This document shows positions 1-64,000 of a stretch of DNA of 64,000 nt, in pieces. Within the stretch, counting starts at the first letter, position 1; every line of letters starts with the position of its first letter. The translations under genes were made by a program, and so were the position numbers. The notes below the pieces were generated by a model. It did not search any database, was not told the origin of the DNA, and worked only from the letters and a program-made list of their open reading frames with translations. Source of the DNA: Magnetococcales bacterium WMHbin3. Its GTDB lineage: Bacteria; Pseudomonadota; Magnetococcia; Magnetococcales; Magnetaquicoccaceae. The stretch spans positions 1-64,000 of the forward strand of contig PDZX01000003.1 in NCBI GenBank assembly GCA_002753185.1, written 5' to 3'.

Positions 1-3000
1 CGCCGCCCCCTCCAGATGGAGCACCACGCCGGGGACGTTGAAGGCCCCGAAACTCTGCCCGGCCACCCCCTCGAAATGGCACTTGATGGTATCCTTGGGC
101 AGCCCCACCGCGCCGAACAGCCGGGAGATCTCCCCGCCCAGCATGGCCCCGACGGTGCGATCGGTGTTCTGGATCGGCAGCCGGATCTCGATGGGCCGCA
201 GATTCTCGAAGACCCGTTTCGCCAGGTCCAGCAACTGGTGGTCCAACACCTTGTCGATGCCGTGTTCCTGCGCCTGCACGCAACGGGTGGCGATGTTGGA
301 GGGGGCGTCCGGCTTCTCCAGCAGCGGAGTGAGGTCTAGTCCCTTGGCTTTCCAATGGCTGATCGCGTCGTTCACCAGCAGGAAACCCGACTGGCCGACC
401 ATCTCGTCGATGGTGCGAAAACCCATGCGGGCCATGATCTCCCGCGCCTCGTTGGCGATGAAATAGAAATAGTTGACCAGATGTTGCGCCTGCCCCATGA
501 ACTTCTTGCGCAGTTCCAAAGACTGGGTGGCCACCCCCACCGGACAGGTGTCCAGGTGGCACTTGCGCATCATGACGCACCCCATCACCACCAGGGGCGC
601 GGTGGCGAAGCCGAACTCCTCGGCCCCCAGCAGGGCGGCCACCACCACGTCGCGACCGGTGCGCAACTGCCCGTCGGTCTGCAGCCGGACCCGGCCCCGC
701 AGGTCGTTGAGCACCAGGGTCTGCTGGGTCTCGGCCAGACCGAGTTCCCAGGGCGCGCCGGCGTGCTTGATGGAACTCAGCGGACTGGCCCCGGTGCCGC
801 CGTCCCCGCCGGAGATGAGGATCATGTCCGCGTGTCCCTTGGCGACCCCGGCGGCCACGGTCCCCACGCCCACCTCGGAGACCAGCTTCACCGAAACCCG
901 CGCGCGGGGATTGACGTTCTTGAGGTCGAAGATCAGTTGGGCCAGGTCCTCGATGGAGTAGATGTCGTGGTGGGGCGGCGGGCTGATCAGGGTAACGCCC
1001 GGCGTGGTGTTGCGGGTGCGGGCGATGGTCTCCGTGACCTTGTGGCCGGGGAGTTGCCCCCCTTCGCCGGGTTTGGCCCCCTGGCAGATCTTGATCTGCA
1101 TCTCGTCGGAGTTGGCCAGGTAGTGGCTGGTGACCCCGAACCGTCCCGCCGCCACCTGCTTGATGGCGCTGCGGGCCAGGTCACCGTTGGGCCGGGGCAG
1201 GAAGCGCGCCGGATCCTCGCCCCCCTCGCCGGTGTTGGAGCGCCCGCCCAGACGATTCATGGCGATGGCCATGGTCTCGTGGGCCTCCTTGGAGATGGAG
1301 CCGAAGGACATGGCCCCGGTCACGAACCGCTTGACGATCTCGGAGGCGGGTTCCACTTCGTTGATGGCCAGCGGCTCGTCGGCCTCCTTGAGATGGAACA
1401 GCCCGCGCAGGGTGCATTGCGCCCGGTCCTGGTCGTTGATCAGGCGGGCAAACTCCCGGTAGAGCTGGAAATTGTCCTCGCGGGTGGCCTGTTGGATCTT
1501 GGCGATGGTCTCCGGGGTCCACATGTGGCGTTCGCCGTCGTGGCGGTATTTGTAGTCGCCCCCCACCTCCAGCATCTCGCGCATGCCGGTGATGCCGGAG
1601 AGGGCGCGCTTGTGACGGGAGAGGGTCTCGCGGGCGATGCCGTTCATGCCTACGCCGTCCAGACGCGAGAAGGTCCCGGTGAAGTGCCGTTCCAGAAAGC
1701 GCCGGTTGAGGCCGATGGCCTCGAAGATCTGTGCCCCGCAGTAGCTGCGCAGGGTGGAGATCCCCATCTTGGAGAAGATTTTCAAAAGGCCCTTGCCGAT
1801 GGCCTTGATGTAGTTGTACTTGGCTTTTTCACCCGTCACCCCCTCCTGGAGCAGGCCGCGTGCGGCCAGGTCGTCGAGGGTTTCGTAGGCCAGATGGGGG
1901 TTGATCGCCCCCGCGCCGTAGCCGAGCAGCAGGGCAAACTGGGAGACCTCGCGGGCCTCGCCGGTCTCCAGGATGATGCTGGCCGCACCACGGGTGCCGG
2001 AGCGGATCAGGTGGTGATGCACGGAAGAGACCGCCAGCAGGGAGGGAATCGCCGCCTGATGGGGTCCGACGCCCCGATCGCTGAGGATGATCAGGCTGAT
2101 GCCGTCCTCCACGGCGTTGGAGACCTCCTCGAAGAGGAGCGAGAGGGCATTCTTCATGGCATCCTCGCCGTCCTCGGCATCGAAAAGGGTGGAAAGGGTG
2201 CGCGCCCGCAGTCCGTCGCTGTCGATGGCGCGGATCTTTTCCAGTTCGGCGTTGGTGAGGATCGGCTGGGGCAGCCAGATGCGGGCCACGTGCTTGGGGG
2301 TCTCTGCCAGGAGGTTGCCCACCGGTCCGAGTTGGGTGAAAAGACTCATGACCAGTTCTTCGCGGATGGGATCGATGGCCGGGTTGGTCACCTGCGCGAA
2401 GAGCTGCTTGAAATAGCTGAACAACAGCACCGGGCGGTCGGAGAGGACCGCCAGGGCGGCGTCGTTGCCCATCGAGCCGATCGGTTCCTGGGCATCGTTG
2501 GCCATGGGGGCCAACAGCACCGAGATGTCTTCCTCGGTATAGCCGAGGATGCGCTGGCGCAGGCGCAGGGGTTGGGTATCCCGCTGTTCCGGGCCGCCGT
2601 CGGGGAGGGTGGAGAGACTTTTGAGGTGATCGGCGAGCCATTGGCGGTAGGGTTGCCGCGCGACCATGGAGGCCTTGATTTCGGTGTCGTCGATGATGCG
2701 GCCTTCCGCAAGGTCGATGACGAACATGCGGCCCGGTTGGAGGCGTCCCAGTTTGACCTCCTCCTCCGGGGGAAAGGGGATGGTGCCGGCCTCGGAGGCC
2801 ATGACGCACAATCCGCTCTTGGTGACCAGATAGCGGGCCGGGCGCAGGCCGTTGCGGTCGAGGGTGGCGCCGATGTAGCGGCCATCCGTGAAGGCGACGG
2901 CGGCGGGGCCGTCCCAGGGTTCCATCAGCGCGCCGTGATACTGGTAGAAGGCCTTGCGGTCGTCGTCCATGTGCTGGTGATTCTCCCAGGCTTCGGGGAT

Positions 3001-3978
3001 CATCATCATCATGGCGTGGGGCAGGGAGCGGCCGCTGATGACCAGGAACTCCAGGGCGCGGTCGAAGCTGGCGGAGTCGGACAGCCCTTCCGGGACGATG
3101 GGGAAGAGTTTTTTGATATCCTCGCCGAAGAGGTCCGAGGCGAGCGCCGCCTCGCGGGCGCGCATCCAGTTGATGTTGCCGCGCAGGGTGTTGATTTCGC
3201 CGTTGTGGCAGATCATGCGGAAGGGATGGGCCAGTCCCCAGGTGGGGAAGGTATTGGTGGAGTAGCGCTGGTGGACCATGGCGAAGGCGGTCGTCAGGGT
3301 CTGGTCCGAGAGGTCCGGGTAGTAGGCGCGCACCTGCTCGGCCAGGAACATCCCCTTGTAGACCAGGGTGCGACTGGAAAAGCTGGAGATGTAGAAGGAG
3401 TTGACCTCGTCCCGGACGTAGCCGAGCACGGCGTTCTCGACCCGGCGGCGGATGATGTAGAGTTTGCGTTCCAGCCACATGGGGTCGGCGTTGGCGGGGC
3501 GGTTGCGCATGCCGACGAAGGCCTGGCGGATGACCGGTTCCGCGCCCTTGGCCGTAAAGCCGATGCGGGCCTGGCGGCTGATCGGGACATTGCGCCAGCC
3601 CAGGAAGATTTGTCCCTCCTCGGCGGTCATCTGTTCCACCAGCCGTTCGCAGGAGGCGCGCAGATCCTTGTCCTTGGGCAGGAAGATCATGCCCACGCCG
3701 TAATCCCCTTCCGGGGGGAGTTGGATGGAGAGTTTCGTGGTGTGCGCGCGCAGGAAGGCGTCGGGGATTTGGATCATGATGCCGGCCCCGTCGCCGGTGA
3801 GGGGATCGGCGCCCGCCGCGCCCCGGTGGGTCAGGTTGACCAGGACGTTGAGTCCCATGCGTACCACGTCGTGGCTTTTCTGGCCGTTGATCCGGGCGAC
3901 GAAGCCGACGCCGCAGGCGTCGTGTTCCAGTGCCGGATCGTACAGCCCCTGTTTCTCGGGCAGACCGTGCTTGGACAT
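1..3978 (-). CDS. gltB: Glutamate synthase (NADPH) large subunit, partial (3' end outside window)
   Basis: The alpha subunit of glutamate synthase makes two glutamates from glutamine and 2-oxoglutarate in the cytoplasm, with GltD as electron-donating partner. 1326 codons are visible of roughly 1500 usual, and the frame stays open to the left edge. The N-terminus has a short propeptide and then Cys22 in ACGVGF, the class II amidotransferase nucleophile. [16 protein letters not shown] follows. Further on come the central domain, the FMN-binding synthase domain with the [18 protein letters not shown] glycine-rich segment, and the [3Fe-4S] cysteines in [15 protein letters not shown]. The GXGXG domain has begun when the window ends. 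The ATG at 3976-3978 has AAGGA eight bases upstream. No gltD is seen in the window. It lies downstream of the ChaN gene and a small gene remnant. Confidence 0.97.
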
Positions 3979-4047
3979 CGTGATTCCTTGTGAAAAATCG
4001 CAAAAATCCGCGGTTCGTGACTATGGATCGTATGCGGATCCTCAATC

Positions 4048-4077
4048 AGCCTAGCAAATCGGGGAGGGATCCGTCAA
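4048..4077 (-). promoter_or_regulatory. Possible sigma-70 promoter for gltB
   Basis: On the minus strand TTGACG (complement of 4072-4077) lies 18 bp from TAGGCT (complement of 4048-4053), about 70 bases before the gltB start. The -35 matches five of six consensus bases and the -10 only three of six, so this is a weak call from sequence alone. Confidence 0.3.
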
Positions 4078-4113
4078 CCATGCCCGTTCTCATGGCACGG
4101 GAGACGCGGGAAC

Positions 4114-4197
4114 TCATCGAAAGACCGCTTGCACGGTCTTGGCGTCCAGAATGCGGGCGGTCCAGGCGCTCAACTCCTCCAGTCCGGCTGGGTTCAT
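4114..4197 (-). pseudogene. 3' remnant of an Rpn/DUF4351 (PD-(D/E)XK) family gene
   Basis: The 27 codons read on the minus strand end in LEELSAWTARILDAKTVQAVFR and a TGA stop at 4114-4116. This aligns with the C-terminus of the intact family member at 26545-27483 (LEDLTAWITRIFKADSLQTVFR) and with a second decayed copy at 45483-45839. An in-frame stop occurs a few codons upstream, and ChaN begins its stop codon at 4245, so only the tail survives. The perfect 7-bp stem at 4121-4127/4134-4140 falls inside this remnant. I see this as gene debris and not a functional peptide. Confidence 0.7.
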
Positions 4198-4242
4198 TTT
4201 ATTCTTATTTAGTTTTCAGTGGGGTGTCGAACTCGTCCTTGC

Positions 4243-5358
4243 TCAAGGAATCGCATGGCGCAACTCTTCCTCCCGCCCCTCCCGTTCCAGCCGCAACGTC
4301 AACTCCGTGCCGGGGGTGAGTCCCCGGATTCTGCGCGCCAGGGCGTGGCGGGAGGTCAGGGGAACCCCGTCGAGGGCCAGCAGGCGATCCTGGGCGCGGA
4401 TCCCCATGCGCTCGGCCAGGGAGTCGGGCATGACCATGGTGACCACCACCTTTTCCGGCTCCTTGTCGTCCATGGTGATGCCCAGTTGCACCGGAGCAGG
4501 GGTCTCCGGGGTGGTGGGCGTTCCCCAGGCGAAGTCGCCGGCATCCCGGTCGATGCGGGATTCCGCGCCGCTCCAGGGCAGCAGCGTCACGATGTCGGTC
4601 ACGCCGCGCCCGCGCAGTTGATGCACAATGCCGTGCCCGCCCAGCAGATGGCCGTTTCCGGCCAATCCCACCACCAATCCGTCCGGATGGGCGTCGCTCC
4701 ACCGCTCGATGCGGTCGGCCATCACGCTGTCCCATACCCCCTGCGCCTCGACGAAATGATCGAACTTGCCACTGCGCGACATCATGGGATGGGCGTTGAA
4801 CACCTCCTCCAGCATCATCCGGTAGGCCGGGGTCGCGGGACAGACCGGCGGCAGGCTGTCCCGCAGTTCGATCTCCACGCCGGCCAATCCCTTCTTGCGC
4901 ACTTGTGTCACGTTGTCGCGCCGGGTGTTCATGGCGAGCAGGGGAATCCGCTCCGCTCTGGCGTAACGCAAGATCGGCAGATAGAGTCCGGCGTCGAAAC
5001 CCCAGGTGAAATACCACTCCACCGCGTCCAGAAAGGTCGCCTCATCCAGTTCTCCGGCGACCCAGCGGTCCAGTTGGGGTTGCAGGTGGCCGGGAAACAT
5101 CTCCATGGCCACCACCATCGCCGGTCGCCTGGCGCGCAACTCCCGGATCAGGGTCAACTGCACCTCGTGATGGGCCGGATTGTCGTGCGCCTCGCCGATC
5201 AGCACCACACGATGCCGTGACAGTTGATCCACCAGTTCCTCGCGGCTCACCGCCGTCTGGTCCGACAGACGCAGGATGACATTATCGTCAATGGCCAGGG
5301 GTCCCATGACACTCCATTGATACCAGGAAAAAAGCAACATGAACGGTAGAAAAATCAT
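4243..5358 (-). CDS. ChaN-family protein with C-terminal PDZ domain
   Basis: 371 aa. An N-terminal hydrophobic stretch of about 18 residues suggests export or membrane anchoring. Residues from about 50 to 260 form a ChaN/DUF399 domain, with the characteristic VVLIGEAHDNPAHH segment, an EMFPGHLQPQLDRW block and a VVGLAGNGHL block near the end. ChaN homologues bind haem or are linked to iron uptake; that is family knowledge and is not shown here. The last 90 residues read as a PDZ domain (VVTMVMPDSLAERMGIRAQDRLLALDG), which suggests partner or peptide recognition in the periplasm. The start follows GGATG. It is the last gene of an overlapping run with nadA and two HD proteins, one base after the preceding stop. 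Substrate unknown. Confidence 0.85.
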   Translation of the reverse strand: MIFLPFMLLFSWYQWSVMGPLAIDDNVILRLSDQTAVSREELVDQLSRHRVVLIGEAHDNPAHHEVQLTLIRELRARRPAMVVAMEMFPGHLQPQLDRWVAGELDEATFLDAVEWYFTWGFDAGLYLPILRYARAERIPLLAMNTRRDNVTQVRKKGLAGVEIELRDSLPPVCPATPAYRMMLEEVFNAHPMMSRSGKFDHFVEAQGVWDSVMADRIERWSDAHPDGLVVGLAGNGHLLGGHGIVHQLRGRGVTDIVTLLPWSGAESRIDRDAGDFAWGTPTTPETPAPVQLGITMDDKEPEKVVVTMVMPDSLAERMGIRAQDRLLALDGVPLTSRHALARRIRGLTPGTELTLRLEREGREEELRHAIP

Positions 5359-5359
5359 T

Positions 5360-6811
5360 TCACATCCAATCGGCGCCGGCGCCGCGCAAGAGTTCCGTCA
5401 CTTCCCCCGCAACCCGGGGATCGACGAACACCCTGGCCAGCCGGCGTCGGCATCCCCCCAGAAAGTGAATTCGCGCCGACACCTCCTCCGCTGGCCGGGG
5501 AGGGCCGGGTCCGTCGCTCACCAGGACCGGATCCGCGCGTCCCGTGGCATACTGAAGATGGGCATACGGCGCCCGCTCCAGCCGATCCACCAGCACCAGC
5601 AACCGCAAGGGCAAGCCGCTGGTCGTCCCGCTCTCCGGGTCACGCACCGGCAACCGTTCCTCGCCGTGCCGCCGGATCCATTCGTCCACCGCCCCGGCGA
5701 TCTCCGGGTCGTGGATGACATCGGTGTAGCGGCCCTCCAGCCGCCAGACGATGCGCCGGTAAACCGGCCCCCGGTCCCGGAACATGCGGCATTTCCATCG
5801 CAACTCGGCCTGCAGAGGGGTGCGCGGTTCCAACTCGGCCCAGTGGCCGATGGCATAATCCAGCACCATGTCGTCCAGGCGCAGGAAATCGTCCAGCGGC
5901 AACTCGCCGCCCCCGTCCAGAATTTCCAGGAACCGTCGCAGTACCGGCGGCGAACCTTCTGGCAACTCCTCCATGCCCGTCAACCGGTCCAGCAGCCAAA
6001 AAATGTGGATCAGCAACGCCTCCATGGCCCTTACCGTCTTGTGGTCGTAAACCTGACGGTACATGTCGTCGCGTGCCGCCACGTAACTCTCCAGCGCTGC
6101 GGGTCCCTTGGAGAGGTCCACGCACAGGCGCGCCACGCCGTCGCTGGTGCGCACCCGCAGACTGTGCAACAGCCACTCCAGGTCGTAACGGCCATAGCCG
6201 ACCCCGGTGAAATGGGCGTCCCGCAACAGGTAATCCATCCGGTCGGCATCCAGTTGGCTGGAGATTACCTGGCGCCCGAAACCGGAGGCTTCGTTGCCCT
6301 CGTCGCGGCCCCACACCCCGGCCAGGCCATGCAGAAACGACTCCTCCTCCAGCCCCAGGCGCTGGCAATGACGCCGGATCGTCTCCCGGATCGGCCCCCA
6401 GCCCGCCACCAGCCGCCAGCCGCGCGCCTCGTGGCTTTCCAGACCGGGGTGCAGATGATCGAAGACATGGGAGTAGGGACCATGGCCGATGTCATGGAAC
6501 AACGCCGCCACCTTGACCTGCAACATCTCCTCGCGGGAGAGGGCATGGGCCGGGGCGAGGGTGGCCAGGATCCGTTTGGCCAGGTGCATCACCCCCAGGG
6601 AGTGGGAAAAGCGCGAGTGCTCCGCGCAGGGGTAGACCCGCGCCGCCGGACCCAGTTGGCGAATACGCCGGAGACGCTGCATCGGCGCCAGATCGATGAG
6701 GTCCAGCAACATGGCGTCGCCCCACTCCGCCGGGTCCGCCGCCGGTCCCTCCCGTTCCCGGTGCAAGGAGATCATGTTGTGGACCGCGTCGCGGAAGACC
6801 TTGTGCGTCAT
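5360..6811 (-). CDS. HD superfamily phosphohydrolase (COG1078/YdhJ-like)
   Basis: 483 aa. The start is set at the ATG in the ATGA overlap with the upstream gene (6808-6811), which gives MTHKVFRDAVHN, the usual N-terminus of this family (KxFRDPVHNxI). The HD metal site is intact: YPCAEHSRFSHSLGVMHLA, then ALFHDIGHGPYSH, and a later DADRMDYLLRDA that supplies the distal Asp. Homologues include archaeal and bacterial dNTP triphosphohydrolase-like enzymes and distant SAMHD1 relatives, so a cytoplasmic nucleotide phosphohydrolase is likely. The exact substrate cannot be read from sequence. It is translationally coupled to a second, smaller HD enzyme and to nadA, which hints at a nucleotide or NAD-linked role. 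Confidence 0.85.
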   Translation of the reverse strand: MTHKVFRDAVHNMISLHREREGPAADPAEWGDAMLLDLIDLAPMQRLRRIRQLGPAARVYPCAEHSRFSHSLGVMHLAKRILATLAPAHALSREEMLQVKVAALFHDIGHGPYSHVFDHLHPGLESHEARGWRLVAGWGPIRETIRRHCQRLGLEEESFLHGLAGVWGRDEGNEASGFGRQVISSQLDADRMDYLLRDAHFTGVGYGRYDLEWLLHSLRVRTSDGVARLCVDLSKGPAALESYVAARDDMYRQVYDHKTVRAMEALLIHIFWLLDRLTGMEELPEGSPPVLRRFLEILDGGGELPLDDFLRLDDMVLDYAIGHWAELEPRTPLQAELRWKCRMFRDRGPVYRRIVWRLEGRYTDVIHDPEIAGAVDEWIRRHGEERLPVRDPESGTTSGLPLRLLVLVDRLERAPYAHLQYATGRADPVLVSDGPGPPRPAEEVSARIHFLGGCRRRLARVFVDPRVAGEVTELLRGAGADWM

Positions 6812-7242
6812 GCCAGCGGCAGGCCCCGCAACCTGGCCCAGGCGGTGCGGTATTTTTTCAGCCGGATCCAGTCGCTCTCCAGGCACTGGTGATCCAGCCG
6901 GCGGATGTCCATGTTGTCCTCCAGGTCCAGCAGTTTGACCTTGCGCGCCAGGGGGTGCGGGAGGATCTTTTGCAGATAGTCGTCATAGGACTCCTCCGGG
7001 CGGTGGGTGAGCCGGTCCAGGGCATCGATCACCATCGGGGAAAACCCCATGGCCCGCAAATCGTCCAGGGTGACATCGGTGTCCTCCACCACGTCGTGCA
7101 GCACCGCGACGATCCGTTCCTCCTCCTCGTCCAGGCGCAGCATCAGCCGCAGGGGGTGGAGGATGTAGGGTTGTCCCACCTTGTCCACCTGGCCCTTGTG
7201 GGCAGTGACCGCCAGGGCGATGGCCGCCTCCAGGGTGGCCAT
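6808..7242 (-). CDS. Small HD-domain hydrolase of the RelA/SpoT (MESH1-like) type
   Basis: 144 aa. It has only the hydrolase half of a SpoT-like protein: HKGQVDKVGQPYILHPLRL, the HD motif with the ED pair in AVLHDVVEDTDVTLDDL, and a late LKLLDLEDN-type metal-binding segment (VKLLDLEDNMD). No synthetase, TGS or ACT domain follows, so it resembles stand-alone small alarmone hydrolases that remove the 3'-pyrophosphate from (p)ppGpp. The start at 7242 overlaps the nadA stop by ATGA, and its own stop overlaps the next start by ATGA, so translation is probably coupled. A longer upstream frame inside nadA is not used. Confidence 0.82.
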   Translation of the reverse strand: MATLEAAIALAVTAHKGQVDKVGQPYILHPLRLMLRLDEEEERIVAVLHDVVEDTDVTLDDLRAMGFSPMVIDALDRLTHRPEESYDDYLQKILPHPLARKVKLLDLEDNMDIRRLDHQCLESDWIRLKKYRTAWARLRGLPLA

Positions 7243-8324
7243 CAGGCGATCTCCAGCATGCGGTTGAGCGCCACCCGCGCGGATGCCGCCTCCCGCTCCG
7301 GCACGCGGATGACATTCACCACCTCGCCTTGCGCCAGATTTTCCATGGTCCAGCACAGATGCTGGGCATCGATGCGGAACATGGTCGAGCACATGCAGAT
7401 CGTGGGACACAGGAAATGGATCCCCTTGTCGGGCATTTCGTTCTTGAGCCGGTTGACCAGGTTCAACTCCGTGCCGATGGCCCACTGCGAGCCGGAGGGG
7501 GCGGCCCGCACCGTCTGCTGGATGATCTCCGTGGAGCCGCGATGATCGGCCATGCGGCACACCTCGAAGGCGCATTCGGGATGGACGATTACTTTGATGC
7601 CCGGAATCCGGGAACGGAACAGTTCCACGTGGGCCGGCTGGAACATTTGATGCACCGAGCAGTAGCCGTCCCACAGGATCACACTGGCGCGACGCAGGGT
7701 CTCCGGGTCATGGCCGCCCAGCTTGAGTTCCGGATTCCACACCACCATCTCGTCCAGGCCGACCCCCAGGGTGAAGGCGCTGATGCGGCCCAGGTGCTGA
7801 TCCGGGAAGAACAGGACCTTCTCCCGTCGCGCGAAGGCCCAGGAGAGGACCTTGGTCGCGTTGGAGGAGGTGCAGACCACCCCGCCGTGGTCGCCGCAAA
7901 AGCCCTTGATGTCGGCCATGGAGTTGACGTAAGTGATGGGTGTGACGCGGTTTTCCACGTCCATCACCCCGCCCAGGGCGCGCCAGGCGGTTTTCACCTT
8001 GGCCAGATCGGCCATGTCGGCCATGGAGCAGCCGGCGGCCAGGTCGGGGAGGAGCACGGTCTGTTGGGGCGCAGAGAGGATGTCCGCCACCTCGGCCATG
8101 AAGTTGACGCCGCAAAAGACGATGTATTGCGCCTCGGTGCGCGCGGAGGCCAACCGGGAGAGCTTCAGCGAGTCGCCGGTCAGGTCGGCGAACTTGTAGA
8201 CCTCCTCGCGCTGATAGTGATGGCCGAGAATCACGCACCGTTCTCCCAGGGTTGCCTTGGCCGCGCCAATCCGGCTGTCCAATTCGGCATCGGAGAGTTC
8301 ATAATAGGGTTCCAGGGGTATCAT
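7242..8324 (-). CDS. nadA: Quinolinate synthase A
   Basis: 360 aa. It condenses iminoaspartate (from NadB) with dihydroxyacetone phosphate to quinolinate in NAD synthesis, using a [4Fe-4S] cluster. Recognisable blocks are CVILGHHYQREEVYKFADLTGDS, the first cluster Cys in YIVFCGVNFMAE, VNSMADIKGFC, CTSSNATKVL, HPECAFEV, and the C-terminal CPTICMCSTM that supplies the last ligand. Length is typical. It is the first gene of a tight minus-strand run with two HD hydrolases and a ChaN-PDZ protein. It is divergent from queG with only 20 bp between the two starts, so each promoter must lie inside the other gene's 5' coding region. No nadB or nadC is present in the window. Confidence 0.96.
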   Translation of the reverse strand: MIPLEPYYELSDAELDSRIGAAKATLGERCVILGHHYQREEVYKFADLTGDSLKLSRLASARTEAQYIVFCGVNFMAEVADILSAPQQTVLLPDLAAGCSMADMADLAKVKTAWRALGGVMDVENRVTPITYVNSMADIKGFCGDHGGVVCTSSNATKVLSWAFARREKVLFFPDQHLGRISAFTLGVGLDEMVVWNPELKLGGHDPETLRRASVILWDGYCSVHQMFQPAHVELFRSRIPGIKVIVHPECAFEVCRMADHRGSTEIIQQTVRAAPSGSQWAIGTELNLVNRLKNEMPDKGIHFLCPTICMCSTMFRIDAQHLCWTMENLAQGEVVNVIRVPEREAASARVALNRMLEIA

Positions 8325-8344
8325 ATTCTACTTTCCAGTTGAAA

Positions 8345-9484
8345 ATGCGGATGAACCAGTTTAGCAATCCTTGGGTGGAACTGAAAGAGTCCTTGCGCGA
8401 CCAGGCGTTGGCGAGCGGCTTCGACGTGGCCGGTTTCGCCGCGCCCCGGCCCCCTCCCCGTGGGGAGTATCTGGCCGACTGGCTCGCCCGTGGCTGGCAT
8501 GGCGGCATGTCCTGGATGGAGCGGCGTCCGGAGTCCCGGATCGATCCCGCGTCCCTCATGGCGGGGACCGGGGTGATCCTGGTTCTGGGGGTCAATCAGC
8601 GTCCGCCGTCGCGGCCAGAGGCGCTTGCCACCTATGCTTGCCATGCGGATTATCATGACCTTTTGACAAGGGGGGTGCAAGATATCGGTGTCTGGCTGAC
8701 GGAAAAAGTGGGCCATCCGGTGGCCATGCGGGTGTGCGTGGACAGCGCGCCGCTCATGGAAAAACCCCTGGCGGTGGCCGCCGGGCTGGGGTGGCAGGGC
8801 AAGAACGCCTTGTTGGCGACGCGGGGGTTCGGCTGCTGGCTGATGCTGGCGGAACTCCTGATCGACCTGCCCCTCCCGCCGGACGCGCCGGATGGGGGGC
8901 ATTGCGGCGATTGCGACGCCTGTCTTGGCGCCTGTCCCACCGATGCCCTGCGCGAGCCGTACCGGCTGGATGCCTCGCGCTGTCTGGCCTACTGGAGCGT
9001 GGAGAGCAAAGGCGCCATTCCCCATGCCATGCGCGAGGCGATGGGAATCCGGGTGTTCGGCTGCGACGCGTGTCTGGCGGCCTGTCCATGGAACCGCTTC
9101 GCCCCGGTGGTCCGCCGGGCGGAGTTTCTGCCGCGTCCGGAGTTGTCCGGCGCGGCGTGGGGGACATGGGCCACGCTGGACGAGACAGGGTTCGCGCGCC
9201 TGTTCGGCGACACCCCGGTGCGTCGTCTCGGGCGGATTCGTTTTTTGCGCAACGTGGCCGTGGCCCTGGGGCATGCCGACCCTCCAGAGCGCCTCGACTT
9301 GCTGGCGGGATTGCTGGCGCACGCCTCGCCCCTGGTGCGGGGTCACGCGGCCTGGAGTTTGGGCAGAATCGCGCGCCTGGCCACCCAGGCGTGCGACCTG
9401 CTGCGCGCGCGCGAGTCGGTGGAAGGGGACGACACGGTCCTGGCCGAGATCCGTCAGGCCCGCACGTTCACACCTCCGGTGTGA
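8345..9484 (+). CDS. queG: Epoxyqueuosine reductase
   Basis: 379 aa. It reduces epoxyqueuosine to queuosine in tRNA, the last step of queuosine synthesis, using cobalamin and two [4Fe-4S] clusters. The sequence shows the family's N-terminal DUF1730 region, VCVDSAPLMEKPLA, GLGWQGKNALL, the ferredoxin-like CGDCDACLGACPTDAL, and the second cysteine set in GCDACLAACPWN. A C-terminal HEAT-like segment (RFLRNVAVALGHA... LVRGHAAWSLGRIA) is also usual. The ATG at 8345 is chosen, with ATG 8351 possible; the upstream frame runs back into nadA. The 3' end overlaps the convergent small gene at 9454-9822 by 31 bp. Confidence 0.95.
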   Translation: MRMNQFSNPWVELKESLRDQALASGFDVAGFAAPRPPPRGEYLADWLARGWHGGMSWMERRPESRIDPASLMAGTGVILVLGVNQRPPSRPEALATYACHADYHDLLTRGVQDIGVWLTEKVGHPVAMRVCVDSAPLMEKPLAVAAGLGWQGKNALLATRGFGCWLMLAELLIDLPLPPDAPDGGHCGDCDACLGACPTDALREPYRLDASRCLAYWSVESKGAIPHAMREAMGIRVFGCDACLAACPWNRFAPVVRRAEFLPRPELSGAAWGTWATLDETGFARLFGDTPVRRLGRIRFLRNVAVALGHADPPERLDLLAGLLAHASPLVRGHAAWSLGRIARLATQACDLLRARESVEGDDTVLAEIRQARTFTPPV

Positions 9485-9822
9485 TCCGCCCAGGGGTTGC
9501 CCTGGTTGTCCTGCATGGTCATCAGGTAGCGGGTGACGGCCACCGGGGCGGTGCGCGCCAGGCGGACATGTCGTTCCACTTCGGCCTCCAGAGGTTCGCG
9601 TCGCGCCGAGCCGTCGCTGCTCCCGGTGGCGGGCATCGTTTCCCTTTGGCTCTCCTCGGCGGCCTGACGGGCCTTTTCCATCTGGACGGCGAGGGGTTGG
9701 ATGGAGACGACGTCCTGCCGGGGTAAAGCCACCGGCGGGTTGGCGGGCGGCTCGCTGTTGCGTTGCGGTTCGGGCGCGGGTGGGGGAACGTCGTTGGTAT
9801 TGTTTTGCAGTGCGTTGATCAT
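9454..9822 (-). CDS. Hypothetical proline-rich small protein
   Basis: 122 aa, not recognised. The N-terminal third is rich in Pro, Asn and Gln. The middle has a charged, probably helical stretch (MEKARQAAEESQRE) and the end is polar. There is no signal peptide or membrane segment. A GTGAGGAG ribosome binding site eight bases before the ATG supports expression. Its last 31 bp overlap queG tail to tail. Composition matches neighbouring genes, so it looks native. Function unknown. Confidence 0.55.
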   Translation of the reverse strand: MINALQNNTNDVPPPAPEPQRNSEPPANPPVALPRQDVVSIQPLAVQMEKARQAAEESQRETMPATGSSDGSARREPLEAEVERHVRLARTAPVAVTRYLMTMQDNQGNPWADHTGGVNVRA

Positions 9823-9906
9823 GAGCGGTACTCCTCACGAGCAAGAAAGCTTTCACTCCCATGGACTCTTCATCGGCTGCAACCGGTTGGCGGTTGAGTG
9901 ATTTTT

Positions 9907-10719
9907 TTATGGGGTCGCACGATTTTTCAACATGCGGCCCAGGGCGGCTCCGGGGTCGGCCTCTTTCATGAAGGACTCACCGATGAGCAGGGCGAATACC
10001 CGATGCTCCATCAAGGCGTACACGTCGTCGGCGTCGCGGATGCCGCTCTCCGCCACCACGATCCGTCCCGCCTCCACCCGCCGCGACAGGCGGAAGGTGG
10101 TGGTCAGGTCGGTGACGAAGGTCTTGAGATTGCGGTTGTTGATGCCGATCAGCGGGGTGGCGAGGTCATGGGCCAGTTCCAGTTCGGCCTCGTCGTGGAC
10201 CTCCACCAGGACGTCCAGGCCCAGTTCCAGGGCTGCGGCTTCCAGTTCCAGGGCCTGGTTGCGCTCCAGGGCGGCGATGATGAGGAGCACGGCGTCGGCG
10301 CCCAGCCAGCGGGACTCGGCGACCTGGTAGGGATCGTAAAGAAAATCCTTGCGCAAGACTGGTAATAAAATACGTTCGCGGATGCGCGTGATAAAGGCGC
10401 CGTCCCCCTGGAAGAAGTCCCGGTCGGTCAGGCACGAGATGCAGGTGGCGCCGTTGTCGGCGTAGCCTTGCGCGATGGCGTCGGGGTGAAAGGGGAGATG
10501 GGCCGGGAAAATACGGCCCTTGGAGGGGGATGCCAGCTTGACCTCGGCGATCACGGCGGGTTTTTCCGCTGCTACCCGTTCTTGCAGGGACTGGGCGAAT
10601 CCGCGTGGCGGGGGGCTGCCCCGGCATTCGGCCAGCAGCAGGGATTCGGGGCGCGCGCGGCGGGCGGCGGCCACCTCCTCGCGCTTGCGGGCCATGATGG
10701 TGTCCAGAATGTCGGCCAT
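9907..10719 (-). CDS. trpC: Indole-3-glycerol phosphate synthase
   Basis: 270 aa. It catalyses decarboxylating ring closure of CdRP to indole-3-glycerol phosphate in tryptophan synthesis. The family's N-terminal MADILDTIMARKREEV is followed by AVIAEVKLASPSKG with the catalytic Lys, LTDRDFFQGD, LRKDFLYDPYQV with the second catalytic Lys, LLIIAALE, LVEVHDEAELE, GINNRNLKTF and VAESGIRDADD. It is a complete TIM barrel. The start at 10719 lies 8 bp after the trpD stop, so the two form an operon. Confidence 0.97.
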   Translation of the reverse strand: MADILDTIMARKREEVAAARRARPESLLLAECRGSPPPRGFAQSLQERVAAEKPAVIAEVKLASPSKGRIFPAHLPFHPDAIAQGYADNGATCISCLTDRDFFQGDGAFITRIRERILLPVLRKDFLYDPYQVAESRWLGADAVLLIIAALERNQALELEAAALELGLDVLVEVHDEAELELAHDLATPLIGINNRNLKTFVTDLTTTFRLSRRVEAGRIVVAESGIRDADDVYALMEHRVFALLIGESFMKEADPGAALGRMLKNRATP

Positions 10720-10727
10720 GGCGGGTC

Positions 10728-11756
10728 TCAGGGATCCTTGGGCGAATGGGAGAGAAAAACGAGGCGGGTCAGGCGTTCCATGGCCTGGCCGGAGTCCACG
10801 GCGTCTGCAGCCAGCCGCATGCCGCTGGCGAGATCCTCCGCCTTGTCGGCCACCATCAGGGCCGCTGCGGCGTTGAGCAGGGCGATATCCCGTCGTGGCC
10901 CTTTTTCTCCGCTCAGGATCCGGCGGGTGATGTCGGCGTTGTGGCTGGCGTCGCCCCCTTTCAGGTCGGAGGGGGTGGCGCGGGGAATGCCGAGGGATTC
11001 CGGTTCCAGCAGGCGGATGTCCACCGAGCCGCCGGGGTGGAGTTCGGCGATGCGCGTCGGGCCGGTGGTGGTGATTTCGTCCAGTCCGTCCAGGCCGTGG
11101 ACCACCATGGCGCGTTGCGATCCCAGGCGGCCGAGGGTGCGTGCCACGGGTTCCACCCATTTCTCGTCGAACACCCCGATCAGTTGCCGGGCGGCGCCCG
11201 CCGGATTGGTCAATGGTCCCAGGAGGTTGAAAATCGTGAAAAATCCCAGTTCCCGGCGCGGCCCCATGGCGTGTTTCATGGCTCCGTGATGGCGTGGGGC
11301 GAAAAGAAAGCCCACCCCTGCCTCGCGCAGGCAGCGTTCCACCATGGGCGGTTCCAGATCGATGTTCACCCCCAGGGCGCTCAGCACGTCGGCGGAGCCG
11401 CTTTTCGAGGTGATGGAGCGGTTGCCGTGCTTGGCCACCGTCACTCCGCAGGCAGCGACGATGAAGGCAACGGTGGTCGAGATATTGAAAGTGCCCAACC
11501 CGTCGCCGCCGGTTCCGCAGGTATCCACCACCACCCCGTCGCCGGCATTCACCCGCAGCGCTTTTTCCCGCATGGCCTGCGCCGACCCGGCGATTTCGTC
11601 CACGGTTTCGCCCTTGACGCGCAGTGCGGTGAGGTAGGCGCCGATCTGTGCATCGGTCACCTCGCCGGACATGATGCGCTCCATCATCCAGCGCGCCTCC
11701 TCCTGGGAGAGGGAGCGGCCAGTGACCGTGCGGGCGAGAATCTCCTTGATCTCCAT
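10728..11756 (-). CDS. trpD: Anthranilate phosphoribosyltransferase
   Basis: 342 aa. It transfers phosphoribose from PRPP to anthranilate in tryptophan synthesis. The family motifs are VVDTCGTGGDGLGTFNIST (PRPP-binding glycine loop), AKHGNRSITSKSGSADVLSALG, FLFAPRHHGAMKHAMGPRRELG, and NLLGPLTNPAG. The chosen ATG at 11756 follows AAAGGAG five bases upstream; an in-frame ATG at 11774 would place that ribosome binding site inside the gene. It is the first gene of trpDC and is driven by the promoter at 11801-11829. No trpE or trpG is in the window. Confidence 0.97.
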   Translation of the reverse strand: MEIKEILARTVTGRSLSQEEARWMMERIMSGEVTDAQIGAYLTALRVKGETVDEIAGSAQAMREKALRVNAGDGVVVDTCGTGGDGLGTFNISTTVAFIVAACGVTVAKHGNRSITSKSGSADVLSALGVNIDLEPPMVERCLREAGVGFLFAPRHHGAMKHAMGPRRELGFFTIFNLLGPLTNPAGAARQLIGVFDEKWVEPVARTLGRLGSQRAMVVHGLDGLDEITTTGPTRIAELHPGGSVDIRLLEPESLGIPRATPSDLKGGDASHNADITRRILSGEKGPRRDIALLNAAAALMVADKAEDLASGMRLAADAVDSGQAMERLTRLVFLSHSPKDP

Positions 11757-11800
11757 GGGGACTCCTTTCGGCAAATGGGTGATTTTTTGGAAAAGACTTT

Positions 11801-11829
11801 ATTTTATGGCACGTTTTCTGTATTGTCAA
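11801..11829 (-). promoter_or_regulatory. Strong sigma-70 promoter for trpDC
   Basis: On the minus strand a perfect TTGACA (complement of 11824-11829) is spaced 17 bp from TAAAAT (complement of 11801-11806), 45 bases upstream of the trpD start. This is the best sigma-70 match I found in the window. It ends only a few bases from the first possible start (11835) of the divergent ATPase gene. Confidence 0.75.
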
Positions 11830-11870
11830 ACCGGATGGTTTTTCGTTGTGACGGATGGATCGGGGCGAGC

Positions 11871-13229
11871 ATGAAGATCACTTTGAAAAATTTGGGTCCG
11901 CTCCCGCAAGCAGAATTCGAGCTTGGCGATCTGACCATTTTGTGTGGGGAGAACAATTCGGGCAAGACGTATGCGACCTATGCCTTGCATGGTTTTTTGG
12001 CGTGGGGAAAGCATTTATGCGTTCCTGAGATTTCGAGCATCGTGTTGAGGCAGTTGCAAGAAACCGGGCATGTCAAGTTGGATATCAATCATTTGCTGGA
12101 TCAATTCGATCACGTGCTTCGTGATGCTTGTGAACAGTATTCCAGTCAAATTAATATTGTTTTTGGATCAGATGAAAAATTGTTCGATGGGTCGGTTTTT
12201 GATCTTAAAATTTTAAAATCCGAAAGAAAAGTGCTTCCTTTTTATAATGGAAAAAATAGATTTTTGCGTATTGCTAAGGCACGAGAATCTGACGAGATAG
12301 AGGTTTTTGTATTGGAGGATCGGGTTGTGCCGGACAGGGCGATCCTGGATGGGATCGCAGAGGGTTTGAGAAATATTATTTACTCTCCATCGTTTCCGAG
12401 TGCTTTTATTGCGAGTGCCGAGCGCACTGGGGCGGCCATTTTCAAGAAGGAGTTGAATTTCAATCGCAATCGTTTGCTGGAAAGGATGGGGGCGCAGCCG
12501 GACAAGGATCCGCGGGAATTGATGGCGAGCAGTTATGCCGATTACCCTCTGCCGGTCAAGGTTAATGTCGATTTTACTCGTCAATTGCACGGGGAGATAA
12601 GTAATAAAAGTTTTCTTAATACCACGCATCCCGATCTCCTGGAGGATTTTGTGGAGATTATTGGTGGTAATTATAGTATTGACAATAACGATGAAATATT
12701 TTTCAGCCCAAAAAATAATAAAAAAATCTTTTTAAAGATGAGTGAAAGCTCAAGCGCTGTCCGTTCCTTGTTGGATATTGGGTTTTATTTGCAACATATC
12801 GTCAAGGAGGGGGATATCCTGATGGTGGATGAGCCGGAATTGAATCTGCATCCGGTCAATCAGAGGAAGTTGGCCAGATTGTTTGTGCGTTTGGTCAATA
12901 AAGGCGTTAAAATTTTTATTACTACGCACAGTGATTATATTATCAAAGAATTGAACAGTCTGATTTTATTGTCCATGGATCAGCCACATCTCAAACAAAT
13001 CGCCGAACGGGAGGGTTACAGGCCGGATGAGTTGTTGGCCCCGGATCGGGTCCGGGTCTACATGGCGCGCAAGGAACTGGTCTTGCTGGAGGGGTATCAA
13101 CGCAGAACCAGGAATTTGACGTTGGTGCCAGCCAGGATCACGGCGGAACATGGAATCGAAGCGATTACATTTGACGAGACGATCAATGATATGAATCGAA
13201 TTCAAGATGATATCTATTTTGGAGATTAG
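11871..13229 (+). CDS. ABC/SMC-like AAA ATPase of a two-gene ATPase-nuclease module
   Basis: 452 aa. It has Walker A GENNSGKT at residues about 27-34, directly after a MKITLKNLGPLPQAEF-type RecF/OLD-like N-terminus. A long, charged middle region follows, then an SSSAVRS signature-like motif, Walker B GDILMVDEPELNLHP, and the switch His in IFITTHSDYIIKEL. No C-terminal Toprim nuclease domain is visible, unlike OLD proteins. The next gene, starting 7 bp later, encodes a predicted PD-(D/E)XK protein and probably supplies the effector. Base composition is much more AT-rich than the neighbouring trpD and Ppx-like genes, suggesting transfer. ATG 11871 is preferred; 11835 is possible. A defence or toxin-antitoxin-like role is inference. 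Confidence 0.85.
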   Translation: MKITLKNLGPLPQAEFELGDLTILCGENNSGKTYATYALHGFLAWGKHLCVPEISSIVLRQLQETGHVKLDINHLLDQFDHVLRDACEQYSSQINIVFGSDEKLFDGSVFDLKILKSERKVLPFYNGKNRFLRIAKARESDEIEVFVLEDRVVPDRAILDGIAEGLRNIIYSPSFPSAFIASAERTGAAIFKKELNFNRNRLLERMGAQPDKDPRELMASSYADYPLPVKVNVDFTRQLHGEISNKSFLNTTHPDLLEDFVEIIGGNYSIDNNDEIFFSPKNNKKIFLKMSESSSAVRSLLDIGFYLQHIVKEGDILMVDEPELNLHPVNQRKLARLFVRLVNKGVKIFITTHSDYIIKELNSLILLSMDQPHLKQIAEREGYRPDELLAPDRVRVYMARKELVLLEGYQRRTRNLTLVPARITAEHGIEAITFDETINDMNRIQDDIYFGD

Positions 13230-13236
13230 ATGTATC

Positions 13237-13791
13237 ATGACGCCTCGTGAGATCCTGGATCGGCTGTTGCTTCCCGATTTTTTTGTTCCCGTGAATGGGG
13301 ATAAGGCCATTCTGGTGGAATCGGAACCGATGTCTCTTATTAAAGAAATCCATCTCTCCCCCATTCCGGCAGGTTCGGTGCTGTTAAGGATGGATCGAAT
13401 TGATCCAGGGGATATGAAGAAGTATTTCGGTCTTGCTGGCAACGCAGGCGAATTAAAAAGATGCGATTATTTATTGATCGGAATCTATAATAATATTAAA
13501 TTTATATTATTTGTAGAATTAAAATCAGAAGAAGTAAAATCTCCGGATGTTAAGGAAAAATTTTATAGTTGTGAATGTATTATTGATTATTATTGCTCCT
13601 TGTTGAAATCGTTTCACGGGTTGAATTTTAATGGTTATAAAAAATATTATGCTGTGGTGTATTGGGATGCGATTCTGAAAAGGTCAACATCTATTAACGG
13701 CACCAATCAACGATCTGTAAATAATTATTATAGAATTCAGGTCAATAAACCTGTAACCGAAATTAAACTGAGCCGCTTCTTCAATCAATAG
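13237..13791 (+). CDS. Predicted PD-(D/E)XK-like protein, partner of upstream ATPase
   Basis: 184 aa from the ATG at 13237; an alternative ATG at 13207 would overlap the ATPase gene by 23 bp and has no ribosome binding site. I do not recognise a named family. A segment with Asp77 (KRCDYLLIG) and then, after a beta-strand-like stretch, FVELKS with Glu94 and Lys96 fits the D-x(n)-E-x-K core of restriction-endonuclease-like folds. A helix-like CECIIDYYCSLLKSF follows. The whole gene is AT-rich, like the ATPase. The two genes look like one transcription unit. Nuclease activity is inferred from this motif alone; another possibility is a non-catalytic adaptor. Confidence 0.6.
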   Translation: MTPREILDRLLLPDFFVPVNGDKAILVESEPMSLIKEIHLSPIPAGSVLLRMDRIDPGDMKKYFGLAGNAGELKRCDYLLIGIYNNIKFILFVELKSEEVKSPDVKEKFYSCECIIDYYCSLLKSFHGLNFNGYKKYYAVVYWDAILKRSTSINGTNQRSVNNYYRIQVNKPVTEIKLSRFFNQ

Positions 13792-13802
13792 GTGGAGAAA
13801 AA

Positions 13803-14951
13803 ATGCCTTCCGGTCATGTCACGCCACGCTCCATCGCTTTCCGGATGCCGATGCTCTGCCTGTGGCTGCTGCTCATGCCTCTGTCCGCAGGGGCGGAGTG
13901 TCTCGTCGGTTTCGATGTCGGCTCCTCCGGCGTGCGGGCCGGGGCGAATCATGTGGGAAAGGTCGCCAAGGTCAGGATCGACTACCTGGAGGACGTCTGG
14001 CCGGACAACCGCATCGACGTGACCAACGAGGCCACCATCGCCGCCTTCCGGGATCTGCCGCAGGAGATCGGCGCGGGGGAGAACTGCGCGGCCGTGGCAG
14101 GGGGGTATTCCGCCTGGCGCTACGCCCTGGAAAAGGGCAAACGGGCCGATGTGGCCGCCACCCTGGCCACCTTCCATCAGCGCGCCGGAGTCCACTTCTT
14201 CGTGATCCCCCAGGAGGTGGAGGGGAGCTATGCCCATCTCGCCGCGCAACGCATCCTGAAAGACAAACTGCAAACCCCCTTCGTCCTCGATATCGGCGGC
14301 GGCAGCATGCAGTTCGCCAGCCGCGATAATGGCTGGGGGGCGCCGCTCGGTCAGAAATCCTGGCGCAAGCGGTTTTGCCAATCGGCGAGAAACAGCGCCA
14401 ATCCCGACTGCGCCCCCAATCCGGTGGGCGAGGGGGCGTTGGCGGCAACCGGAAAAATCCTCGGCCCGGAGGTGGCCGCAGCCAGGGAGCGGCTGGGGCA
14501 GGGCGCGCGGGTCACGGCGGTCAGTTCCACGGTGGTCAGGGAGATCCATCCTATCCTGCGTCATCTTTTCCCCGCCAGCGGCGAAGTGGACGAGAACGGT
14601 TTCGGTCGCCGTCCGCTCGCCGAAGCCATCCGCCGGTTGAGCACCCTGGATGACGCCGGCATCCTCGCCGCCCTCGACGGCTGCCGATTCACCGATGCCA
14701 GGCCGACCTGCGATCCCCGCCATGTGGCCACCTTCGTCACCGACATGCTCCTGCTGCACGCCTTCCTGGAGGGGTTGTCCATCGAGCGGATCGAGGTGGG
14801 GGCCGCCGACGTCAACAACGTCCCCGGCCTCCTGGCCGATGCCAGGCCCCGCGCCTGGATTTCCCATTATCAATGTTATCTGACCCGTCTGCAATCCGGC
14901 GGGGTCGGGGCCTTCCTGAGCGATCCGGGCACCTGTCCGCCGGAACCCTGA
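13803..14951 (+). CDS. Exported Ppx/GppA-like phosphatase-fold protein
   Basis: 382 aa. After a basic N-terminus there is a hydrophobic core (MPMLCLWLLLMPLSAGA) with a likely signal-peptidase site before ECLV, so the protein should leave the cytoplasm. The mature part has the ASKHA-fold blocks of exopolyphosphatase/GppA proteins: VGFDVGSSGVRAG, the VIPQEVEGSYAHLAA segment, VLDIGGGSMQF, and a late VGAADVNNVPGLL. The C-terminal HD domain of full Ppx is absent. It has six cysteines, some of which could pair in the periplasm. A GGTGGAG site precedes the ATG. Cytoplasmic Ppx/GppA act on polyphosphate or pppGpp; what an exported version acts on is unknown. Confidence 0.75.
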   Translation: MPSGHVTPRSIAFRMPMLCLWLLLMPLSAGAECLVGFDVGSSGVRAGANHVGKVAKVRIDYLEDVWPDNRIDVTNEATIAAFRDLPQEIGAGENCAAVAGGYSAWRYALEKGKRADVAATLATFHQRAGVHFFVIPQEVEGSYAHLAAQRILKDKLQTPFVLDIGGGSMQFASRDNGWGAPLGQKSWRKRFCQSARNSANPDCAPNPVGEGALAATGKILGPEVAAARERLGQGARVTAVSSTVVREIHPILRHLFPASGEVDENGFGRRPLAEAIRRLSTLDDAGILAALDGCRFTDARPTCDPRHVATFVTDMLLLHAFLEGLSIERIEVGAADVNNVPGLLADARPRAWISHYQCYLTRLQSGGVGAFLSDPGTCPPEP

Positions 14952-14957
14952 TCGATA

Positions 14958-16142
14958 TTACGTCAGGGCCACCTTGGGGTGGCGGATCTCCGACAGCAGC
15001 CGTTTGAGAAACGACGACAGCGATTCCATGTAGTGCGGGTCGTCGATCAGAAAGGCGTCGTGGCCGTGGATCGAACGGAACTGCTCGAAGGTGACGGTCT
15101 TCCGGTGCCAGTTGAGCATCTTCACCAGCTCCTTGGAGCGGGAGGTGTCGAACCGCCAGTCGGTGTCGAAGCTGATCACCAGCAGCCGGGCATTGAAGGC
15201 GAGCAGACGCTTGGCCGTGGTCTCCGGATCCGGGAAGGGATCGAAATAGTCCATGGCTTTGGTGATGTAAAGGTAGGTGTTGGCGTCGAACTTCTTGACG
15301 AAGGTCGATCCCTGATAGTGAAGATAGCTCTCCACCGCGAAATCCCGCTCGAAACCGAATGACAGTTGTTTGCGGTCTTGTAATTGGCGGCCGAATTTTT
15401 CGTGCAGCCCCTTTTCCGACAGATAGGTGATGTGGGCGATCATGCGGGCCAGGGCCAGCCCGTTGACCGGTCGCTCGACCCCCTCGCCATAATAATCCCC
15501 GCCGTTGAAATGGGGATCCACCATGATGGCCTGACGCGCCACGGCGTTGAAGGCGATGTTCTGGGCCGACAGCCGCGGGGTGGAGGCGATGACGACCACC
15601 GCCCGCATGGCGTCCGGAAAATCCAGCCCCCATTGCAGGGCGATCATTCCCCCCATCGACCCGCCCGCCACGGCCATCAGTTGCGGGATCCTCAGATGAT
15701 CGATCAGCGCCTTTTGCAGTCGCGCCATGTCGGCGATGGTGATCATCGGAAAGCTCAGGCCGAAGGGGCGTCCGGTCGCCGGGTTGATGCTGGAGGGACC
15801 CGTGGAGCCGTCGCAACCGCCCAGATTGTTGCTGCAAATGACGAAATAACGGTCGGTATCGAAGGGTTTGCCCGGCCCGATGAAGTTGTCCCACCAGCCG
15901 GGCTTGCGGTCGTTTTCGTGGTGGCGGCCGGCGGCATGGGCGTTGCCCGACAGGGCATGGCAGAGGAGAATCGCGTTGCTTTTGTCCGCGTTCAGCCGGC
16001 CATAGGTCTCGTAGGCCACCCGTACCGGGGCCAGTGTGGCGCCGCAATCCAGCGCCAGGGAGGTTTGGCCGTCCGAGAACAGATCCACGTATTCCGTCTG
16101 GACGATGCCGACCGATTGGGGAGTGGCAGGAGTGGCATTCAT
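14958..16142 (-). CDS. metX: Homoserine O-acetyltransferase
   Basis: 394 aa. It acylates homoserine in methionine synthesis. It is an alpha/beta hydrolase with a long conserved core: LAPVRVAYETYGRLNADKSN, LCHALSGNAHAAG, GGCDGSTGPSS, the nucleophile elbow GGSMGGMIALQW, and late catalytic residues in ISFDTDWRFDTS and IHGHDAFLID. The ATG at 16142 is chosen over an upstream TTG at 16163. MetX enzymes can use acetyl- or succinyl-CoA and the choice cannot be settled here. It is convergent with the Ppx-like gene (6 bp apart) and divergent from flhA. No metW follows. Confidence 0.95.
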   Translation of the reverse strand: MNATPATPQSVGIVQTEYVDLFSDGQTSLALDCGATLAPVRVAYETYGRLNADKSNAILLCHALSGNAHAAGRHHENDRKPGWWDNFIGPGKPFDTDRYFVICSNNLGGCDGSTGPSSINPATGRPFGLSFPMITIADMARLQKALIDHLRIPQLMAVAGGSMGGMIALQWGLDFPDAMRAVVVIASTPRLSAQNIAFNAVARQAIMVDPHFNGGDYYGEGVERPVNGLALARMIAHITYLSEKGLHEKFGRQLQDRKQLSFGFERDFAVESYLHYQGSTFVKKFDANTYLYITKAMDYFDPFPDPETTAKRLLAFNARLLVISFDTDWRFDTSRSKELVKMLNWHRKTVTFEQFRSIHGHDAFLIDDPHYMESLSSFLKRLLSEIRHPKVALT

Positions 16143-16231
16143 CTGAAAAAATCCGTTCGGCAAGTTGGTGAATGGTAAACGGAAAACGGCTGCCTTGACC
16201 TCATTGTCGCGGATTTTGCGGAGATGAACAA

Positions 16232-16245
16232 GGCATAAAAATTGC
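16232..16245 (+). promoter_or_regulatory. Sigma-54-type (-24/-12) promoter before flhA
   Basis: The sequence AGGCATAAAAATTGCT has GG at 16232-16233 and GC at 16244-16245 with the required ten bases between them, plus the TT before GC and an A/T after it. It lies about 68 bases before the flhA start. Sigma-54 control of flhA operons is known in Pseudomonas and Vibrio. No operator for the activator is identified. Confidence 0.5.
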
Positions 16246-16312
16246 TCGATGCCTCATTCGATTCCCCGCGTCGTTGCGCATGGGGCGTTCACACGGAGAA
16301 AGGGTACGGAAT

Positions 16313-18388
16313 ATGTCTCGGTATTTCAAGAGATTCAGCGGATTCAGCGACATCCTGATGGCGGCTGGCGTGATCGCGATCCTGGCGATCATGATCATTC
16401 CCTTGCCCTCGTGGATGTTGGATATCTTCCTGTCCGTCAACATTTCGCTCGGCATCGTCATCCTGCTGACGACCGTTTATGTCCACAAACCCCTGGATTT
16501 CTCCTCGTTTCCGAGCATTCTGCTCATCACCACCCTGTTCCGGCTGGCACTCAATATCGCCGTCACCCGTGTGATCCTCCTGCACGGCGGCGAGGGCGAG
16601 GCAGCGGCGGGCGAGGTGATCCGCTCGTTCGGCCAGTTCGTGGTGGGGGGCAATCCCGTGGTCGGGATGATCATCTTCGGCATCCTGGTGATCATCAACT
16701 TCGTGGTCATCACCAAGGGCGCCGGGCGCATCGCCGAAGTGGCGGCACGCTTCACCCTGGACAAGATGCCCGGCAAGCAGATGGCCATCGACGCGGACCT
16801 CAACTCCGGCCTCATCTCCGAAAGCGAGGCCAAGGCACGCCGCAAGGAGATCGAGCAGGAGTCCGAGTTCTTCGGGGCCATGGACGGTGCCTCGAAGTTC
16901 GTGCGCGGCGACGCGGTGGCGGCGATCATCATTACTTTTATTAATATCATAGGCGGTTTCATCATCGGCGTCGGTCAGCACGGCCTCTCCGCAGCCGATT
17001 CGGCCAACATCTACACCATCCTCACCGTGGGCGACGGCCTGGTGGCCCAGATTCCGGCCCTGGTCATCTCCACGGCGGCCGGTTTTCTGGTGACCCGCGC
17101 CTCCTCGGACGAGAACCTCGGCGAACATGTCGGCGGCCAGATCACGGCCCAGCCAAGGGTCATCCTGTTGAGTTCCGGGGTGCTGGGCCTGTTCGCCATC
17201 ATGCCGGGCATGCCCACCGTGCCGTTCGCCATCCTGGCTGTTCTGCTGGGCGGCTGGGCCTATCTGCTCTTCAAGAAACTCGAAAAGGCCGAACAGGTCT
17301 CCGCGCGCACCGAAACCATGCGCGCCCAGAGCGAGGCCATGGTCGAAGAGCCGATCGAGTCCTTCCTCTCCCTGGATCTCCTCCGGCTGGATGTCGGCTA
17401 CGGCCTGATCTCCCTGGTGGACGAGAGCCAGCAGGGGACGCTCCTCGACAAGATCCGCTCCATCCGCAAGCAGTTCGCCTCGGACATGGGTTTCGTGGTG
17501 CCCCCGATCCACATCAAGGACAATCTCCAGTTCCGGCCCGGCGAGTACGCCTTCATGATCCGGGGCGTGGAGGTGGGCCGCGGGGAACTCAAGACCTCCC
17601 ATTATCTGGCCATGGAAGGGGGCGCCGTCACCGGTCGCGTCGAGGGGACCCCCACCACCGAACCGGCCTTCGGATTGCCCGCCCTCTGGATCTCCCCCAA
17701 CGACCGGGAGCGCGCCGAGATGATGGGCTATACCGTGGTCGATCCGGCCACGGTCCTGGCGACCCATATCACCGAACTGATCCACAACCACGCCCACGAG
17801 ATGCTCAACCGCCAGGAGGTCCAGAGCCTGCTGGACCTGACCGCCAAGACCCAGCCCAAGCTGGTGGAGGAACTGATCCCCCACATCATCACCCTGGGGA
17901 CCCTGCAGAAGGTGTTGCAGGGCCTGCTGCGGGAACGGGTCTCCATCCGCGACATGAGCACGATCCTGGAGACCATCTCCGACTACGCGCGGGTGGTCAA
18001 GCAGCCGGCGCAACTGGTGGAGTTGACCCGTCAGTCCCTGGCCCGCTCCCTGGTGACCCGCTATCTGGACGAGGATGGCCGGCTTTCCGCCCTGATCCTG
18101 GGCGCGGATGCCGAAAATCTGGTCAACGAGGCCATCGTGGACGGGGAGTACGGTTCCTATCTCTCCCTGGCCCCGCGCGCGGCCGGATTGTTGATGGCGC
18201 GCATCCGCGAGTCCGTGGACCGCATCGCCGCGCATGTCCAGCAGCCGGTGATCATCACCGGAGCACGGGCGCGGCCATTCTTCAAGCAGGCGGCGGAGGC
18301 GGTCATCCCCCATTTGGCGGTGCTTTCGCAAAACGAGATTCCAACCAATATTCCCGTGCAGTCCCTCGGCACGGTGACGCTCTCCTGA
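16313..18388 (+). CDS. flhA: Flagellar type III export protein
   Basis: 691 aa. This inner-membrane protein of the flagellar export gate forms a ring whose cytoplasmic domain receives chaperone-substrate complexes. The N-terminal half has about eight membrane helices and the conserved FHIPEP region, here LTTLFRLALNIAVTRVIL, then KGAGRIAEVAARFTLDKMPGKQMAIDADLNSG and SEFFGAMDGASKFVRGDA. The C-terminal half has the usual soluble domain (VGYGLISLVD, HYLAMEGG, LVEELIPHIITLGTLQKVLQGLLRE). Length is typical. The start at 16313 follows an AAAGGG-rich stretch. It is the first gene of the flagellar run to about 22993. Confidence 0.97.
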   Translation: MSRYFKRFSGFSDILMAAGVIAILAIMIIPLPSWMLDIFLSVNISLGIVILLTTVYVHKPLDFSSFPSILLITTLFRLALNIAVTRVILLHGGEGEAAAGEVIRSFGQFVVGGNPVVGMIIFGILVIINFVVITKGAGRIAEVAARFTLDKMPGKQMAIDADLNSGLISESEAKARRKEIEQESEFFGAMDGASKFVRGDAVAAIIITFINIIGGFIIGVGQHGLSAADSANIYTILTVGDGLVAQIPALVISTAAGFLVTRASSDENLGEHVGGQITAQPRVILLSSGVLGLFAIMPGMPTVPFAILAVLLGGWAYLLFKKLEKAEQVSARTETMRAQSEAMVEEPIESFLSLDLLRLDVGYGLISLVDESQQGTLLDKIRSIRKQFASDMGFVVPPIHIKDNLQFRPGEYAFMIRGVEVGRGELKTSHYLAMEGGAVTGRVEGTPTTEPAFGLPALWISPNDRERAEMMGYTVVDPATVLATHITELIHNHAHEMLNRQEVQSLLDLTAKTQPKLVEELIPHIITLGTLQKVLQGLLRERVSIRDMSTILETISDYARVVKQPAQLVELTRQSLARSLVTRYLDEDGRLSALILGADAENLVNEAIVDGEYGSYLSLAPRAAGLLMARIRESVDRIAAHVQQPVIITGARARPFFKQAAEAVIPHLAVLSQNEIPTNIPVQSLGTVTLS

Positions 18389-18429
18389 ATGGCGGGCATG
18401 GCCTCTGACAGTCAAGGATTTGACCGTAG

Positions 18430-19620
18430 ATGAACGTTTCGAAATTTCAGGCGCGCGACATGCGCGAAGCGCTCCAGGTCGTCAAGGAGCAGTTGGGACC
18501 GGATGCGGTGATCTTGTCCACCCGGAGCGTCCGCGAGAAGGGCGGTCCTGGGATGGCCCTGGGGCGCACCCTGATCGAGGTGACGGCCTGTCCCAGCCCG
18601 GCGGCGACCGCTGCCGCCGGCGGGCGCTTTTCGGCGGTGGTGGACGACCCCATCGAGCGCCCCTCCCTGGAGAGCAGGCCCCGCGCCCCGGAACCCCGGC
18701 CCCGCGTCGAACGGAGCGCCCCGCCGCCGCCTCCCGTCGCCGCCCCTTCGGCCAGGGAGATCCCTGCGCCCAGGGAGAGCGAGGATGCGGCTCCGGAGTT
18801 GCCCATGGCCCTGGGAGAACTGCCTGCGGACTATCCGGTGCTGGGAGACGCCTCCGGCCTGGACGTGATCGGCAAGCGCCATTACGGCACCCTTCTGATG
18901 CATGGCGTCGAGGAGCCGATCGCCCGCAAGATCGCCATGATGGACCAGTCCGGCAAGGAACGCGGTCTGGATGTGGCCTTTACCCGCAGCTTGAAGTTCC
19001 GGGATCCCCTGGATGGCAAGTCGCGGGTCATCGTGCTGGTGGGACCGACCGGGGTGGGCAAGACCACCACCCTGGCCAAGCTGGCCGCCGATCTGATCCT
19101 CAACCGGCAGCGCTCGGTGGGGATGATCACCCTGGATACCTTCCGCGTCGGGGCCGTGGCCCAGTTGGAGACCTACGCCAAGCTGTTGCAGGTGCGGCTG
19201 GTGGTGGCGCGCACCCTGTCGGAGGTCAAGGCCGGTCTCCACTCCCTGAACCGCTGTGACTTCGTGTTGGTGGATACCGTCGGCTCCAGTCCCTACAATC
19301 GCCGTCAGGTCAACTCCACCGCCGGACTCCTGCCCATCATGGGAGACGACCGCGAGGTGATCCTGACCATGGCGGCCAATGTGCGCGAAACGGAACAGCA
19401 GGCGATCTACCGCCGCTTTTCCGTGCTCAAGCCCACGGGATTGATCTTCACCAAACTGGACGAGACCGTCACCTATGGCGGGATTTTGAACGTGGCCGTG
19501 CGTGCCGGCCTGCCCCTGACCATGTACACCGACGGTCAGAGGGTGCCGGAAAATCTCGGCTGGATGTCTCCAAAGACCATGGCGCGCTGGTTTCTCGAAG
19601 AGCGGGATCTGGATCAGTGA
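18430..19620 (+). CDS. flhF: Flagellar SRP-like GTPase FlhF
   Basis: 396 aa. FlhF sets flagellar position and number, typically at the cell pole. An N-terminal B domain (MNVSKFQARDMREALQVVKEQLGPDAVIL) is followed by a Pro-rich linker (residues about 60-125), an N domain, and the NG GTPase core. The core has P-loop GPTGVGKTTTLAKLA, TLDTFRVGAVAQLETYAK, the G3 motif DTVG (the usual form in FlhF), and TKLDE (G4). It sits between flhA and flhG, as in polar-flagellated species, and shares their operon. Confidence 0.95.
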   Translation: MNVSKFQARDMREALQVVKEQLGPDAVILSTRSVREKGGPGMALGRTLIEVTACPSPAATAAAGGRFSAVVDDPIERPSLESRPRAPEPRPRVERSAPPPPPVAAPSAREIPAPRESEDAAPELPMALGELPADYPVLGDASGLDVIGKRHYGTLLMHGVEEPIARKIAMMDQSGKERGLDVAFTRSLKFRDPLDGKSRVIVLVGPTGVGKTTTLAKLAADLILNRQRSVGMITLDTFRVGAVAQLETYAKLLQVRLVVARTLSEVKAGLHSLNRCDFVLVDTVGSSPYNRRQVNSTAGLLPIMGDDREVILTMAANVRETEQQAIYRRFSVLKPTGLIFTKLDETVTYGGILNVAVRAGLPLTMYTDGQRVPENLGWMSPKTMARWFLEERDLDQ

Positions 19621-19722
19621 TTTGGAATGAAAGTTGCTTCACCTATGCAATAGGAATCCACCTTTTTGATCCGTGCTTGCCGGGGATGCCCCATCACGGG
19701 GATGCGGCACAGCGGGGGTGAT

Positions 19723-20670
19723 ATGATCAAGGACCTGGACAATCAAGTCGCTACATTGAAGGAACTGGCCCGGCGCAAGGCGAGCGCCCAGACGGACGGT
19801 CCGTTGCCCGCGCCCAGCGCCCGCAACGAACTCTCCCAAAGGCGGGTGCCCCATACCCTCGCCATCACCAGCGGCAAGGGGGGAGTGGGCAAGACCCTGG
19901 TGACCGTCAATCTCGCCATCCAATACGCCCGCCAGGGGCTGAAGGTCCTGCTGATCGACGCCGACCTGGGGCTGGCCAACATCGACGTGGTGTTGGGCCT
20001 GCAGCAGCCGGACCATACCATCCAGGACGTGCTGGACGGGCGTCTGACCCTCGATCAGGTGGCGATGGCCGGACCGGAAGGGATCACCGTCCTGCCGGCG
20101 ACCTCCGGGGTCGCCGGACTCTCCGCCCTCACCGAGGAGCAGAAGCTGGTCCTGATGGATTGCATCGACAACTGGAACGCCGAGTTCGACGTGGTCCTGG
20201 TGGATACCGGGGCCGGGATTTCCGAAAACGTGCGCTTCTTCGTGCTGGCCGTGGAACGGATCATGATCGTCGCCACACCGGATCCCACCAGCGTCACCGA
20301 TGCCTACGCCCTGATGAAGGTCCTCTTCCTGAACCATCGCGCCTCCCAGTTCGACCTGGTGGTCAATCAGGTGCGCGACGAGAGCGAGGCCAAGGATGTC
20401 TACCGCACCCTCTCCCAGGTGGCGGACAAGTTCCTGAGCATCGGCATCAACTATGTCGGCTTCATCCCGGAGGACACCCTGCTGGCCCAGTCGGTGCGGC
20501 AGCAAAAGCCGGTTTCGGTCGCCCATCCCGACGCCGCCGTCTCCCGCTCCTTCGTCCGCCTCGCCGAGAGCCTGATGCGTCTGTGGCGGGAAAGGCGTCA
20601 GGAGGATGGCCGCATGATCTTTTTCTGGAGGAGGCTGCTGAAGGATTCCGGGCAGCGGGAAACCTCATGA
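19723..20670 (+). CDS. flhG: Flagellar number regulator, MinD-like ATPase
   Basis: 315 aa. This is a MinD/ParA-type ATPase (FlhG, also called FleN or YlxH) that limits flagellar number with FlhF. The deviant Walker A is SGKGGVGKTLVTVNLA, with LLIDADLGLANIDVVLGL, the Walker B-like VVLVDTGAGIS, and a VNQVRDESEA segment. An N-terminal DNQVATLKELARRK helix resembles the DQAxxLR motif that contacts FlhF. The start at 19723 follows GGGGGTG; the frame extends upstream without a better site. The stop overlaps the fliA start by ATGA. Confidence 0.95.
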   Translation: MIKDLDNQVATLKELARRKASAQTDGPLPAPSARNELSQRRVPHTLAITSGKGGVGKTLVTVNLAIQYARQGLKVLLIDADLGLANIDVVLGLQQPDHTIQDVLDGRLTLDQVAMAGPEGITVLPATSGVAGLSALTEEQKLVLMDCIDNWNAEFDVVLVDTGAGISENVRFFVLAVERIMIVATPDPTSVTDAYALMKVLFLNHRASQFDLVVNQVRDESEAKDVYRTLSQVADKFLSIGINYVGFIPEDTLLAQSVRQQKPVSVAHPDAAVSRSFVRLAESLMRLWRERRQEDGRMIFFWRRLLKDSGQRETS

Positions 20671-21464
20671 TCGGCGGGGCCGCCGTGGCCGACAAGGCAG
20701 AGCACCACAAGAGTGCCCCGGACAAGGATCAGGGCAGCCTCTGGGAGGGGATGACCCGCGATGAGGTGATCCTGAAATACGCCCCGATCGTCAAATACGT
20801 GGCCAACCGGATCTCCCTGAAACTGCCCCAGTCGGTGGAGATCGACGACCTGATCCAGGTGGGAATCCTTGGGCTGATCGATGCCATCGCCAAATTCGAT
20901 CCCCATCGGGGCATCAAGTTTCAAACCTATGCCGAATTCCGCGTGCGCGGGGCCATCCTGGACGAACTGCGCTCCATGGACTGGGTTCCCCGCGCCGTCC
21001 GGCAAACCGCCACCCATATTCAGGATGCCTACCTGATGCTGGAAGGGGTGCATGGCAAGGCCGTGGAAGACGAGGAGGTCGCCTCGCATCTGGGGATGAC
21101 GCTGAACGAATTTTATCGTAACCTGGATGCCGTGCGCGGGATCTCCATCCTCTCTTTTGACGATCTGCGCCCCTCCATGGAGGAAGAGGATTGGGACGTC
21201 ATGGAGATGCTGGCCGACCCGGGCGTCGTGGACCCGGTGGACAGCATCGGATTGAGCCAGTTGCGGCTGTCGTTGTCGGAGGCGATCACGGCGTTGCCGG
21301 AAAAGGAACGCCTGGTGGTGAGCCTGTATTATTTCGAGGAGTTGACGATGAGTGAAATCGGAGAGGTGCTCGGCTTGACCGAATCGCGCATCTCCCAATT
21401 GCACAGTAAGGCCGCCATGCGCATGCGGGCCAAAATGCGTCGGGTATTGGGGAGACTCACATGA
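20667..21464 (+). CDS. fliA: RNA polymerase sigma factor for flagellar operons (sigma-28)
   Basis: 265 aa. Region 2 reads KYAPIVKYVANRI, EIDDLIQVGILGLIDAIAKFD and FQTYAEFRVRGAILDELRSMDWVPR, the FliA form. Region 3 follows, and region 4 ends with LTMSEIGEVLGLTESRISQLHSKA. It should direct late flagellar and chemotaxis genes. It overlaps flhG (ATGA) and the next gene (ATGA), so translation of all three is probably coupled. I did not find a convincing sigma-28 promoter elsewhere in the window. Confidence 0.96.
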   Translation: MIGGAAVADKAEHHKSAPDKDQGSLWEGMTRDEVILKYAPIVKYVANRISLKLPQSVEIDDLIQVGILGLIDAIAKFDPHRGIKFQTYAEFRVRGAILDELRSMDWVPRAVRQTATHIQDAYLMLEGVHGKAVEDEEVASHLGMTLNEFYRNLDAVRGISILSFDDLRPSMEEEDWDVMEMLADPGVVDPVDSIGLSQLRLSLSEAITALPEKERLVVSLYYFEELTMSEIGEVLGLTESRISQLHSKAAMRMRAKMRRVLGRLT

Positions 21465-21940
21465 ATATCTGGAATCTGATGGTGGTGGTCTGTTTCGGGA
21501 CGCTCTACCTGGCGTTGACGCTGGTCTTTCTGCAGATTCAAAAGCTGCGGGAAGAACTGAAACTGTCACGCGCGGAACCAGAAGTGGAATCGCTGGATCC
21601 CACCGAGTACATGAGCATGATCCGGCGTGAGATCGCGGCCTTCGAGGAGCGCTTCGAATCGGCCATCTCCGCCATACCGGAACAATTGCGCAAGGATTTG
21701 CAGGGCATCCAGGCCGACTTGCGGTTTCTGTCCCGGCCGATGGCCGGTGGGACCATGGGCAAGATGAGCGATGTCATGGTCGGCGGCGGTGGCTCGAACA
21801 TGTCGGATGCCTACCGGGAAGCCCGGCTGTTGCTGGCCAACGGCGTGGACGAGGAACGGGTCATCAACGAAACCGGTCTGGCGGTCGAGGAGGTCAGCCT
21901 CTTGAAGCGTCTCGGCAGGAATCCGGACGATTTTTCCTGA
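21461..21940 (+). CDS. Membrane-anchored DUF2802-like protein of the flagellar operon
   Basis: 159 aa. An N-terminal transmembrane helix (VVVCFGTLYLALTLVFL) is followed by a charged coiled-coil-like region (EEFEERFESAISAIPEQLRKDL type). The conserved C-terminal block YREARLLLANGVDEERVINETGLAVEEVSLLKRLG matches the small DUF2802 proteins found near flhF-flhG-fliA in pseudomonads. The block is helix-turn-helix-like in pattern, but the protein is membrane-tethered, so its role is unclear. It is coupled to fliA by ATGA. Confidence 0.75.
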   Translation: MNIWNLMVVVCFGTLYLALTLVFLQIQKLREELKLSRAEPEVESLDPTEYMSMIRREIAAFEERFESAISAIPEQLRKDLQGIQADLRFLSRPMAGGTMGKMSDVMVGGGGSNMSDAYREARLLLANGVDEERVINETGLAVEEVSLLKRLGRNPDDFS

Positions 21941-21964
21941 TACACCACAGGGCGCGGGGTGGCC

Positions 21965-22993
21965 ATGATCGTTTCCGGTGTGCTGAACGGACCCGTCGAT
22001 CCCACCGCCCCCACCCCGACGCCCGCTTCCCCCCCCCCATTGACCGAGGGCAGAGTGCTGGAGGGTCGCATCAGCCAGACCTCCCCGGACGGTCAAGGCG
22101 TCGTAAGATTTCCCAATGGCAGTGGTTTTACTTTCACCGGCGGACAGGCCTTGCGTGTCGGCGATCAGGTGACGCTCGAGGTGATGCGCCTGGTCCCGGA
22201 GGTGACCTTGCGTCTGCTCTCCAGCGACTCGGCGGCTGCGGCCTCCCTGGCGCGGTCGGCGTCGCGCGGCCTGATGCGGGCGCCGGATCTGTTGCAGTCG
22301 CTGTTGCGTTCCTCCCCACTGCTGGCCGAGGTGGCGCGCGAGGCGTTGCCCGATCTTTCGTTCAAGGGGCTGATGAAGGGGGATATGACCCGTCTGGCGC
22401 GTTTGCTGGAGAATCACGATCCCCGTGAGGTGGCGCGCTCGGTGGCGCGGTTGCGGCAGGCGGCGGCGGATCTGGAGGCAACCCCCGCGCGCGCCGGCCA
22501 GGCGGATGCGGCGGAATCGGGCAGCGCGCGCTCCGGGTTGCGCATGCTGGGGGACGCCCTGGCGATGCAGCATCTCCTGCCGCAGGTGGCCACGCCGGAG
22601 GATGGTTCGGTGTTGCTGGGGTATCGCCTGTTCTGGATGCACGAGGGCGGAGTGGGCGAGGCGATCTGGCGCGAGGAGAAGGAAAAGGAACGCGGGCGCA
22701 AATCCGCCAAGGAGAGGCTGCATTCGGTTCTGCTTTCCTTGCACATGACCCGGCTGGGGATGGTGCAGGCACGCCTGGCGTATGGGGAGGGGTTGTTGCG
22801 GGTGGCCATCGCGGCGCGCGACGAGGCCGCCTTGACCGAGTTGCGCGCCGGCATCGGCGATCTGCGCCGCGCCATGATCGCCGCCGAGGTGCCTCTGCAC
22901 TCCCTGGATCTGGCCAAACTGCCGGAAACGGAAATGCGCGCCGAACGCGCCCGCGCCCTGGGGTTGGGCAGCGGCTTCGACGCGGAGATCTGA
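21965..22993 (+). CDS. FliK-like hook-length control C-terminal domain protein
   Basis: 342 aa. It has a Pro/Thr-rich N-terminus, then a small beta-rich domain (GRVLEGRISQ... VRFPNGSGFTF... LRVGDQVTLEV). A helical middle contains many Arg and Ala. The C-terminal part (HMTRLGMVQARLAYGEGLLRVAIAARD, then an LRAGIGDLRRAM-type helix) is patterned like the FliK C-terminal domain that switches export specificity. It is shorter than typical FliK and could be a paralogue. The ATG at 21965 with GGGGTGG upstream is preferred to GTG 21959. It is the last gene of the flagellar run. Confidence 0.6.
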   Translation: MIVSGVLNGPVDPTAPTPTPASPPPLTEGRVLEGRISQTSPDGQGVVRFPNGSGFTFTGGQALRVGDQVTLEVMRLVPEVTLRLLSSDSAAAASLARSASRGLMRAPDLLQSLLRSSPLLAEVAREALPDLSFKGLMKGDMTRLARLLENHDPREVARSVARLRQAAADLEATPARAGQADAAESGSARSGLRMLGDALAMQHLLPQVATPEDGSVLLGYRLFWMHEGGVGEAIWREEKEKERGRKSAKERLHSVLLSLHMTRLGMVQARLAYGEGLLRVAIAARDEAALTELRAGIGDLRRAMIAAEVPLHSLDLAKLPETEMRAERARALGLGSGFDAEI

Positions 22994-23039
22994 AGCGTTC
23001 TGGCGCGCGCCGGGGCGTATCATGTGAATCGCAATTCAA

Positions 23040-23059
23040 TTTCTTGATATTACAAGAAA
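23040..23059. promoter_or_regulatory. Inverted repeat upstream of K+ channel gene
   Basis: TTTCTTG and CAAGAAA form perfect 7-bp arms around a 6-bp A/T spacer, 80 bp before the channel start. The size and AT-rich centre suit a dimeric regulator's operator. No -35/-10 pair is clear around it. Confidence 0.4.
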
Positions 23060-23138
23060 GAACCGTGCGTCCCTCAACTCGGACGTGATATGCTGTCGGC
23101 CCGATTTTCATCCCTATCCTACGTGGCGGCGGACGCGC

Positions 23139-25160
23139 ATGAGTGCATGGAGTATGCGGTTGCGGGGCGCCAGGCGGCGCTTTTATGGGTACATGGAAGA
23201 GCCTGGCTCTCCTTACCGGATTTATTATCATTACGCCATGATCGTGCTGGTGTGCGTCTCGATCTGGCTGTTGGTGATGGAGGTGCAGAGCGTCGGCACG
23301 CCACTGCAGGGCAGCTTCACGCTCCTTGGCGACCTGGTGACCGCTTTGTTCACGGTGGAATACCTGCTGCGCTGGTGGATCAATACCTCCCTGGTCGAGG
23401 ATTACCGCGCCGCCGTTGCGGAATACCATCGCAGCCATTACCAGGACAAGCGCCCCGTCGAGATCCTGCATGCCCTCTCCTTCGCCCTGCGCAACAAGTT
23501 GCGCTGGATGTTGCGACCGTTGTCCCTGGTGGATCTGGTGGCGATCCTGCCGTTGTTGCCATCTTTTCATCTCATGCGGGTGTTGCATCTACTGAAGTTG
23601 TTTCGTTACTCGCGGCGGGTCAGTTTCTTTTCCAACATCATCGGCGAACGCAGTTACGAGATGGTCTCCCTGCTTTATGCGGCGATCACCATCTGGGGCA
23701 TGACCGCGGTGGCCTTCTTCGTCGTGGAGCATAGGATCAATGAACGTGTGCAGGATCTCGGCGATGCGCTCTATTGGACCATCATCACCATCACCACGGT
23801 CGGCTATGGGGATATCACGCCGGTAACCGATACGGGCCGCTTCATCGCCTCGCTGGGGGTGCTGATGGGCATGGCGGTGACCGTCATGCTGACTTCGCTC
23901 ATCGTTTCGGTATTCACGGATCGCGTATTCAACCTCAAGGAGTACCACATGGAGCAAAAGATCGCCCGGTTGCAGAATCACTTTATCGTATGCGGTCTGC
24001 AGGCCCTGGGGCAGTTCACCTGTCAGAGCCTGGTCTCGGAAAATCGGAATTTCATCGCCATCGACACCGATCAGGAGCGGGTGGACGCCGCCCTGGCCGA
24101 AGGGTGGATCGCCATTCGCGGCGACGTCAACGACGCCCGGACCTGGGAACGGGCGCGCCTCTCCAGCGCCGCCGGGGTGATCAGCACCATCCTCAACGAG
24201 GCGACCAATGTCTACATCATCATGATGGCGCGCGAGATCAACCCCAAATGTTTCGTGGTGGCCTGCGGCAATCAGTCGAACTCGGAGCAGCGCCTGCTGC
24301 GCATCGGCGCGGATCGGGTGGTCTCCCCCTATCAGAACGCCGGACAGCACCTGGCACAGACCGCCATCCGTCCCAATGCCCTCCAGTTTCTCAACCTCGC
24401 CCTCAACCAGGGGTATGCCGACCTGGTGGCGGAGGAGATCGTCATCACCCCTGGCGCGGTGTTCGACTTCACCCTGTTGCGCGACTCCCGGTTGCGGGAG
24501 GAGTACAACGCCTACGTGGTGGGGATTCTGTCGCAGGGGGTGAAGATGCTGCATACCCCGCCGCCGGATTACCGCCTGATCGCCGGGGATGTGCTGATCT
24601 GCCTCGGTCACAAGCTGGATCTGGAACGCCTGAAGCGGGCCGCCTGCCAGATTGCCATCGACAATGTCATGGACAAGCTGGAAATGGCCCAGATCTGGGT
24701 GGGACCCAACTCCTCCCTGATCGGCGTCCAACTCGAGGACGCCGAATTCCGTTCCCACTACCGGGTGCAGTTGGTGGGGATGGTGCATGAGCGCAAGGTG
24801 GTGTTCAAGCTGGATCCGAAGGCGCGTTTCACTTCCGGGGATGTGCTGATTTGTCTGGGGTTTCGGGATCAGCTCGACATCATGCGCCAGCAGGTGGGGG
24901 ATTTCGCCCAGACCCCCATGAACTACCTCAATCTGGAACTGGAGCGTATTCATGTGCCCATGCGTTCCTTTCTGCGGGGCAAGAGCCTGCGCAACGCCAT
25001 GCTGCGCAGCAATTTCGCCTGCACGGTGGTGGCGGTGCAGCCTACCGGCGGGGACTTGAGTCTCAACCCGATGCCCGATTACCGGTTCGCCGGCGACGAG
25101 GAGATCTTGTGTTTGGGGAGCCGCGCCGATCTGGATCGCTTGAAGGGGGTCATCGGGTGA
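23139..25160 (+). CDS. Voltage-gated-like K+ channel with RCK/TrkA regulatory domains
   Basis: 673 aa. The first 270 residues hold six membrane segments, with a voltage-sensor-like basic helix (LHLLKLFRYSRR) and the K+ selectivity filter TTVGYGD. A TrkA-N/RCK Rossmann domain follows (HFIVCGLQALGQFTCQSL...), in which the usual GxGxxG is altered to GLQALG. Three TrkA-C-like modules follow, each ending in a GDVLICLG or EEILCLG strand. The start at 23139 is uncertain, with GTG 23085 and ATG 23154 possible. The gene lies 4 bp before xseA. It probably controls K+ flux in response to a ligand; the altered Rossmann motif suggests the ligand may not be NAD(H). Confidence 0.85.
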   Translation: MSAWSMRLRGARRRFYGYMEEPGSPYRIYYHYAMIVLVCVSIWLLVMEVQSVGTPLQGSFTLLGDLVTALFTVEYLLRWWINTSLVEDYRAAVAEYHRSHYQDKRPVEILHALSFALRNKLRWMLRPLSLVDLVAILPLLPSFHLMRVLHLLKLFRYSRRVSFFSNIIGERSYEMVSLLYAAITIWGMTAVAFFVVEHRINERVQDLGDALYWTIITITTVGYGDITPVTDTGRFIASLGVLMGMAVTVMLTSLIVSVFTDRVFNLKEYHMEQKIARLQNHFIVCGLQALGQFTCQSLVSENRNFIAIDTDQERVDAALAEGWIAIRGDVNDARTWERARLSSAAGVISTILNEATNVYIIMMAREINPKCFVVACGNQSNSEQRLLRIGADRVVSPYQNAGQHLAQTAIRPNALQFLNLALNQGYADLVAEEIVITPGAVFDFTLLRDSRLREEYNAYVVGILSQGVKMLHTPPPDYRLIAGDVLICLGHKLDLERLKRAACQIAIDNVMDKLEMAQIWVGPNSSLIGVQLEDAEFRSHYRVQLVGMVHERKVVFKLDPKARFTSGDVLICLGFRDQLDIMRQQVGDFAQTPMNYLNLELERIHVPMRSFLRGKSLRNAMLRSNFACTVVAVQPTGGDLSLNPMPDYRFAGDEEILCLGSRADLDRLKGVIG

Positions 25161-25164
25161 TGCC

Positions 25165-26493
25165 ATGATCGATTTTGGCGACTGCCTGACCGTCACCCGG
25201 CTCAACGAGGCGATCCGGGATATGGTGGAGAACGGTTTTCCCTATCTCCAGGTGCGTGGCGAGGTGGCGGACTGGAAGGTCCATCCGTCGGGTCATATTT
25301 ATTTCGTGCTCATGGATGCCGGATCGCGCATCCGGGCGGTGATCTGGCGGGGCAACCGTCTGCGCATTCCCAATCTGCCCAAGGGCGGGGAAGCGGTGGT
25401 GGTCACCGGGCGCATCGCCCTGTATGTCCCGCGTGGGGAGTATCAACTGATCGTCGAGGGGTTGCGGCTGGAGGGGGCCGGCGGCGAACGGGAGCGGATG
25501 CTCGCCCTGCATGCCAAACTTGGCGCCGAGGGGTTGTTCGATCCCGCCCGCAAGCGCCGGCTCCCCATGCTGCCCGCCGCCGTCGGGGTGGTTACTTCGG
25601 CATCTGGGGCCGCCATTCACGACATCACTCGCACCCTTGAGCGTCGTTTCACCAATTTTCATCTCATTCTCGCGCATGCCCGCGTGCAGGGGGAGGGGGC
25701 GGCGGAAGAGATCGTCCGCGCCCTGACCCTGCTGATCCGCGATGGCCGCGCGGAGGTGATCCTGTGCGGTCGTGGCGGCGGTTCCGCCGAGGATCTGTCC
25801 GCGTTCAACCACGAGAGCGTGGTACGGGCCATTGCCACCTCTCCCATTCCGGTGATCTCTGCAATCGGTCATGAAATCGATGTCACCCTGGCGGATCTGG
25901 CGGCGGACGCCCGCGCCTCCACCCCATCCGTGGCCGCCGAGTTGGCCATGCCGGAGAAAGCCGTGTTGCTGGCCAGGCTCGATGCCCTGCGGGCACGTCT
26001 GCTCCGGGTGGCGACCGTCGGGTTGACCCGCCGCGCCGAGCGCCTGAAAGTGTCGCAAGGACGCCTGCTCCATCCCGGACGCCGCATCGAGCACGCCCGT
26101 TTGCGTTGCGACGAACTGGAGCAGCGCCTGCATCTGGCCGTGCGCGCTTTGCTGCAACGACGCCGACAGACCGCTCTCCACCTGACGACCCGCCTGAATG
26201 GCTGGCCGGCCAATCGTCAGTTGGCTTTGCACGCCGCCCGTCTGGAACGCGCCCAGGGTCGCTTGACGGACCTTGTGAATACGCGTCTGGCCAGCCAGTG
26301 GGAAAAGCTGCGTCTTTTGCAAGTGCGTCTGGAGGCCATTTCGCCAGTTCAGGTGCTGGCACGCGGCTATGCCCTGGTGTGGGATGATCAGGGCCGCATT
26401 CTCCGATCTCCCACCCTGACCCACCCCGGCGCCACCTTGCGCGTGCGCCTGGCCGAGGGGGAGATGAGCGTGACGGTGACGGAGATTGCGTGA
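25165..26493 (+). CDS. xseA: Exodeoxyribonuclease VII large subunit
   Basis: 442 aa. With XseB it degrades single-stranded DNA. An N-terminal OB fold (LTVTRLNEAIRDMVENGFPYLQVRGEV, GHIYFVLMD) precedes the catalytic core: VGVVTSASGAAIHDI, ILCGRGGGSAEDLSAFN, and PVISAIGHEIDVTLADLAADARASTPSVAAEL. A long coiled-coil region and the C-terminal ARGYALVWD block close the protein. The xseB partner is 29 kb away at 55276. The start lies 4 bp after the K+ channel stop. Confidence 0.96.
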   Translation: MIDFGDCLTVTRLNEAIRDMVENGFPYLQVRGEVADWKVHPSGHIYFVLMDAGSRIRAVIWRGNRLRIPNLPKGGEAVVVTGRIALYVPRGEYQLIVEGLRLEGAGGERERMLALHAKLGAEGLFDPARKRRLPMLPAAVGVVTSASGAAIHDITRTLERRFTNFHLILAHARVQGEGAAEEIVRALTLLIRDGRAEVILCGRGGGSAEDLSAFNHESVVRAIATSPIPVISAIGHEIDVTLADLAADARASTPSVAAELAMPEKAVLLARLDALRARLLRVATVGLTRRAERLKVSQGRLLHPGRRIEHARLRCDELEQRLHLAVRALLQRRRQTALHLTTRLNGWPANRQLALHAARLERAQGRLTDLVNTRLASQWEKLRLLQVRLEAISPVQVLARGYALVWDDQGRILRSPTLTHPGATLRVRLAEGEMSVTVTEIA

Positions 26494-26544
26494 ACCCGTG
26501 TCGCCTCTTAAGGATGCCGGTTCGACCATGCGAGGAGGACGATA

Positions 26545-27483
26545 ATGGCAATGGAGGGAGACAAGGAAAAACGCCAGAACGATCAGTTCGATGTGCCCTG
26601 GAAGGAGATCGTCGAGAGTTATTTCAGAGATTTTCTTGTTTTTTTTCTGCCAGATGCGCATAATGACATCGACTGGGAACGGGGATACGAGTTTCTCGAC
26701 ACCGAACTGGCCCGCATCACCCGTGAAGCCGAGATCGGCGACCGGCGCATGGACAAATTGGTAAAAGTGTGGAGGCGCGACGGCAACGAGAACTGGGTGC
26801 TGATCCATATCGAGATCCAGGGCGATCGGAAAGCGAATTTTGCTGAAGGGATGTTTGTTTATCAGTACCGGGCGTTCGACCTCTACCAAAAGCTGGTGGT
26901 GGGATTGGCGGTTCTGGCGGACGAGAGCGTCCAGTGGCGGCCCGAGGCGTTCCAGTACGAATTGTGGGGAACGCGCCTGAATTATCGGTTCACGGCAGTC
27001 AAACTGATGGACTTCGTCGAAGCGGATTTGTTGGACTCCACCAATCCGTTCGCCATTGTGACCCTGGCGTACTGGCACGCCAAAAAAACCCGGCAGCGGA
27101 TGGATGAGCGCCTGGAAGTCAAATCGCGCATGATCCGCAACCTCTACCAGAGTGGTTTTACCCGCCAACAGGTGATCGACCTGTTTCGCTTCATCGACTG
27201 GGTGCTGCATTTGCCCAAAGAACTGGATGCCCGGCTGCGGGAAGAGATCTTCGCCTTCGAGGAGAGCCAAAAAATGCCATACATGTCTAGTATTGAGCGA
27301 ATGGGAATGGAAAAGGGCCTGCAGCAAGGCAAAGCGGAAACCCTGCTTTTGTTGCTCCAAGAGCGTTTCGGTTCGGTCCCGGAGTCGATCCAACAAAAGG
27401 TCGGCTCCGCCAGTTTGGAAGATCTGACTGCCTGGATCACGAGAATTTTCAAGGCCGATTCATTGCAGACCGTCTTTCGATGA
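26545..27483 (+). CDS. Rpn/PDDEXK-family nuclease-like protein with DUF4351 C-terminus
   Basis: 312 aa. It belongs to the family often annotated as PD-(D/E)XK nuclease family transposase (RpnA-like). N-terminal FDVPWKEIVESYFRDFLVFF and DIDWERGYEFLDTEL precede the active-site pattern: Asp70 in RRMDKLVKV, and Glu90 and Gln92 in IHIEIQ. The C-terminal 60 residues (LLLLQERFGSVPE... LTAWITRIFKADSLQTVF) are the DUF4351-type tail. GAGGAGG precedes the ATG. RpnA proteins nick DNA and promote RecA-independent recombination; activity here is inferred. Decayed relatives lie at 4114-4197 and 45483-45839. Confidence 0.85.
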   Translation: MAMEGDKEKRQNDQFDVPWKEIVESYFRDFLVFFLPDAHNDIDWERGYEFLDTELARITREAEIGDRRMDKLVKVWRRDGNENWVLIHIEIQGDRKANFAEGMFVYQYRAFDLYQKLVVGLAVLADESVQWRPEAFQYELWGTRLNYRFTAVKLMDFVEADLLDSTNPFAIVTLAYWHAKKTRQRMDERLEVKSRMIRNLYQSGFTRQQVIDLFRFIDWVLHLPKELDARLREEIFAFEESQKMPYMSSIERMGMEKGLQQGKAETLLLLLQERFGSVPESIQQKVGSASLEDLTAWITRIFKADSLQTVFR

Positions 27484-27520
27484 AGCCTGCCGGAATTCCT
27501 GGCAAACAGGACCAGACCTC

Positions 27521-27775
27521 ATGACGCGTGTCAGGGCTGCCGGGTTCACCGACAGTCAGGCCGAGGAGGTGGTTTCCGCTTTGCGCGAGGTGCGCGATTC
27601 CCGCCTCGAGGAAATGGCCACCAAAGGAGACATCAAGGAAGTAACCTTGGAAATCGAAAAAGTTCGCCGTGAGATCGCCGAAGCCAAAGCCGAGACCATC
27701 AAATGGATGTTCGGCGTGGCCGTCGGGCAGGCGCTGTTCATTCTCACCATTTTCAAGATGTTCTCCGGACGTTGA
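27521..27775 (+). CDS. Small coiled-coil, membrane-anchored DUF1640-like protein
   Basis: 84 aa. FTDSQAEEVVSALREV resembles the start of DUF1640/CCDC90-type proteins. It is followed by a MATKGDIKEVTLEIEKVRREIAEAK coiled coil and one C-terminal membrane helix (MFGVAVGQALFILTIFKMF). The usual first 12 or so residues (MATITFDT-like, present in the copy at 36793-37032) are missing, so it may be truncated at the 5' end. No good ribosome binding site is visible. It lies 37 bp after the Rpn-like gene. Function unknown. Confidence 0.6.
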   Translation: MTRVRAAGFTDSQAEEVVSALREVRDSRLEEMATKGDIKEVTLEIEKVRREIAEAKAETIKWMFGVAVGQALFILTIFKMFSGR

Positions 27776-27806
27776 GAAATTTCAATTCCCCTTCGGGACC
27801 CCGGCC

Positions 27807-29003
27807 TCATGACGCGCGCGTCGGGGCTGGCGTCCTGGCGCGCAACAGCACGATGGCCAGCATGGTCGCGACCGTGGCCGGTACCGCCCCGTGGTTCAGC
27901 CCGTCCCAGCCCCCTCGATTGACGATCATCCCGGACGAGAGCGCCGTAAAGGTCTGCACGGCGAAAATCAGAAAGTCGTTGATCCCTTGCGCCACCGCCT
28001 TTTCGTTGGGATGGTGGGTGGTGGTCAGCAGCGTGGTGCCGCCGATATAGAGAAAATTCCAGGCCACCCCCAAGAGCAACAACGCCCACCAGAAATGGGC
28101 CAGCGATCTGCCGCTCAGGGCAATGGCATTGCAGCCGAACAGCAGCAACACCCCCGCCAGCAGGATCCGTCTCACCCCGAAGCGTTGAATCCACGATCCG
28201 GTAAAAAACGAGGGGACGAACATCCCCAACACATGCCACTCCAGCACCAGGGCGGCATTGTCGAAGGTGTGGCCGCACCCCTGCATCACCAGTGGCGTTG
28301 CGGACATCAGCAGGTTCATGACCCCGTATCCGGTGGTGGCGCACAGCACCGCCACCAGATAATCCGGCTGTGTGACGATGCGCCATGGGGGGCGGCCGGG
28401 TTCGCGTTGTGCCGCAGCTTCGGGCAGGGGGATGCGCAGGTGACCGAGGAGCAGCCAGACGAACAGTGCAAGAACGACCAGCGAGGCATGGGAGGCCAGA
28501 AACATCGGTTCCAGCAGGTGGCGGGTCCATTTTCCCATTTCCGGCCCCAGCACCCCGCCGAGGATGCCGCCAGCCAGGGTCAGGGAGATGGCGCGGCTCT
28601 TCCACGCATCGGGAGCGGTATCGGCGGCAGCGAAACGGTACTGCTGTGCAAAGGCGTTGTTGAACCCGGAGAACAAACTCCCCAGGCAGATCAGCAGGAA
28701 AGCCTGGCGCATCAGTCCGATCACGGCGATGAGGCTGCCGCAGAGACCGAGAAGGGCGCCTAACCGGAATCCCCGGACGCGTCCGTGGCGCTGCATGTAA
28801 AACGACGCGGGCAGCGAGGCCAGGGCGGAGCCGGCCACGAAGGTCGCCAGCGGCAGGGTGGCGAGGGATTTGTCCTCGGCGAGCGCCAGGCCGATCAGGC
28901 CGTTGACCGCGACGAGGGTGACGTTGTTGAGGGTCAACAGCCCTTGCGCCGTGGCCAGGATGGCGAGATTGCCCCGGATGGGGGAGGGGAGCGGGAGATT
29001 CAT
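27807..29003 (-). CDS. Major facilitator superfamily transporter
   Basis: 398 aa with about twelve hydrophobic segments split by a central cytoplasmic loop (LPEAAAQREPGRPPWR). The loop after helix 2 contains FYMQRHGRVRGFRLG, an MFS motif A-like segment. The second half has WIQRFGVRRILLAG in the matching place. The substrate is not evident. Residues 29003 (chosen) and 29021 are the candidate starts; neither has a strong ribosome binding site. It is divergent from the PilZ-like gene and convergent with the DUF1640-like gene. Confidence 0.88.
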   Translation of the reverse strand: MNLPLPSPIRGNLAILATAQGLLTLNNVTLVAVNGLIGLALAEDKSLATLPLATFVAGSALASLPASFYMQRHGRVRGFRLGALLGLCGSLIAVIGLMRQAFLLICLGSLFSGFNNAFAQQYRFAAADTAPDAWKSRAISLTLAGGILGGVLGPEMGKWTRHLLEPMFLASHASLVVLALFVWLLLGHLRIPLPEAAAQREPGRPPWRIVTQPDYLVAVLCATTGYGVMNLLMSATPLVMQGCGHTFDNAALVLEWHVLGMFVPSFFTGSWIQRFGVRRILLAGVLLLFGCNAIALSGRSLAHFWWALLLLGVAWNFLYIGGTTLLTTTHHPNEKAVAQGINDFLIFAVQTFTALSSGMIVNRGGWDGLNHGAVPATVATMLAIVLLRARTPAPTRAS

Positions 29004-29096
29004 GCCATGTCCATCATCCATGGAGAGGTCTGGTCGCGGTGGGTTGCGGCGCGGCAACATCATGGCCCAAATGACAGACTCTGGCAAGCGGGTACA

Positions 29097-29142
29097 TTGT
29101 GACAAATTCTTCCTTGATCGTCACAAAGTGGTCTGTTATGGT
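29097..29142 (+). promoter_or_regulatory. Promoter and overlapping inverted repeat before PilZ-like gene
   Basis: TTGATC (29114-29119) and TATGGT (29137-29142) are 17 bp apart, with a TG one base upstream of the -10. TTGTGAC (29097-29103) and GTCACAA (29120-29126) form perfect 7-bp arms around 16 bp, and the right arm abuts the -35. A repressor or activator bound there could control this promoter and the divergent MFS gene. The predicted start site near 29150 supports translation from 29183. Confidence 0.5.
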
Positions 29143-29182
29143 AGCATTCAGCTTAATGATCGTTTATAACGGATCTCAGGCC

Positions 29183-29584
29183 ATGCAGAATGCCGATGTA
29201 TGCCCGACACGGGCGGAACGCTATGAGTTGCAGACCAGGGTGCTGCTGGAATTGAGCGGCATGCGCGCCTACATCGGCATGACGATCAATGTCAGTGACA
29301 GCGGCCTCCTGTTCGAGTTGGGGTATCCACCCATCCGGATCGATGTGGGGGAAACCGGCCTGTTGCATCTCATGCCCTTGACGCTGTGCCGCATCATTCC
29401 CTGTCAGGTGTCCAGATTGACCGAATCCGGGGTGGCGGTGCAGTTCCTCGTGCAGGCCCCGGTGGGGTTGATGAGCGAATTCGAGGTGGTCAGTCGGAGC
29501 CGGTGCAGGGAGTGCCTGCCCCAGCCTCTCTTGCCGGTGATCGGCCTGGAAAGTACGGGCGGAGCCTCCTCCGTCCGGTTGTGA
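29183..29584 (+). CDS. PilZ-like domain protein
   Basis: 133 aa. The early RAERYELQTRV..E segment, the NVSDSGLLFEL turn, and the alternating hydrophobic strands after it (IPCQVSRL... GVAVQFL) resemble a single PilZ fold, which in other bacteria binds cyclic di-GMP. The RxxxR and D/NxSxxG signatures are only approximate, so binding is uncertain. Position 29183 is chosen because the promoter lies between it and the upstream in-frame codon at 29099. The last ten or so codons are made of the 38-bp hairpin repeat at 29553-29590. Confidence 0.55.
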   Translation: MQNADVCPTRAERYELQTRVLLELSGMRAYIGMTINVSDSGLLFELGYPPIRIDVGETGLLHLMPLTLCRIIPCQVSRLTESGVAVQFLVQAPVGLMSEFEVVSRSRCRECLPQPLLPVIGLESTGGASSVRL

Positions 29585-29590
29585 TCCATC
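29553..29590. repeat. 38-bp hairpin repeat, copy 1
   Basis: GTACGGGCGG, a short centre and CCGTCCGGTTGTGATCCATC form a hairpin with a 9-bp stem (CGGGCGGAG / CTCCGTCCG, one G.T pair) and 4-base loop. It is 38 bp long, in the same orientation as copy 2 at 29970-30007. It supplies the 3' end and stop codon of the PilZ-like gene. Confidence 0.75.
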
Positions 29591-29618
29591 CCGGTGTGCC
29601 TCGACGAAACCGGAAGAG

Positions 29619-29897
29619 TCATGGCAATGTCGGCATCGCATCCGCCGCAGCCAGCAATTTTGCGTTCGGTTCTGGTGGATTTTCCAGAAGTGCGAGAACG
29701 CGCAGGCTGTCGCGTTCGGAAAGCTCGACTCGTTCGGCTTGATCGATCACGGCCTTTGCGGCTTGTAATGCGTTTTGTAAGACAAAGTCCGTCAGGTCAG
29801 TATGCGTCAGCGCGACGGCACGCATCAGCGTGGCCTTGTCGTCGGGATGAATCCGCAGGGACAACCTGTTGTTGGCGCCAACCATTGCTCGTGACAT
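29619..29897 (-). CDS. DUF1778 antitoxin (TacA-like), no toxin partner
   Basis: 92 aa. The N-terminal ribbon-helix-helix (NRLSLRIHPDDKATLMRAVALTHTDLTDFVLQNAL) should bind DNA as a dimer. The C-terminal LSERDSLRVLALLENPPEPNAKLLAA is the toxin-neutralising tail typical of DUF1778 antitoxins paired with GNAT toxins (TacT/AtaT). AAGGAG lies just before the ATG. The usual toxin gene downstream is missing: the next gene is the PilZ-like gene on the opposite strand, 34 bp away. It sits between the two 38-bp hairpin repeats, so it may have arrived or lost its partner through them. Confidence 0.85.
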   Translation of the reverse strand: MSRAMVGANNRLSLRIHPDDKATLMRAVALTHTDLTDFVLQNALQAAKAVIDQAERVELSERDSLRVLALLENPPEPNAKLLAAADAMPTLP

Positions 29898-29969
29898 GGT
29901 TCCTCTCCTTGCTTATGTACTGCGGGTCAAGCGGAGCCTCGCGTATGTGTCCCGAGTCTTGATCCGAGA

Positions 29970-30007
29970 GTACGGGCGGGGTCTCCCCCGCCCGGTTGTG
30001 ATCCATC
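29970..30007. repeat. 38-bp hairpin repeat, copy 2
   Basis: Same element as copy 1, same orientation, same length. The 9-bp stem CGGGCGGGG / CCCCGCCCG is perfect with a 4-base loop (TCTC on plus, GAGA on minus). Two stem positions differ from copy 1 and pairing is kept in both (A-T becomes G-C, G.T becomes G-C). It starts 10 bp past the octaheme cytochrome stop codon on that gene's strand, where it could also act as a terminator. Confidence 0.75.
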
Positions 30008-30016
30008 GCCAGGAGT

Positions 30017-32164
30017 TTACCGCAGTTCCGGCAGGTTGCGCAGTTCTTCCGCCCGTTCCGGCGGATACCCCAGGGCGACGAAGTCGAGGATGCCGCTCTT
30101 GGCATGGCAATCCTTGCAGCCGCGACCCTCTTTGCGAATGCCGTGGTTGATCATCAGCGAACCCATCTGTCGCATCCAGTGGGCCTCGACGTTTTTCAAG
30201 TTGCCTTCCTTGTCCAGCGGGTATTCCGCCTGCCATTTCTCCACCCCGAAGTAGCGCATGAACTCGTCCATCATGAAGAGCTTGAACGGGGTCTGGTACA
30301 TGCGCCGGATGATCGGATGGCCGATGGCTCTCTTCACCGAGGCCAGCGGATCGCCTCCCTCGTAGTAGGACGGATAGTCGAAGGGGAGGATCATCGCGCC
30401 GAAGGGTCCCTGGTTGTTCATGTCCTCGTACATGATGGCGTTGAACACCTTGAAGGGATAGATCTTGCTTTGTCCCTTGGCCATGATCGGGCGGATCTTT
30501 TCTTCGATCATTTTCTTGCGTTTCTCCAGCATCTCCGGGGAGAGGGTCGAAAGGGGATCGGTGGCCTCCTTGACATATTTTTCCACGTCGAGGTCCGGAT
30601 AGGTTTTTGCCAGTTCCATGGCAGATGCGCGGATGGCCTCGATGGCCATGGGGTCCTCGATTCTGGCCAGTTGGCGCATCAACGGGTTGTAGGAGCCGTC
30701 GCCCACCGGGTTGTCGCCCAGGGCATTGGCCAGGAAGGTGCCGTTGCCGTTGAACCACAGGAAGGTGAAACCGCGTCCCGCCAAGCCGCTCTGAAAGACA
30801 TCCTTGAAGACGAAGGCCCCTTCCTCCTCGTTCCAGACCGGATGGATCCAGTCGCGCAGCACGGTGTTGTCGTCGCGCAGTTTCTTGATATGGCACGCCT
30901 CGCAGGAGACGCGGGCTACATGGCCGTTGAGCAGCGCCCGATCCTCCGGGTCTTTCACGTGGGGGGCCGCCGTATGGCAGGACTCGCAATCGACCTTCCT
31001 GCCGGGCAGGTCGTTGGCCACCAGGTCAACACCCATGGTCCCGCGCGGGATCTTGTGGCCTTGCGGTTTGTGGCAGTCGGTGCAGGCCATGCCGGCGGCG
31101 GCGTGGACATCGTGATCCGGCTGGAACGACGTGCCCCGCTTGGCGCCCGGATGGAGCAGCCGTTTGTTCTTGTGGCCCAGATTGTCCGGGGCCGCGCCTG
31201 GCGGCAGGGATTTTTCCAGGTCGCCGCCCATGTTGTGCTGATGGCAGTACAGGCAGGTTTGGCTGGTCGGCGGGCCGACGGTGAGGGCCGCCTTCATGGA
31301 GCGGTCCTGGTTCCAGCGGCGACCGTTGCCGTCCTCGATCACGTAGCGTTCGTTCATGTCGTAGGTGGGGCTGTGGCAGATGAGGCAGTCGATGCCGGCC
31401 TTGGCGCTCGCCGGGGCGTTGTGGAGCGGCAGCATCTGTTCCGTGGCCGGGTGGTAGCCGCCGCCGATGTGGCATTGCCCGCACCCTTCGCTGCGGGTCT
31501 CGGTGGCGCCGTTGGCATGCGCCGGTTTGGTGGTGACCAGATCGGCCCAACCGGTCCAGGTGAAGGAGCCGGGCACGCCGCAGGCGCGGTCGATCTTGCC
31601 CACCGGAATCGGCCGGACCCCGGCGCCGTTGACCTGCCGGCCATCGAAGCCGTAGGTGGAAAAGCCGCCGGAACTGCTCTGGAACTTGAAATGGACCGAC
31701 TCCACCACGTCCTGCATGGTGTCCACCTCCTGGATCCGGCCCTGTTCGTCCGTGACCTTGATGGTCTCGTGGCAGCCGAGACAGGTTTCCGGTCCCTGGT
31801 ACTGGCGGATGCCGGCCTTGCGGAAGTACTGGATGTGCGGGAAGGGCGCCTTCTTGGCGAAGGAGCCGGTCTTCATCAGCAGGTTGATCTTCAGGCGCCG
31901 GGCAAAGGGGACATCCTCCTCGGCGGTCTGTGCCAGGGCGCGCTCCTCGCGGTGGGCGCGGGTCAGGGAGTCGGCCAGGGTTTCGAACTCCCGGTCGCTC
32001 AAGGCCACGCTGTTGGCATAGGTCAGGGGGGCGTTGGTCACCCCGATGTAGCTTTCCAGCAGGCCGGGATAGATCCAGCGCACCACGCCGATGGTCACGC
32101 CCAGGCCCAGCAGCAGGGCGATGCGTTTGATGTGCCGTGCGGGATGAAAGGTCGTGGCGTTCAT
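30017..32164 (-). CDS. Octaheme c-type cytochrome, tetrathionate reductase (OTR)-like
   Basis: 715 aa. An N-terminal signal anchor (IALLLGLGVTIGVV) places it in the periplasm. There are eight CXXCH motifs, at Cys128, 228, 260, 304, 361, 393, 421 and 683. The segments CGQCHIGGGYHP, GIDCLICHSPTYDM, CLYCHQHNMGGDLEKSL, DHDVHAAAGMACTDCHKPQGHKIPRG and VDCESCHTAAPH follow the layout of OTR-family octaheme proteins, which reduce sulfur or nitrogen oxyanions. Oddly, a heme-free stretch of about 260 residues separates heme 7 from heme 8. It overlaps the cytochrome b gene by ATGA and ends a four-gene operon. Substrate is unproven; electrons probably come from or go to the quinone pool through the cytochrome b. 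Confidence 0.85.
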   Translation of the reverse strand: MNATTFHPARHIKRIALLLGLGVTIGVVRWIYPGLLESYIGVTNAPLTYANSVALSDREFETLADSLTRAHREERALAQTAEEDVPFARRLKINLLMKTGSFAKKAPFPHIQYFRKAGIRQYQGPETCLGCHETIKVTDEQGRIQEVDTMQDVVESVHFKFQSSSGGFSTYGFDGRQVNGAGVRPIPVGKIDRACGVPGSFTWTGWADLVTTKPAHANGATETRSEGCGQCHIGGGYHPATEQMLPLHNAPASAKAGIDCLICHSPTYDMNERYVIEDGNGRRWNQDRSMKAALTVGPPTSQTCLYCHQHNMGGDLEKSLPPGAAPDNLGHKNKRLLHPGAKRGTSFQPDHDVHAAAGMACTDCHKPQGHKIPRGTMGVDLVANDLPGRKVDCESCHTAAPHVKDPEDRALLNGHVARVSCEACHIKKLRDDNTVLRDWIHPVWNEEEGAFVFKDVFQSGLAGRGFTFLWFNGNGTFLANALGDNPVGDGSYNPLMRQLARIEDPMAIEAIRASAMELAKTYPDLDVEKYVKEATDPLSTLSPEMLEKRKKMIEEKIRPIMAKGQSKIYPFKVFNAIMYEDMNNQGPFGAMILPFDYPSYYEGGDPLASVKRAIGHPIIRRMYQTPFKLFMMDEFMRYFGVEKWQAEYPLDKEGNLKNVEAHWMRQMGSLMINHGIRKEGRGCKDCHAKSGILDFVALGYPPERAEELRNLPELR

Positions 32165-32787
32165 GATTTTTCCTCCGTCAGGGTGGAACCGAAGACCATT
32201 TTCTTGAACTCACCGAGGAGCGTCTCACCGGCGGTGGCCAGATAGAGATGCCCGATGAGGAACAGCGTGAGAAACAGCCCGATAAGATAGTGCAATACCC
32301 CGGCGATCCAGAGGCCGTCCATGCCCAGCACCCGATCCGGGGTCAGGCCATCGAAGAAGAAGGCCAGCCCGGAGAGGATCAGCAGCGGCATGGCGCCGTA
32401 CATCACCATCAGATAGGTCACCTGTTGCAGCGGATTGAACTTGGCGTCGCGGGTGGCGGGAAAGGGGTGGGGTTGCCCGCGGAAGATGCCGATCCCGTAG
32501 AAGCGCCCCTGGATCAGCAAACGGACCAGGAGGCCTTGCGGGCGCGGGCGATAGTGGATGCCGTTGCGGCTCCAAAGGTTGCCGATCACGAACGCCAGCC
32601 AGCCGCATCCCAGCAGGATGCCGAACAGATTGTGTACCACCCGTGCCGTCTCGAAGGGGATCAGCGGCGCCCCCGGTTCCGCGAAATGGAGGCTGACCCC
32701 GGTGACGAGCAGCGCCAGGAAGGAGAGGGCGTTGCTCCAGTGCCAGACGCGGATCCAGACCGGATAGAGTTCAGTGGTGGTGTTCAT
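32161..32787 (-). CDS. Di-heme cytochrome b membrane subunit (PhsC/b561-like)
   Basis: 208 aa with four to five hydrophobic helices. The first helix is preceded by the VWIRVWHWSNALSFLALLVTGV motif with a probable heme-ligand His; further His ligands are likely in VVHNLFGILLGC and GVLHYLIGLFLTLFLIGHLY. This pattern fits cytochrome b subunits that link the quinone pool to periplasmic oxidoreductases, such as PhsC and formate dehydrogenase gamma. It overlaps the heptaheme gene by 17 bp upstream and the octaheme gene by ATGA downstream, so the three products are likely one electron-transfer unit. Confidence 0.88.
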   Translation of the reverse strand: MNTTTELYPVWIRVWHWSNALSFLALLVTGVSLHFAEPGAPLIPFETARVVHNLFGILLGCGWLAFVIGNLWSRNGIHYRPRPQGLLVRLLIQGRFYGIGIFRGQPHPFPATRDAKFNPLQQVTYLMVMYGAMPLLILSGLAFFFDGLTPDRVLGMDGLWIAGVLHYLIGLFLTLFLIGHLYLATAGETLLGEFKKMVFGSTLTEEKS

Positions 32788-33715
32788 GGGGGGTGCTCCT
32801 TGCGCTCAGGTAACGGGCCAGGCCGTGGCCGGCGACACCGGCGAGGGTCAGGGCGACCAGGACGGCTCCACCCCAATCCAGCCAGGGATGGCGGGTCATG
32901 CCGATGATGTAGGCGTCGTTCATCACGATGGAGTGGATGAACCCGGCGGTGCGCTGTTCATGGCGGATGCGGTGGCGGTAGAGTTTCGCGGCCAGCAGGG
33001 AGTTCCTGCTGTGGCACGCCTCGCAGGCGCGCACCGCGTCGTTCTTGCCGACGATGAAGTGGTGTTGTTTGTATCGGCCGCGGGTGTGGCATTCGATGCA
33101 GCGCACCTTGCCCCAGTGGCGTTCCGTCTCCGGCAGCCAGGCGTGGGTGTCGGCGAGGGTGGCGAAGAGGCGGCCGGTCTGGTTGCGGATTCCTTCGCTG
33201 GAGTCGTGGCAGCGGCGGCAGGCGGCATTGTCCTGCGCCACCACGCCCGGCAGGTCGGCGCCACTCTGGCCGGAGATGGCGCGGAAGTCGTGGGGGTCAT
33301 GGCAGGAAAAGCAGGTGAAGGTCTCCGGCATGGCCTGATAATGGATGCTGCGCTCGAAGCTTTTATTGATGGCCTCGAACCGTTCCCTGGGAAAGGCTTG
33401 GCTCTTCTCATGGCATTTCAGGCATTCCAGGCGTTCCCGTTTCGCCTCCTGGAAGTGGGGAAAGTCATCCAGGCCGGTCCCGTGGCAGTCGCGGCAGCTC
33501 AGTTTGCGGTGTTCGGAGCGGGCCATGGCCTTGGCATCGATGGCCAGGTTGCGCACGCCGCCGGTTGTCGGGTCCTGGTAGGCCAGGGTGGCCATGCCGT
33601 GGCAGCGCAGGCATGCCTTGTCGGAAGGCGGATCGGCGTATGATACGGGTGAGAGTATTGAAAATAAAAATAATACAGCACTGGTGAAAAAAAGCCTGAG
33701 CGGGATGGCGTTCAT
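32771..33715 (-). CDS. Membrane-anchored heptaheme c-type cytochrome
   Basis: 314 aa. A signal peptide with likely cleavage after SYA (residue 27) is followed by seven CXXCH motifs (Cys35, 74, 98, 135, 166, 206, 231). A C-terminal membrane helix (GAVLVALTLAGVAGHGLA) and a short His-rich tail (PHEHHH) follow. The family is not recognised precisely; the layout resembles multiheme electron-transfer subunits such as NrfB- or CymA-related proteins. Start 33715 is chosen; upstream in-frame codons precede a signal peptide and are unlikely. It is the second gene of the operon, after the ankyrin gene. Confidence 0.85.
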   Translation of the reverse strand: MNAIPLRLFFTSAVLFLFSILSPVSYADPPSDKACLRCHGMATLAYQDPTTGGVRNLAIDAKAMARSEHRKLSCRDCHGTGLDDFPHFQEAKRERLECLKCHEKSQAFPRERFEAINKSFERSIHYQAMPETFTCFSCHDPHDFRAISGQSGADLPGVVAQDNAACRRCHDSSEGIRNQTGRLFATLADTHAWLPETERHWGKVRCIECHTRGRYKQHHFIVGKNDAVRACEACHSRNSLLAAKLYRHRIRHEQRTAGFIHSIVMNDAYIIGMTRHPWLDWGGAVLVALTLAGVAGHGLARYLSARSTPHEHHH

Positions 33716-33802
33716 GGCGGCTCTCGGCGAAGGTCCGGTTGGCCGGGGGCCGCCTGCCAAATGGTCAGGTGGCCCCCGGGCTTGTTGGTGTGACCGGGTG
33801 GT

Positions 33803-34768
33803 TCATGCGTGCGTGTCGGGGATCAGCAGTCTGTTCATGGCCGAGCTGGCGCCCTTGCGCAGATAGTCCTTGGCGGTTTTGCCGCTCTGGTCCACCAGGT
33901 TGGTTTGGATGCCGCGTTCCATGAGCAGCCTGGCGGTATCCAGGTAGTTGTAGCGGGCCGCGAACATCAGGGCCGAGGTCCCTTCGTAGTTGACGGCGTT
34001 GATGTCGGCGCCGCGGTCGAGCAGCATGCGCACGATTTCGGTGTAGCCTTTTTCCGCCGCCGCCAGCAGGGCGGTGCAGCCGCACTCGTGGCGGAAGGTG
34101 AGATTGGCGCCGTTGTCGAGCAGGGTGGCGACGATGGCCGTGTGACCCGATTCGGCGGCGATCATCAGCGGGGAGTAGCCCTGTTTGTTCTGGACGTTCG
34201 GGGTGGCGCCTGCCGCGAGCAGTTCCTTCACCACCGGGATGTGTCCCCGTTTGGAGGCGATGATCATCGGGCTGTCCCCCCGTTTGTCGATGGCGTTGAC
34301 ATCGGCGCCCCGCTCGATCAGCACCTTGAGCATCTCCTCGAAGCCGTACTGCGCCGGCCCGAAGAGCGCGGTCTGTCCCGACCGGGTGGCGATGTTGGGG
34401 TTGGCTCCGGCATCGAGCAGCATGCGCACGATGGTGTGGTCGTTCCAGCGGGTGGCCAGGTTCAGCGGGGTGAAGCCGGAGGGATCGATGGCGTTGACGT
34501 CGGCGCCGGCCTCCAGGAGCACCCGCACCACCTCGGCGTGACCGTTGTCCGCTGCCCAGGAGAGGGGGGAGATCTTCAGGTTGCCATGGCTGTCCACATG
34601 GACGCCCTTGGCGAGCAGGGCGCGCACGGTAGCGACATCCCCTTCCATCGCGGCGACCGACAAGGCGTTATCGACTTTTTTCGTGTCCCGGTCGCCGATA
34701 CCGCTCATGCCCAACACGGCCGCAACGGCCAGAGCGGAGAGGGTGATTGCGATTTTCTTGGCGTTCAT
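33803..34768 (-). CDS. Exported ankyrin-repeat protein, first gene of cytochrome operon
   Basis: 321 aa. A signal peptide-like N-terminus (KKIAITLSALAVAAVLGMSG) is followed by about eight ankyrin repeats from residue 35 on, with regular cores such as GHAEVVRVLLEAGADVNAID and GHTAIVATLLDNGANL. The strong AAGGAG ribosome binding site precedes the ATG at 34768. Ankyrin repeats bind proteins, so this may chaperone, assemble or regulate the cytochromes; in other bacteria periplasmic ankyrin proteins accompany catalases or cytochrome c peroxidases. The near-consensus sigma-54 promoter lies 84 bp upstream. Confidence 0.85.
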   Translation of the reverse strand: MNAKKIAITLSALAVAAVLGMSGIGDRDTKKVDNALSVAAMEGDVATVRALLAKGVHVDSHGNLKISPLSWAADNGHAEVVRVLLEAGADVNAIDPSGFTPLNLATRWNDHTIVRMLLDAGANPNIATRSGQTALFGPAQYGFEEMLKVLIERGADVNAIDKRGDSPMIIASKRGHIPVVKELLAAGATPNVQNKQGYSPLMIAAESGHTAIVATLLDNGANLTFRHECGCTALLAAAEKGYTEIVRMLLDRGADINAVNYEGTSALMFAARYNYLDTARLLMERGIQTNLVDQSGKTAKDYLRKGASSAMNRLLIPDTHA

Positions 34769-34851
34769 GGTGGTTCTCCTTGGTGTGATCCGGTTGTTCC
34801 AGCGGGTCTGGTGTCCCGCGATGGTTGTTGGTATGCTTTGTTGTTTATAGC

Positions 34852-34866
34852 GCACGGGACGTGCCA
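34852..34866 (-). promoter_or_regulatory. Sigma-54 promoter of ankyrin-cytochrome operon
   Basis: On the minus strand TGGCACGTCCCGTGC matches the consensus TGGCACG-N4-TTGC at all but one fixed base (T to G in the -12 box). The invariant GG and GC have the required ten-base spacing. It reads toward the ankyrin gene and gives a leader of about 70 bases. A sigma-54 activator gene is divergent just upstream. Confidence 0.8.
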
Positions 34867-34922
34867 GGGCGGCAAGAAAAAAAATTTGTTTTTTATTAGT
34901 TGGTTGCATAACAGATCCCCCC

Positions 34923-35002
34923 GTGTCGCGTGCTGGAACACCGTTTGGGACATGTCCGGGTGGAACAGAATGGGACATTGTGTGTCAGTGTCGCGAGACA
35001 CT
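34923..35002. promoter_or_regulatory. Cluster of GACA/TGTC palindromes, probable activator binding sites
   Basis: The region holds GGACATGTCC (34948-34957, perfect), AGTGTC-GCGA-GACACT (34987-35002, perfect arms), a second TGGGACAT at 34971-34978 repeated from 34946-34953, and a GTGTC...GGAACAC site at 34923-34941. They lie roughly 60 to 150 bp upstream of the sigma-54 promoter, the usual place for enhancer sites, and directly before the activator gene, which they may autoregulate. Confidence 0.6.
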
Positions 35003-35036
35003 TTTGTTAACTGCTCCGCAACCGTGGAAAATCGAG

Positions 35037-36788
35037 ATGAGACACTCCGTGCCATTGCATGCCGTTCTGTTCGCGGGCGTCGGTTCCCATTTGGATGCCC
35101 GTTTGGGAGATGTGCTGGCCGCCATTGCCCCCGTGGAGCGGGTGGGGGCGCTCGATGATGCGGGGGCCGTGATCAAGCGTCAGCCGGTGGGGGTGATCGT
35201 GACCGAGATCCCGGCGGGCAAGAGCGGGATGACACAGTTGCGCGCCTTTGCGAACACCGGTCCTCGTGTTCCGCTGGTGGCCATCGATGGCGAGGAGCGG
35301 GTGACGCTGGTGGAGCCTCTGGAGGAAGTGACGGCTTCCGCCAGGCAGACCCGCTGCGCCTGGGAGGAGTTGCCGGAGAGGATCAAGGGGTTGTTGCAAT
35401 TGGCCGGGTTGCGTCTGGAGGCCACGTTGCCACGCGAGATCCTGGAGTGTGTCGCGGACAATGTGCGCGAGGGGGGATCCGTGGTGGATCGGGGGATGGT
35501 GGTCACGCGGGTCAATCCGGCGGCCATGAACGCCTGCCGTTTCGTGGGCGTGGTATTGGGACACTCCATGCTGGAGCAGAAGCGGGGATGTATTCCGGAA
35601 ATCGCCCTGGTGTTGCAGCGGGTCATCGCCACGATGAAGGCGGAGTTGAACGTCCATCTGCGTTGCGCCATTCCTGGCGAGGAGAAGACGGAGATCCATC
35701 TCACCGCGACGCCGCTGATGGATTCGGTGGGGTGTTGTCATGGCGCCGTGGCGGTGATTCTGGAGCGGGCCAGTCTGGCCGCCGTGCCGGAGGAGAGCCG
35801 CAACAAGCGGCGGACCTTTCATCGCCTGATCGGGGTGAGCGAGAGGATGCAGGAGGTATACGACCTGATCGAATCCCTGGCCAACAAGGACACCACCACC
35901 CTGATCACCGGGGAGTCGGGGGTTGGCAAGGAGTTGGTGGCTGAGGCGCTCCATTTCAAGGGGCGGCGTGGCCATGGTCCGTTGGTCAAGGTCAACTGTG
36001 CGGCCTTGCAGGACAATCTTTTGGAAAGCGAGTTGTTCGGGCATGTCAAGGGGGCATTCACTGGCGCGGTGCGTGACCGGCCTGGGCGTTTCGAGGTGGC
36101 CAGCGGGGGGACCATCTTCCTGGACGAGATCGGGGACATCTCCATGTCCATGCAGACCCGTCTACTGCGGGTGCTCCAGGAGCGGGAGTTGCAGCGGGTG
36201 GGGGATTCCCGGACCATCAAGGTGGACGTGCGGGTGATTGCGGCCACCAATCGGGTTCTGGAGGAGCAGATCCGGTTGGGTCGTTTCCGGGAGGATCTTT
36301 ATTTTCGTCTCAACGTGGTGGAGATCAACGTGCCGCCGTTGCGCAAGCGGTTGGAGGACATCCCCTTGTTGGTCAATCACTTCATTCAGAAGTTCAATCA
36401 GAAGTACGAAAAGGGGGTTGTCGGGGTACAGGATGGGGTGTTGGAGCTGTTTTTGCAGTACCCGTGGCCGGGCAACATCCGGGAGATGGAGAACGCCGTC
36501 GAGCATGCCTTCGTGGTGGGGGGGGTGAATACCATCCGGGTCAAGCATCTGCCCAAGAATCTGGTCTTGCAGCGCCCCTGCGCGGACCCGGAGGTGGTCG
36601 AGGCCGAAGCCGAGAACACCTGCTGCCTGCCTTCCGCCCCGGTCATTCCGGCGCCGGCTTCCTCGGAAAAGGAGTCCTTGTTGCGCACTTTGGAAGAGGC
36701 CCAATGGAAGAAGAAAAAGGCGGCCAAGTTGCTCGGCATGAGCCGCAGCACCTTGTATCGCAAATTGGAAAAATATGGGATCCGGTGA
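35037..36788 (+). CDS. Sigma-54-dependent transcriptional activator (PAS, AAA+, Fis HTH)
   Basis: 583 aa from the ATG at 35037. The N-terminus (about 1-110) resembles a receiver but I cannot see the phospho-Asp. A PAS-like region (about 125-250) carries several cysteines (NACRF, RGCIPE, LRCAIPG, VGCCHG) that could sense redox or bind metal. The AAA+ domain has Walker A GESGVGKE (about 291), the sigma-54 contact loop GAFTGA (about 338), and Walker B GGTIFLDEIGD. A Fis-type HTH closes it (AAKLLGMSRSTLYRKLEKYGI). It is divergent from the cytochrome operon, with palindromes and a sigma-54 promoter between them. Confidence 0.9.
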   Translation: MRHSVPLHAVLFAGVGSHLDARLGDVLAAIAPVERVGALDDAGAVIKRQPVGVIVTEIPAGKSGMTQLRAFANTGPRVPLVAIDGEERVTLVEPLEEVTASARQTRCAWEELPERIKGLLQLAGLRLEATLPREILECVADNVREGGSVVDRGMVVTRVNPAAMNACRFVGVVLGHSMLEQKRGCIPEIALVLQRVIATMKAELNVHLRCAIPGEEKTEIHLTATPLMDSVGCCHGAVAVILERASLAAVPEESRNKRRTFHRLIGVSERMQEVYDLIESLANKDTTTLITGESGVGKELVAEALHFKGRRGHGPLVKVNCAALQDNLLESELFGHVKGAFTGAVRDRPGRFEVASGGTIFLDEIGDISMSMQTRLLRVLQERELQRVGDSRTIKVDVRVIAATNRVLEEQIRLGRFREDLYFRLNVVEINVPPLRKRLEDIPLLVNHFIQKFNQKYEKGVVGVQDGVLELFLQYPWPGNIREMENAVEHAFVVGGVNTIRVKHLPKNLVLQRPCADPEVVEAEAENTCCLPSAPVIPAPASSEKESLLRTLEEAQWKKKKAAKLLGMSRSTLYRKLEKYGIR

Positions 36789-36792
36789 TCGG

Positions 36793-37032
36793 TCAATGCA
36801 TCTTCATGAGAGCGCCCAACGCCGTGAAGCCGGCGATCATGATGCCGCCCAGGCGGGTGGTCATGCGGTATTCGAGTTCCTTCAAGCGCGCGTCCAGGTA
36901 CTCCTTGGTCACCAGTTGTTCGCTGGCGACGGAGGATAACGCCTTGGCCTGTGCCTTGGCCTGTGCCTCCGGGACGCCAGCAGCCACCAGTTCTTCAACG
37001 AACGCCAACGTGTCGAACGTAATGGTGGCCAT
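36793..37032 (-). CDS. Small DUF1640-like coiled-coil membrane protein
   Basis: 79 aa. MATITFDTLAFVEELVAAGVPEAQAKA is the full N-terminus of DUF1640/CCDC90-type proteins, followed by a coiled coil and a C-terminal hydrophobic helix (GGIMIAGFTALGALM). It resembles the shorter copy at 27521-27775. It lies 28 bp after an orphan HigA and converges with the sigma-54 activator. Function unknown. Confidence 0.65.
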   Translation of the reverse strand: MATITFDTLAFVEELVAAGVPEAQAKAQAKALSSVASEQLVTKEYLDARLKELEYRMTTRLGGIMIAGFTALGALMKMH

Positions 37033-37060
37033 GCGCGATTCTTTGGTTTTTTCCGTGGCG

Positions 37061-37408
37061 TCATGCGGCATGAAGCGGAATAATCTCCATGCGCAATCGA
37101 TCCAGCATGGCATCCTTGGCGGTTTCCATATCGTACCTGGTTTGCAAGCCCAGCCAGTATTCCTGGGATTGATCGAAAAACAAACCCAGCCGCAAGGCCA
37201 TTTCCGCCGTCACCGGACGATGGGCATGGAGGATATGGCTGATCCGCATGGCCGAAGTACCAATCGATTTGGCCAGCCGATATTGACGGATTCCCAGTTC
37301 ATCCATGATCTCCTTGAGAAACGCGCCAGGATGAATGGGTGGGATATGCTCCCCGGTGGCGATCTCCTCCAGGTCGAGATGTTGAATTTCCCCCATACGA
37401 ATGGTCAT
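37061..37408 (-). CDS. HigA-type antitoxin (XRE family), no HigB partner
   Basis: 115 aa. PPIHPGAFLKEIMDELGIRQYRLAKSIGTSAMRISHILHAHRPVTAEMALRL is the classic HigA family signature, with a helix-turn-helix, and FDQSQEYWLGLQTRYDMETAK follows. AAGGA lies before the ATG. HigB toxin is normally encoded just upstream, but here the hybrid kinase gene is upstream and a DUF1640-like gene downstream. It may be an orphan regulator or the survivor of a lost module. Confidence 0.85.
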   Translation of the reverse strand: MTIRMGEIQHLDLEEIATGEHIPPIHPGAFLKEIMDELGIRQYRLAKSIGTSAMRISHILHAHRPVTAEMALRLGLFFDQSQEYWLGLQTRYDMETAKDAMLDRLRMEIIPLHAA

Positions 37409-37436
37409 GTATAATCCTTAATTATTGTCAACAGCA

Positions 37437-39355
<1,919 letters not shown>

Positions 39356-39359
<4 letters not shown>

Positions 39360-41767
39360 GGCGCAATGGTTCTCATATTCAGCCAGAGGTGCATCATGGA
39401 CAACAGTTTGTTCGTGTCCACGGGTTTGGAGAGATAATCCGACGCCCCGGCCTCCAGACAGCGCAGCCGCTCTCCCGGCAGCGCCCTGGAGGTCAATACC
39501 AGGATGGGCAGATCCCGCCAGGCGGGGCGACGGCGGATTTCGTCCAACACGGCATAGCCGTTTCGATCGGGCAGCATGACATCCAACAGGACGAGATCGA
39601 CCGGCGCTTCCGCCTGCAATCGTTCCAGGGCCACATGACCGTTTTCCGCCATGATCACCTCGCCCCCTTTCTCCTCCAGCAGGTTGGTCATGGCGAAGAC
39701 ATTGCGGATATCGTCATCCACCAGCAGGATGCGTTTGCCTGCCAGGGTGTGTTCGGGCGCGGCAGGTAGCGGTTGCGGGGCGGGTGTGGCATTGGGCGCG
39801 AGATCCGGGGCGGCTTCGGCGATGGCGGCCAGAAAACGACCGCACTCCAGCGAGAGCGCCCCCTGGCCCAGGGTTGGTGGGATCACCTGCGCCTCTTCCG
39901 GCAGCGCCAGCCCGGCGGCCAGGTCGGCGCGGGTGGTCAGATACAGGATCGGGCAGCGGGGCCGCCGCACGGCCTTGCGCAGATGGAGCAGCAGGTTGTT
40001 GGTGTCCTGGTCGGGCAACTCCCCGCTGATGACGATGGCCAGGGGCTGAAAATGGTGGGCCAGAAACAGGGCCGCTCCCCGGTCCCCGGCCACGATCACC
40101 CGCAAATCCCGCGCGCCGGCGAGTTCGCTGATGTGGCGCATCCGGTCGAACTCCCGGCCCACCACCAGGATGGCGTGGTCGTCAGGGCGGAGCGTACGTC
40201 GGTCATCCCGCATGCCGTCGATTTCGTTCGTTTCGGGGGAAGGTGGCGCTTCGGTCTCCCGCATGGGCAACCAGAGGGTGAACACGCTGCCATGTCCCAC
40301 GGTGCTGACCAGTTCGACGCGACCGTTCAGCAGGTGGCTCAACTCCTGGCAGATGGTCAGTCCCAGGCCGGTGCCGCCATACTTGCGGTTGAGGCCGTCG
40401 TCGAGTTGTTTGAACGGCTCGAAGACTGCGGTCTGTTGATCGCCGGGAATGCCGATGCCGGTATCCTCCACGGCAATGGTCAGCCACTCCCCGTTTCCTT
40501 CCGGGCGTCGCGTGCGCAGGATGACCGTGACCTGTCCGGCGGGGGTGAATTTGATGGCGTTGGAGATCAGATTCTTCAGAATCTGCTCCACCCGCATCCG
40601 ATCCGTGTGGATGGCGTGGGGCAGGGGTTCCTCGAAGAGGATCCGGAACTCCAGCCCCTTTTCGCGCGCGACATGGGTGAACAGCCGTTCGAGATTGGAG
40701 GCCAGATCGGTCAACCGGATCGGGGTGTTGAAAATGCGGATGCGTCCGGCCTCGATGCGCGCCAGATCCAGGATTTCGTCGATGAGCGTCAGCAGATCGG
40801 AACCGGCGGCATGGATGGTGGAGGCGAACTCCACCTGCTTGTCGGTCAGATTGCCCGGTTTGTTCTCCCCGAGGAGACGCGCGAGAATGAGCAGGCTGTT
40901 GAGCGGGGAGCGCAACTCGTGGGACATGTTGGCGAGAAAACGGGATTTGTAACCGCTTTCTTTTTCCAGTTGTTCGATGGTGCCCCGGAGCACTTGTTGG
41001 TTGATGGCCAGGGTCTCGGCTTGCCGCCGGGTCTGATCGAGCAGTTTGCGGTTGGCCAGGCCTGTCTGCACGCCGGAGAAGGCGCGGGCGATGGAGTCGC
41101 CGATCCGTTCGAGGAATCCGGCATGCCATTTCTCGAAGGGGCGAACGGCCCCCAAGGCCAGGACGCCCTTCACCTGATCCTCGTGCAGCAGCGGCACGGC
41201 CAGGAGATGGTTGGGGACCACTTCCATGAGTTCGGCCTGCATGCGCAAGGAGTCGATGGGGGTGTTGGAGAGCCAGGTGAGCTTGCGATGCACCGCGATT
41301 TCGCCCAGGACCCCTTCCCCCGGTTGCAGGGTGCGTGATGGCGCCCGGTCGGGGAGGATCCCGTAGCTGGCGGTCAGATGGAGTTTGCCGTCCGTTCCCG
41401 CCAGGTAGAGCAGGCCGCTGTCTGCCGACATGTTGTCGGCCAGGCAGCGCAGGATGATCTCCCCCAACTCCTCCGGATCGGTCACGTTGCGCATTTTTTG
41501 TTGCGTTTCGACCAGTCCGTTCTGGATTTTCTGACGTGACCGCAACTCCCGCATGCAGGGGAGATGGAAGAAAACGATCAGGATCGCCAGATTCCAGACG
41601 ACCATGCCGAGCACGTGCGCCACCCTGGCCCATGCATGATCGTTTTCGAAGTGCGCCAGTCCGATCGTGGCCAGCGTCTCGCCCGCGCCCAGCAGCAGCA
41701 GGATCGCGACGAAGCGCGACAGCGTCGCGTGGCGGACGAGGATATCGTGCAGTGTGCGTCGGTTCAT
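39356..41767 (-). CDS. Membrane hybrid histidine kinase, GAF-HisKA-HATPase-pseudoREC-REC
   Basis: 803 aa from 41767; an ATG at 41824 is also possible. Two N-terminal membrane helices (FVAILLLLGAGETLATIGLA, VAHVLGMVVWNLAILIVFF) are followed by a GAF-type sensor (about 115-250), HisKA with MSHELRSPLN, and HATPase (NLISNAIKFTP, DTGIGIPG, GGTGLGL). Then comes a receiver-like region in which the phosphoacceptor is replaced (LAIVISGELPDQDT). A canonical receiver closes it (VDLVLLDVMLPDRNG). It is translationally coupled to the following hybrid kinase, suggesting a relay. Confidence 0.92.
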
Positions 41768-41879
41768 CTCACAGGTGTGCCCGGTTGGGTGCGGCAGGAT
41801 GGGAGCCGCGTGATCCCGTCTCATGCGGGACCATATTCACTCAATCGGGTGCCGGGATCAAGCGCCAATTGCATGCGCA

Positions 41880-41922
41880 CCCTGGACGTGGCGGAACAAT
41901 CCTATGTCAGCCACGTCCAGGG
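41880..41922. terminator. 13-bp perfect hairpin between chemoreceptor and kinase genes
   Basis: CCCTGGACGTGGC (41880-41892) and GCCACGTCCAGGG (41910-41922) are perfect complements around 17 bp. It lies just after the chemoreceptor stop on its strand, so it is placed like a terminator. There is no T-run after the stem on that strand; a T-run lies on the other strand 12 bases away. It may instead protect the mRNA end. Confidence 0.5.
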
Positions 41923-41939
41923 CGTCACGTCCTGTTTTT

Positions 41940-43943
41940 TTAGAAACTCTCGAACTCATCATCCGAGGTGGGCTTGCCATTGTGGCGCGCATCCCGGGCA
42001 GGGGTTGGCGGGGGGAGCGCCTTGACGGCGTGCTGGGGCAAACGCGCCGGTGTGGCTTGGCGCCGGGCCGCCGACGGGGGGGAGATGGCGTGGGAGGAGG
42101 CCTCGTCCGTCTTGAAGAAGGACATGGTCTGTCGCAAAAGATCCGCCTGGGCGCTCAACTCCTCGGCGGTGGCGGCCATCTCCTCGGAGGAGCCGGCGTT
42201 TTGCTGAATCACCTGGTCGAGTTGCTGGATCGCCTTGTTGATCTGATCGGCGCCTTGATTCTGCTCGCGGCTCGATGCGGCGATCTCTTGAATCAGCTCG
42301 GCGGTCCTGCGGATGTCCGGCACCAGCTTGTTGATGATCGTGCCGGCCTCCTCGGCCACCACCACGCTGCTGGCCGACAGATGACTGATCTCCCCGGCGG
42401 CGGTTTGGCTGCGTTCGGCCAGTTTGCGCACCTCGGCGGCCACCACCGCGAATCCTTTGCCATGTTCCCCGGCCCGCGCCGCCTCGATGGCCGCGTTGAG
42501 CGCCAACAGGTTGGTCTGGCGGGCGATCTCCTCGATGATGGAAATCTTGCTGGCGATCTCCTTCATGGCCGTCACCGCCTTGACGACCGCCTCGCCGCCG
42601 TTGCTGGCGTCCCGCGAGGCATCGGTGGCGATCCGTTCGGTGATCTGCGCATTTTCCATGTTCTTCTGAATGGTGCTGGTCATCTCCTCCATGGCCGACG
42701 AGGTCTCCTCGATGCTGGCCGCCTGGGAGGATGCCCCCTCGGCCAGGTTTTGCGCCGAATCGGAGAGTTGCTGGGAACCGGCGGTGACGTTCACCACGGA
42801 TTGCGCCACCTCTTCCACCACCGAACGCAACCTGGACGCCATCTCGTCGATGGAACGCGACATCTGTCCCAGTTCATCCGCACGGTCGGTGGCGCAGTGA
42901 ATGCCGAGATTCCCCCCGGCCATGCGCGTCATGTTGTCGATGCTGCCGGTGATCGCATTGGCCATGTTCCGGGAAAAGAGGTAGCCGATCACGATGCCGA
43001 TCAGGATCGCCAGCAAGGCGCCGATCAGGATGAGCGATTCGGAACTGGCGACCTCGTTCTCCAGTTTTTTCTGCTGCCCTTCCACCACCTCGTCCACCAG
43101 CTTGTTCAGATCGTGCCTGGCGGCGATCATGCTCTTTTCCTCGTTTTCCAGTTCGTGCAACTGGGCCAGGAGTCCGTCGAACTCGTGCTGGTAGTTGGCG
43201 AACGCCGCCTCGGCGCGCTTGGCTACCTCGATATCCTTGGGATCGCGGAAAACGCCCGCCATTTCGGTGGCGAGTTTCTTGGCCTTTTCCAGTCCGGAAC
43301 GGGTCCGCTCCACCTGTTTGGCATCCTTGCCCCCGGAGAGGATCACCTCCTTCTCCCCCAGACGGGCATCGAGGAACAACAATCCCATTTCGCTGCTGTG
43401 ATTGATGTTCTGGATGCGGCCCGCCAGTTGCGCTTGCATCTCCTTGTATCCGGCGTAGGCGTTGAGCCGGTCACCGATGCCGCGCAGTTTGTCGGACTGG
43501 CTTTTTTCCAGCACATGCACCGCTTCGAGCACGGTGCGCGAGGCGGCGCGCATCTTCTCCATCTCCTCGGTGAGTTTCTTGTCTCCCGCCACCAGGGCGG
43601 TGAAGAGCTTTTCATACCCATCGGTCTTCTGAATTACATGCTGCATATGCTCTTTGTCAACCGGATCCTTGAAGCTCTCTCGCTCCTCTGCGGCCCTCTT
43701 TTTGATCTCACCGCCCGCCTTTGTGATATCGTTCAGATGTTTCGCATCCCGGTCCTCGATGAAGTTGCGCTCTGCCCGCAAGATATTGGTGGCATCGTCC
43801 TGAATGGCGACCATGTTGGTGGTGTGATGGATCCGTCCGATCACGCTGTCCAGGCTTCTCCATCCGTTCGCGGCGATCAGGACCGTGATCACCAGGATGG
43901 CGCCGAAGCCGAGCAGCATCTTTCCCATGATGTTGAGTTTCAT
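41940..43943 (-). CDS. Methyl-accepting chemotaxis protein
   Basis: 667 aa. One N-terminal membrane helix, a helical periplasmic sensing domain of about 260 residues (HBM-like), a second helix ([20 protein letters not shown]), HAMP, then the signalling domain with the conserved hairpin tip ([44 protein letters not shown]). A Pro-rich linker leads to a C-terminal DDEFESF, which could be a tether for CheR/CheB like the NWETF pentapeptide. It begins 35 bp after a periplasmic carbonic anhydrase gene and is probably in the same operon. Confidence 0.93.
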
Positions 43944-43978
43944 TGTTTTTTCCTTTTATGGCATCGAGGGGGTTGGGG

Positions 43979-44674
43979 TTACAGCCATTCCACCTTGCCG
44001 TTTTCGACGTGATAGAGCGCTCCAACGACTTTAAGTTTGCCGTTCATGCGGAAGTTATATAATTCCTCGCTGCCGGAGAGCAGATCCTGGATCGACTGCT
44101 GCACGTTTTCCTTGATGGCATCCAGAATCAGGGCATCTCCGCTTGCGCCCTTGGCCTTGGCCCGCTGCGCGGCCGGGCCGATCCCCGACACCAATTGCGG
44201 GATGCTGCCGCCGACCTTGTCGCCCTTGACCACGGCGGTCACCGCCCCGCACCTGGTATGGCCGAGGACCACGAGCAGCGGGGTCATCAGATGACCGACG
44301 CCGTATTCGCTGGTGCCGATCTCGTCCGTCCGGGCCACGTTGCCCGCCACCCGGATGACGAACAGATCGCCGATGCCCCGGTCGAAGACGTATTCCACCG
44401 GCACGCGGGAATCCGAGCAGGAGATGATGGTGACAAAGGGGTGCTGGCCTTTGGCGGAGGTCTCTTCGATGCGCTGCATCGACAGATTGGGCCGTTCCGT
44501 CTTGCCGGCCAGGAAGCGGGCGTTGCCCTCCTTGAGCAGTTGCAGCGCCTGCTCCGGCGACATGGTCGGATGGAATTCCCCGCTGGCGCGGGCGAGTCCC
44601 GGGGCCAGCATGGCGCCCAAGCCGATGGCCATGCCCCGCAGCACGTGGCGCCGGGTGATGACGTGATTGCACAT
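43979..44674 (-). CDS. Tat-exported beta-carbonic anhydrase
   Basis: 231 aa. The N-terminus TRRHVLRGMAIGLGAMLAPGLARA is a twin-arginine signal. The mature enzyme has the beta-class zinc site: SCSDSRVPVE (Cys and Asp-Arg dyad) and GHTRCGAV (His and Cys). RVAGNVA is also typical. It interconverts CO2 and bicarbonate, here in the periplasm. An AGGAG site precedes the ATG. A chemoreceptor gene follows 35 bp downstream. A 9-bp inverted repeat lies just upstream of the gene. Confidence 0.92.
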   Translation of the reverse strand: MCNHVITRRHVLRGMAIGLGAMLAPGLARASGEFHPTMSPEQALQLLKEGNARFLAGKTERPNLSMQRIEETSAKGQHPFVTIISCSDSRVPVEYVFDRGIGDLFVIRVAGNVARTDEIGTSEYGVGHLMTPLLVVLGHTRCGAVTAVVKGDKVGGSIPQLVSGIGPAAQRAKAKGASGDALILDAIKENVQQSIQDLLSGSEELYNFRMNGKLKVVGALYHVENGKVEWL

Positions 44675-44692
44675 GGTACGAGGCTCCTGTTC

Positions 44693-44730
44693 GAATGGTT
44701 GGTATTCGCAATAAATTTATTCAACCATTC
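44693..44730. promoter_or_regulatory. 9-bp inverted repeat upstream of carbonic anhydrase gene
   Basis: GAATGGTTG (44693-44701) and CAACCATTC (44722-44730) are perfect complements around a 20-bp AT-rich spacer, 19 bp from the carbonic anhydrase start. A second pair, CATGT-CGTATC-ACATG, is at 44776-44791. Both could be operators for the nearby NarL-type regulator, or the first could form an mRNA leader hairpin. Confidence 0.4.
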
Positions 44731-44838
44731 AAGCATGTCTTGCGTGGTATGCAAAAGCGTACACATCATCAATTGCATGTCGTATCACATGTCATTGATT
44801 GCCGTTCCCATGACGGCAAGATGGGGGAAGGTGCCGGA

Positions 44839-45474
44839 TTATTTGATCAAATCGTGCTTGAATGCGTAGTGCGTGAGTTGGGCGTTGTTCTCCATGCCGA
44901 GCTTGTGCAACAGGCGGGTGCGATAGGAACTGATCGCGGAAACGCTCAGGGAAAGCTCCTCGGCGATGCGGGTGACGGTCTGGCCGCCGGCGATGCGGCA
45001 CAGCACGGTGAATTCCCGATTGGAGAGGCGGGTATGCGGGGGAGAGTCCGGCGAGGGGTTGCCGATCTCCTCCAGGATGACGTCGGCCACCTCCTCGTCG
45101 AGGTGGCGCAGTCCCCTGGCCACTTTGCGGATGGCGTGCAGGAGTTGTTGCAGGCCGCAGTCCTTGGTCAGATAGCCCCTGGCCCCGGCGCGGATGAAGC
45201 GGCTGGCCAGCATCTGGTCGCGATGCATGGTGAGGATCACCACCGGCAGCACCGGCATCAGGCGTTTGATCTGGACGACCAGTTCCAGGGCGCTCTTGCC
45301 GGGCATGGAGACATCCAGCAGCACCAGGTCCCAGGCGCCTTTCCTGAGTGTCGTCAGGAGCAGATCGCCGTTGTCCACCTCGCCGGTGATGCGCATGTCG
45401 TCGCGTTCCGCCAGGATGCGTTTCAGCCCTTCGCGGAAGATGGAGTGATCATCGGCCAGCAGGATGCGGATCAT
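44839..45474 (-). CDS. NarL/LuxR-family response regulator
   Basis: 211 aa. The receiver has DD at residues 8-9, phosphoacceptor Asp54 (LVLLDVSMPGKSALE), the T in VVILTMHRD, and Lys in GYLTKD. The C-terminal LuxR HTH reads LSNREFTVLCRIAGGQTVTRIAEELSLSVSAISSYRTRLLHKLG. Its likely kinase is the HisKA_3 protein at 45836-46969, separated only by a decayed gene. It should regulate transcription; targets are unknown. Confidence 0.93.
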   Translation of the reverse strand: MIRILLADDHSIFREGLKRILAERDDMRITGEVDNGDLLLTTLRKGAWDLVLLDVSMPGKSALELVVQIKRLMPVLPVVILTMHRDQMLASRFIRAGARGYLTKDCGLQQLLHAIRKVARGLRHLDEEVADVILEEIGNPSPDSPPHTRLSNREFTVLCRIAGGQTVTRIAEELSLSVSAISSYRTRLLHKLGMENNAQLTHYAFKHDLIK

Positions 45475-45482
45475 GGATTTGT

Positions 45483-45839
45483 CTAAAGAAAGATCGCCTG
45501 CAAGGAGTCGGCCTTGAAAATCTTGCGTGCCCAGGCATTGAGATCGTCCATGGCGGCGGCGGTTACCTGCTGTTGGACCGATTCCGGCACGAGGCCGAAG
45601 CGTTCTTGCAACGGATCGAGCAGCATTTCCGCCTTGCCCTCCAGCCTGCCCTTGCGCATCCCGATTCTTTCCATGCTCGTGATATAAGGCATTGTCTGAT
45701 TCTCCTTGCAGTTAGACGGTTTTTGCAAAAATTGGTTATTCTGGGAAAAAAATTCTATAGATTAATTAAAATACCCTTTTAGAATATATTTCCAAGGCGA
45801 GTCGTATTCATCTGACGGTAGGATATCCTCATCCGTCAT
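45483..45839 (-). pseudogene. Decayed Rpn/DUF4351 family gene (stop, frameshift, internal deletion)
   Basis: The frame begins with an ATG (45837-45839) in an ATGA overlap with the kinase stop. It reads DEYDSPWKYILKGYF, matching DQFDVPWKEIVESYF of the intact copy at 26545-27483, then a TAA. The next frame continues LIYRIFFPE, also matching the family, before another stop. The middle, about 190 residues, is missing. The original frame then resumes with MPYITSMERIGMRKGR... and ends AMDDLNAWARKIFKADSLQAIFL, the family tail. A ribosome binding site-like AAGGAG precedes an internal ATG at 45692, so a 69-residue tail peptide could still be made. Confidence 0.8.
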
Positions 45840-46969
45840 GATACATCTCCCAGGGGCAGGGAGGCGGTGACGCGGGTGCCGGCGGCGGAGGTCTCCACAT
45901 GGAGTTCCCCGCCGTTCTGGCAGGCGCGTTCCTCCATGCCGCGCAGGCCCAGGCAGCGCCTGGGGTCGAGCAGGATCTCGTCCGCGATGCCGCTGCCGTT
46001 GTCCTGGATCGTCAACTGAACGCGGCGTTCCAGGCGGTCAAGGGCGATGGCCACCTCGCTGGCCCCGGCATGGCGTCCCACGTTGGTCAGGGACTCCTGG
46101 AGAATGCGAAACAGGGCGAGCTTGTGGTTCTCGTCCAGGGGAGCCTCCATGGGAGCGGCCTCCAACCGGCAGTGGATGCCGCTCGCCTTTTCGAACTCCG
46201 CCGCCTGCCATTCCAGGATCTCCGGCAGATCGCCATGGTCGAGTACCGGAGGACGCAACATCAGGGTGATGTGGCGCGCCTTGGCGATGGACTCCTCCAC
46301 CTGCCCCTTGAGGCGTTCCAGTTCCCGGTGGATCCGGTCGGGATCGTGGGGGTTGTCGAGCAGCCATTCGAGGGTCATCTTTTGTTGGGCGAGGGTGTTG
46401 CCCATTTCGTCGTGCAGGGCGCGGGCGATGCGGCGGCGTTCCTGCTCGCGTGCCTGCTCCACGTGCCGGTTGAGGGCGCGCAGTTCCGCACGCGCCTCCT
46501 CCAGGGAGGCGGTGCGTTCCGCGACCAGGATCGCCAGATGATCCCGGTGGAGCCGCAACTCCTCGCGTGCCTGATGCAAGTCGAGCAACACCTTGACCTT
46601 GGAGAGCAGGATGCGGTTATCCACCGGTTTTTGAAGGTAGTCCAACGCCCCGGCCTGGTAGCCTTGCAGGGCGTGCGGCATCTGGGTGAGGGTGGCGCTG
46701 ACGAAGAGCAGTGGCATCTCCCGCGTGTGTTCCGTGCCACGCAGAAATTCCGCCAGCTCGAAACCATCCATGCCGGGCATCTGGACATCGATCAGGGCCA
46801 GGGCGAAACGCGCGTTCAGACAGAGGCGCAAGGCCTCGTCGCCGGACATGGCCTCCATCACCGTGGCCGGCAGATCCTTGAGCAGGCGTCGCATGGCGAT
46901 CAGGTTGGCCCGTTGATCGTCCACCACCAGGATGGCGGGCGGGTCGATCCGGGACGTATTTTTTTCCAT
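45836..46969 (-). CDS. Receiver-histidine kinase (HisKA_3 type)
   Basis: 377 aa. An N-terminal receiver (VVDDQRANL, ALALIDVQMPGMDGFEL, LQKPVD) leads through a coiled coil to a HisKA_3 dimerisation domain with phosphoacceptor in RIARALHDEMGNTLAQQ. A DesK/NarX-type HATPase follows (ILQESLTNVGRHAGAS, IQDNGSGI, LGLRGMEERA). It is soluble. CAGGAGG precedes the ATG. Kinases of this type usually signal to NarL-family regulators, and one follows at 44839-45474. Confidence 0.93.
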   Translation of the reverse strand: MEKNTSRIDPPAILVVDDQRANLIAMRRLLKDLPATVMEAMSGDEALRLCLNARFALALIDVQMPGMDGFELAEFLRGTEHTREMPLLFVSATLTQMPHALQGYQAGALDYLQKPVDNRILLSKVKVLLDLHQAREELRLHRDHLAILVAERTASLEEARAELRALNRHVEQAREQERRRIARALHDEMGNTLAQQKMTLEWLLDNPHDPDRIHRELERLKGQVEESIAKARHITLMLRPPVLDHGDLPEILEWQAAEFEKASGIHCRLEAAPMEAPLDENHKLALFRILQESLTNVGRHAGASEVAIALDRLERRVQLTIQDNGSGIADEILLDPRRCLGLRGMEERACQNGGELHVETSAAGTRVTASLPLGDVS

Positions 46970-47041
46970 GGTTTGACCTCCTGGATTTGTTTAACATGAT
47001 CATCCACGTCAACGCAAGATGCCGGCAGGTGGGAGGCCGTC

Positions 47042-50000
47042 ATGCCCCGATTGTCCAACCTCTCTTTCGGATTCCGCGTCGTCGGTCTGCTGCTGCTGAC
47101 CGGCCTGACGCCGCTGTTGTTGGCCGGCTGGATCGTCATGGAACAGGTGGACGCCCTCCTGCGGGAGATTGCCCGGCGTGACCTGGAGGACTCGCTGTTG
47201 TCCAAGAAGGTTCAGGTCGAGCTGTACCTGCGCATGAACGGCCTGCATCTCCTGGATCCGACACGCTCCGGGTCGTTGCGTCCGGAAACCGTGGCCGCGC
47301 TTCTCCGGCGGCGCGAACTGGTCCATGGTTTCGATGATCTGATCCTGCTGGGCGCGCGCGGTGGCGAGGTGATGCTGGAGGATCGGCGGGAGAGTCCTCT
47401 GGCGGTGGCGTTGCGCGCCGACTCCAGGGCCGGAGAGCGGATCGTCGCGCGGACCAGGGGCGAGTCCGCCTGGGTGGTGATCGGCCTGCCGCCATGCGCC
47501 CCCACGCCGGAGATGCCCTTCATCTGCCTGGCGGCATCCCTGGAAATGGCGGACGGGAGCCAGGCCGTATTGTTGGCGCGTCTCTCCCTGCGGGCCGTGG
47601 AGGAGATCCTGCGCGACAGGTCCGGCCTGGGCGAGACCGAGGAGGTCGTGTTGCTGGATGGCGACGGACGGGCGATGCCGCGCTTCGCCGCGCTCATTCC
47701 CCGACCGGAAGCGGGGCTGATGCGCGCCCAGGTGGCGCTGCAACTGCCCGGTGTCTCCTGGAGTCTGGCCGGGGTCCTCTCCCTGGAGGAGGCCATGGCG
47801 CCCACCCTGGCCATGCATCGGAGCCTGTGGTGGATCCTGGCGGTGACCCTGCTGGGGGTGGCGCTGCTGACGGTCGCCTCCGGCAAGATTCTGTTGCACG
47901 CCCTGCGTGACCTCTCGGCCACCATGCGGCGCATCGCTGCAGGCGAGTGGAACGCGCGCGTTCCGGTGCGTGTGGATGACGAACCGGGGCGGATTGGCGA
48001 CGCCTTCAACTGCATGGTGGAGCAGGTCGCCGATCAGTTGTGGCTCAAGGAGCATCTGGCCCGTTTTTCCGCGTTGATACAGACCATCCAGGGCATCGAG
48101 GCCTTTCCGCAAGCCTTTTTGCGGGAGTTGATGGATCTCCTGGAGGCCCCCATGGGGGAATTTTATCTTTTGAACGACGGGACGGGTCGTTACGAGAGCG
48201 TCGCGCCCTATCGCCTGGAGGCCGGTCGGGAGGAGCGCTCCGCTTGCGCGCCGGGGGAAGGGATCGTCGGGCGCTGCGCGCTGGAGCGGCGATCGTTGTT
48301 TCTCGATGGCGCGCCGGAAGCAGGCTGGTCGCTCGCCAGCGGACTCGGCGCGGCGCGACCGGCGTTCCTGATGGCCCTGCCCCTGCCGTATCGGGAGCGG
48401 GTCGGCGGGGTGGTGGTGCTCGCCCACATGCGGCCCCTCACGCTGGTCCAGCGGCAGTTACTGGAGGCGCTGGCCCCGGTGGGCGGGCTGGCCCTGGACA
48501 ACCTCGCGCGGATCCGTCACATCGAGGATCTGCTGGAAGAGACCCGCGGCCAGGCCGCCGAACTGGAGACCAGCCAGCAGGAGCTGGAAGAGATGAATCA
48601 GGAGTTGGAGGAACGCTCCGAGGAGTTGACCGAACAGAATGCCCGTCTGGCCAAGGCGCGGGAGGATCTGGAGAGGACCGGCCAGTACAAGTCCGAATTC
48701 CTCGCCACCATGTCTCATGAACTGCGCACCCCCCTGAACAGCATCCTGATCCTGGCCGGGGAGTTCTGCCGGAACGGGGAGGGGAATCTGCGTCCGGATC
48801 AGGTGGAGGCCGCCGAGGTGATGCGCCAGAGCGGGAGCGAGCTGTTGGGGCTGATCAACGACCTGCTGGATCTGTCGCGCATCGAGGCGGGGCAGGTGGA
48901 GGAGGCGCGGGTGGAGGTCCGGCTGGAGGCGTTCGCCGAGGAACTGCGGCGTCAGTTTTTGCCGCTGGCCAGGGAACGGGGGCTGCAATGGCGGGTGAGC
49001 ATGGATGAGGGGTTGGCGCGACCACGACTGGCGGATGGGGAAAAACTGCGACGCATCGTCAAGAATCTGGTGGCCAATGCCTTTCAGTTCACCCGTCAGG
49101 GCGGGGTGGAGGTGCGTCTGGGGCTGGAGGGGGAAAGGCTGGCGGTTGCGGTACGGGACAGCGGTCCTGGCATCGCGCCGGAGCATCGGGAGGCGATTTT
49201 CAACCCGTTTCATCAGGTTCGGGGAGATGGGATGGAGGCGCGGCGCGGCGGGGTCGGGCTGGGGTTGGCCATTGCCCTCAAGCTGGCCCGACTGGCCGGG
49301 GGGGAGATCCTGGTGGAGAGCGAACCAGGACAAGGCAGCACCTTCATCCTGAGTCTGCCCTGTCCCGTGGTGGCGCGCCGGCTGTTGCTGGCGGATGCCG
49401 ATCCCGCGTTGCGGGGTTTCGTGAGCGGATTGTTGCGGGAGCAGCAGGTGATGGTGGTGGGGGCGGCGAGTGGCGAGGAGGCGTTGGCCCGTTACGGGGA
49501 GGAGCCGTGGGATTGCCTGGTGGTGGCTCCCCGGTTGCCGGACCTGGAGGGGGGCGAACTGCTGGAGCGGATGGCCGCCCTGCATCCTTTGCCGCCGGTC
49601 GTCATCCATGCCGCGCGGGAGTTGACGCGCGAGGAGCATGCCCGTCTGCGGCGGTTTACCGATGCCATCGTGATCGATGGCGCGGATCGGGAGGCGCGGT
49701 TGCATGACGAGATCCTGTTGTCCTGGCAGAGGACGCAAACCCTGCCGCCCGTGGCGTCACCACAGGAGGAGGTGTCGTCGGTCGCCCGGCGCGGTGGGCG
49801 GGTCCTGTTGGTCGATGACGACATGCGCAATCTGTACGCCATGGCCCGCAATCTCGAAAAGGGCCATTGGAAGGTGGTCATGGCCAACAACGGTGCCGAG
49901 GCGCTCCGGGTGCTGGAAAGCGGTGAGCCGGTGGATATCGTGTTGATGGACCTCATGATGCCGGTCATGGACGGCTACGAGGCCATGCGTCGGCTGCGTG

Positions 50001-50161
50001 CCCAGGAACGGTTCGCCGCGTTGCCGGTACTGGCGTTGACCGCCAAGGCCATGCCGGAGGATCAACGGAAAAGCCTCGCCGCCGGGGCCAACGGACATGT
50101 GAGCAAACCCGTGGACATGGAACGTCTGCTGGAGACGATGTGTCTCCATGTGCATTCATGA
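47042..50161 (+). CDS. Membrane hybrid histidine kinase, HAMP-GAF-HisKA-HATPase-pseudoREC-REC
   Basis: 1039 aa. Two membrane helices (VVGLLLLTGLTPLLLAGWIV; WWILAVTLLGVALLTVASGKIL) enclose a periplasmic domain of about 220 residues. A HAMP, a GAF-type domain (about 340-490), a coiled coil, HisKA (MSHELRTPLN) and HATPase (NLVANAFQFT, DSGPGIAP, GGVGLGLA) follow. A first receiver-like domain has lost its acceptor Asp (CLVVAPRLPDLEGG). The final receiver is intact (IVLMDLMMPVMDGYE). GGGAGG precedes the ATG. It is divergent from the HisKA_3 kinase. Confidence 0.93.
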   Translation: MPRLSNLSFGFRVVGLLLLTGLTPLLLAGWIVMEQVDALLREIARRDLEDSLLSKKVQVELYLRMNGLHLLDPTRSGSLRPETVAALLRRRELVHGFDDLILLGARGGEVMLEDRRESPLAVALRADSRAGERIVARTRGESAWVVIGLPPCAPTPEMPFICLAASLEMADGSQAVLLARLSLRAVEEILRDRSGLGETEEVVLLDGDGRAMPRFAALIPRPEAGLMRAQVALQLPGVSWSLAGVLSLEEAMAPTLAMHRSLWWILAVTLLGVALLTVASGKILLHALRDLSATMRRIAAGEWNARVPVRVDDEPGRIGDAFNCMVEQVADQLWLKEHLARFSALIQTIQGIEAFPQAFLRELMDLLEAPMGEFYLLNDGTGRYESVAPYRLEAGREERSACAPGEGIVGRCALERRSLFLDGAPEAGWSLASGLGAARPAFLMALPLPYRERVGGVVVLAHMRPLTLVQRQLLEALAPVGGLALDNLARIRHIEDLLEETRGQAAELETSQQELEEMNQELEERSEELTEQNARLAKAREDLERTGQYKSEFLATMSHELRTPLNSILILAGEFCRNGEGNLRPDQVEAAEVMRQSGSELLGLINDLLDLSRIEAGQVEEARVEVRLEAFAEELRRQFLPLARERGLQWRVSMDEGLARPRLADGEKLRRIVKNLVANAFQFTRQGGVEVRLGLEGERLAVAVRDSGPGIAPEHREAIFNPFHQVRGDGMEARRGGVGLGLAIALKLARLAGGEILVESEPGQGSTFILSLPCPVVARRLLLADADPALRGFVSGLLREQQVMVVGAASGEEALARYGEEPWDCLVVAPRLPDLEGGELLERMAALHPLPPVVIHAARELTREEHARLRRFTDAIVIDGADREARLHDEILLSWQRTQTLPPVASPQEEVSSVARRGGRVLLVDDDMRNLYAMARNLEKGHWKVVMANNGAEALRVLESGEPVDIVLMDLMMPVMDGYEAMRRLRAQERFAALPVLALTAKAMPEDQRKSLAAGANGHVSKPVDMERLLETMCLHVHS

Positions 50162-50200
50162 TCCATACAATCGATACGCAAGGGGGAACGGAAGCGAGCC

Positions 50201-51472
50201 ATGGCTGGAAGAACCTACACCGTCACGACCTTCTGGAACATGCTGGTCATCACGATCAATCGCAGCCGTCCGTTTTATGCCCTGCTCGAGGAGTTGCAAG
50301 GCAAGCGGATGACGATCAGCAGCGCCATCGGTCAGTTGGCGTCTTTCATGGACCTGCAGGCCGACAAGCGGATCATGGCGTATCTGGTCTCCAGGAGCGG
50401 CAACATCATTGTCGTGGAATCGATTCGCGATCAGACGTTCGTGGTCGGCAAGCGGGAGAACGCCAAGCTGGCCCGCTTGACCTGCGGCATCAACCGGATC
50501 ACCGATCTGGAGGTCACCAGCATCCACCAGACCGGCAAACCCGCCAAGTTGCTGGAGATGTTGCGGAACGGACTGGCCGAACTGCGGGCGGACGGGCGTT
50601 TGCGCAGCGTCGAGGGCAGGTTGCCCTTCCGGGATGTCACCTACGAGGTGCAGATCGATCTGGAGCATCATGATTCGTTGGAGGCGCTCCTTGGTCAGGA
50701 TACGGTTGCCCTGGAGGAGGAGGGCAGTGGGGCGCGTTCCGCCTCGGACGATGCGACCGTGCTCAACGCTTCCTTGCGTCCTGTCGTTCCTCCCCCCGCC
50801 CCGGCGCCGCCTGTTCCGGTCCCGACTCCGCCCCCGGCGGTCAAACCCGTTGTTCCCCCGCGCAGGCGGGTCGGTGGTCCTTTCCAGCATCCGGAACCTG
50901 GGGTGGTCATGACCCAGGATGAGATCCGCAAGACCCTGGAGCATTATGCCAAGGATCGGGTGGGCAAGATCGAGGCCATCGCGGCCAGCCTCTCCTGGGG
51001 CAAGGGGAGCACCGACAAGGTCATGGTGGGAGACGGGCACTACGGTATGACCAGGGCCGGCATGACCTTCTCCAGGGACAACGCGGGCGGCAACAAACGC
51101 GGCAATTTCCGGTTGTGTTTCAGGACCTTTCCCGCCATGCTCAAGGTGGCGGGCGAGATTTGTTATGTGAATATTCTCAACATTTCGGAAAACGGGGCCG
51201 GTTTCGGGGTGTTCGTCGATCCCGACCAGCCCGTGGAGCCGTTCCGAACCGGGGAGGCGATCGAACTGGGTTTTCCCCTGGTGGATCGCAACCAGTTGAC
51301 GGTTCGGGGGCGGATCATGCGCAGCTATCCGAGCGTCGATCCGGAGGGCCGGCATTTCATTTATCACGGTGTCCAGTTCGACTGGCCGCGCAAGCGGGCG
51401 CCGATGAATTTCCTGGAGACCATGCAGCGCACCGAACTCTTTCTGCTGGCGCACAAGGACGGGGGGGGTTAG
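50201..51472 (+). CDS. PilZ-domain protein with N-terminal unrecognised region
   Basis: 423 aa. Residues 1-170 form an unrecognised domain, a Pro-rich linker (about 195-220) follows, and the C-terminal 120 residues resemble a PilZ domain: KRGNFRLCFRTFPAML, ILNISENGAGFGVFV, and GRHFIYHGVQFDWP. PilZ binds cyclic di-GMP in many proteins; here the RxxxR motif is only partly clear. It follows the hybrid kinase by 39 bp on the same strand, so its effector role may be downstream of that kinase. Confidence 0.65.
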   Translation: MAGRTYTVTTFWNMLVITINRSRPFYALLEELQGKRMTISSAIGQLASFMDLQADKRIMAYLVSRSGNIIVVESIRDQTFVVGKRENAKLARLTCGINRITDLEVTSIHQTGKPAKLLEMLRNGLAELRADGRLRSVEGRLPFRDVTYEVQIDLEHHDSLEALLGQDTVALEEEGSGARSASDDATVLNASLRPVVPPPAPAPPVPVPTPPPAVKPVVPPRRRVGGPFQHPEPGVVMTQDEIRKTLEHYAKDRVGKIEAIAASLSWGKGSTDKVMVGDGHYGMTRAGMTFSRDNAGGNKRGNFRLCFRTFPAMLKVAGEICYVNILNISENGAGFGVFVDPDQPVEPFRTGEAIELGFPLVDRNQLTVRGRIMRSYPSVDPEGRHFIYHGVQFDWPRKRAPMNFLETMQRTELFLLAHKDGGG

Positions 51473-51552
51473 TGGGCCGATCATGCCGTCGGGTGACATC
51501 CGCCCGACCTTCCGTTTGTTCGACCCGGCGTCAGGAGGTGGCAAAATATGTC

Positions 51553-51581
51553 TTGTAAAGCATTATTGGCTGTGCCATAGT
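51553..51581 (+). promoter_or_regulatory. Possible promoter of the toxin-antitoxin pair
   Basis: TTGTAA (51553-51558) and CATAGT (51576-51581) are 17 bp apart, each matching four of six consensus bases. The predicted start site is at or within a base or two of the toxin ATG (51589), which would make a leaderless or nearly leaderless mRNA. No ribosome binding site is seen before that ATG. Confidence 0.35.
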
Positions 51582-51588
51582 TCTACAC

Positions 51589-51948
51589 ATGAGCTGGACT
51601 GTCATTTTTCACGATGCGTTTGACGCTGATTTTGTGGTGTTCTCACGCGATGTGCAAACAGCATTGCTTGCCAAGGCTCGACTACTCGAAGCTTTTGGCC
51701 CGCATCTTGGTCGTCCTCATGTTGACACGCTGAACGATTCAAGACACGCCAACATGAAGGAACTCCGATTTGACGCTGCGGATGGCGTGTGGCGTGTGGC
51801 TTTTGCCTTCGACACTCTCAGGCAAGCCGTTGTCCTTGTTGCTGGCGACAAGTCTGGCAGTAGTGAGAAGCGGTTTTACCGCTCGTTGATTGCAACGGCG
51901 GACAAACGGTTTGATGATCATCTGGCGCACCAGGGGAAGGGATCGTGA
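51589..51948 (+). CDS. HigB/RelE-type toxin (Gp49-like family)
   Basis: 119 aa. The central MKELRFDAADGVWRVAFAFDTLRQAVVLVAGDKSG and SEKRFYRSLIATADKRFDDHL are characteristic of the phage Gp49/HigB family, mRNA interferases that cut at the ribosome. Basic residues likely to act in catalysis are present. The antitoxin gene starts one base after its stop. Base composition is lower in GC than the neighbours. Confidence 0.88.
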   Translation: MSWTVIFHDAFDADFVVFSRDVQTALLAKARLLEAFGPHLGRPHVDTLNDSRHANMKELRFDAADGVWRVAFAFDTLRQAVVLVAGDKSGSSEKRFYRSLIATADKRFDDHLAHQGKGS

Positions 51949-51949
51949 C

Positions 51950-52294
51950 ATGGCCAGGACATTGGACGATGTGATCGGTGGGTTACCTCTCGACCAACAG
52001 CAGGAAATCGCAGCGCAAGCGGCGCGTCTTATGGAAGAGGAGATGACGTTGCGCGATTTGCGCAAGGCTCATGCACTCACACAAGAGCGCATGGCCGAGG
52101 CCCTGCACATTTCACAAGATGGCGTGTCCAGAATCGAAAAGCGCAGCGATTTGTTGATCTCGACGTTGCGTTCCTACGTCGAGGCCATGGGCGGGACACT
52201 GCGCCTCGTCGCCGAATTTCCGAACCGCGCACCCATCACCCTGTCCGGTATCAATAGCCTTAAGGAGGCTATTCAAAATAACATGAACAGATAG
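51950..52294 (+). CDS. XRE-family antitoxin of HigBA-type module
   Basis: 114 aa from the ATG at 51950. A helix-turn-helix (LTQERMAEALHISQDGVSRIEKRSD) follows an N-terminal helix-rich segment, with the usual LISTLRSYVEAMGGTLRLVAEFP tail. It neutralises the upstream toxin and should repress the promoter. The toxin-first order is typical of higBA. It converges with the chemoreceptor at 52308-55055. Confidence 0.88.
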   Translation: MARTLDDVIGGLPLDQQQEIAAQAARLMEEEMTLRDLRKAHALTQERMAEALHISQDGVSRIEKRSDLLISTLRSYVEAMGGTLRLVAEFPNRAPITLSGINSLKEAIQNNMNR

Positions 52295-52307
52295 TTGGCC
52301 CACCCGT

Positions 52308-55055
52308 TCACCCCGCTACCCGCGCGCTGCTGCGAATCTCCAGATAGAGCCGGTCCATGATGGCGAACAGATCCCGGCGGATTTCGTTGAAGCGGTCCAT
52401 GGAGCGGATGGCCTCCTCGGTGCGTCCGTCGTTGACCAGTTGCACGGTGTCGCGCGCGGTGTCATGCACCGACATGTGGACCTTGCCCATCTCCCGGAAG
52501 GTGGGCAGGTCGCCGAAGCGTCTGCTGCCGTCGTTGTCGTACCATTTGCCGAAGTCGCAATCGTGGCCGGTGGCGACCTCGCCGGCGGAAAGCGCGATAC
52601 GGCCCCGGATGACGTTTTCCAGTTTGCCCAGCCACTTGAGGTGCGCGCCTTTGATGACGCCGGTGGGAAAGGGCGCCTCCTCCACGCGGATCCTCCCGCT
52701 GGCCTTGGTCAGATCCGCAGCGGAGGTGTGGACCACATCCACCAGAATGGCCGTATGATGGGCGGTGCCCTCGATGTAGCCGACCCGGCTGACGGTCTCG
52801 CGCACCTTGTGGTTGGCGGCGATGATATTTTTGAGCGCGGACTGGGCGGCCTGCAGGGTGGAGGTGGAGAGGTCCTGCACCTCGTGGCTGCCGTGGGTCA
52901 ACTCCTCGGCGGCCCTGGAGGCCTCGGTGGCCGAGCGGGAGATCTCCTCGGCCCCGGTGGCGGTCTCCTCGGCGGCATGGGCGACCTCGTTGGCCGCCAC
53001 CGACAGTTCCTGGGCGTTGCGGGTCACGTCTTCCGCAGCGTGGGCGACCGCGTCCATGGATTGGGCGATGGTGCGGGTGACATTGGCCTGCGCGCCCACC
53101 GATTCGGTGATGCGCTGGTTGGTGGTGGCCAGGCTGTCCACCATGTGGGCGATCTGGCGCACGGCTTCCGCAGCCTCCTGGGTGAAATCCTGGATCTCTT
53201 GCACCTGTCGGGCGATCTGAGCGGTGGCATCGGCGGTCTGGCGGGCCAGGGTCTTGACCTCGTTGGCCACCACCGCGAATCCCTTGCCGGCCGCCCCCGC
53301 GCCGGCGGCCTCGATGGCCGCGTTGAGCGCCAACATGTTGGTCTGTTCGGCGATGGTGTTGATGATGCCGGTCACGTTGCCGATCTCCCGCGCCGCGTCA
53401 CCCAGTTTTTCCATGACGCTCAAGCCGTTTTCCGCCACCTGGTCCGCCTGGCTCGCGTCCCGGCTGGCGGTTTCGCACCGTTCCCGCACCTCGTCGAGGG
53501 AGGCGCTCATGTCGTCCACCGCCCTGGCCACGGATCCCACCGATTGGTTGACCTGGGCCAGGCTGGTGGTGACCCCCGCCAGATTGGCGGTCATCTGCTC
53601 CGACGCGGCGGCCATGGTCCCCGCCGTGAGGGAGGCATTCCGGGCGACATCGGCGATGCCCAGAATGGAGGTGGTGAGCTGGTGGATGGCCGCCGCCACC
53701 ACATTGATATTGGTGGTGGTCAATTGGGCGTTGTCCTGGATCAGGCCGGCCTGTTGTTCGAACAGGGCGTTGGTCTGGGCGACTTCGCGCACCAGCGTGG
53801 CACCGGCGCCGGCATCCTCGTCCAGGGTGCGTTTCGCCTCCAGCAACTCGCTGACGCAGGCCTTCAGGGTGTCGGTCTGGATATGGATCTGATGGATGAT
53901 CAGGCGGATGTTGTTCACCATGCGGGTGGTGGCGCCCAGAATGCCCTGGCTGGTGTCGCCGTTCAGGGAGACGGTCAGATCGCCCATCGCCACCCGTTCC
54001 AGGAGCGCCACCACATCCGTGGGTTCGCCTCCCACCAGGCCGAGGATGTGGCGGGTATAGAAATAACCCAGCCAGCAGGAGAGGGTGATCAGCAACACCA
54101 CCAGCGCGGCAAAACCGAGAAAGGCATGGAACGACGCGCCGCGCAGGCTCTCCACCCGCGCGATGAGATCGGTCGCCAGCCGCTCCTCCACCATCTTGAG
54201 CAGGTCGATTTTTTTGGTGCTGGCGGCAAACCAGGCCGCCGGGTCCACGCCGAATCCGCCGGTGGCGAGCTTGTCGAAGGCGATGCGGCGGAAGGTTTCC
54301 ACCGCCTCGATCGGCTGGCCCTGCACGGTCTGCTCGAGGAATGCGCGCTGTTCCGGGGTGGCCAGCGTGTGAAAGCCGTGCAGGTAACCCGCCTCCTCGC
54401 CGAGCAGTTCCCCCAGGCGGCGTGGTACGCCAGGCGCGAAGGCGTCCCTGGAGAAGGTGGCGTTCAGGGTGGCCCGTTCCTGTCCGGCGCGTTCCTTGGC
54501 CAGCGACAGGTTGAGGTAGGCGCTGACGGCGGCCGCCATCGGGGCATCCGATGCCAGTTTGGGCAGGTCGTGCAGGGTGGCGAAGAGGGCAGTGATGATT
54601 TCGGTATAGGCCTGAATGGCTTCCGGAACCGGGGTCGAGAGGCTGTCCACCGTCTGGCGCAGGGTGTCCAGTCCTTGCAGTTTCTCCATGCCGGCCCGCA
54701 GGTTGCCGGCAAACCCGTCATCGAAACGGGCGGTGTCGAAGCCGCGCAGGAACTGTTGCAACTCGTTGCGTTTGCCATCGGTTTCCGTGGCGCGGTGGTT
54801 CGGGAGTTCCTGCTTGAATTTCTCCCCCTTGCTGGCCAGAAAGCCGGCCGACATGCCCCGTTCGACCTGGGTGGCATGCACCAGTGTGTTGACCCGGATC
54901 GCCAGATTCGCCAGGGCGTGCATGGCCTCCATGCGGCGGCTGGTCGCGTTTTTTTCCATAGCCAAAAAGCCCCCGAACCACAGGCAGCCCAGCAAGGGGA
55001 AAAAGAGCAGAATGACGAATTTGCTCCGCAATCGAATGTCGTGCAGCCATTGCAT
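52308..55055 (-). CDS. Chemoreceptor with NIT-like sensor and CZB zinc-binding domain
   Basis: 915 aa. Membrane helix, a helical extracytoplasmic domain resembling NIT ([25 protein letters not shown]), second helix ([20 protein letters not shown]), HAMP, then MCP signalling domain with tip [38 protein letters not shown]. The C-terminus is a CZB domain: [20 protein letters not shown] and [15 protein letters not shown] carry the three His and one Cys that bind zinc in other CZB proteins. CZB proteins respond to hypochlorous acid or zinc. GGAG precedes the ATG; a weak sigma-70 promoter is at 55116-55144. Confidence 0.92.
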
Positions 55056-55115
55056 GATGTGGCTCCGAGTCGCTGGCGCGTGAGGGTGGCATGGATGGAG
55101 TTTCCAAAATTGTCG

Positions 55116-55144
55116 TTTATATACTCAATTATCCGCGAATGCAA
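55116..55144 (-). promoter_or_regulatory. Possible sigma-70 promoter of NIT/CZB chemoreceptor gene
   Basis: On the minus strand TTGCAT (complement of 55139-55144) and TATAAA (complement of 55116-55121) are 17 bp apart, about 60 bases upstream of the start. The -10 is good, the -35 weak. Confidence 0.4.
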
Positions 55145-55195
55145 GGAAACCATTTTGCAGGGAGTTGCCCGATCGAGTGGGGTGCAACGCAACGA

Positions 55196-55224
55196 TTGCT
55201 TCCGGGTGCGCGTGCTGCTATGAT
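55196..55224 (+). promoter_or_regulatory. Sigma-70 promoter of xseB-ispA-dxs operon
   Basis: TTGCTT (55196-55201) and TATGAT (55219-55224) are 17 bp apart. The -10 matches five of six bases. The start site is predicted near 55231, giving a leader of about 45 bases before xseB. Confidence 0.5.
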
Positions 55225-55275
55225 GTGTTCTTTGTGTCGATGCATCGGACAGCAGCAAAAATACGGGAATGCCGC

Positions 55276-55497
55276 ATGGATACCATGAAATCGCTCGACT
55301 TCGAACGCTCCCTGAGTCGCCTGGAGGAGGTCGTCGGTCGCCTGGAACAGGGCGACCTGCCCCTGGAGGAGGGACTCACCGCGTTCGAGGAGGGGATGGC
55401 CCTGGCCCGGCACTGTCAGCAGCGCCTGGACGCCGCCCAGAAGCGCATCGAGGAGTTGACCGCCGCCTCCTCGCGGGACGGCCTGGCTGCGGGTTGA
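55276..55497 (+). CDS. xseB: Exodeoxyribonuclease VII small subunit
   Basis: 73 aa. LDFERSLSRLEEVVGRLEQGDLPLEEGLTAFEEGMALARHCQQRLDAAQKRIEEL is the whole conserved helical family signature. It wraps XseA, encoded at 25165. The start at 55276 or 55285 is possible. It is placed before ispA and dxs, as in many proteobacteria. Confidence 0.95.
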   Translation: MDTMKSLDFERSLSRLEEVVGRLEQGDLPLEEGLTAFEEGMALARHCQQRLDAAQKRIEELTAASSRDGLAAG

Positions 55498-55501
55498 CGC
55501 C

Positions 55502-56386
55502 ATGGACCTCGCCCTCTATCTGGAAGAGCGCAAGCAGTTGGTCGAACATGCGCTGGAGGAACTCCTGCCGCCGGTCCATCGTCCGCCGCAACGCCTCAAT
55601 GCCGCCATCCGTTACAGCCTCATGGGGGGTGGCAAGCGGTTGCGGCCCATCCTGGTGCTGGCCGCCGCCGAGGCGGTGGGCGGGGGGATTCCGCCGCTGC
55701 TCCCCTTCGCCTGCGCCATGGAGTGCATCCATACCTACTCCCTGATCCACGACGACCTCCCCGCCATGGACGACGACGACCTGCGCCGGGGACGTCCCAC
55801 CTGTCACAAGGCCTTCGACGAGGCCACCGCCATCCTGGCCGGCGACGCCCTGCTCACCTATGCCTTCGAGTTGGCCGCGCATCCCGTGGCGGGTCTGGAT
55901 CCGGCCATCCAACTGGACGCGTTGGCGCAACTGGCCCGTGACGCCGGCATTCATGGCATGGTGGGGGGTCAGATGATGGACATGGAGGCGGAAAACCGCT
56001 CCATCTCCCTGCCGGAACTGCAAAACGTCCATATCCACAAGACCGGCGCCCTGATCCGTTGCGCCACCCTGGCCGGCGCCCGCCTGGGCGGCGGCTCCCC
56101 GGAAGAGATCAGGGCGTTGAAACGCTACGGCGAAGCCTGCGGACTCGCCTTCCAGATCACCGACGACATCCTCGACGAGGTGGGCGACACCCAGGTGATG
56201 GGCAAGACCGCCGGCAACGACCGCAAACGGAACAAGGCCTCCTATTGTTCGCTGCTTGGCGTTGCCCAGGCCCGCGAGGAGGCGGCCTCCATGGTCCGGG
56301 AGGCCCTGGAGGCCCTGTCGCCCTTCTCATCGGTCGCCGATCCCCTGCGCGGCCTGGTCCGGAAGCTGTTGGACCGCACCCACTGA
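55502..56386 (+). CDS. ispA: Farnesyl diphosphate synthase
   Basis: 294 aa. It joins IPP to DMAPP and geranyl diphosphate. The polyprenyl synthase motifs are GGGKRLRP, the first Asp-rich [26 protein letters not shown], and the second Asp-rich DDILDE. The residues before the first Asp motif are CIHTYSLIH, the form expected for farnesyl products. It lies 4 bp after xseB and 16 bp before dxs. Confidence 0.96.
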
Positions 56387-56402
56387 CACGAACGGCGCCC
56401 TT

Positions 56403-58271
56403 ATGTATTCGATCCTCAAAAGCATCAACGAACCCCATCAACTCCGCGCCTTGCCGGAGCACGCCCTGCGGCAGTTGGCCGACGAGCTGCGGGAGTTCAC
56501 CATCGAGACCGTCTCCACGACCGGCGGCCATCTGGGGGCGAGCCTCGGCGTGGTGGAGTTGACCGTGGCGCTCCATTACGTTTTCGACACCCCGGAGGAT
56601 CGCCTGATCTGGGATGTGGGCCATCAATCCTATCCTCACAAGATCCTCACCGGTCGGCGGGAGCGCATGCATACCCTGCGGCAGCGGCATGGGCTTTCCG
56701 GATTCACCTCGCGCGCGGAGAGCCGTTATGATCCCTTCGGGGCCGGTCACTCCTCGACTTCCATATCCGCTGCCCTGGGCATGGCGCTGGCCAGTCGGCA
56801 CCAGGGACAGAAACGGCGCGCCATCGCGGTCATCGGCGACGGGGCCATGACCGCCGGCATGGTCTTCGAGGCCCTCAACAATGCCGGGGAGTACCAGAAG
56901 GAGATCAACCTGATCGTCGTCCTCAACGACAACGAGATGTCCATTTCGGCCAATGTCGGGGCCTTTTCCGCCTATTTGAGCCGCATCATGAGCGGGCGGG
57001 TCTATACCCGTTTCAAGGGGGGCACGGGCAAGGTGCTGGGACGGATCGCGCCGCCTTTGCTGGACGCGGCCCGCAAGGCCGAGGAGCACATGAAGGGGAT
57101 GCTCACCCCCGGCACCCTTTTCGAGGAGTTGGGTTTCGACTATTTCGGTCCCATCGACGGTCACGATTTTGCCCAGTTGTTGCCCACCTTGCGCAATGTC
57201 AAGCAGTTGCCGGGTCCGATCCTGGTCCATGTGGTCACCCGCAAGGGCAAGGGGTTCGTCCCGGCGGAACGCAATCCCTGCACCTATCACGGGGTGTCGC
57301 CCTTTGACCGGGGCAAGGGGATCCTCCCCTCCCGCGAGTCCACCCCTTCCTATACGCAGGTCTTTTCCGAGACCCTGGTGGCGTTGGCCCAGAACAACCA
57401 GAAAATCATGGCCATCACGGCGGCTATGCCGGAGGGGACCGGGCTGTCGGAGTTCCAGGAGCGGTTCCCGGATCGTTTTTTCGACGTGGGCATCGCGGAA
57501 CAGCATGCCGTCACCTTTGCCGCCGGGCTGGCCTGCGAGGGGTACGTCCCGGTGGTGGCCATTTATTCTACCTTTCTGCAGCGCGCCTATGACCAGGTCA
57601 TGCACGACGTGGTGTTGCAGAAGCTCCCGGTGGTTTTCGCCCTGGATCGGGCCGGTCTGGTGGGTTCGGACGGGCCGACTCATTCCGGGGTGTTCGATCT
57701 GACCTTTTTGCGTGCCTTGCCCGATCTGGTCATCATGGCCCCGGCCGACGAGAACGAGTTGCGGCACATGCTCGCCACGGCGGTTGCGTTGGGCCGTCCG
57801 GTGGCGATCCGCTATCCGCGCGGCGCGGTCATGGGTCTGCCGCGCGAGCCGGCCAGGACGTTGTCCGTGGGAGTCGGACGCATCCTGCGCGAAGGGACCG
57901 ACATCATCCTGGCTGCGGCCGGGCAACCGGTGCATGCCGCCTTGTCGGCCGCTATGGAACTGGAGAAGGAAGGGATCTCCGTCGGGGTGTATGATTTCCG
58001 GTTCGTCAAGCCCCTGGATGCGCAACTGGCCAGAAAGGCCGCGCGGGTCAAGGTGATCGCTACCCTGGAGGAGAATACCACCCAGGGGGGGTTCGGCGCC
58101 GCGCTGCTGGAGTTTCTGGCCCAGGATGGCAGTCTGGACGGGGGGTGCCGGATCCGCAACTGGGGGATTCCCGACCGGTTCATTCCCCACGGCGGTCAGT
58201 GCGAACTGCGTGCCGAGTTGGAACTGGATGTCGCCGGGATCGTCAGGCGGGTCCGCGAGTTGTTGAAGTGA
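56403..58271 (+). CDS. dxs: 1-deoxy-D-xylulose-5-phosphate synthase
   Basis: 622 aa. It condenses pyruvate and glyceraldehyde 3-phosphate using thiamine diphosphate, the first step of the MEP isoprenoid pathway. N-terminal [35 protein letters not shown], the ThDP motif [18 protein letters not shown]...NDNEMSIS, and later [15 protein letters not shown] and HGGQCELR blocks are all present. Start 56403 is typical. It is coexpressed with ispA and tlyA. Confidence 0.97.
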
Positions 58272-58275
58272 CGCC

Positions 58276-59016
58276 ATGGCGCAACGGCTGGACCGGCTGT
58301 TGCTCGAACGCGGTCTGGTAGCCGACCTGACCGTCGCGCGCGGGTTGATCATGGCCGGCAAGGTGCTGGTCGATGATCGCCCCTGGAGCAAGCCGGGCAC
58401 ACCCGTTCCCGACGGGGCCGGGATCCGTCTCAAGGAGAACCCCGTGCCGTGGGTTTCCAGGGGGGGGCTGAAACTGGCCGCCGCCCTGGAGGGTGCCGCC
58501 ATCGATCTGGCGGGCGCGGTTTGTCTGGATGTGGGGGCATCGACCGGGGGGTTCACGGATGTCATGCTGGCCCATGGGGCGCGCAGGGTGTATGCCCTGG
58601 ATGTCGGTTACGGGCTGTTGGCCTGGAAGCTGGTCTCGGATCCGCGCGTGGTGGTGATGGACCGGCGCAACATCCGTCACCTGACGGCGGCGGATCTCCC
58701 CGAACCGGTGGATTTTTGCAGTGCCGATCTCAGTTTTGTTTCACTGGTTCAGACGCTTGCGCCTGTCGTGTTGCATCTCCGTCCCGGGGGGGAGGGGGTG
58801 GTATTGGTAAAACCGCAGTTCGAGTTGCCCCGCGAAAAGGTGGGGAAGGGGGGGGTGGTCACCGATCCCGCGTTGCACCGGGAGGCCATTGGCCTGGTGG
58901 AGGCGGAGGCGGGGCGTTTGGGGTTGCGGGTGGTGCGGGTCTTGCCGTCGCCGGTGTTGGGTCCGGCGGGCAATCGGGAGTTCCTGCTGCATGTCATCAA
59001 GGAGGCCGGGCCATGA
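58276..59016 (+). CDS. tlyA: TlyA-family rRNA 2'-O-methyltransferase
   Basis: 246 aa. An N-terminal S4 RNA-binding domain (RLDRLLLERGLVADLTVARGLIMAGKVLVDD) precedes a FtsJ-like methyltransferase with VSRGGLKL, SAM motif I CLDVGASTGGFTDVML, and a VKPQFEL motif. TlyA 2'-O-methylates rRNA cytidines; some relatives are called haemolysins. It follows dxs by 4 bp and overlaps the next gene by ATGA. Confidence 0.9.
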   Translation: MAQRLDRLLLERGLVADLTVARGLIMAGKVLVDDRPWSKPGTPVPDGAGIRLKENPVPWVSRGGLKLAAALEGAAIDLAGAVCLDVGASTGGFTDVMLAHGARRVYALDVGYGLLAWKLVSDPRVVVMDRRNIRHLTAADLPEPVDFCSADLSFVSLVQTLAPVVLHLRPGGEGVVLVKPQFELPREKVGKGGVVTDPALHREAIGLVEAEAGRLGLRVVRVLPSPVLGPAGNREFLLHVIKEAGP

Positions 59017-59828
59017 GAGCGCTCTACTGGAGCCTGAGAAAATGGTTGGCCAACCCTCACCGCAGTTGGCTGGAATTATTGAAATGGCAAAATAAATATT
59101 TTGCGCAACTGGCCTGCCGGGGGATGGCGTGGCGTGGTTTTTCCGCCTGGCCGCTCCATCCGAAGCATCTGTTCGATCCGGAAACCGCCGCCCATGCCCA
59201 GCGTTTCATGGCGCCGGGGATGCGCGTTCTGGATGTGGGGTGCGGGAGTGGGGCCTTCTGTCTGAAGGCGTGCGAACTGGGCGCGGCCAGCGTGGTGGGG
59301 TTGGAGCACGATGCGGAGTCGGTGCGGCAATTGCGGGCCGTGGTCGCGGACAGGGGGGTTCCGGTGGAGGTGCTGGCCATGGATCTGGAACGTACGCCGT
59401 ATCCGTTCGAGGAGGGGAGTTTCGATCTGATCCATTGCTCCGATGTCCTGGAGCATCTGCACCGGCGGGTGGAGTGCCTGGTGGAGTTGCGGCGGATCAA
59501 GAAGAGCGGCGCGCCGATTGTCGTGAGCATTCCCAATACGGATACCACCTGGAAACGGCGGCTGCGCCAGGCCGGCATCGATTCTCGCGACGATACCGAC
59601 CACAAGATCGAGTACACCGAAGAGACCCTGCGTGCCGAGATCGCCCGTGCCGGTTTGCGGTTGGAGGGGCCGTTGTTGCCGGTGGTGCCCAGTTTTCCCT
59701 GGCACGGGCTGTTGGCGTTGAGCGCGGTGGTGTCGCCGGCGTGGTATCGCCGGGCGCAGCGCTGGAAATACGCCCATGCGCGGCGTCACCCGGAGGAGTC
59801 CATGGGGTGGGTGTTTCATGTGATGTGA
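59013..59828 (+). CDS. Class I SAM-dependent methyltransferase
   Basis: 271 aa. SAM motif I VLDVGCGSGAFCLKA (about residues 71-85), an acidic motif II in VVGLEHD, and DLIHCSDVLEHLH are clear. The C-terminus is Trp/Arg-rich. The substrate is unknown. It overlaps tlyA by ATGA. The next genes look like surface-polymer functions, so a lipid or sugar substrate is possible. Confidence 0.88.
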   Translation: MRALYWSLRKWLANPHRSWLELLKWQNKYFAQLACRGMAWRGFSAWPLHPKHLFDPETAAHAQRFMAPGMRVLDVGCGSGAFCLKACELGAASVVGLEHDAESVRQLRAVVADRGVPVEVLAMDLERTPYPFEEGSFDLIHCSDVLEHLHRRVECLVELRRIKKSGAPIVVSIPNTDTTWKRRLRQAGIDSRDDTDHKIEYTEETLRAEIARAGLRLEGPLLPVVPSFPWHGLLALSAVVSPAWYRRAQRWKYAHARRHPEESMGWVFHVM

Positions 59829-59858
59829 AGTGCTGAAACGAAGGGGAGGTATTTCCGT

Positions 59859-61139
59859 ATGGCGGGTTTTTGGCGGCATTGGTTGTTGGCGGTCACATTT
59901 TGGTTGCCGGTTTTTTGCATCAGCTTAATTATTTATCTGTTGGCCAGCAATAAAATTTTAATTTTGTTTCTGGCTATCAATATTCTTGCATGGGGGGCGG
60001 CGATCCGTTGGGGGGCGGGCGTTTGGTTTCTGCAGATCCGGCTGTTGTATGGCATGTTGTTGGCGGTTGAATTGGCGATGCAAGGTCTGGCGTTCCTGCA
60101 CGGGTTGCCTGGCTTGAATGTCAAGCACGATGTTCCGTTCGGTCGGGTTTATTGGACCAAGGAAGGGGATGGGGTCAATGCCACGATGAACCGTTTCGGC
60201 TGGTATGCCGTCGAATCCGTGCCGCGTCGGGACATGCGGCGGATCGTCCTGATCGGGGACAGCATGGTGGAAGGGGTGCAGGTGGAGAAGCGGGAGAAAT
60301 TGGATGTACGTATGCAATCTCTGTTGGGTGGTACGCAAGTGTTTTCGTTGGGATTGTCGGGAGCCTATCCTGGTACCTATCTTGAGATGGTTCGTCATGC
60401 GATAAAATTTTATAATCCGCATGAGATCATTATATTTATTACAGTATGGAACGATTTCAGAAATGCCCTGCCGGAATTAAATGCGATTAATTATTCATAT
60501 ATTTATTATGATCTCGCGCCGGGCGGGGAACTCGTGGCCTTGCCGGGCACCAGGGAAGCCATACAGGCGCTGCATGCCCACATGGAGTCCAATCGCAATC
60601 CGAGCTTTTTTCTGTTGGTGGAGTCCGCGCGCGGTCATCTGCTCGTGCCGTGGATGGTGAGGAAATGGTTCGCCGACAGTCGGAAATCGGCTCCCCATGC
60701 GCGGGGAGCGGGGGAGGGGCGCTTCGGCGCGGGGGTGGACGGCGCGATTTACCGGAAGGAGCCAGACGCATTGACTCAAAAGGCCTATGCGATCAATTTC
60801 AAGTTGTTGGAGCAATGCCTGGCTTTGGCCAGGGCGCATGGAGCGACCTTGCGACTGGTGGCGATACCGCATTTTCCCGAATTCTTTCATGCTGCCGCGT
60901 CCGATGCGGCCTGGAGTACGGATTTCGGGGACATGGATCTCTTGTTGCCAGAGCGCAAGATCGGTTCTTTTGCCGCCGAACATGCCATTCCGTTTCTGCC
61001 TGGGGGGCAGAGGATGTTGGAGCAGGGGGTCGGTCGCGGCATGGTTTACTCCTGGTATGCTCGGGGGGTGGGTCACTGGACGGTCGCGGGCCATGAGCAA
61101 TTCGCGCGGATGTTGCTGCGGGAATGGTATGTTGAATAA
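59859..61139 (+). CDS. Membrane-anchored SGNH/GDSL-hydrolase-like protein
   Basis: 426 aa. Three or so N-terminal membrane segments span the first 80 residues. The hydrolase part has IVLIGDSMVEGV (catalytic Ser block), FITVWNDFRN (Asn block), and a late GHWTVAGHEQF (His block). Such proteins often acylate or deacylate exopolysaccharides. The central part of the gene is more AT-rich than the neighbours. It lies between a methyltransferase and a radical SAM gene on the same strand. Confidence 0.75.
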   Translation: MAGFWRHWLLAVTFWLPVFCISLIIYLLASNKILILFLAINILAWGAAIRWGAGVWFLQIRLLYGMLLAVELAMQGLAFLHGLPGLNVKHDVPFGRVYWTKEGDGVNATMNRFGWYAVESVPRRDMRRIVLIGDSMVEGVQVEKREKLDVRMQSLLGGTQVFSLGLSGAYPGTYLEMVRHAIKFYNPHEIIIFITVWNDFRNALPELNAINYSYIYYDLAPGGELVALPGTREAIQALHAHMESNRNPSFFLLVESARGHLLVPWMVRKWFADSRKSAPHARGAGEGRFGAGVDGAIYRKEPDALTQKAYAINFKLLEQCLALARAHGATLRLVAIPHFPEFFHAAASDAAWSTDFGDMDLLLPERKIGSFAAEHAIPFLPGGQRMLEQGVGRGMVYSWYARGVGHWTVAGHEQFARMLLREWYVE

Positions 61140-61162
61140 AATGTTCCGTGGAGGGAGTGTCT

Positions 61163-62641
61163 GTGCGCGTTCTTTTTGTCGTTGCTGATCTGTTCTTCTC
61201 GGAACCTTTGGGGGTGATGCTGCTTGGCGCCATCGCGCGTCAACACGGCCATCAGGCACGGCTTGTCGCCCTGAGCCGGCATCGGCTGAGCGGGATGCTG
61301 CGCGAATTCGATCCGGATGTGGTGGCCTACAGTGCCATGACTCCGGATGAACATCTCATCGCGCAGGCCGATGCGGTGGTCCGCCGCCATGCGCAATGGC
61401 GGGGCAAAAAGGTGTTTCGCATCCTTGGCGGGCCACATGCCACTTTTTTTCCGGAGGTGCTGGGCAAACTGGACCTGGATGCCGTCTGCATTGGCGAGGG
61501 GGATCTGCTGCTGCCGCGTCTGCTTGCGGCCCTGGAGAACGACCGGCCCCTGGAGGGAATCCCGAACCTGTTGCTGCCCGGCCAGGGCGACTGCGTGAAG
61601 GAACTCCCGCAGGACCTGGATGCCATCCCTTTCCCGGATCGGACCCTGTTGTATCAGGCCGACCCGGATTTGCAGGCGCAAGGCATTCGTTCGTTTTTGA
61701 GTCAGCGGGGATGTCCGCATCGTTGCACTTACTGTTTCAATCATGCCTACAACATGCTTTTCAAGGGGCCGGGCCATAAACTGCTGCGTCGCCGTTCGGT
61801 GGACAACCTTATCGCGGAACTCAGGGAGGTCAAGGATCGTTTTCCGACCATGCGTTTCGTGCGTTTTGCCGATGATGTCTTCGTCCTGCGCCAGGATGCC
61901 TGGCTGGAGGAGTTCGTCGTGCGTTATCCCCGTGAAGTCGGCGTGCCTTTCTATTGCCTGATTCGTTGCAATGCCCTGACCGACGAGGTGGGCAGGATTC
62001 TGCAACAGGCCGGGTGCCGCAGCATCAGCATGTCCATCGAGTCCGGTTCCGAGGAGGTGCGCAACAAGGTCCTGCACCGCAAGATGAACGACGACATGGT
62101 GCGTGGCGCTTTCGCCATTGCCCGCAAGTATCGTTTGAACGCCTACGCCAACACCATCCTGGGGATTCCGGGGACCACCCTGGCCGACGATTACCGTTCC
62201 TTCCTGTTTGCCAGGGAGGTCGCGCCGGCCTTTCCGACCTTCTCCATCTTTTCGCCTTTTCCCAAGACTCCCCTGACCAATCATGCCATCGCCATCGGGG
62301 CATTGGATCCGCAGGTTGATTATGCGACGATCACCTCTTACGAATCTTCTGCATTGACCAGTTATTCCCCGGAAGAGAAGCGTCAGCAAACCAATTTGTT
62401 GTATTTGAGTCAAATTTTTTGTCTGGTGCCTGGTTTCATGTTGCATGCGTTGCCTTGGTTGTTGAAATTGCCTTTGAGCCGTTTTTACAGGCTTTTATAC
62501 AGCCTTTCATATACTTGGTTCGCCAGTTCCAGAATTTTCCCCGGTGCTGGGCCGCGCGATGTGCGTGGTATTGCCAAGGCTGTCCTGCGCAGTATTAAGG
62601 CGATTTATTTCCCTAATGATAAAAGACGTATCAGTGAGTAG
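61163..62641 (+). CDS. B12-binding-domain radical SAM enzyme
   Basis: 492 aa from a GTG at 61163, chosen because GGAGGG lies seven bases upstream; GTG 61148 and 61157 are also in frame. A cobalamin-binding Rossmann-like domain (about 1-140, with GGPHATFFPE) precedes the radical SAM core with CPHRCTYC (CxxxCxxC) and SMSIESGSEEVRNKVLHRKM. The C-terminal 100 residues are hydrophobic and basic and may touch the membrane. Relatives methylate unactivated carbons in lipids, cofactors or antibiotics. The substrate is unknown. Confidence 0.88.
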   Translation: MRVLFVVADLFFSEPLGVMLLGAIARQHGHQARLVALSRHRLSGMLREFDPDVVAYSAMTPDEHLIAQADAVVRRHAQWRGKKVFRILGGPHATFFPEVLGKLDLDAVCIGEGDLLLPRLLAALENDRPLEGIPNLLLPGQGDCVKELPQDLDAIPFPDRTLLYQADPDLQAQGIRSFLSQRGCPHRCTYCFNHAYNMLFKGPGHKLLRRRSVDNLIAELREVKDRFPTMRFVRFADDVFVLRQDAWLEEFVVRYPREVGVPFYCLIRCNALTDEVGRILQQAGCRSISMSIESGSEEVRNKVLHRKMNDDMVRGAFAIARKYRLNAYANTILGIPGTTLADDYRSFLFAREVAPAFPTFSIFSPFPKTPLTNHAIAIGALDPQVDYATITSYESSALTSYSPEEKRQQTNLLYLSQIFCLVPGFMLHALPWLLKLPLSRFYRLLYSLSYTWFASSRIFPGAGPRDVRGIAKAVLRSIKAIYFPNDKRRISE

Positions 62642-62665
62642 TTATAAATTAGTATTTTTTAGATG

Positions 62666-63589
62666 TTAAAATAAAGGCTTAAGCAATTCAAAATATTTTT
62701 TGGTGTATTTTTGTTTGAACGCGGGTGCGACATGATTGATGGTGTCGCCAAGTTCTTCAGCCGGAATGGGGATTGGATTGGGATCCAACAAATCAAGTCC
62801 TGTACTGGTTACGAGTTTATTTATGTCGTTTATCGTGTCTGCCGATGTTTTTGCGACGGTTTCAAGTGTAGGTCCATGCAAATAAAGGCAACGCAAGCCA
62901 GATTCTCGGCATTTTTGCGGAATGGCGCGTAAGGATGCCGCATACCGGTGTGATGCATGGCCTAATTTTTTTGTGATAATATTTTTTTTATTTCTTTCTT
63001 GCTGTTGCTGATAATCATGTGTGAAATTAGGTATCGGTGGAGGCCCGTGCAGAATCACATCAATGCCATAGTTTAAATTTATCAGCGAAATCATCTCTTT
63101 AAGTGCTGATTGCATGAAATCCATGGAATAATTGCTGAGTTGATGCATGAAGAGAGCGGATTCCATACGTAACGTGCGCAGCACGCCGCGCATGGCAATA
63201 TCATATTCTTTATTCTGTCCGTCAATGTCGTAATTTTGCGGGGACATCATAAAAATTAATGTTATTGAATTATGATTTTTTGCGATATGATGTAGCATAT
63301 TATACATGCCCGGAATGTTGAAATTAAAGCCTGTCAGCGCAAGGGATACGGATTTTTTGCCTGACAGCTGTGTAAAGAGGTTGCTGTCCACGGAGTGTCC
63401 AAGCGAACTGTCGCCAAGAAACACGATATCCGTATCGTCAGGAAGGTTGTCGAGTTTGTCGAACTGGTATCGTACCAAGCCGCAGTCTTTCCCTGCGAAG
63501 CATTCCAGGCCGGACCAAAGCGCCACGGGCATGCCAAGAAACGGTATAAAGAGTTGCAACAATAATATAATTTTGATATAATTTTTCAT
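62666..63589 (-). CDS. SGNH-like exported protein, AlgJ/DltD-type partner of an MBOAT
   Basis: 307 aa. An N-terminal signal anchor (KIILLLQLFIPFLGM) is followed by VFLGDSSLGHSVD (catalytic Ser block), FMMSPQNYD, and late His-containing INHVAP. The gene is AT-rich. Its start directly abuts the stop of the upstream MBOAT gene (TAAATG), so the two are coupled. AlgI/AlgJ- or DltB/DltD-like pairs O-acylate surface polymers; the polymer here is unknown. Confidence 0.7.
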   Translation of the reverse strand: MKNYIKIILLLQLFIPFLGMPVALWSGLECFAGKDCGLVRYQFDKLDNLPDDTDIVFLGDSSLGHSVDSNLFTQLSGKKSVSLALTGFNFNIPGMYNMLHHIAKNHNSITLIFMMSPQNYDIDGQNKEYDIAMRGVLRTLRMESALFMHQLSNYSMDFMQSALKEMISLINLNYGIDVILHGPPPIPNFTHDYQQQQERNKKNIITKKLGHASHRYAASLRAIPQKCRESGLRCLYLHGPTLETVAKTSADTINDINKLVTSTGLDLLDPNPIPIPAEELGDTINHVAPAFKQKYTKKYFELLKPLF

Positions 63590-64000
63590 TTAAAATTGAT
63601 AATATAAAAATAATTTTCCTGGGGAAAAGATGATTTTTGATAGACTAAGTAGAAGAATAACGCCAACAAAAAGTGCAAACGGCGCGGTGGGTTGCCATCT
63701 CCAGAATGCACGGTTTGTGGAGGCGTGTTCGCTTGTCGCACCGGATCTGAACCGTGGAGGAAGGAATGCGTTCGAATCGGACAGAATTTGTTGAGAATTC
63801 GGCAACCACCAGACGACCATCAACAGCAGGGCAATGCTCGCCAAAGCGCCTGGATTGACAGGCAAATCGATTCCGTGCATGCCTGCCATGCCGTTCAGAA
63901 CCCTCCATGCGGATGGCAAATCCTTCGCATAAAAAATCACCCAACCCACGGTAACGCAAATGAACGTCACACTTCTGCCCGTCGCATGCGCCAACCATCC
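63590..64000 (-). CDS. MBOAT-family O-acyltransferase, C-terminal part only
   Basis: About 136 codons of the 3' end lie in the window and the frame continues past the right edge. Hydrophobic segments (RSVTFICVTVGWVIFYA, ASIALLLMVVWWLP, FALFVGVILLLSLSK) and the VTVGWVIFYAKDLPSAWRVLNGMAG block are typical of AlgI-like MBOAT proteins, which transfer acyl groups across the membrane. It is coupled to the SGNH protein that follows it. Confidence 0.75.
   Translation of the reverse strand, partial: GWLAHATGRSVTFICVTVGWVIFYAKDLPSAWRVLNGMAGMHGIDLPVNPGALASIALLLMVVWWLPNSQQILSDSNAFLPPRFRSGATSEHASTNRAFWRWQPTAPFALFVGVILLLSLSKIIFSPGKLFLYYQF

Follow-up and report, generated by a model that had tools for sequence, protein, structure and literature searches.

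A conserved heptaheme–cytochrome b–octaheme module with a predicted sigma-54 promoter and a candidate ankyrin partner in Magnetococcales

Why should an ankyrin-repeat protein lead an operon of multiheme cytochromes, and do the genes behind it make up a respiratory pathway of their own? The question is raised by a window of 64,000 nt (the whole stretch of DNA analyzed here) from Magnetococcales bacterium WMHbin3, contig PDZX01000003.1, positions 1-64,000 of the forward strand. The first-pass annotation had described an ankyrin protein and three electron carriers on the minus strand with 15 CXXCH motifs. Both this gene set and the 15 motifs (7+8) were borne out when we verified the five genes of the locus, the fifth being a sigma-54 activator on the plus strand (Table 1). 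We placed the ankyrin start at the ATG at 34768 because a ribosome-binding site marks that ATG (the listed open reading frame extends to 34978), and the heptaheme start at the ATG at 33715 because a signal-peptide-like stretch follows it (the listed frame runs from 33760). The octaheme and cytochrome b genes overlap by 4 nt. A hairpin, CGGGCGGGG-GAGA-CCCCGCCCG, was seen ~23 nt past the octaheme stop, without a T run.

Table 1. Features of the cytochrome locus, in window coordinates.
Feature	Position	Strand	Description
Possible terminator	29973..29994	-	GC-rich hairpin CGGGCGGGG-GAGA-CCCCGCCCG, found by eye
Octaheme	30017..32164	-	Long OTR-like octaheme cytochrome c, 715 aa, 8 CXXCH, N-terminal membrane helix
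Cytochrome b	32161..32787	-	b561-type membrane subunit, four conserved His; 17 nt overlap with heptaheme
Heptaheme	32771..33715	-	c-type cytochrome, 314 aa, 7 CXXCH, signal peptide, C-terminal membrane helix
Ankyrin	33803..34768	-	Ankyrin-repeat protein, 321 aa, export-type N-terminus
Predicted sigma-54 promoter	34851..34866	-	-24/-12 element TGGCACG-TCCC-GTGCG; score 19.2 of 21.2, equaled by 0/200 shuffles
Putative upstream activator sites	34942..35000		GGGACATGTCC, GGGACATTGTGTGTC, GTGTC-GCGA-GACAC
Activator	35037..36788	+	Divergent sigma-54 activator; 35037 is the probable ATG

In order to place the octaheme, we modeled its structure from a 74-row alignment (pLDDT 81.9, pTM 0.83); an earlier model built from 21 close sequences had a pLDDT of 51.4 and was discarded. 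A Foldseek search of the PDB with the model returned 1SP3 (E 1.7e-13) as the sole match below 0.001, in a loose superposition with a TM of 0.62 by target and 0.40 by query and an rmsd of 7.5. When the octaheme profile was compared by hhalign with 40 canonical OTR rows (E 2.8e-50), the CXXCH motifs paired in order, six extra conserved His residues were column-aligned and others matched by place. By model and profile comparison, the octaheme thus has the OTR fold and belongs to this fold superfamily. With OTR (Shewanella 1SP3, TIGR04315, BOGUAY_2386) it shares the fold, the eight CXXCH motifs, the six aligned His and, by place, a Lys and a His between hemes 4 and 5. The Lys is K342, which is invariant in 79/79 rows and sits like the OTR Lys (Lys153 in 1SP3, which we take to be its active-site heme Lys), the two columns not aligning. 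A b-type cytochrome gene also adjoins canonical OTR genes, at 17/21 non-Magnetococcales and 23/27 Magnetococcales loci.

In contrast to OTR proteins of ~440–600 aa, the window octaheme has 715 aa, an N-terminal membrane helix, ~260 aa separating hemes 7 and 8, and an added heptaheme partner. It scores 73 bits against TIGR04315, whose family cut-off is 375, and therefore falls outside the OTR subfamily; the long octahemes listed for Magnetococcales score 66–80 bits. The low score, the loose structural match and the long stretch between hemes 7 and 8 suggest that the octaheme may catalyze a different reaction. Of 48 Magnetococcales genomes, 20 carry a canonical OTR as an additional gene; the genome of the window has none, and NrfA had no match there at E 1e-5. 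BOGUAY_2386, a Beggiatoaceae OTR-type octaheme for which PMC6449678 reports reduction of tetrathionate and nitrite in vitro, was set aside as an orthologue, as judged by its length (582 aa) and its description as OTR-type.

Judged by sequence comparison across loci, the heptaheme, cytochrome b and octaheme genes form a triad that is an old module. Among testable loci (those with at least 2.3 kb of upstream DNA) it is intact at 29/32 Magnetococcales and 46/47 other loci, or 75/79 overall, counts of loci and genomes here not being independent because the genomes are mostly related MAGs. Hosts outside Magnetococcales include purple sulfur bacteria (Chromatiaceae), Thiomargarita, a tubeworm symbiont, Bacteroidetes, Ignavibacteriae and Calditrichota. 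In gene clustering over 58 non-Magnetococcales loci, no partner gene outside the triad recurred at more than 7 of them, triad-antisense frames aside; the cluster with 7 loci was taken for a hydrogenase from its first residues only. In an alignment of 89 rows all 7 CXXCH motifs of the heptaheme and 7 further His are at least 95% conserved, and its C-terminal helix carries one His and one Arg conserved to the same degree. The cytochrome b scores 84.3 bits against PF01292 (gathering cut-off 30.1), which places it in that family, and its H16, H52, H166 and H180, each conserved to 95% or more across 87 rows, would bind two b hemes.

The operon is preceded by a predicted -24/-12 element ~84 bp ahead of the ankyrin ATG, from which transcription would be expected to start near 34840. 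The first-pass annotation had inferred sigma-54 control, and we found a site at p≤0.05 in the forward direction at 28/31 loci, against 1/31 in reverse. As background, sites of this score occur in 35/2566 400-bp stretches of related loci, true sites included. Scanning the genome of the window with the consensus TGGCAC-N5-TTGCW gave 6 matches against 3 in the control and none at the operon, because the site there departs from the consensus. In the region of the putative upstream sites, dyads of a GGACA/TGTCC family occur in 8–12 of 30 intergenic regions, and one shuffled set gave no dyad above 3; the predicted sites of the window are themselves degenerate. Allowing for up to 2 mismatches, the palindrome GGGACA-N3-TGTCCC is not enriched genome-wide (278 matches against 295 in the control) and alone thus does not define a regulon.

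The activator was annotated from the start as complete and divergent. Its AAA+ and Fis-type parts uphold this, with Pfam matches to Sigma54_activat, an AAA lid and a Fis-type HTH that mark an enhancer-binding activator, but a receiver domain does not, as Response_reg had no Pfam match at E 0.1 and the protein is thus not NtrC-type by this measure. A weak PAS match lies below its cut-off, and by eye the N-terminus resembles a degenerate receiver. Among activators of the same locus elsewhere, Response_reg is above cut-off in L051, L058, L063 and L070, weak in L054 (0.014), and without a Pfam match in L045, L052, L055 and L066. The activator is the divergent neighbor in 27/29 testable Magnetococcales loci, and probably acts on the operon; locus L053 has the promoter site without an adjoining activator. 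Sigma-54 control looks like a Magnetococcales addition to the triad.

The ankyrin is called exported because of a hydrophobic segment at its N-terminus, and we presume that it is. It carries an HxCGC motif (H227-x-C229-G-C231) that is present in 21/22 operon ankyrin rows, missing in 3/13 unlinked copies and present in 4/10 other ankyrins. Such a protein had been thought unusual as lead gene of a cytochrome operon, and indeed no operon-type ankyrin was found in the DNA upstream of the 58 non-Magnetococcales loci, which extended to at most 9 kb per locus and to less than 2.3 kb in 11. Its place in the operon looks like a second Magnetococcales addition. The ankyrin as an ancestral operon part was rejected: the octaheme tree needs one change with L043, L048, L050 and L057 left out and all non-Magnetococcales rows scored as ankyrin-less, including L089 with too little upstream DNA. 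L048 is a real ankyrin-less operon whose ankyrin orthologue is located elsewhere, and in G017 (96% complete) the octaheme is present and an operon-type ankyrin was not found.

The first-pass annotation had seen a self-contained four-gene pathway. This description suits the triad and is too strong for the ankyrin, because the latter also occurs away from the operon (in f13 and f4 and in one f1 genome), though there it has a sigma-54 site like that of the operon. Eleven genomes have no ankyrin in the operon, and in each of them (11/11) the unlinked orthologue carries a site with a score of 19.2 or more, which 0/24 control genes reach; 4/24 controls, other ankyrins (L215, L217, L219 and L229, scores 18.7), have a site at p≤0.05. 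Two further unlinked copies, L203 and L204, from genomes that also have an operon ankyrin, lack a site, so that the total is 11/13. On account of the contrast between unlinked ankyrins and controls, the ankyrin and the cytochromes look like one regulon, which is new here. Were the ankyrin a passenger that shares the promoter region and is unconnected to the cytochromes, one would expect what is seen outside Magnetococcales, where the triad stands without it, as well as its location elsewhere in f13, f4 and G016 and our failure to find it in triad-bearing G034; octaheme and ankyrin could also both just track the species tree. We nevertheless hold this to be rather improbable, given the strong sites at the unlinked copies and the co-occurrence of ankyrin and long octaheme in 48 genomes (33 have both, 5 only one of the two and 10 neither; p 2.5e-6, with no correction for phylogeny). 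Moreover, G034 also lacks a promoter match and a neighboring activator, and other ankyrins precede canonical OTR genes, heading ank–OTR–cytb operons at 7/22 testable loci.

What such a partner might do is suggested by ankyrins that serve catalases. PMC11442138 and PMC7567364 describe C. jejuni Cj1386 as a heme-binding, cytoplasmic ankyrin serving KatA, Leptospira ank as lying upstream of katE in one operon, and P. aeruginosa AnkB, the partner of KatB, as periplasmic. By these descriptions, not by sequence, each pair resembles the arrangement proposed here, an ankyrin that serves a heme enzyme, whereas their partners are catalases and the window ankyrin has multiheme c-type neighbors, a sigma-54 site and HxCGC. 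We tentatively raise, as a somewhat doubtful extension, that exported ankyrins serve OTR-fold octahemes as dedicated partners in redox or heme handling. Magnetococcales would have recruited them at long-octaheme operons as well as at canonical OTR operons, and would have retained a shared sigma-54 regulon with the long-octaheme operon even when they are unlinked. At the periplasmic membrane face the ankyrin, with an exposed HxCGC hairpin in the operon clade, could for example keep heme-site cysteines reduced or deliver heme. A literature search found no such ankyrin assembly factor for c-type cytochromes.

For the locus as a whole we lean slightly toward an inducible periplasmic reductase chain that runs from quinol to the octaheme and has a periplasmic ankyrin as its dedicated partner. 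The activator would bind GGGACA/TGTCCC-type sites and switch on the -24/-12 promoter, the diheme cytochrome b would draw electrons from quinol, and the membrane-anchored heptaheme would pass them on to the OTR-fold octaheme, which may reduce a small acceptor; tetrathionate, nitrite and hydroxylamine lead the candidates because of family precedent. The ankyrin, co-controlled from the operon or from its own promoter copy, would be the octaheme's dedicated assembly, maturation or docking partner at or in the periplasmic membrane face. An inducible path from the quinone pool to a periplasmic octaheme had been proposed at first pass. The predicted promoter agrees with it, as do a diheme cytochrome b of a kind that could accept electrons from quinol and an OTR-fold octaheme at the end of the chain; the course of the electrons is inferred.

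The triad could instead be a quinol-to-periplasm conduit like Geobacter CbcBA, its octaheme a wire and not an enzyme, with electrons handed on to other cytochromes or extracellular acceptors. CbcA is a heptaheme cytochrome and BccR a sigma-54 regulator, and a heptaheme with a cytochrome b under an inducible regulator recalls this system by description, not by sequence; we know of no OTR-fold octaheme or ankyrin in it. PMC12307469 presents CbcBA as an inner-membrane quinol oxidoreductase induced when easier acceptors are absent. We find a conduit unlikely, as the clustering described above, with no dedicated porin search, gave no widespread partner gene, and the octaheme agrees with OTR in its fold and in most of the conserved His and is peptide-rich at 715 aa per 8 hemes. 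A chain running the other way, in which the octaheme oxidizes a substrate (for example hydroxylamine or sulfur in reduced form) and passes the electrons to quinone, would suit the many triad hosts that are sulfur oxidizers (Chromatiaceae, Thiomargarita, the tubeworm symbiont), and octaheme folds, going by HAO, can work in either direction. This reading seems very unlikely to us, since a relative was assayed as a reductase according to PMC6449678 and the triad is also present in Bacteroidetes, Ignavibacteriae and Calditrichota.

Recurring across several phyla, the triad would be expected to connect an OTR-like enzyme with the quinone pool, and it is testable in cultured purple sulfur bacteria. 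To our knowledge, assembly and docking factors of multiheme enzymes beyond the Ccm system are poorly known, and the regulon evidence makes the periplasmic ankyrin a concrete candidate partner of such enzymes. In a frame-fusion test, L072 was flagged and dropped, being a canonical-OTR locus whose match was partial; in one genome (locus L066), cytochrome b and octaheme form a single reading frame.

The first-pass annotation had described a minus-strand operon of four genes (ankyrin, heptaheme, cytochrome b and octaheme) with a divergent sigma-54 activator, and we confirmed all five genes as well as its total of CXXCH motifs, with seven in the heptaheme and eight in the octaheme by count. The window belongs to a Magnetococcales genome, MAGs of that order supplying its closest named loci. 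Two starts were corrected and a third is proposed (table below). The four genes are tightly packed, being joined in order by an 87-bp gap, a 17-nt overlap and a 4-nt overlap. Antitoxin genes flank the operon and activator. Beyond lie two large genes resembling hybrid kinases, which converge on the activator and are possibly a sensor pair; a family scan covered the first of them only.

Coordinates of the features discussed (window positions unless a locus or contig is named)
Feature	Position	Strand or remark
Ankyrin, corrected start	34768	minus
Heptaheme, corrected start	33715	minus
Activator, probable start	35037	plus
TacA1-type antitoxin	29619-29897	
HigA-type antitoxin	37061-37408	
Two hybrid-kinase-like genes	37437-41824	convergent with activator
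First hybrid-kinase-like gene	37437-39359	covered by family scan
Cytochrome b-octaheme single frame	L066:8947-12009	1020 residues
Mismatch-free palindrome (L153)	G000:C74:17698-17712	window genome
Chromatiaceae downstream ankyrin	L099:11669-12382	same as triad
Chromatiaceae downstream ankyrin	L130:5521-6252	same as triad
Chromatiaceae downstream ankyrin	L118:16538-17221	same as triad

The octaheme is a long relative of octaheme tetrathionate reductase (OTR) that scores 73 bits against TIGR04315, where the cut-off is 375. In the same order canonical OTR has genes of its own, at 27 loci distributed over 20 of 48 genomes, and this order-wide survey found none in the window genome. Searched against the PDB, an AlphaFold model of the octaheme (74 sequences; pLDDT 81.9, pTM 0.83) had a single hit below E 0.001, the Shewanella OTR structure 1SP3 (E 1.7e-13 at 19% identity; rmsd 7.5; TM 0.62 by target, 0.40 by query). 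Comparing profiles pairwise, with 40 rows of canonical OTR as the counterpart, gave E 2.8e-50 at 24% identity. Across 79 long octahemes there is no variation at H110, H158, H310, H338, H354, H370, H402, H415, H674 or K342. H110, H158, H354, H370, H402 and H415 align with conserved OTR residues, as do K190, C195 and K572; H338/K342 and H674 correspond to OTR residues in place but not in alignment column, and H310 has no counterpart in this comparison. OTR has a Lys ligand. Electrons would be expected to pass from quinol through cytochrome b, heptaheme and octaheme to a small acceptor. The nearest assayed relative that we found is BOGUAY_2386; a partly purified fraction is reported to have reduced tetrathionate at up to 93 umol per min per mg, and nitrite to a lesser extent (PMC6449678).

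A search at E 1e-10 found octaheme relatives in 37 of 150 related genomes. The match in G019 is only a stretch assigned to canonical OTR; the other 36 genomes carry the long form, all of them among the 48 of the same order, with none in 102 sampled genomes outside it. A pattern scan of genome contigs gave 201 relatives, of which we retained the best 80; these came from Magnetococcales, Chromatiaceae, Thiomargarita, Bacteroidetes, Ignavibacteriae, Calditrichota, Poribacteria and others, and the 22 from contigs already in the set were left out of the counts. Where 2.3 kb or more of upstream DNA was available, heptaheme and cytochrome b precede the octaheme in 29/32 loci from Magnetococcales and 46/47 others, the latter including L089 (titled Alphaproteobacteria) and L091 (Kiloniellales), which cluster with Magnetococcales on the octaheme tree. 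The exceptions are L057, lacking both genes, and L068, L070 and L138, which have the heptaheme without cytochrome b. In these three the octaheme directly follows the heptaheme, with no cytochrome b found between. The single cytochrome b-octaheme frame of L066 (same contig as L088) could be an error since it is known from one MAG. Four His are conserved in 87 cytochrome b rows, and all heme motifs plus a His at the C-terminal membrane helix are kept in at least 95% of 89 heptaheme rows. The first-pass observation is real, and its interpretation as a self-contained inducible pathway is right in part. The cytochrome module is widespread and its enzyme fold already known; the new part is an apparent sigma-54 regulon with an ankyrin. 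A literature search, a partial view that does not prove absence, found no paper on the triad with an ankyrin.

With the window excluded, the ankyrin leads the operon in 21 of 31 judgeable Magnetococcales loci and is missing from ten (L048, L058-L064, L068, L070); five were not judgeable (L043, L050, L057, L069, L072). A profile search located orthologous ankyrins elsewhere in eight genomes of family f13, two of f4 and G016, with no cytochrome of this module adjoining them, and the ankyrin tree places the unlinked orthologue inside the branch of operon ankyrins. In a hand-compiled table of the 48 genomes (ankyrin threshold 340 bits), 33 have both an ankyrin of this type and the long octaheme, ten neither, three the octaheme only (G017, G034, G037) and two the ankyrin only (G009, G031), the same operon beginning on G009's broken contig (Fisher p 2.5e-6, uncorrected for phylogeny).

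A -24/-12 site at p up to 0.05 lies upstream of the operon on the coding strand in 28 of 31 loci (absent from L064, L065 and L066) and on the opposite strand in one of 31; region limits were set by hand for L053, L056 and L064, which have no activator to define the distal boundary. When dyads were counted over 30 regions, the promoter (14/30) and a GGACA/TGTCC palindrome (in 8 to 12 regions) ranked highest, against a maximum of 3 for any dyad in a single shuffled set. All 11 unlinked orthologues in f13, f4 and G016 (L192-L202) have a site at 78-138 bp scoring at least 19.2 of 21.2, the score of the window operon's own site, and in most of them GAGACA or TGTCTC repeats occur around -300. No site was found at two further unlinked copies, L203 and L204, whose genomes carry the operon ankyrin as well. 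Random 400-bp stretches reached 19.2 in 35 of 2566 cases, and none of 24 same-order controls did so (9 before OTR or cytochrome b, 6 OTR-cytochrome b, 9 other ankyrins; maximum 18.7). Because 4/24 controls pass p up to 0.05, all of them other Magnetococcales ankyrins with weaker sites (L215, L217, L219, L229; each scoring 18.7, p at most 0.023), sigma-54 may control other ankyrins too, and its ankyrin regulon could extend further.

Among 29 loci of sufficient length, 27 have the activator as divergent neighbor (it is missing at L053 and L064); the upstream DNA of 58 non-Magnetococcales loci yielded none. Ten activators were scanned for a receiver domain, which scored above cut-off in L051, L058, L063 and L070 and not in the window activator and five others; the output side seems to have been retained and the input side altered. 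The palindrome of L153, the only mismatch-free GGGACA-N3-TGTCCC among the window-genome sites listed, is possibly a second activator target or a chance occurrence.

The motif H227-x-C229-G-C231, located in the hairpin of one ankyrin repeat, is kept in 21/22 operon ankyrins, 10/13 unlinked copies, 2/7 full-length OTR-linked ankyrins and 4/10 other ankyrins. On these counts it is typical of the regulon, though not confined to it. The CGC pair, putatively periplasmic, might act in thiol chemistry or bind metal or heme. Ankyrins that assist heme enzymes have been published: Cj1386 is described as binding heme and serving KatA, Leptospira as having an ank-katE operon, and AnkB of Pseudomonas is termed periplasmic (PMC11442138, PMC7567364).

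Of 22 Magnetococcales canonical OTR loci that extend 1 kb or more upstream, 7 have other ankyrins directly before OTR, four show a shorter one within 0.75 kb and 11 have none; a further 5 of the 27 loci were too short to judge. At 21 non-Magnetococcales OTR loci no ankyrin lies within the 1.5 kb covered. These pairings represent few independent events because they come from two families only (f13, f1). Six of the Magnetococcales ankyrin-OTR-cytochrome b operons L207-L213 were tested and gave no strong sigma-54 site, L213 being too short. Among the 58 non-Magnetococcales triad loci, three from Chromatiaceae have ankyrins with lipoprotein-like starts 0.6-5.4 kb downstream of the triad.
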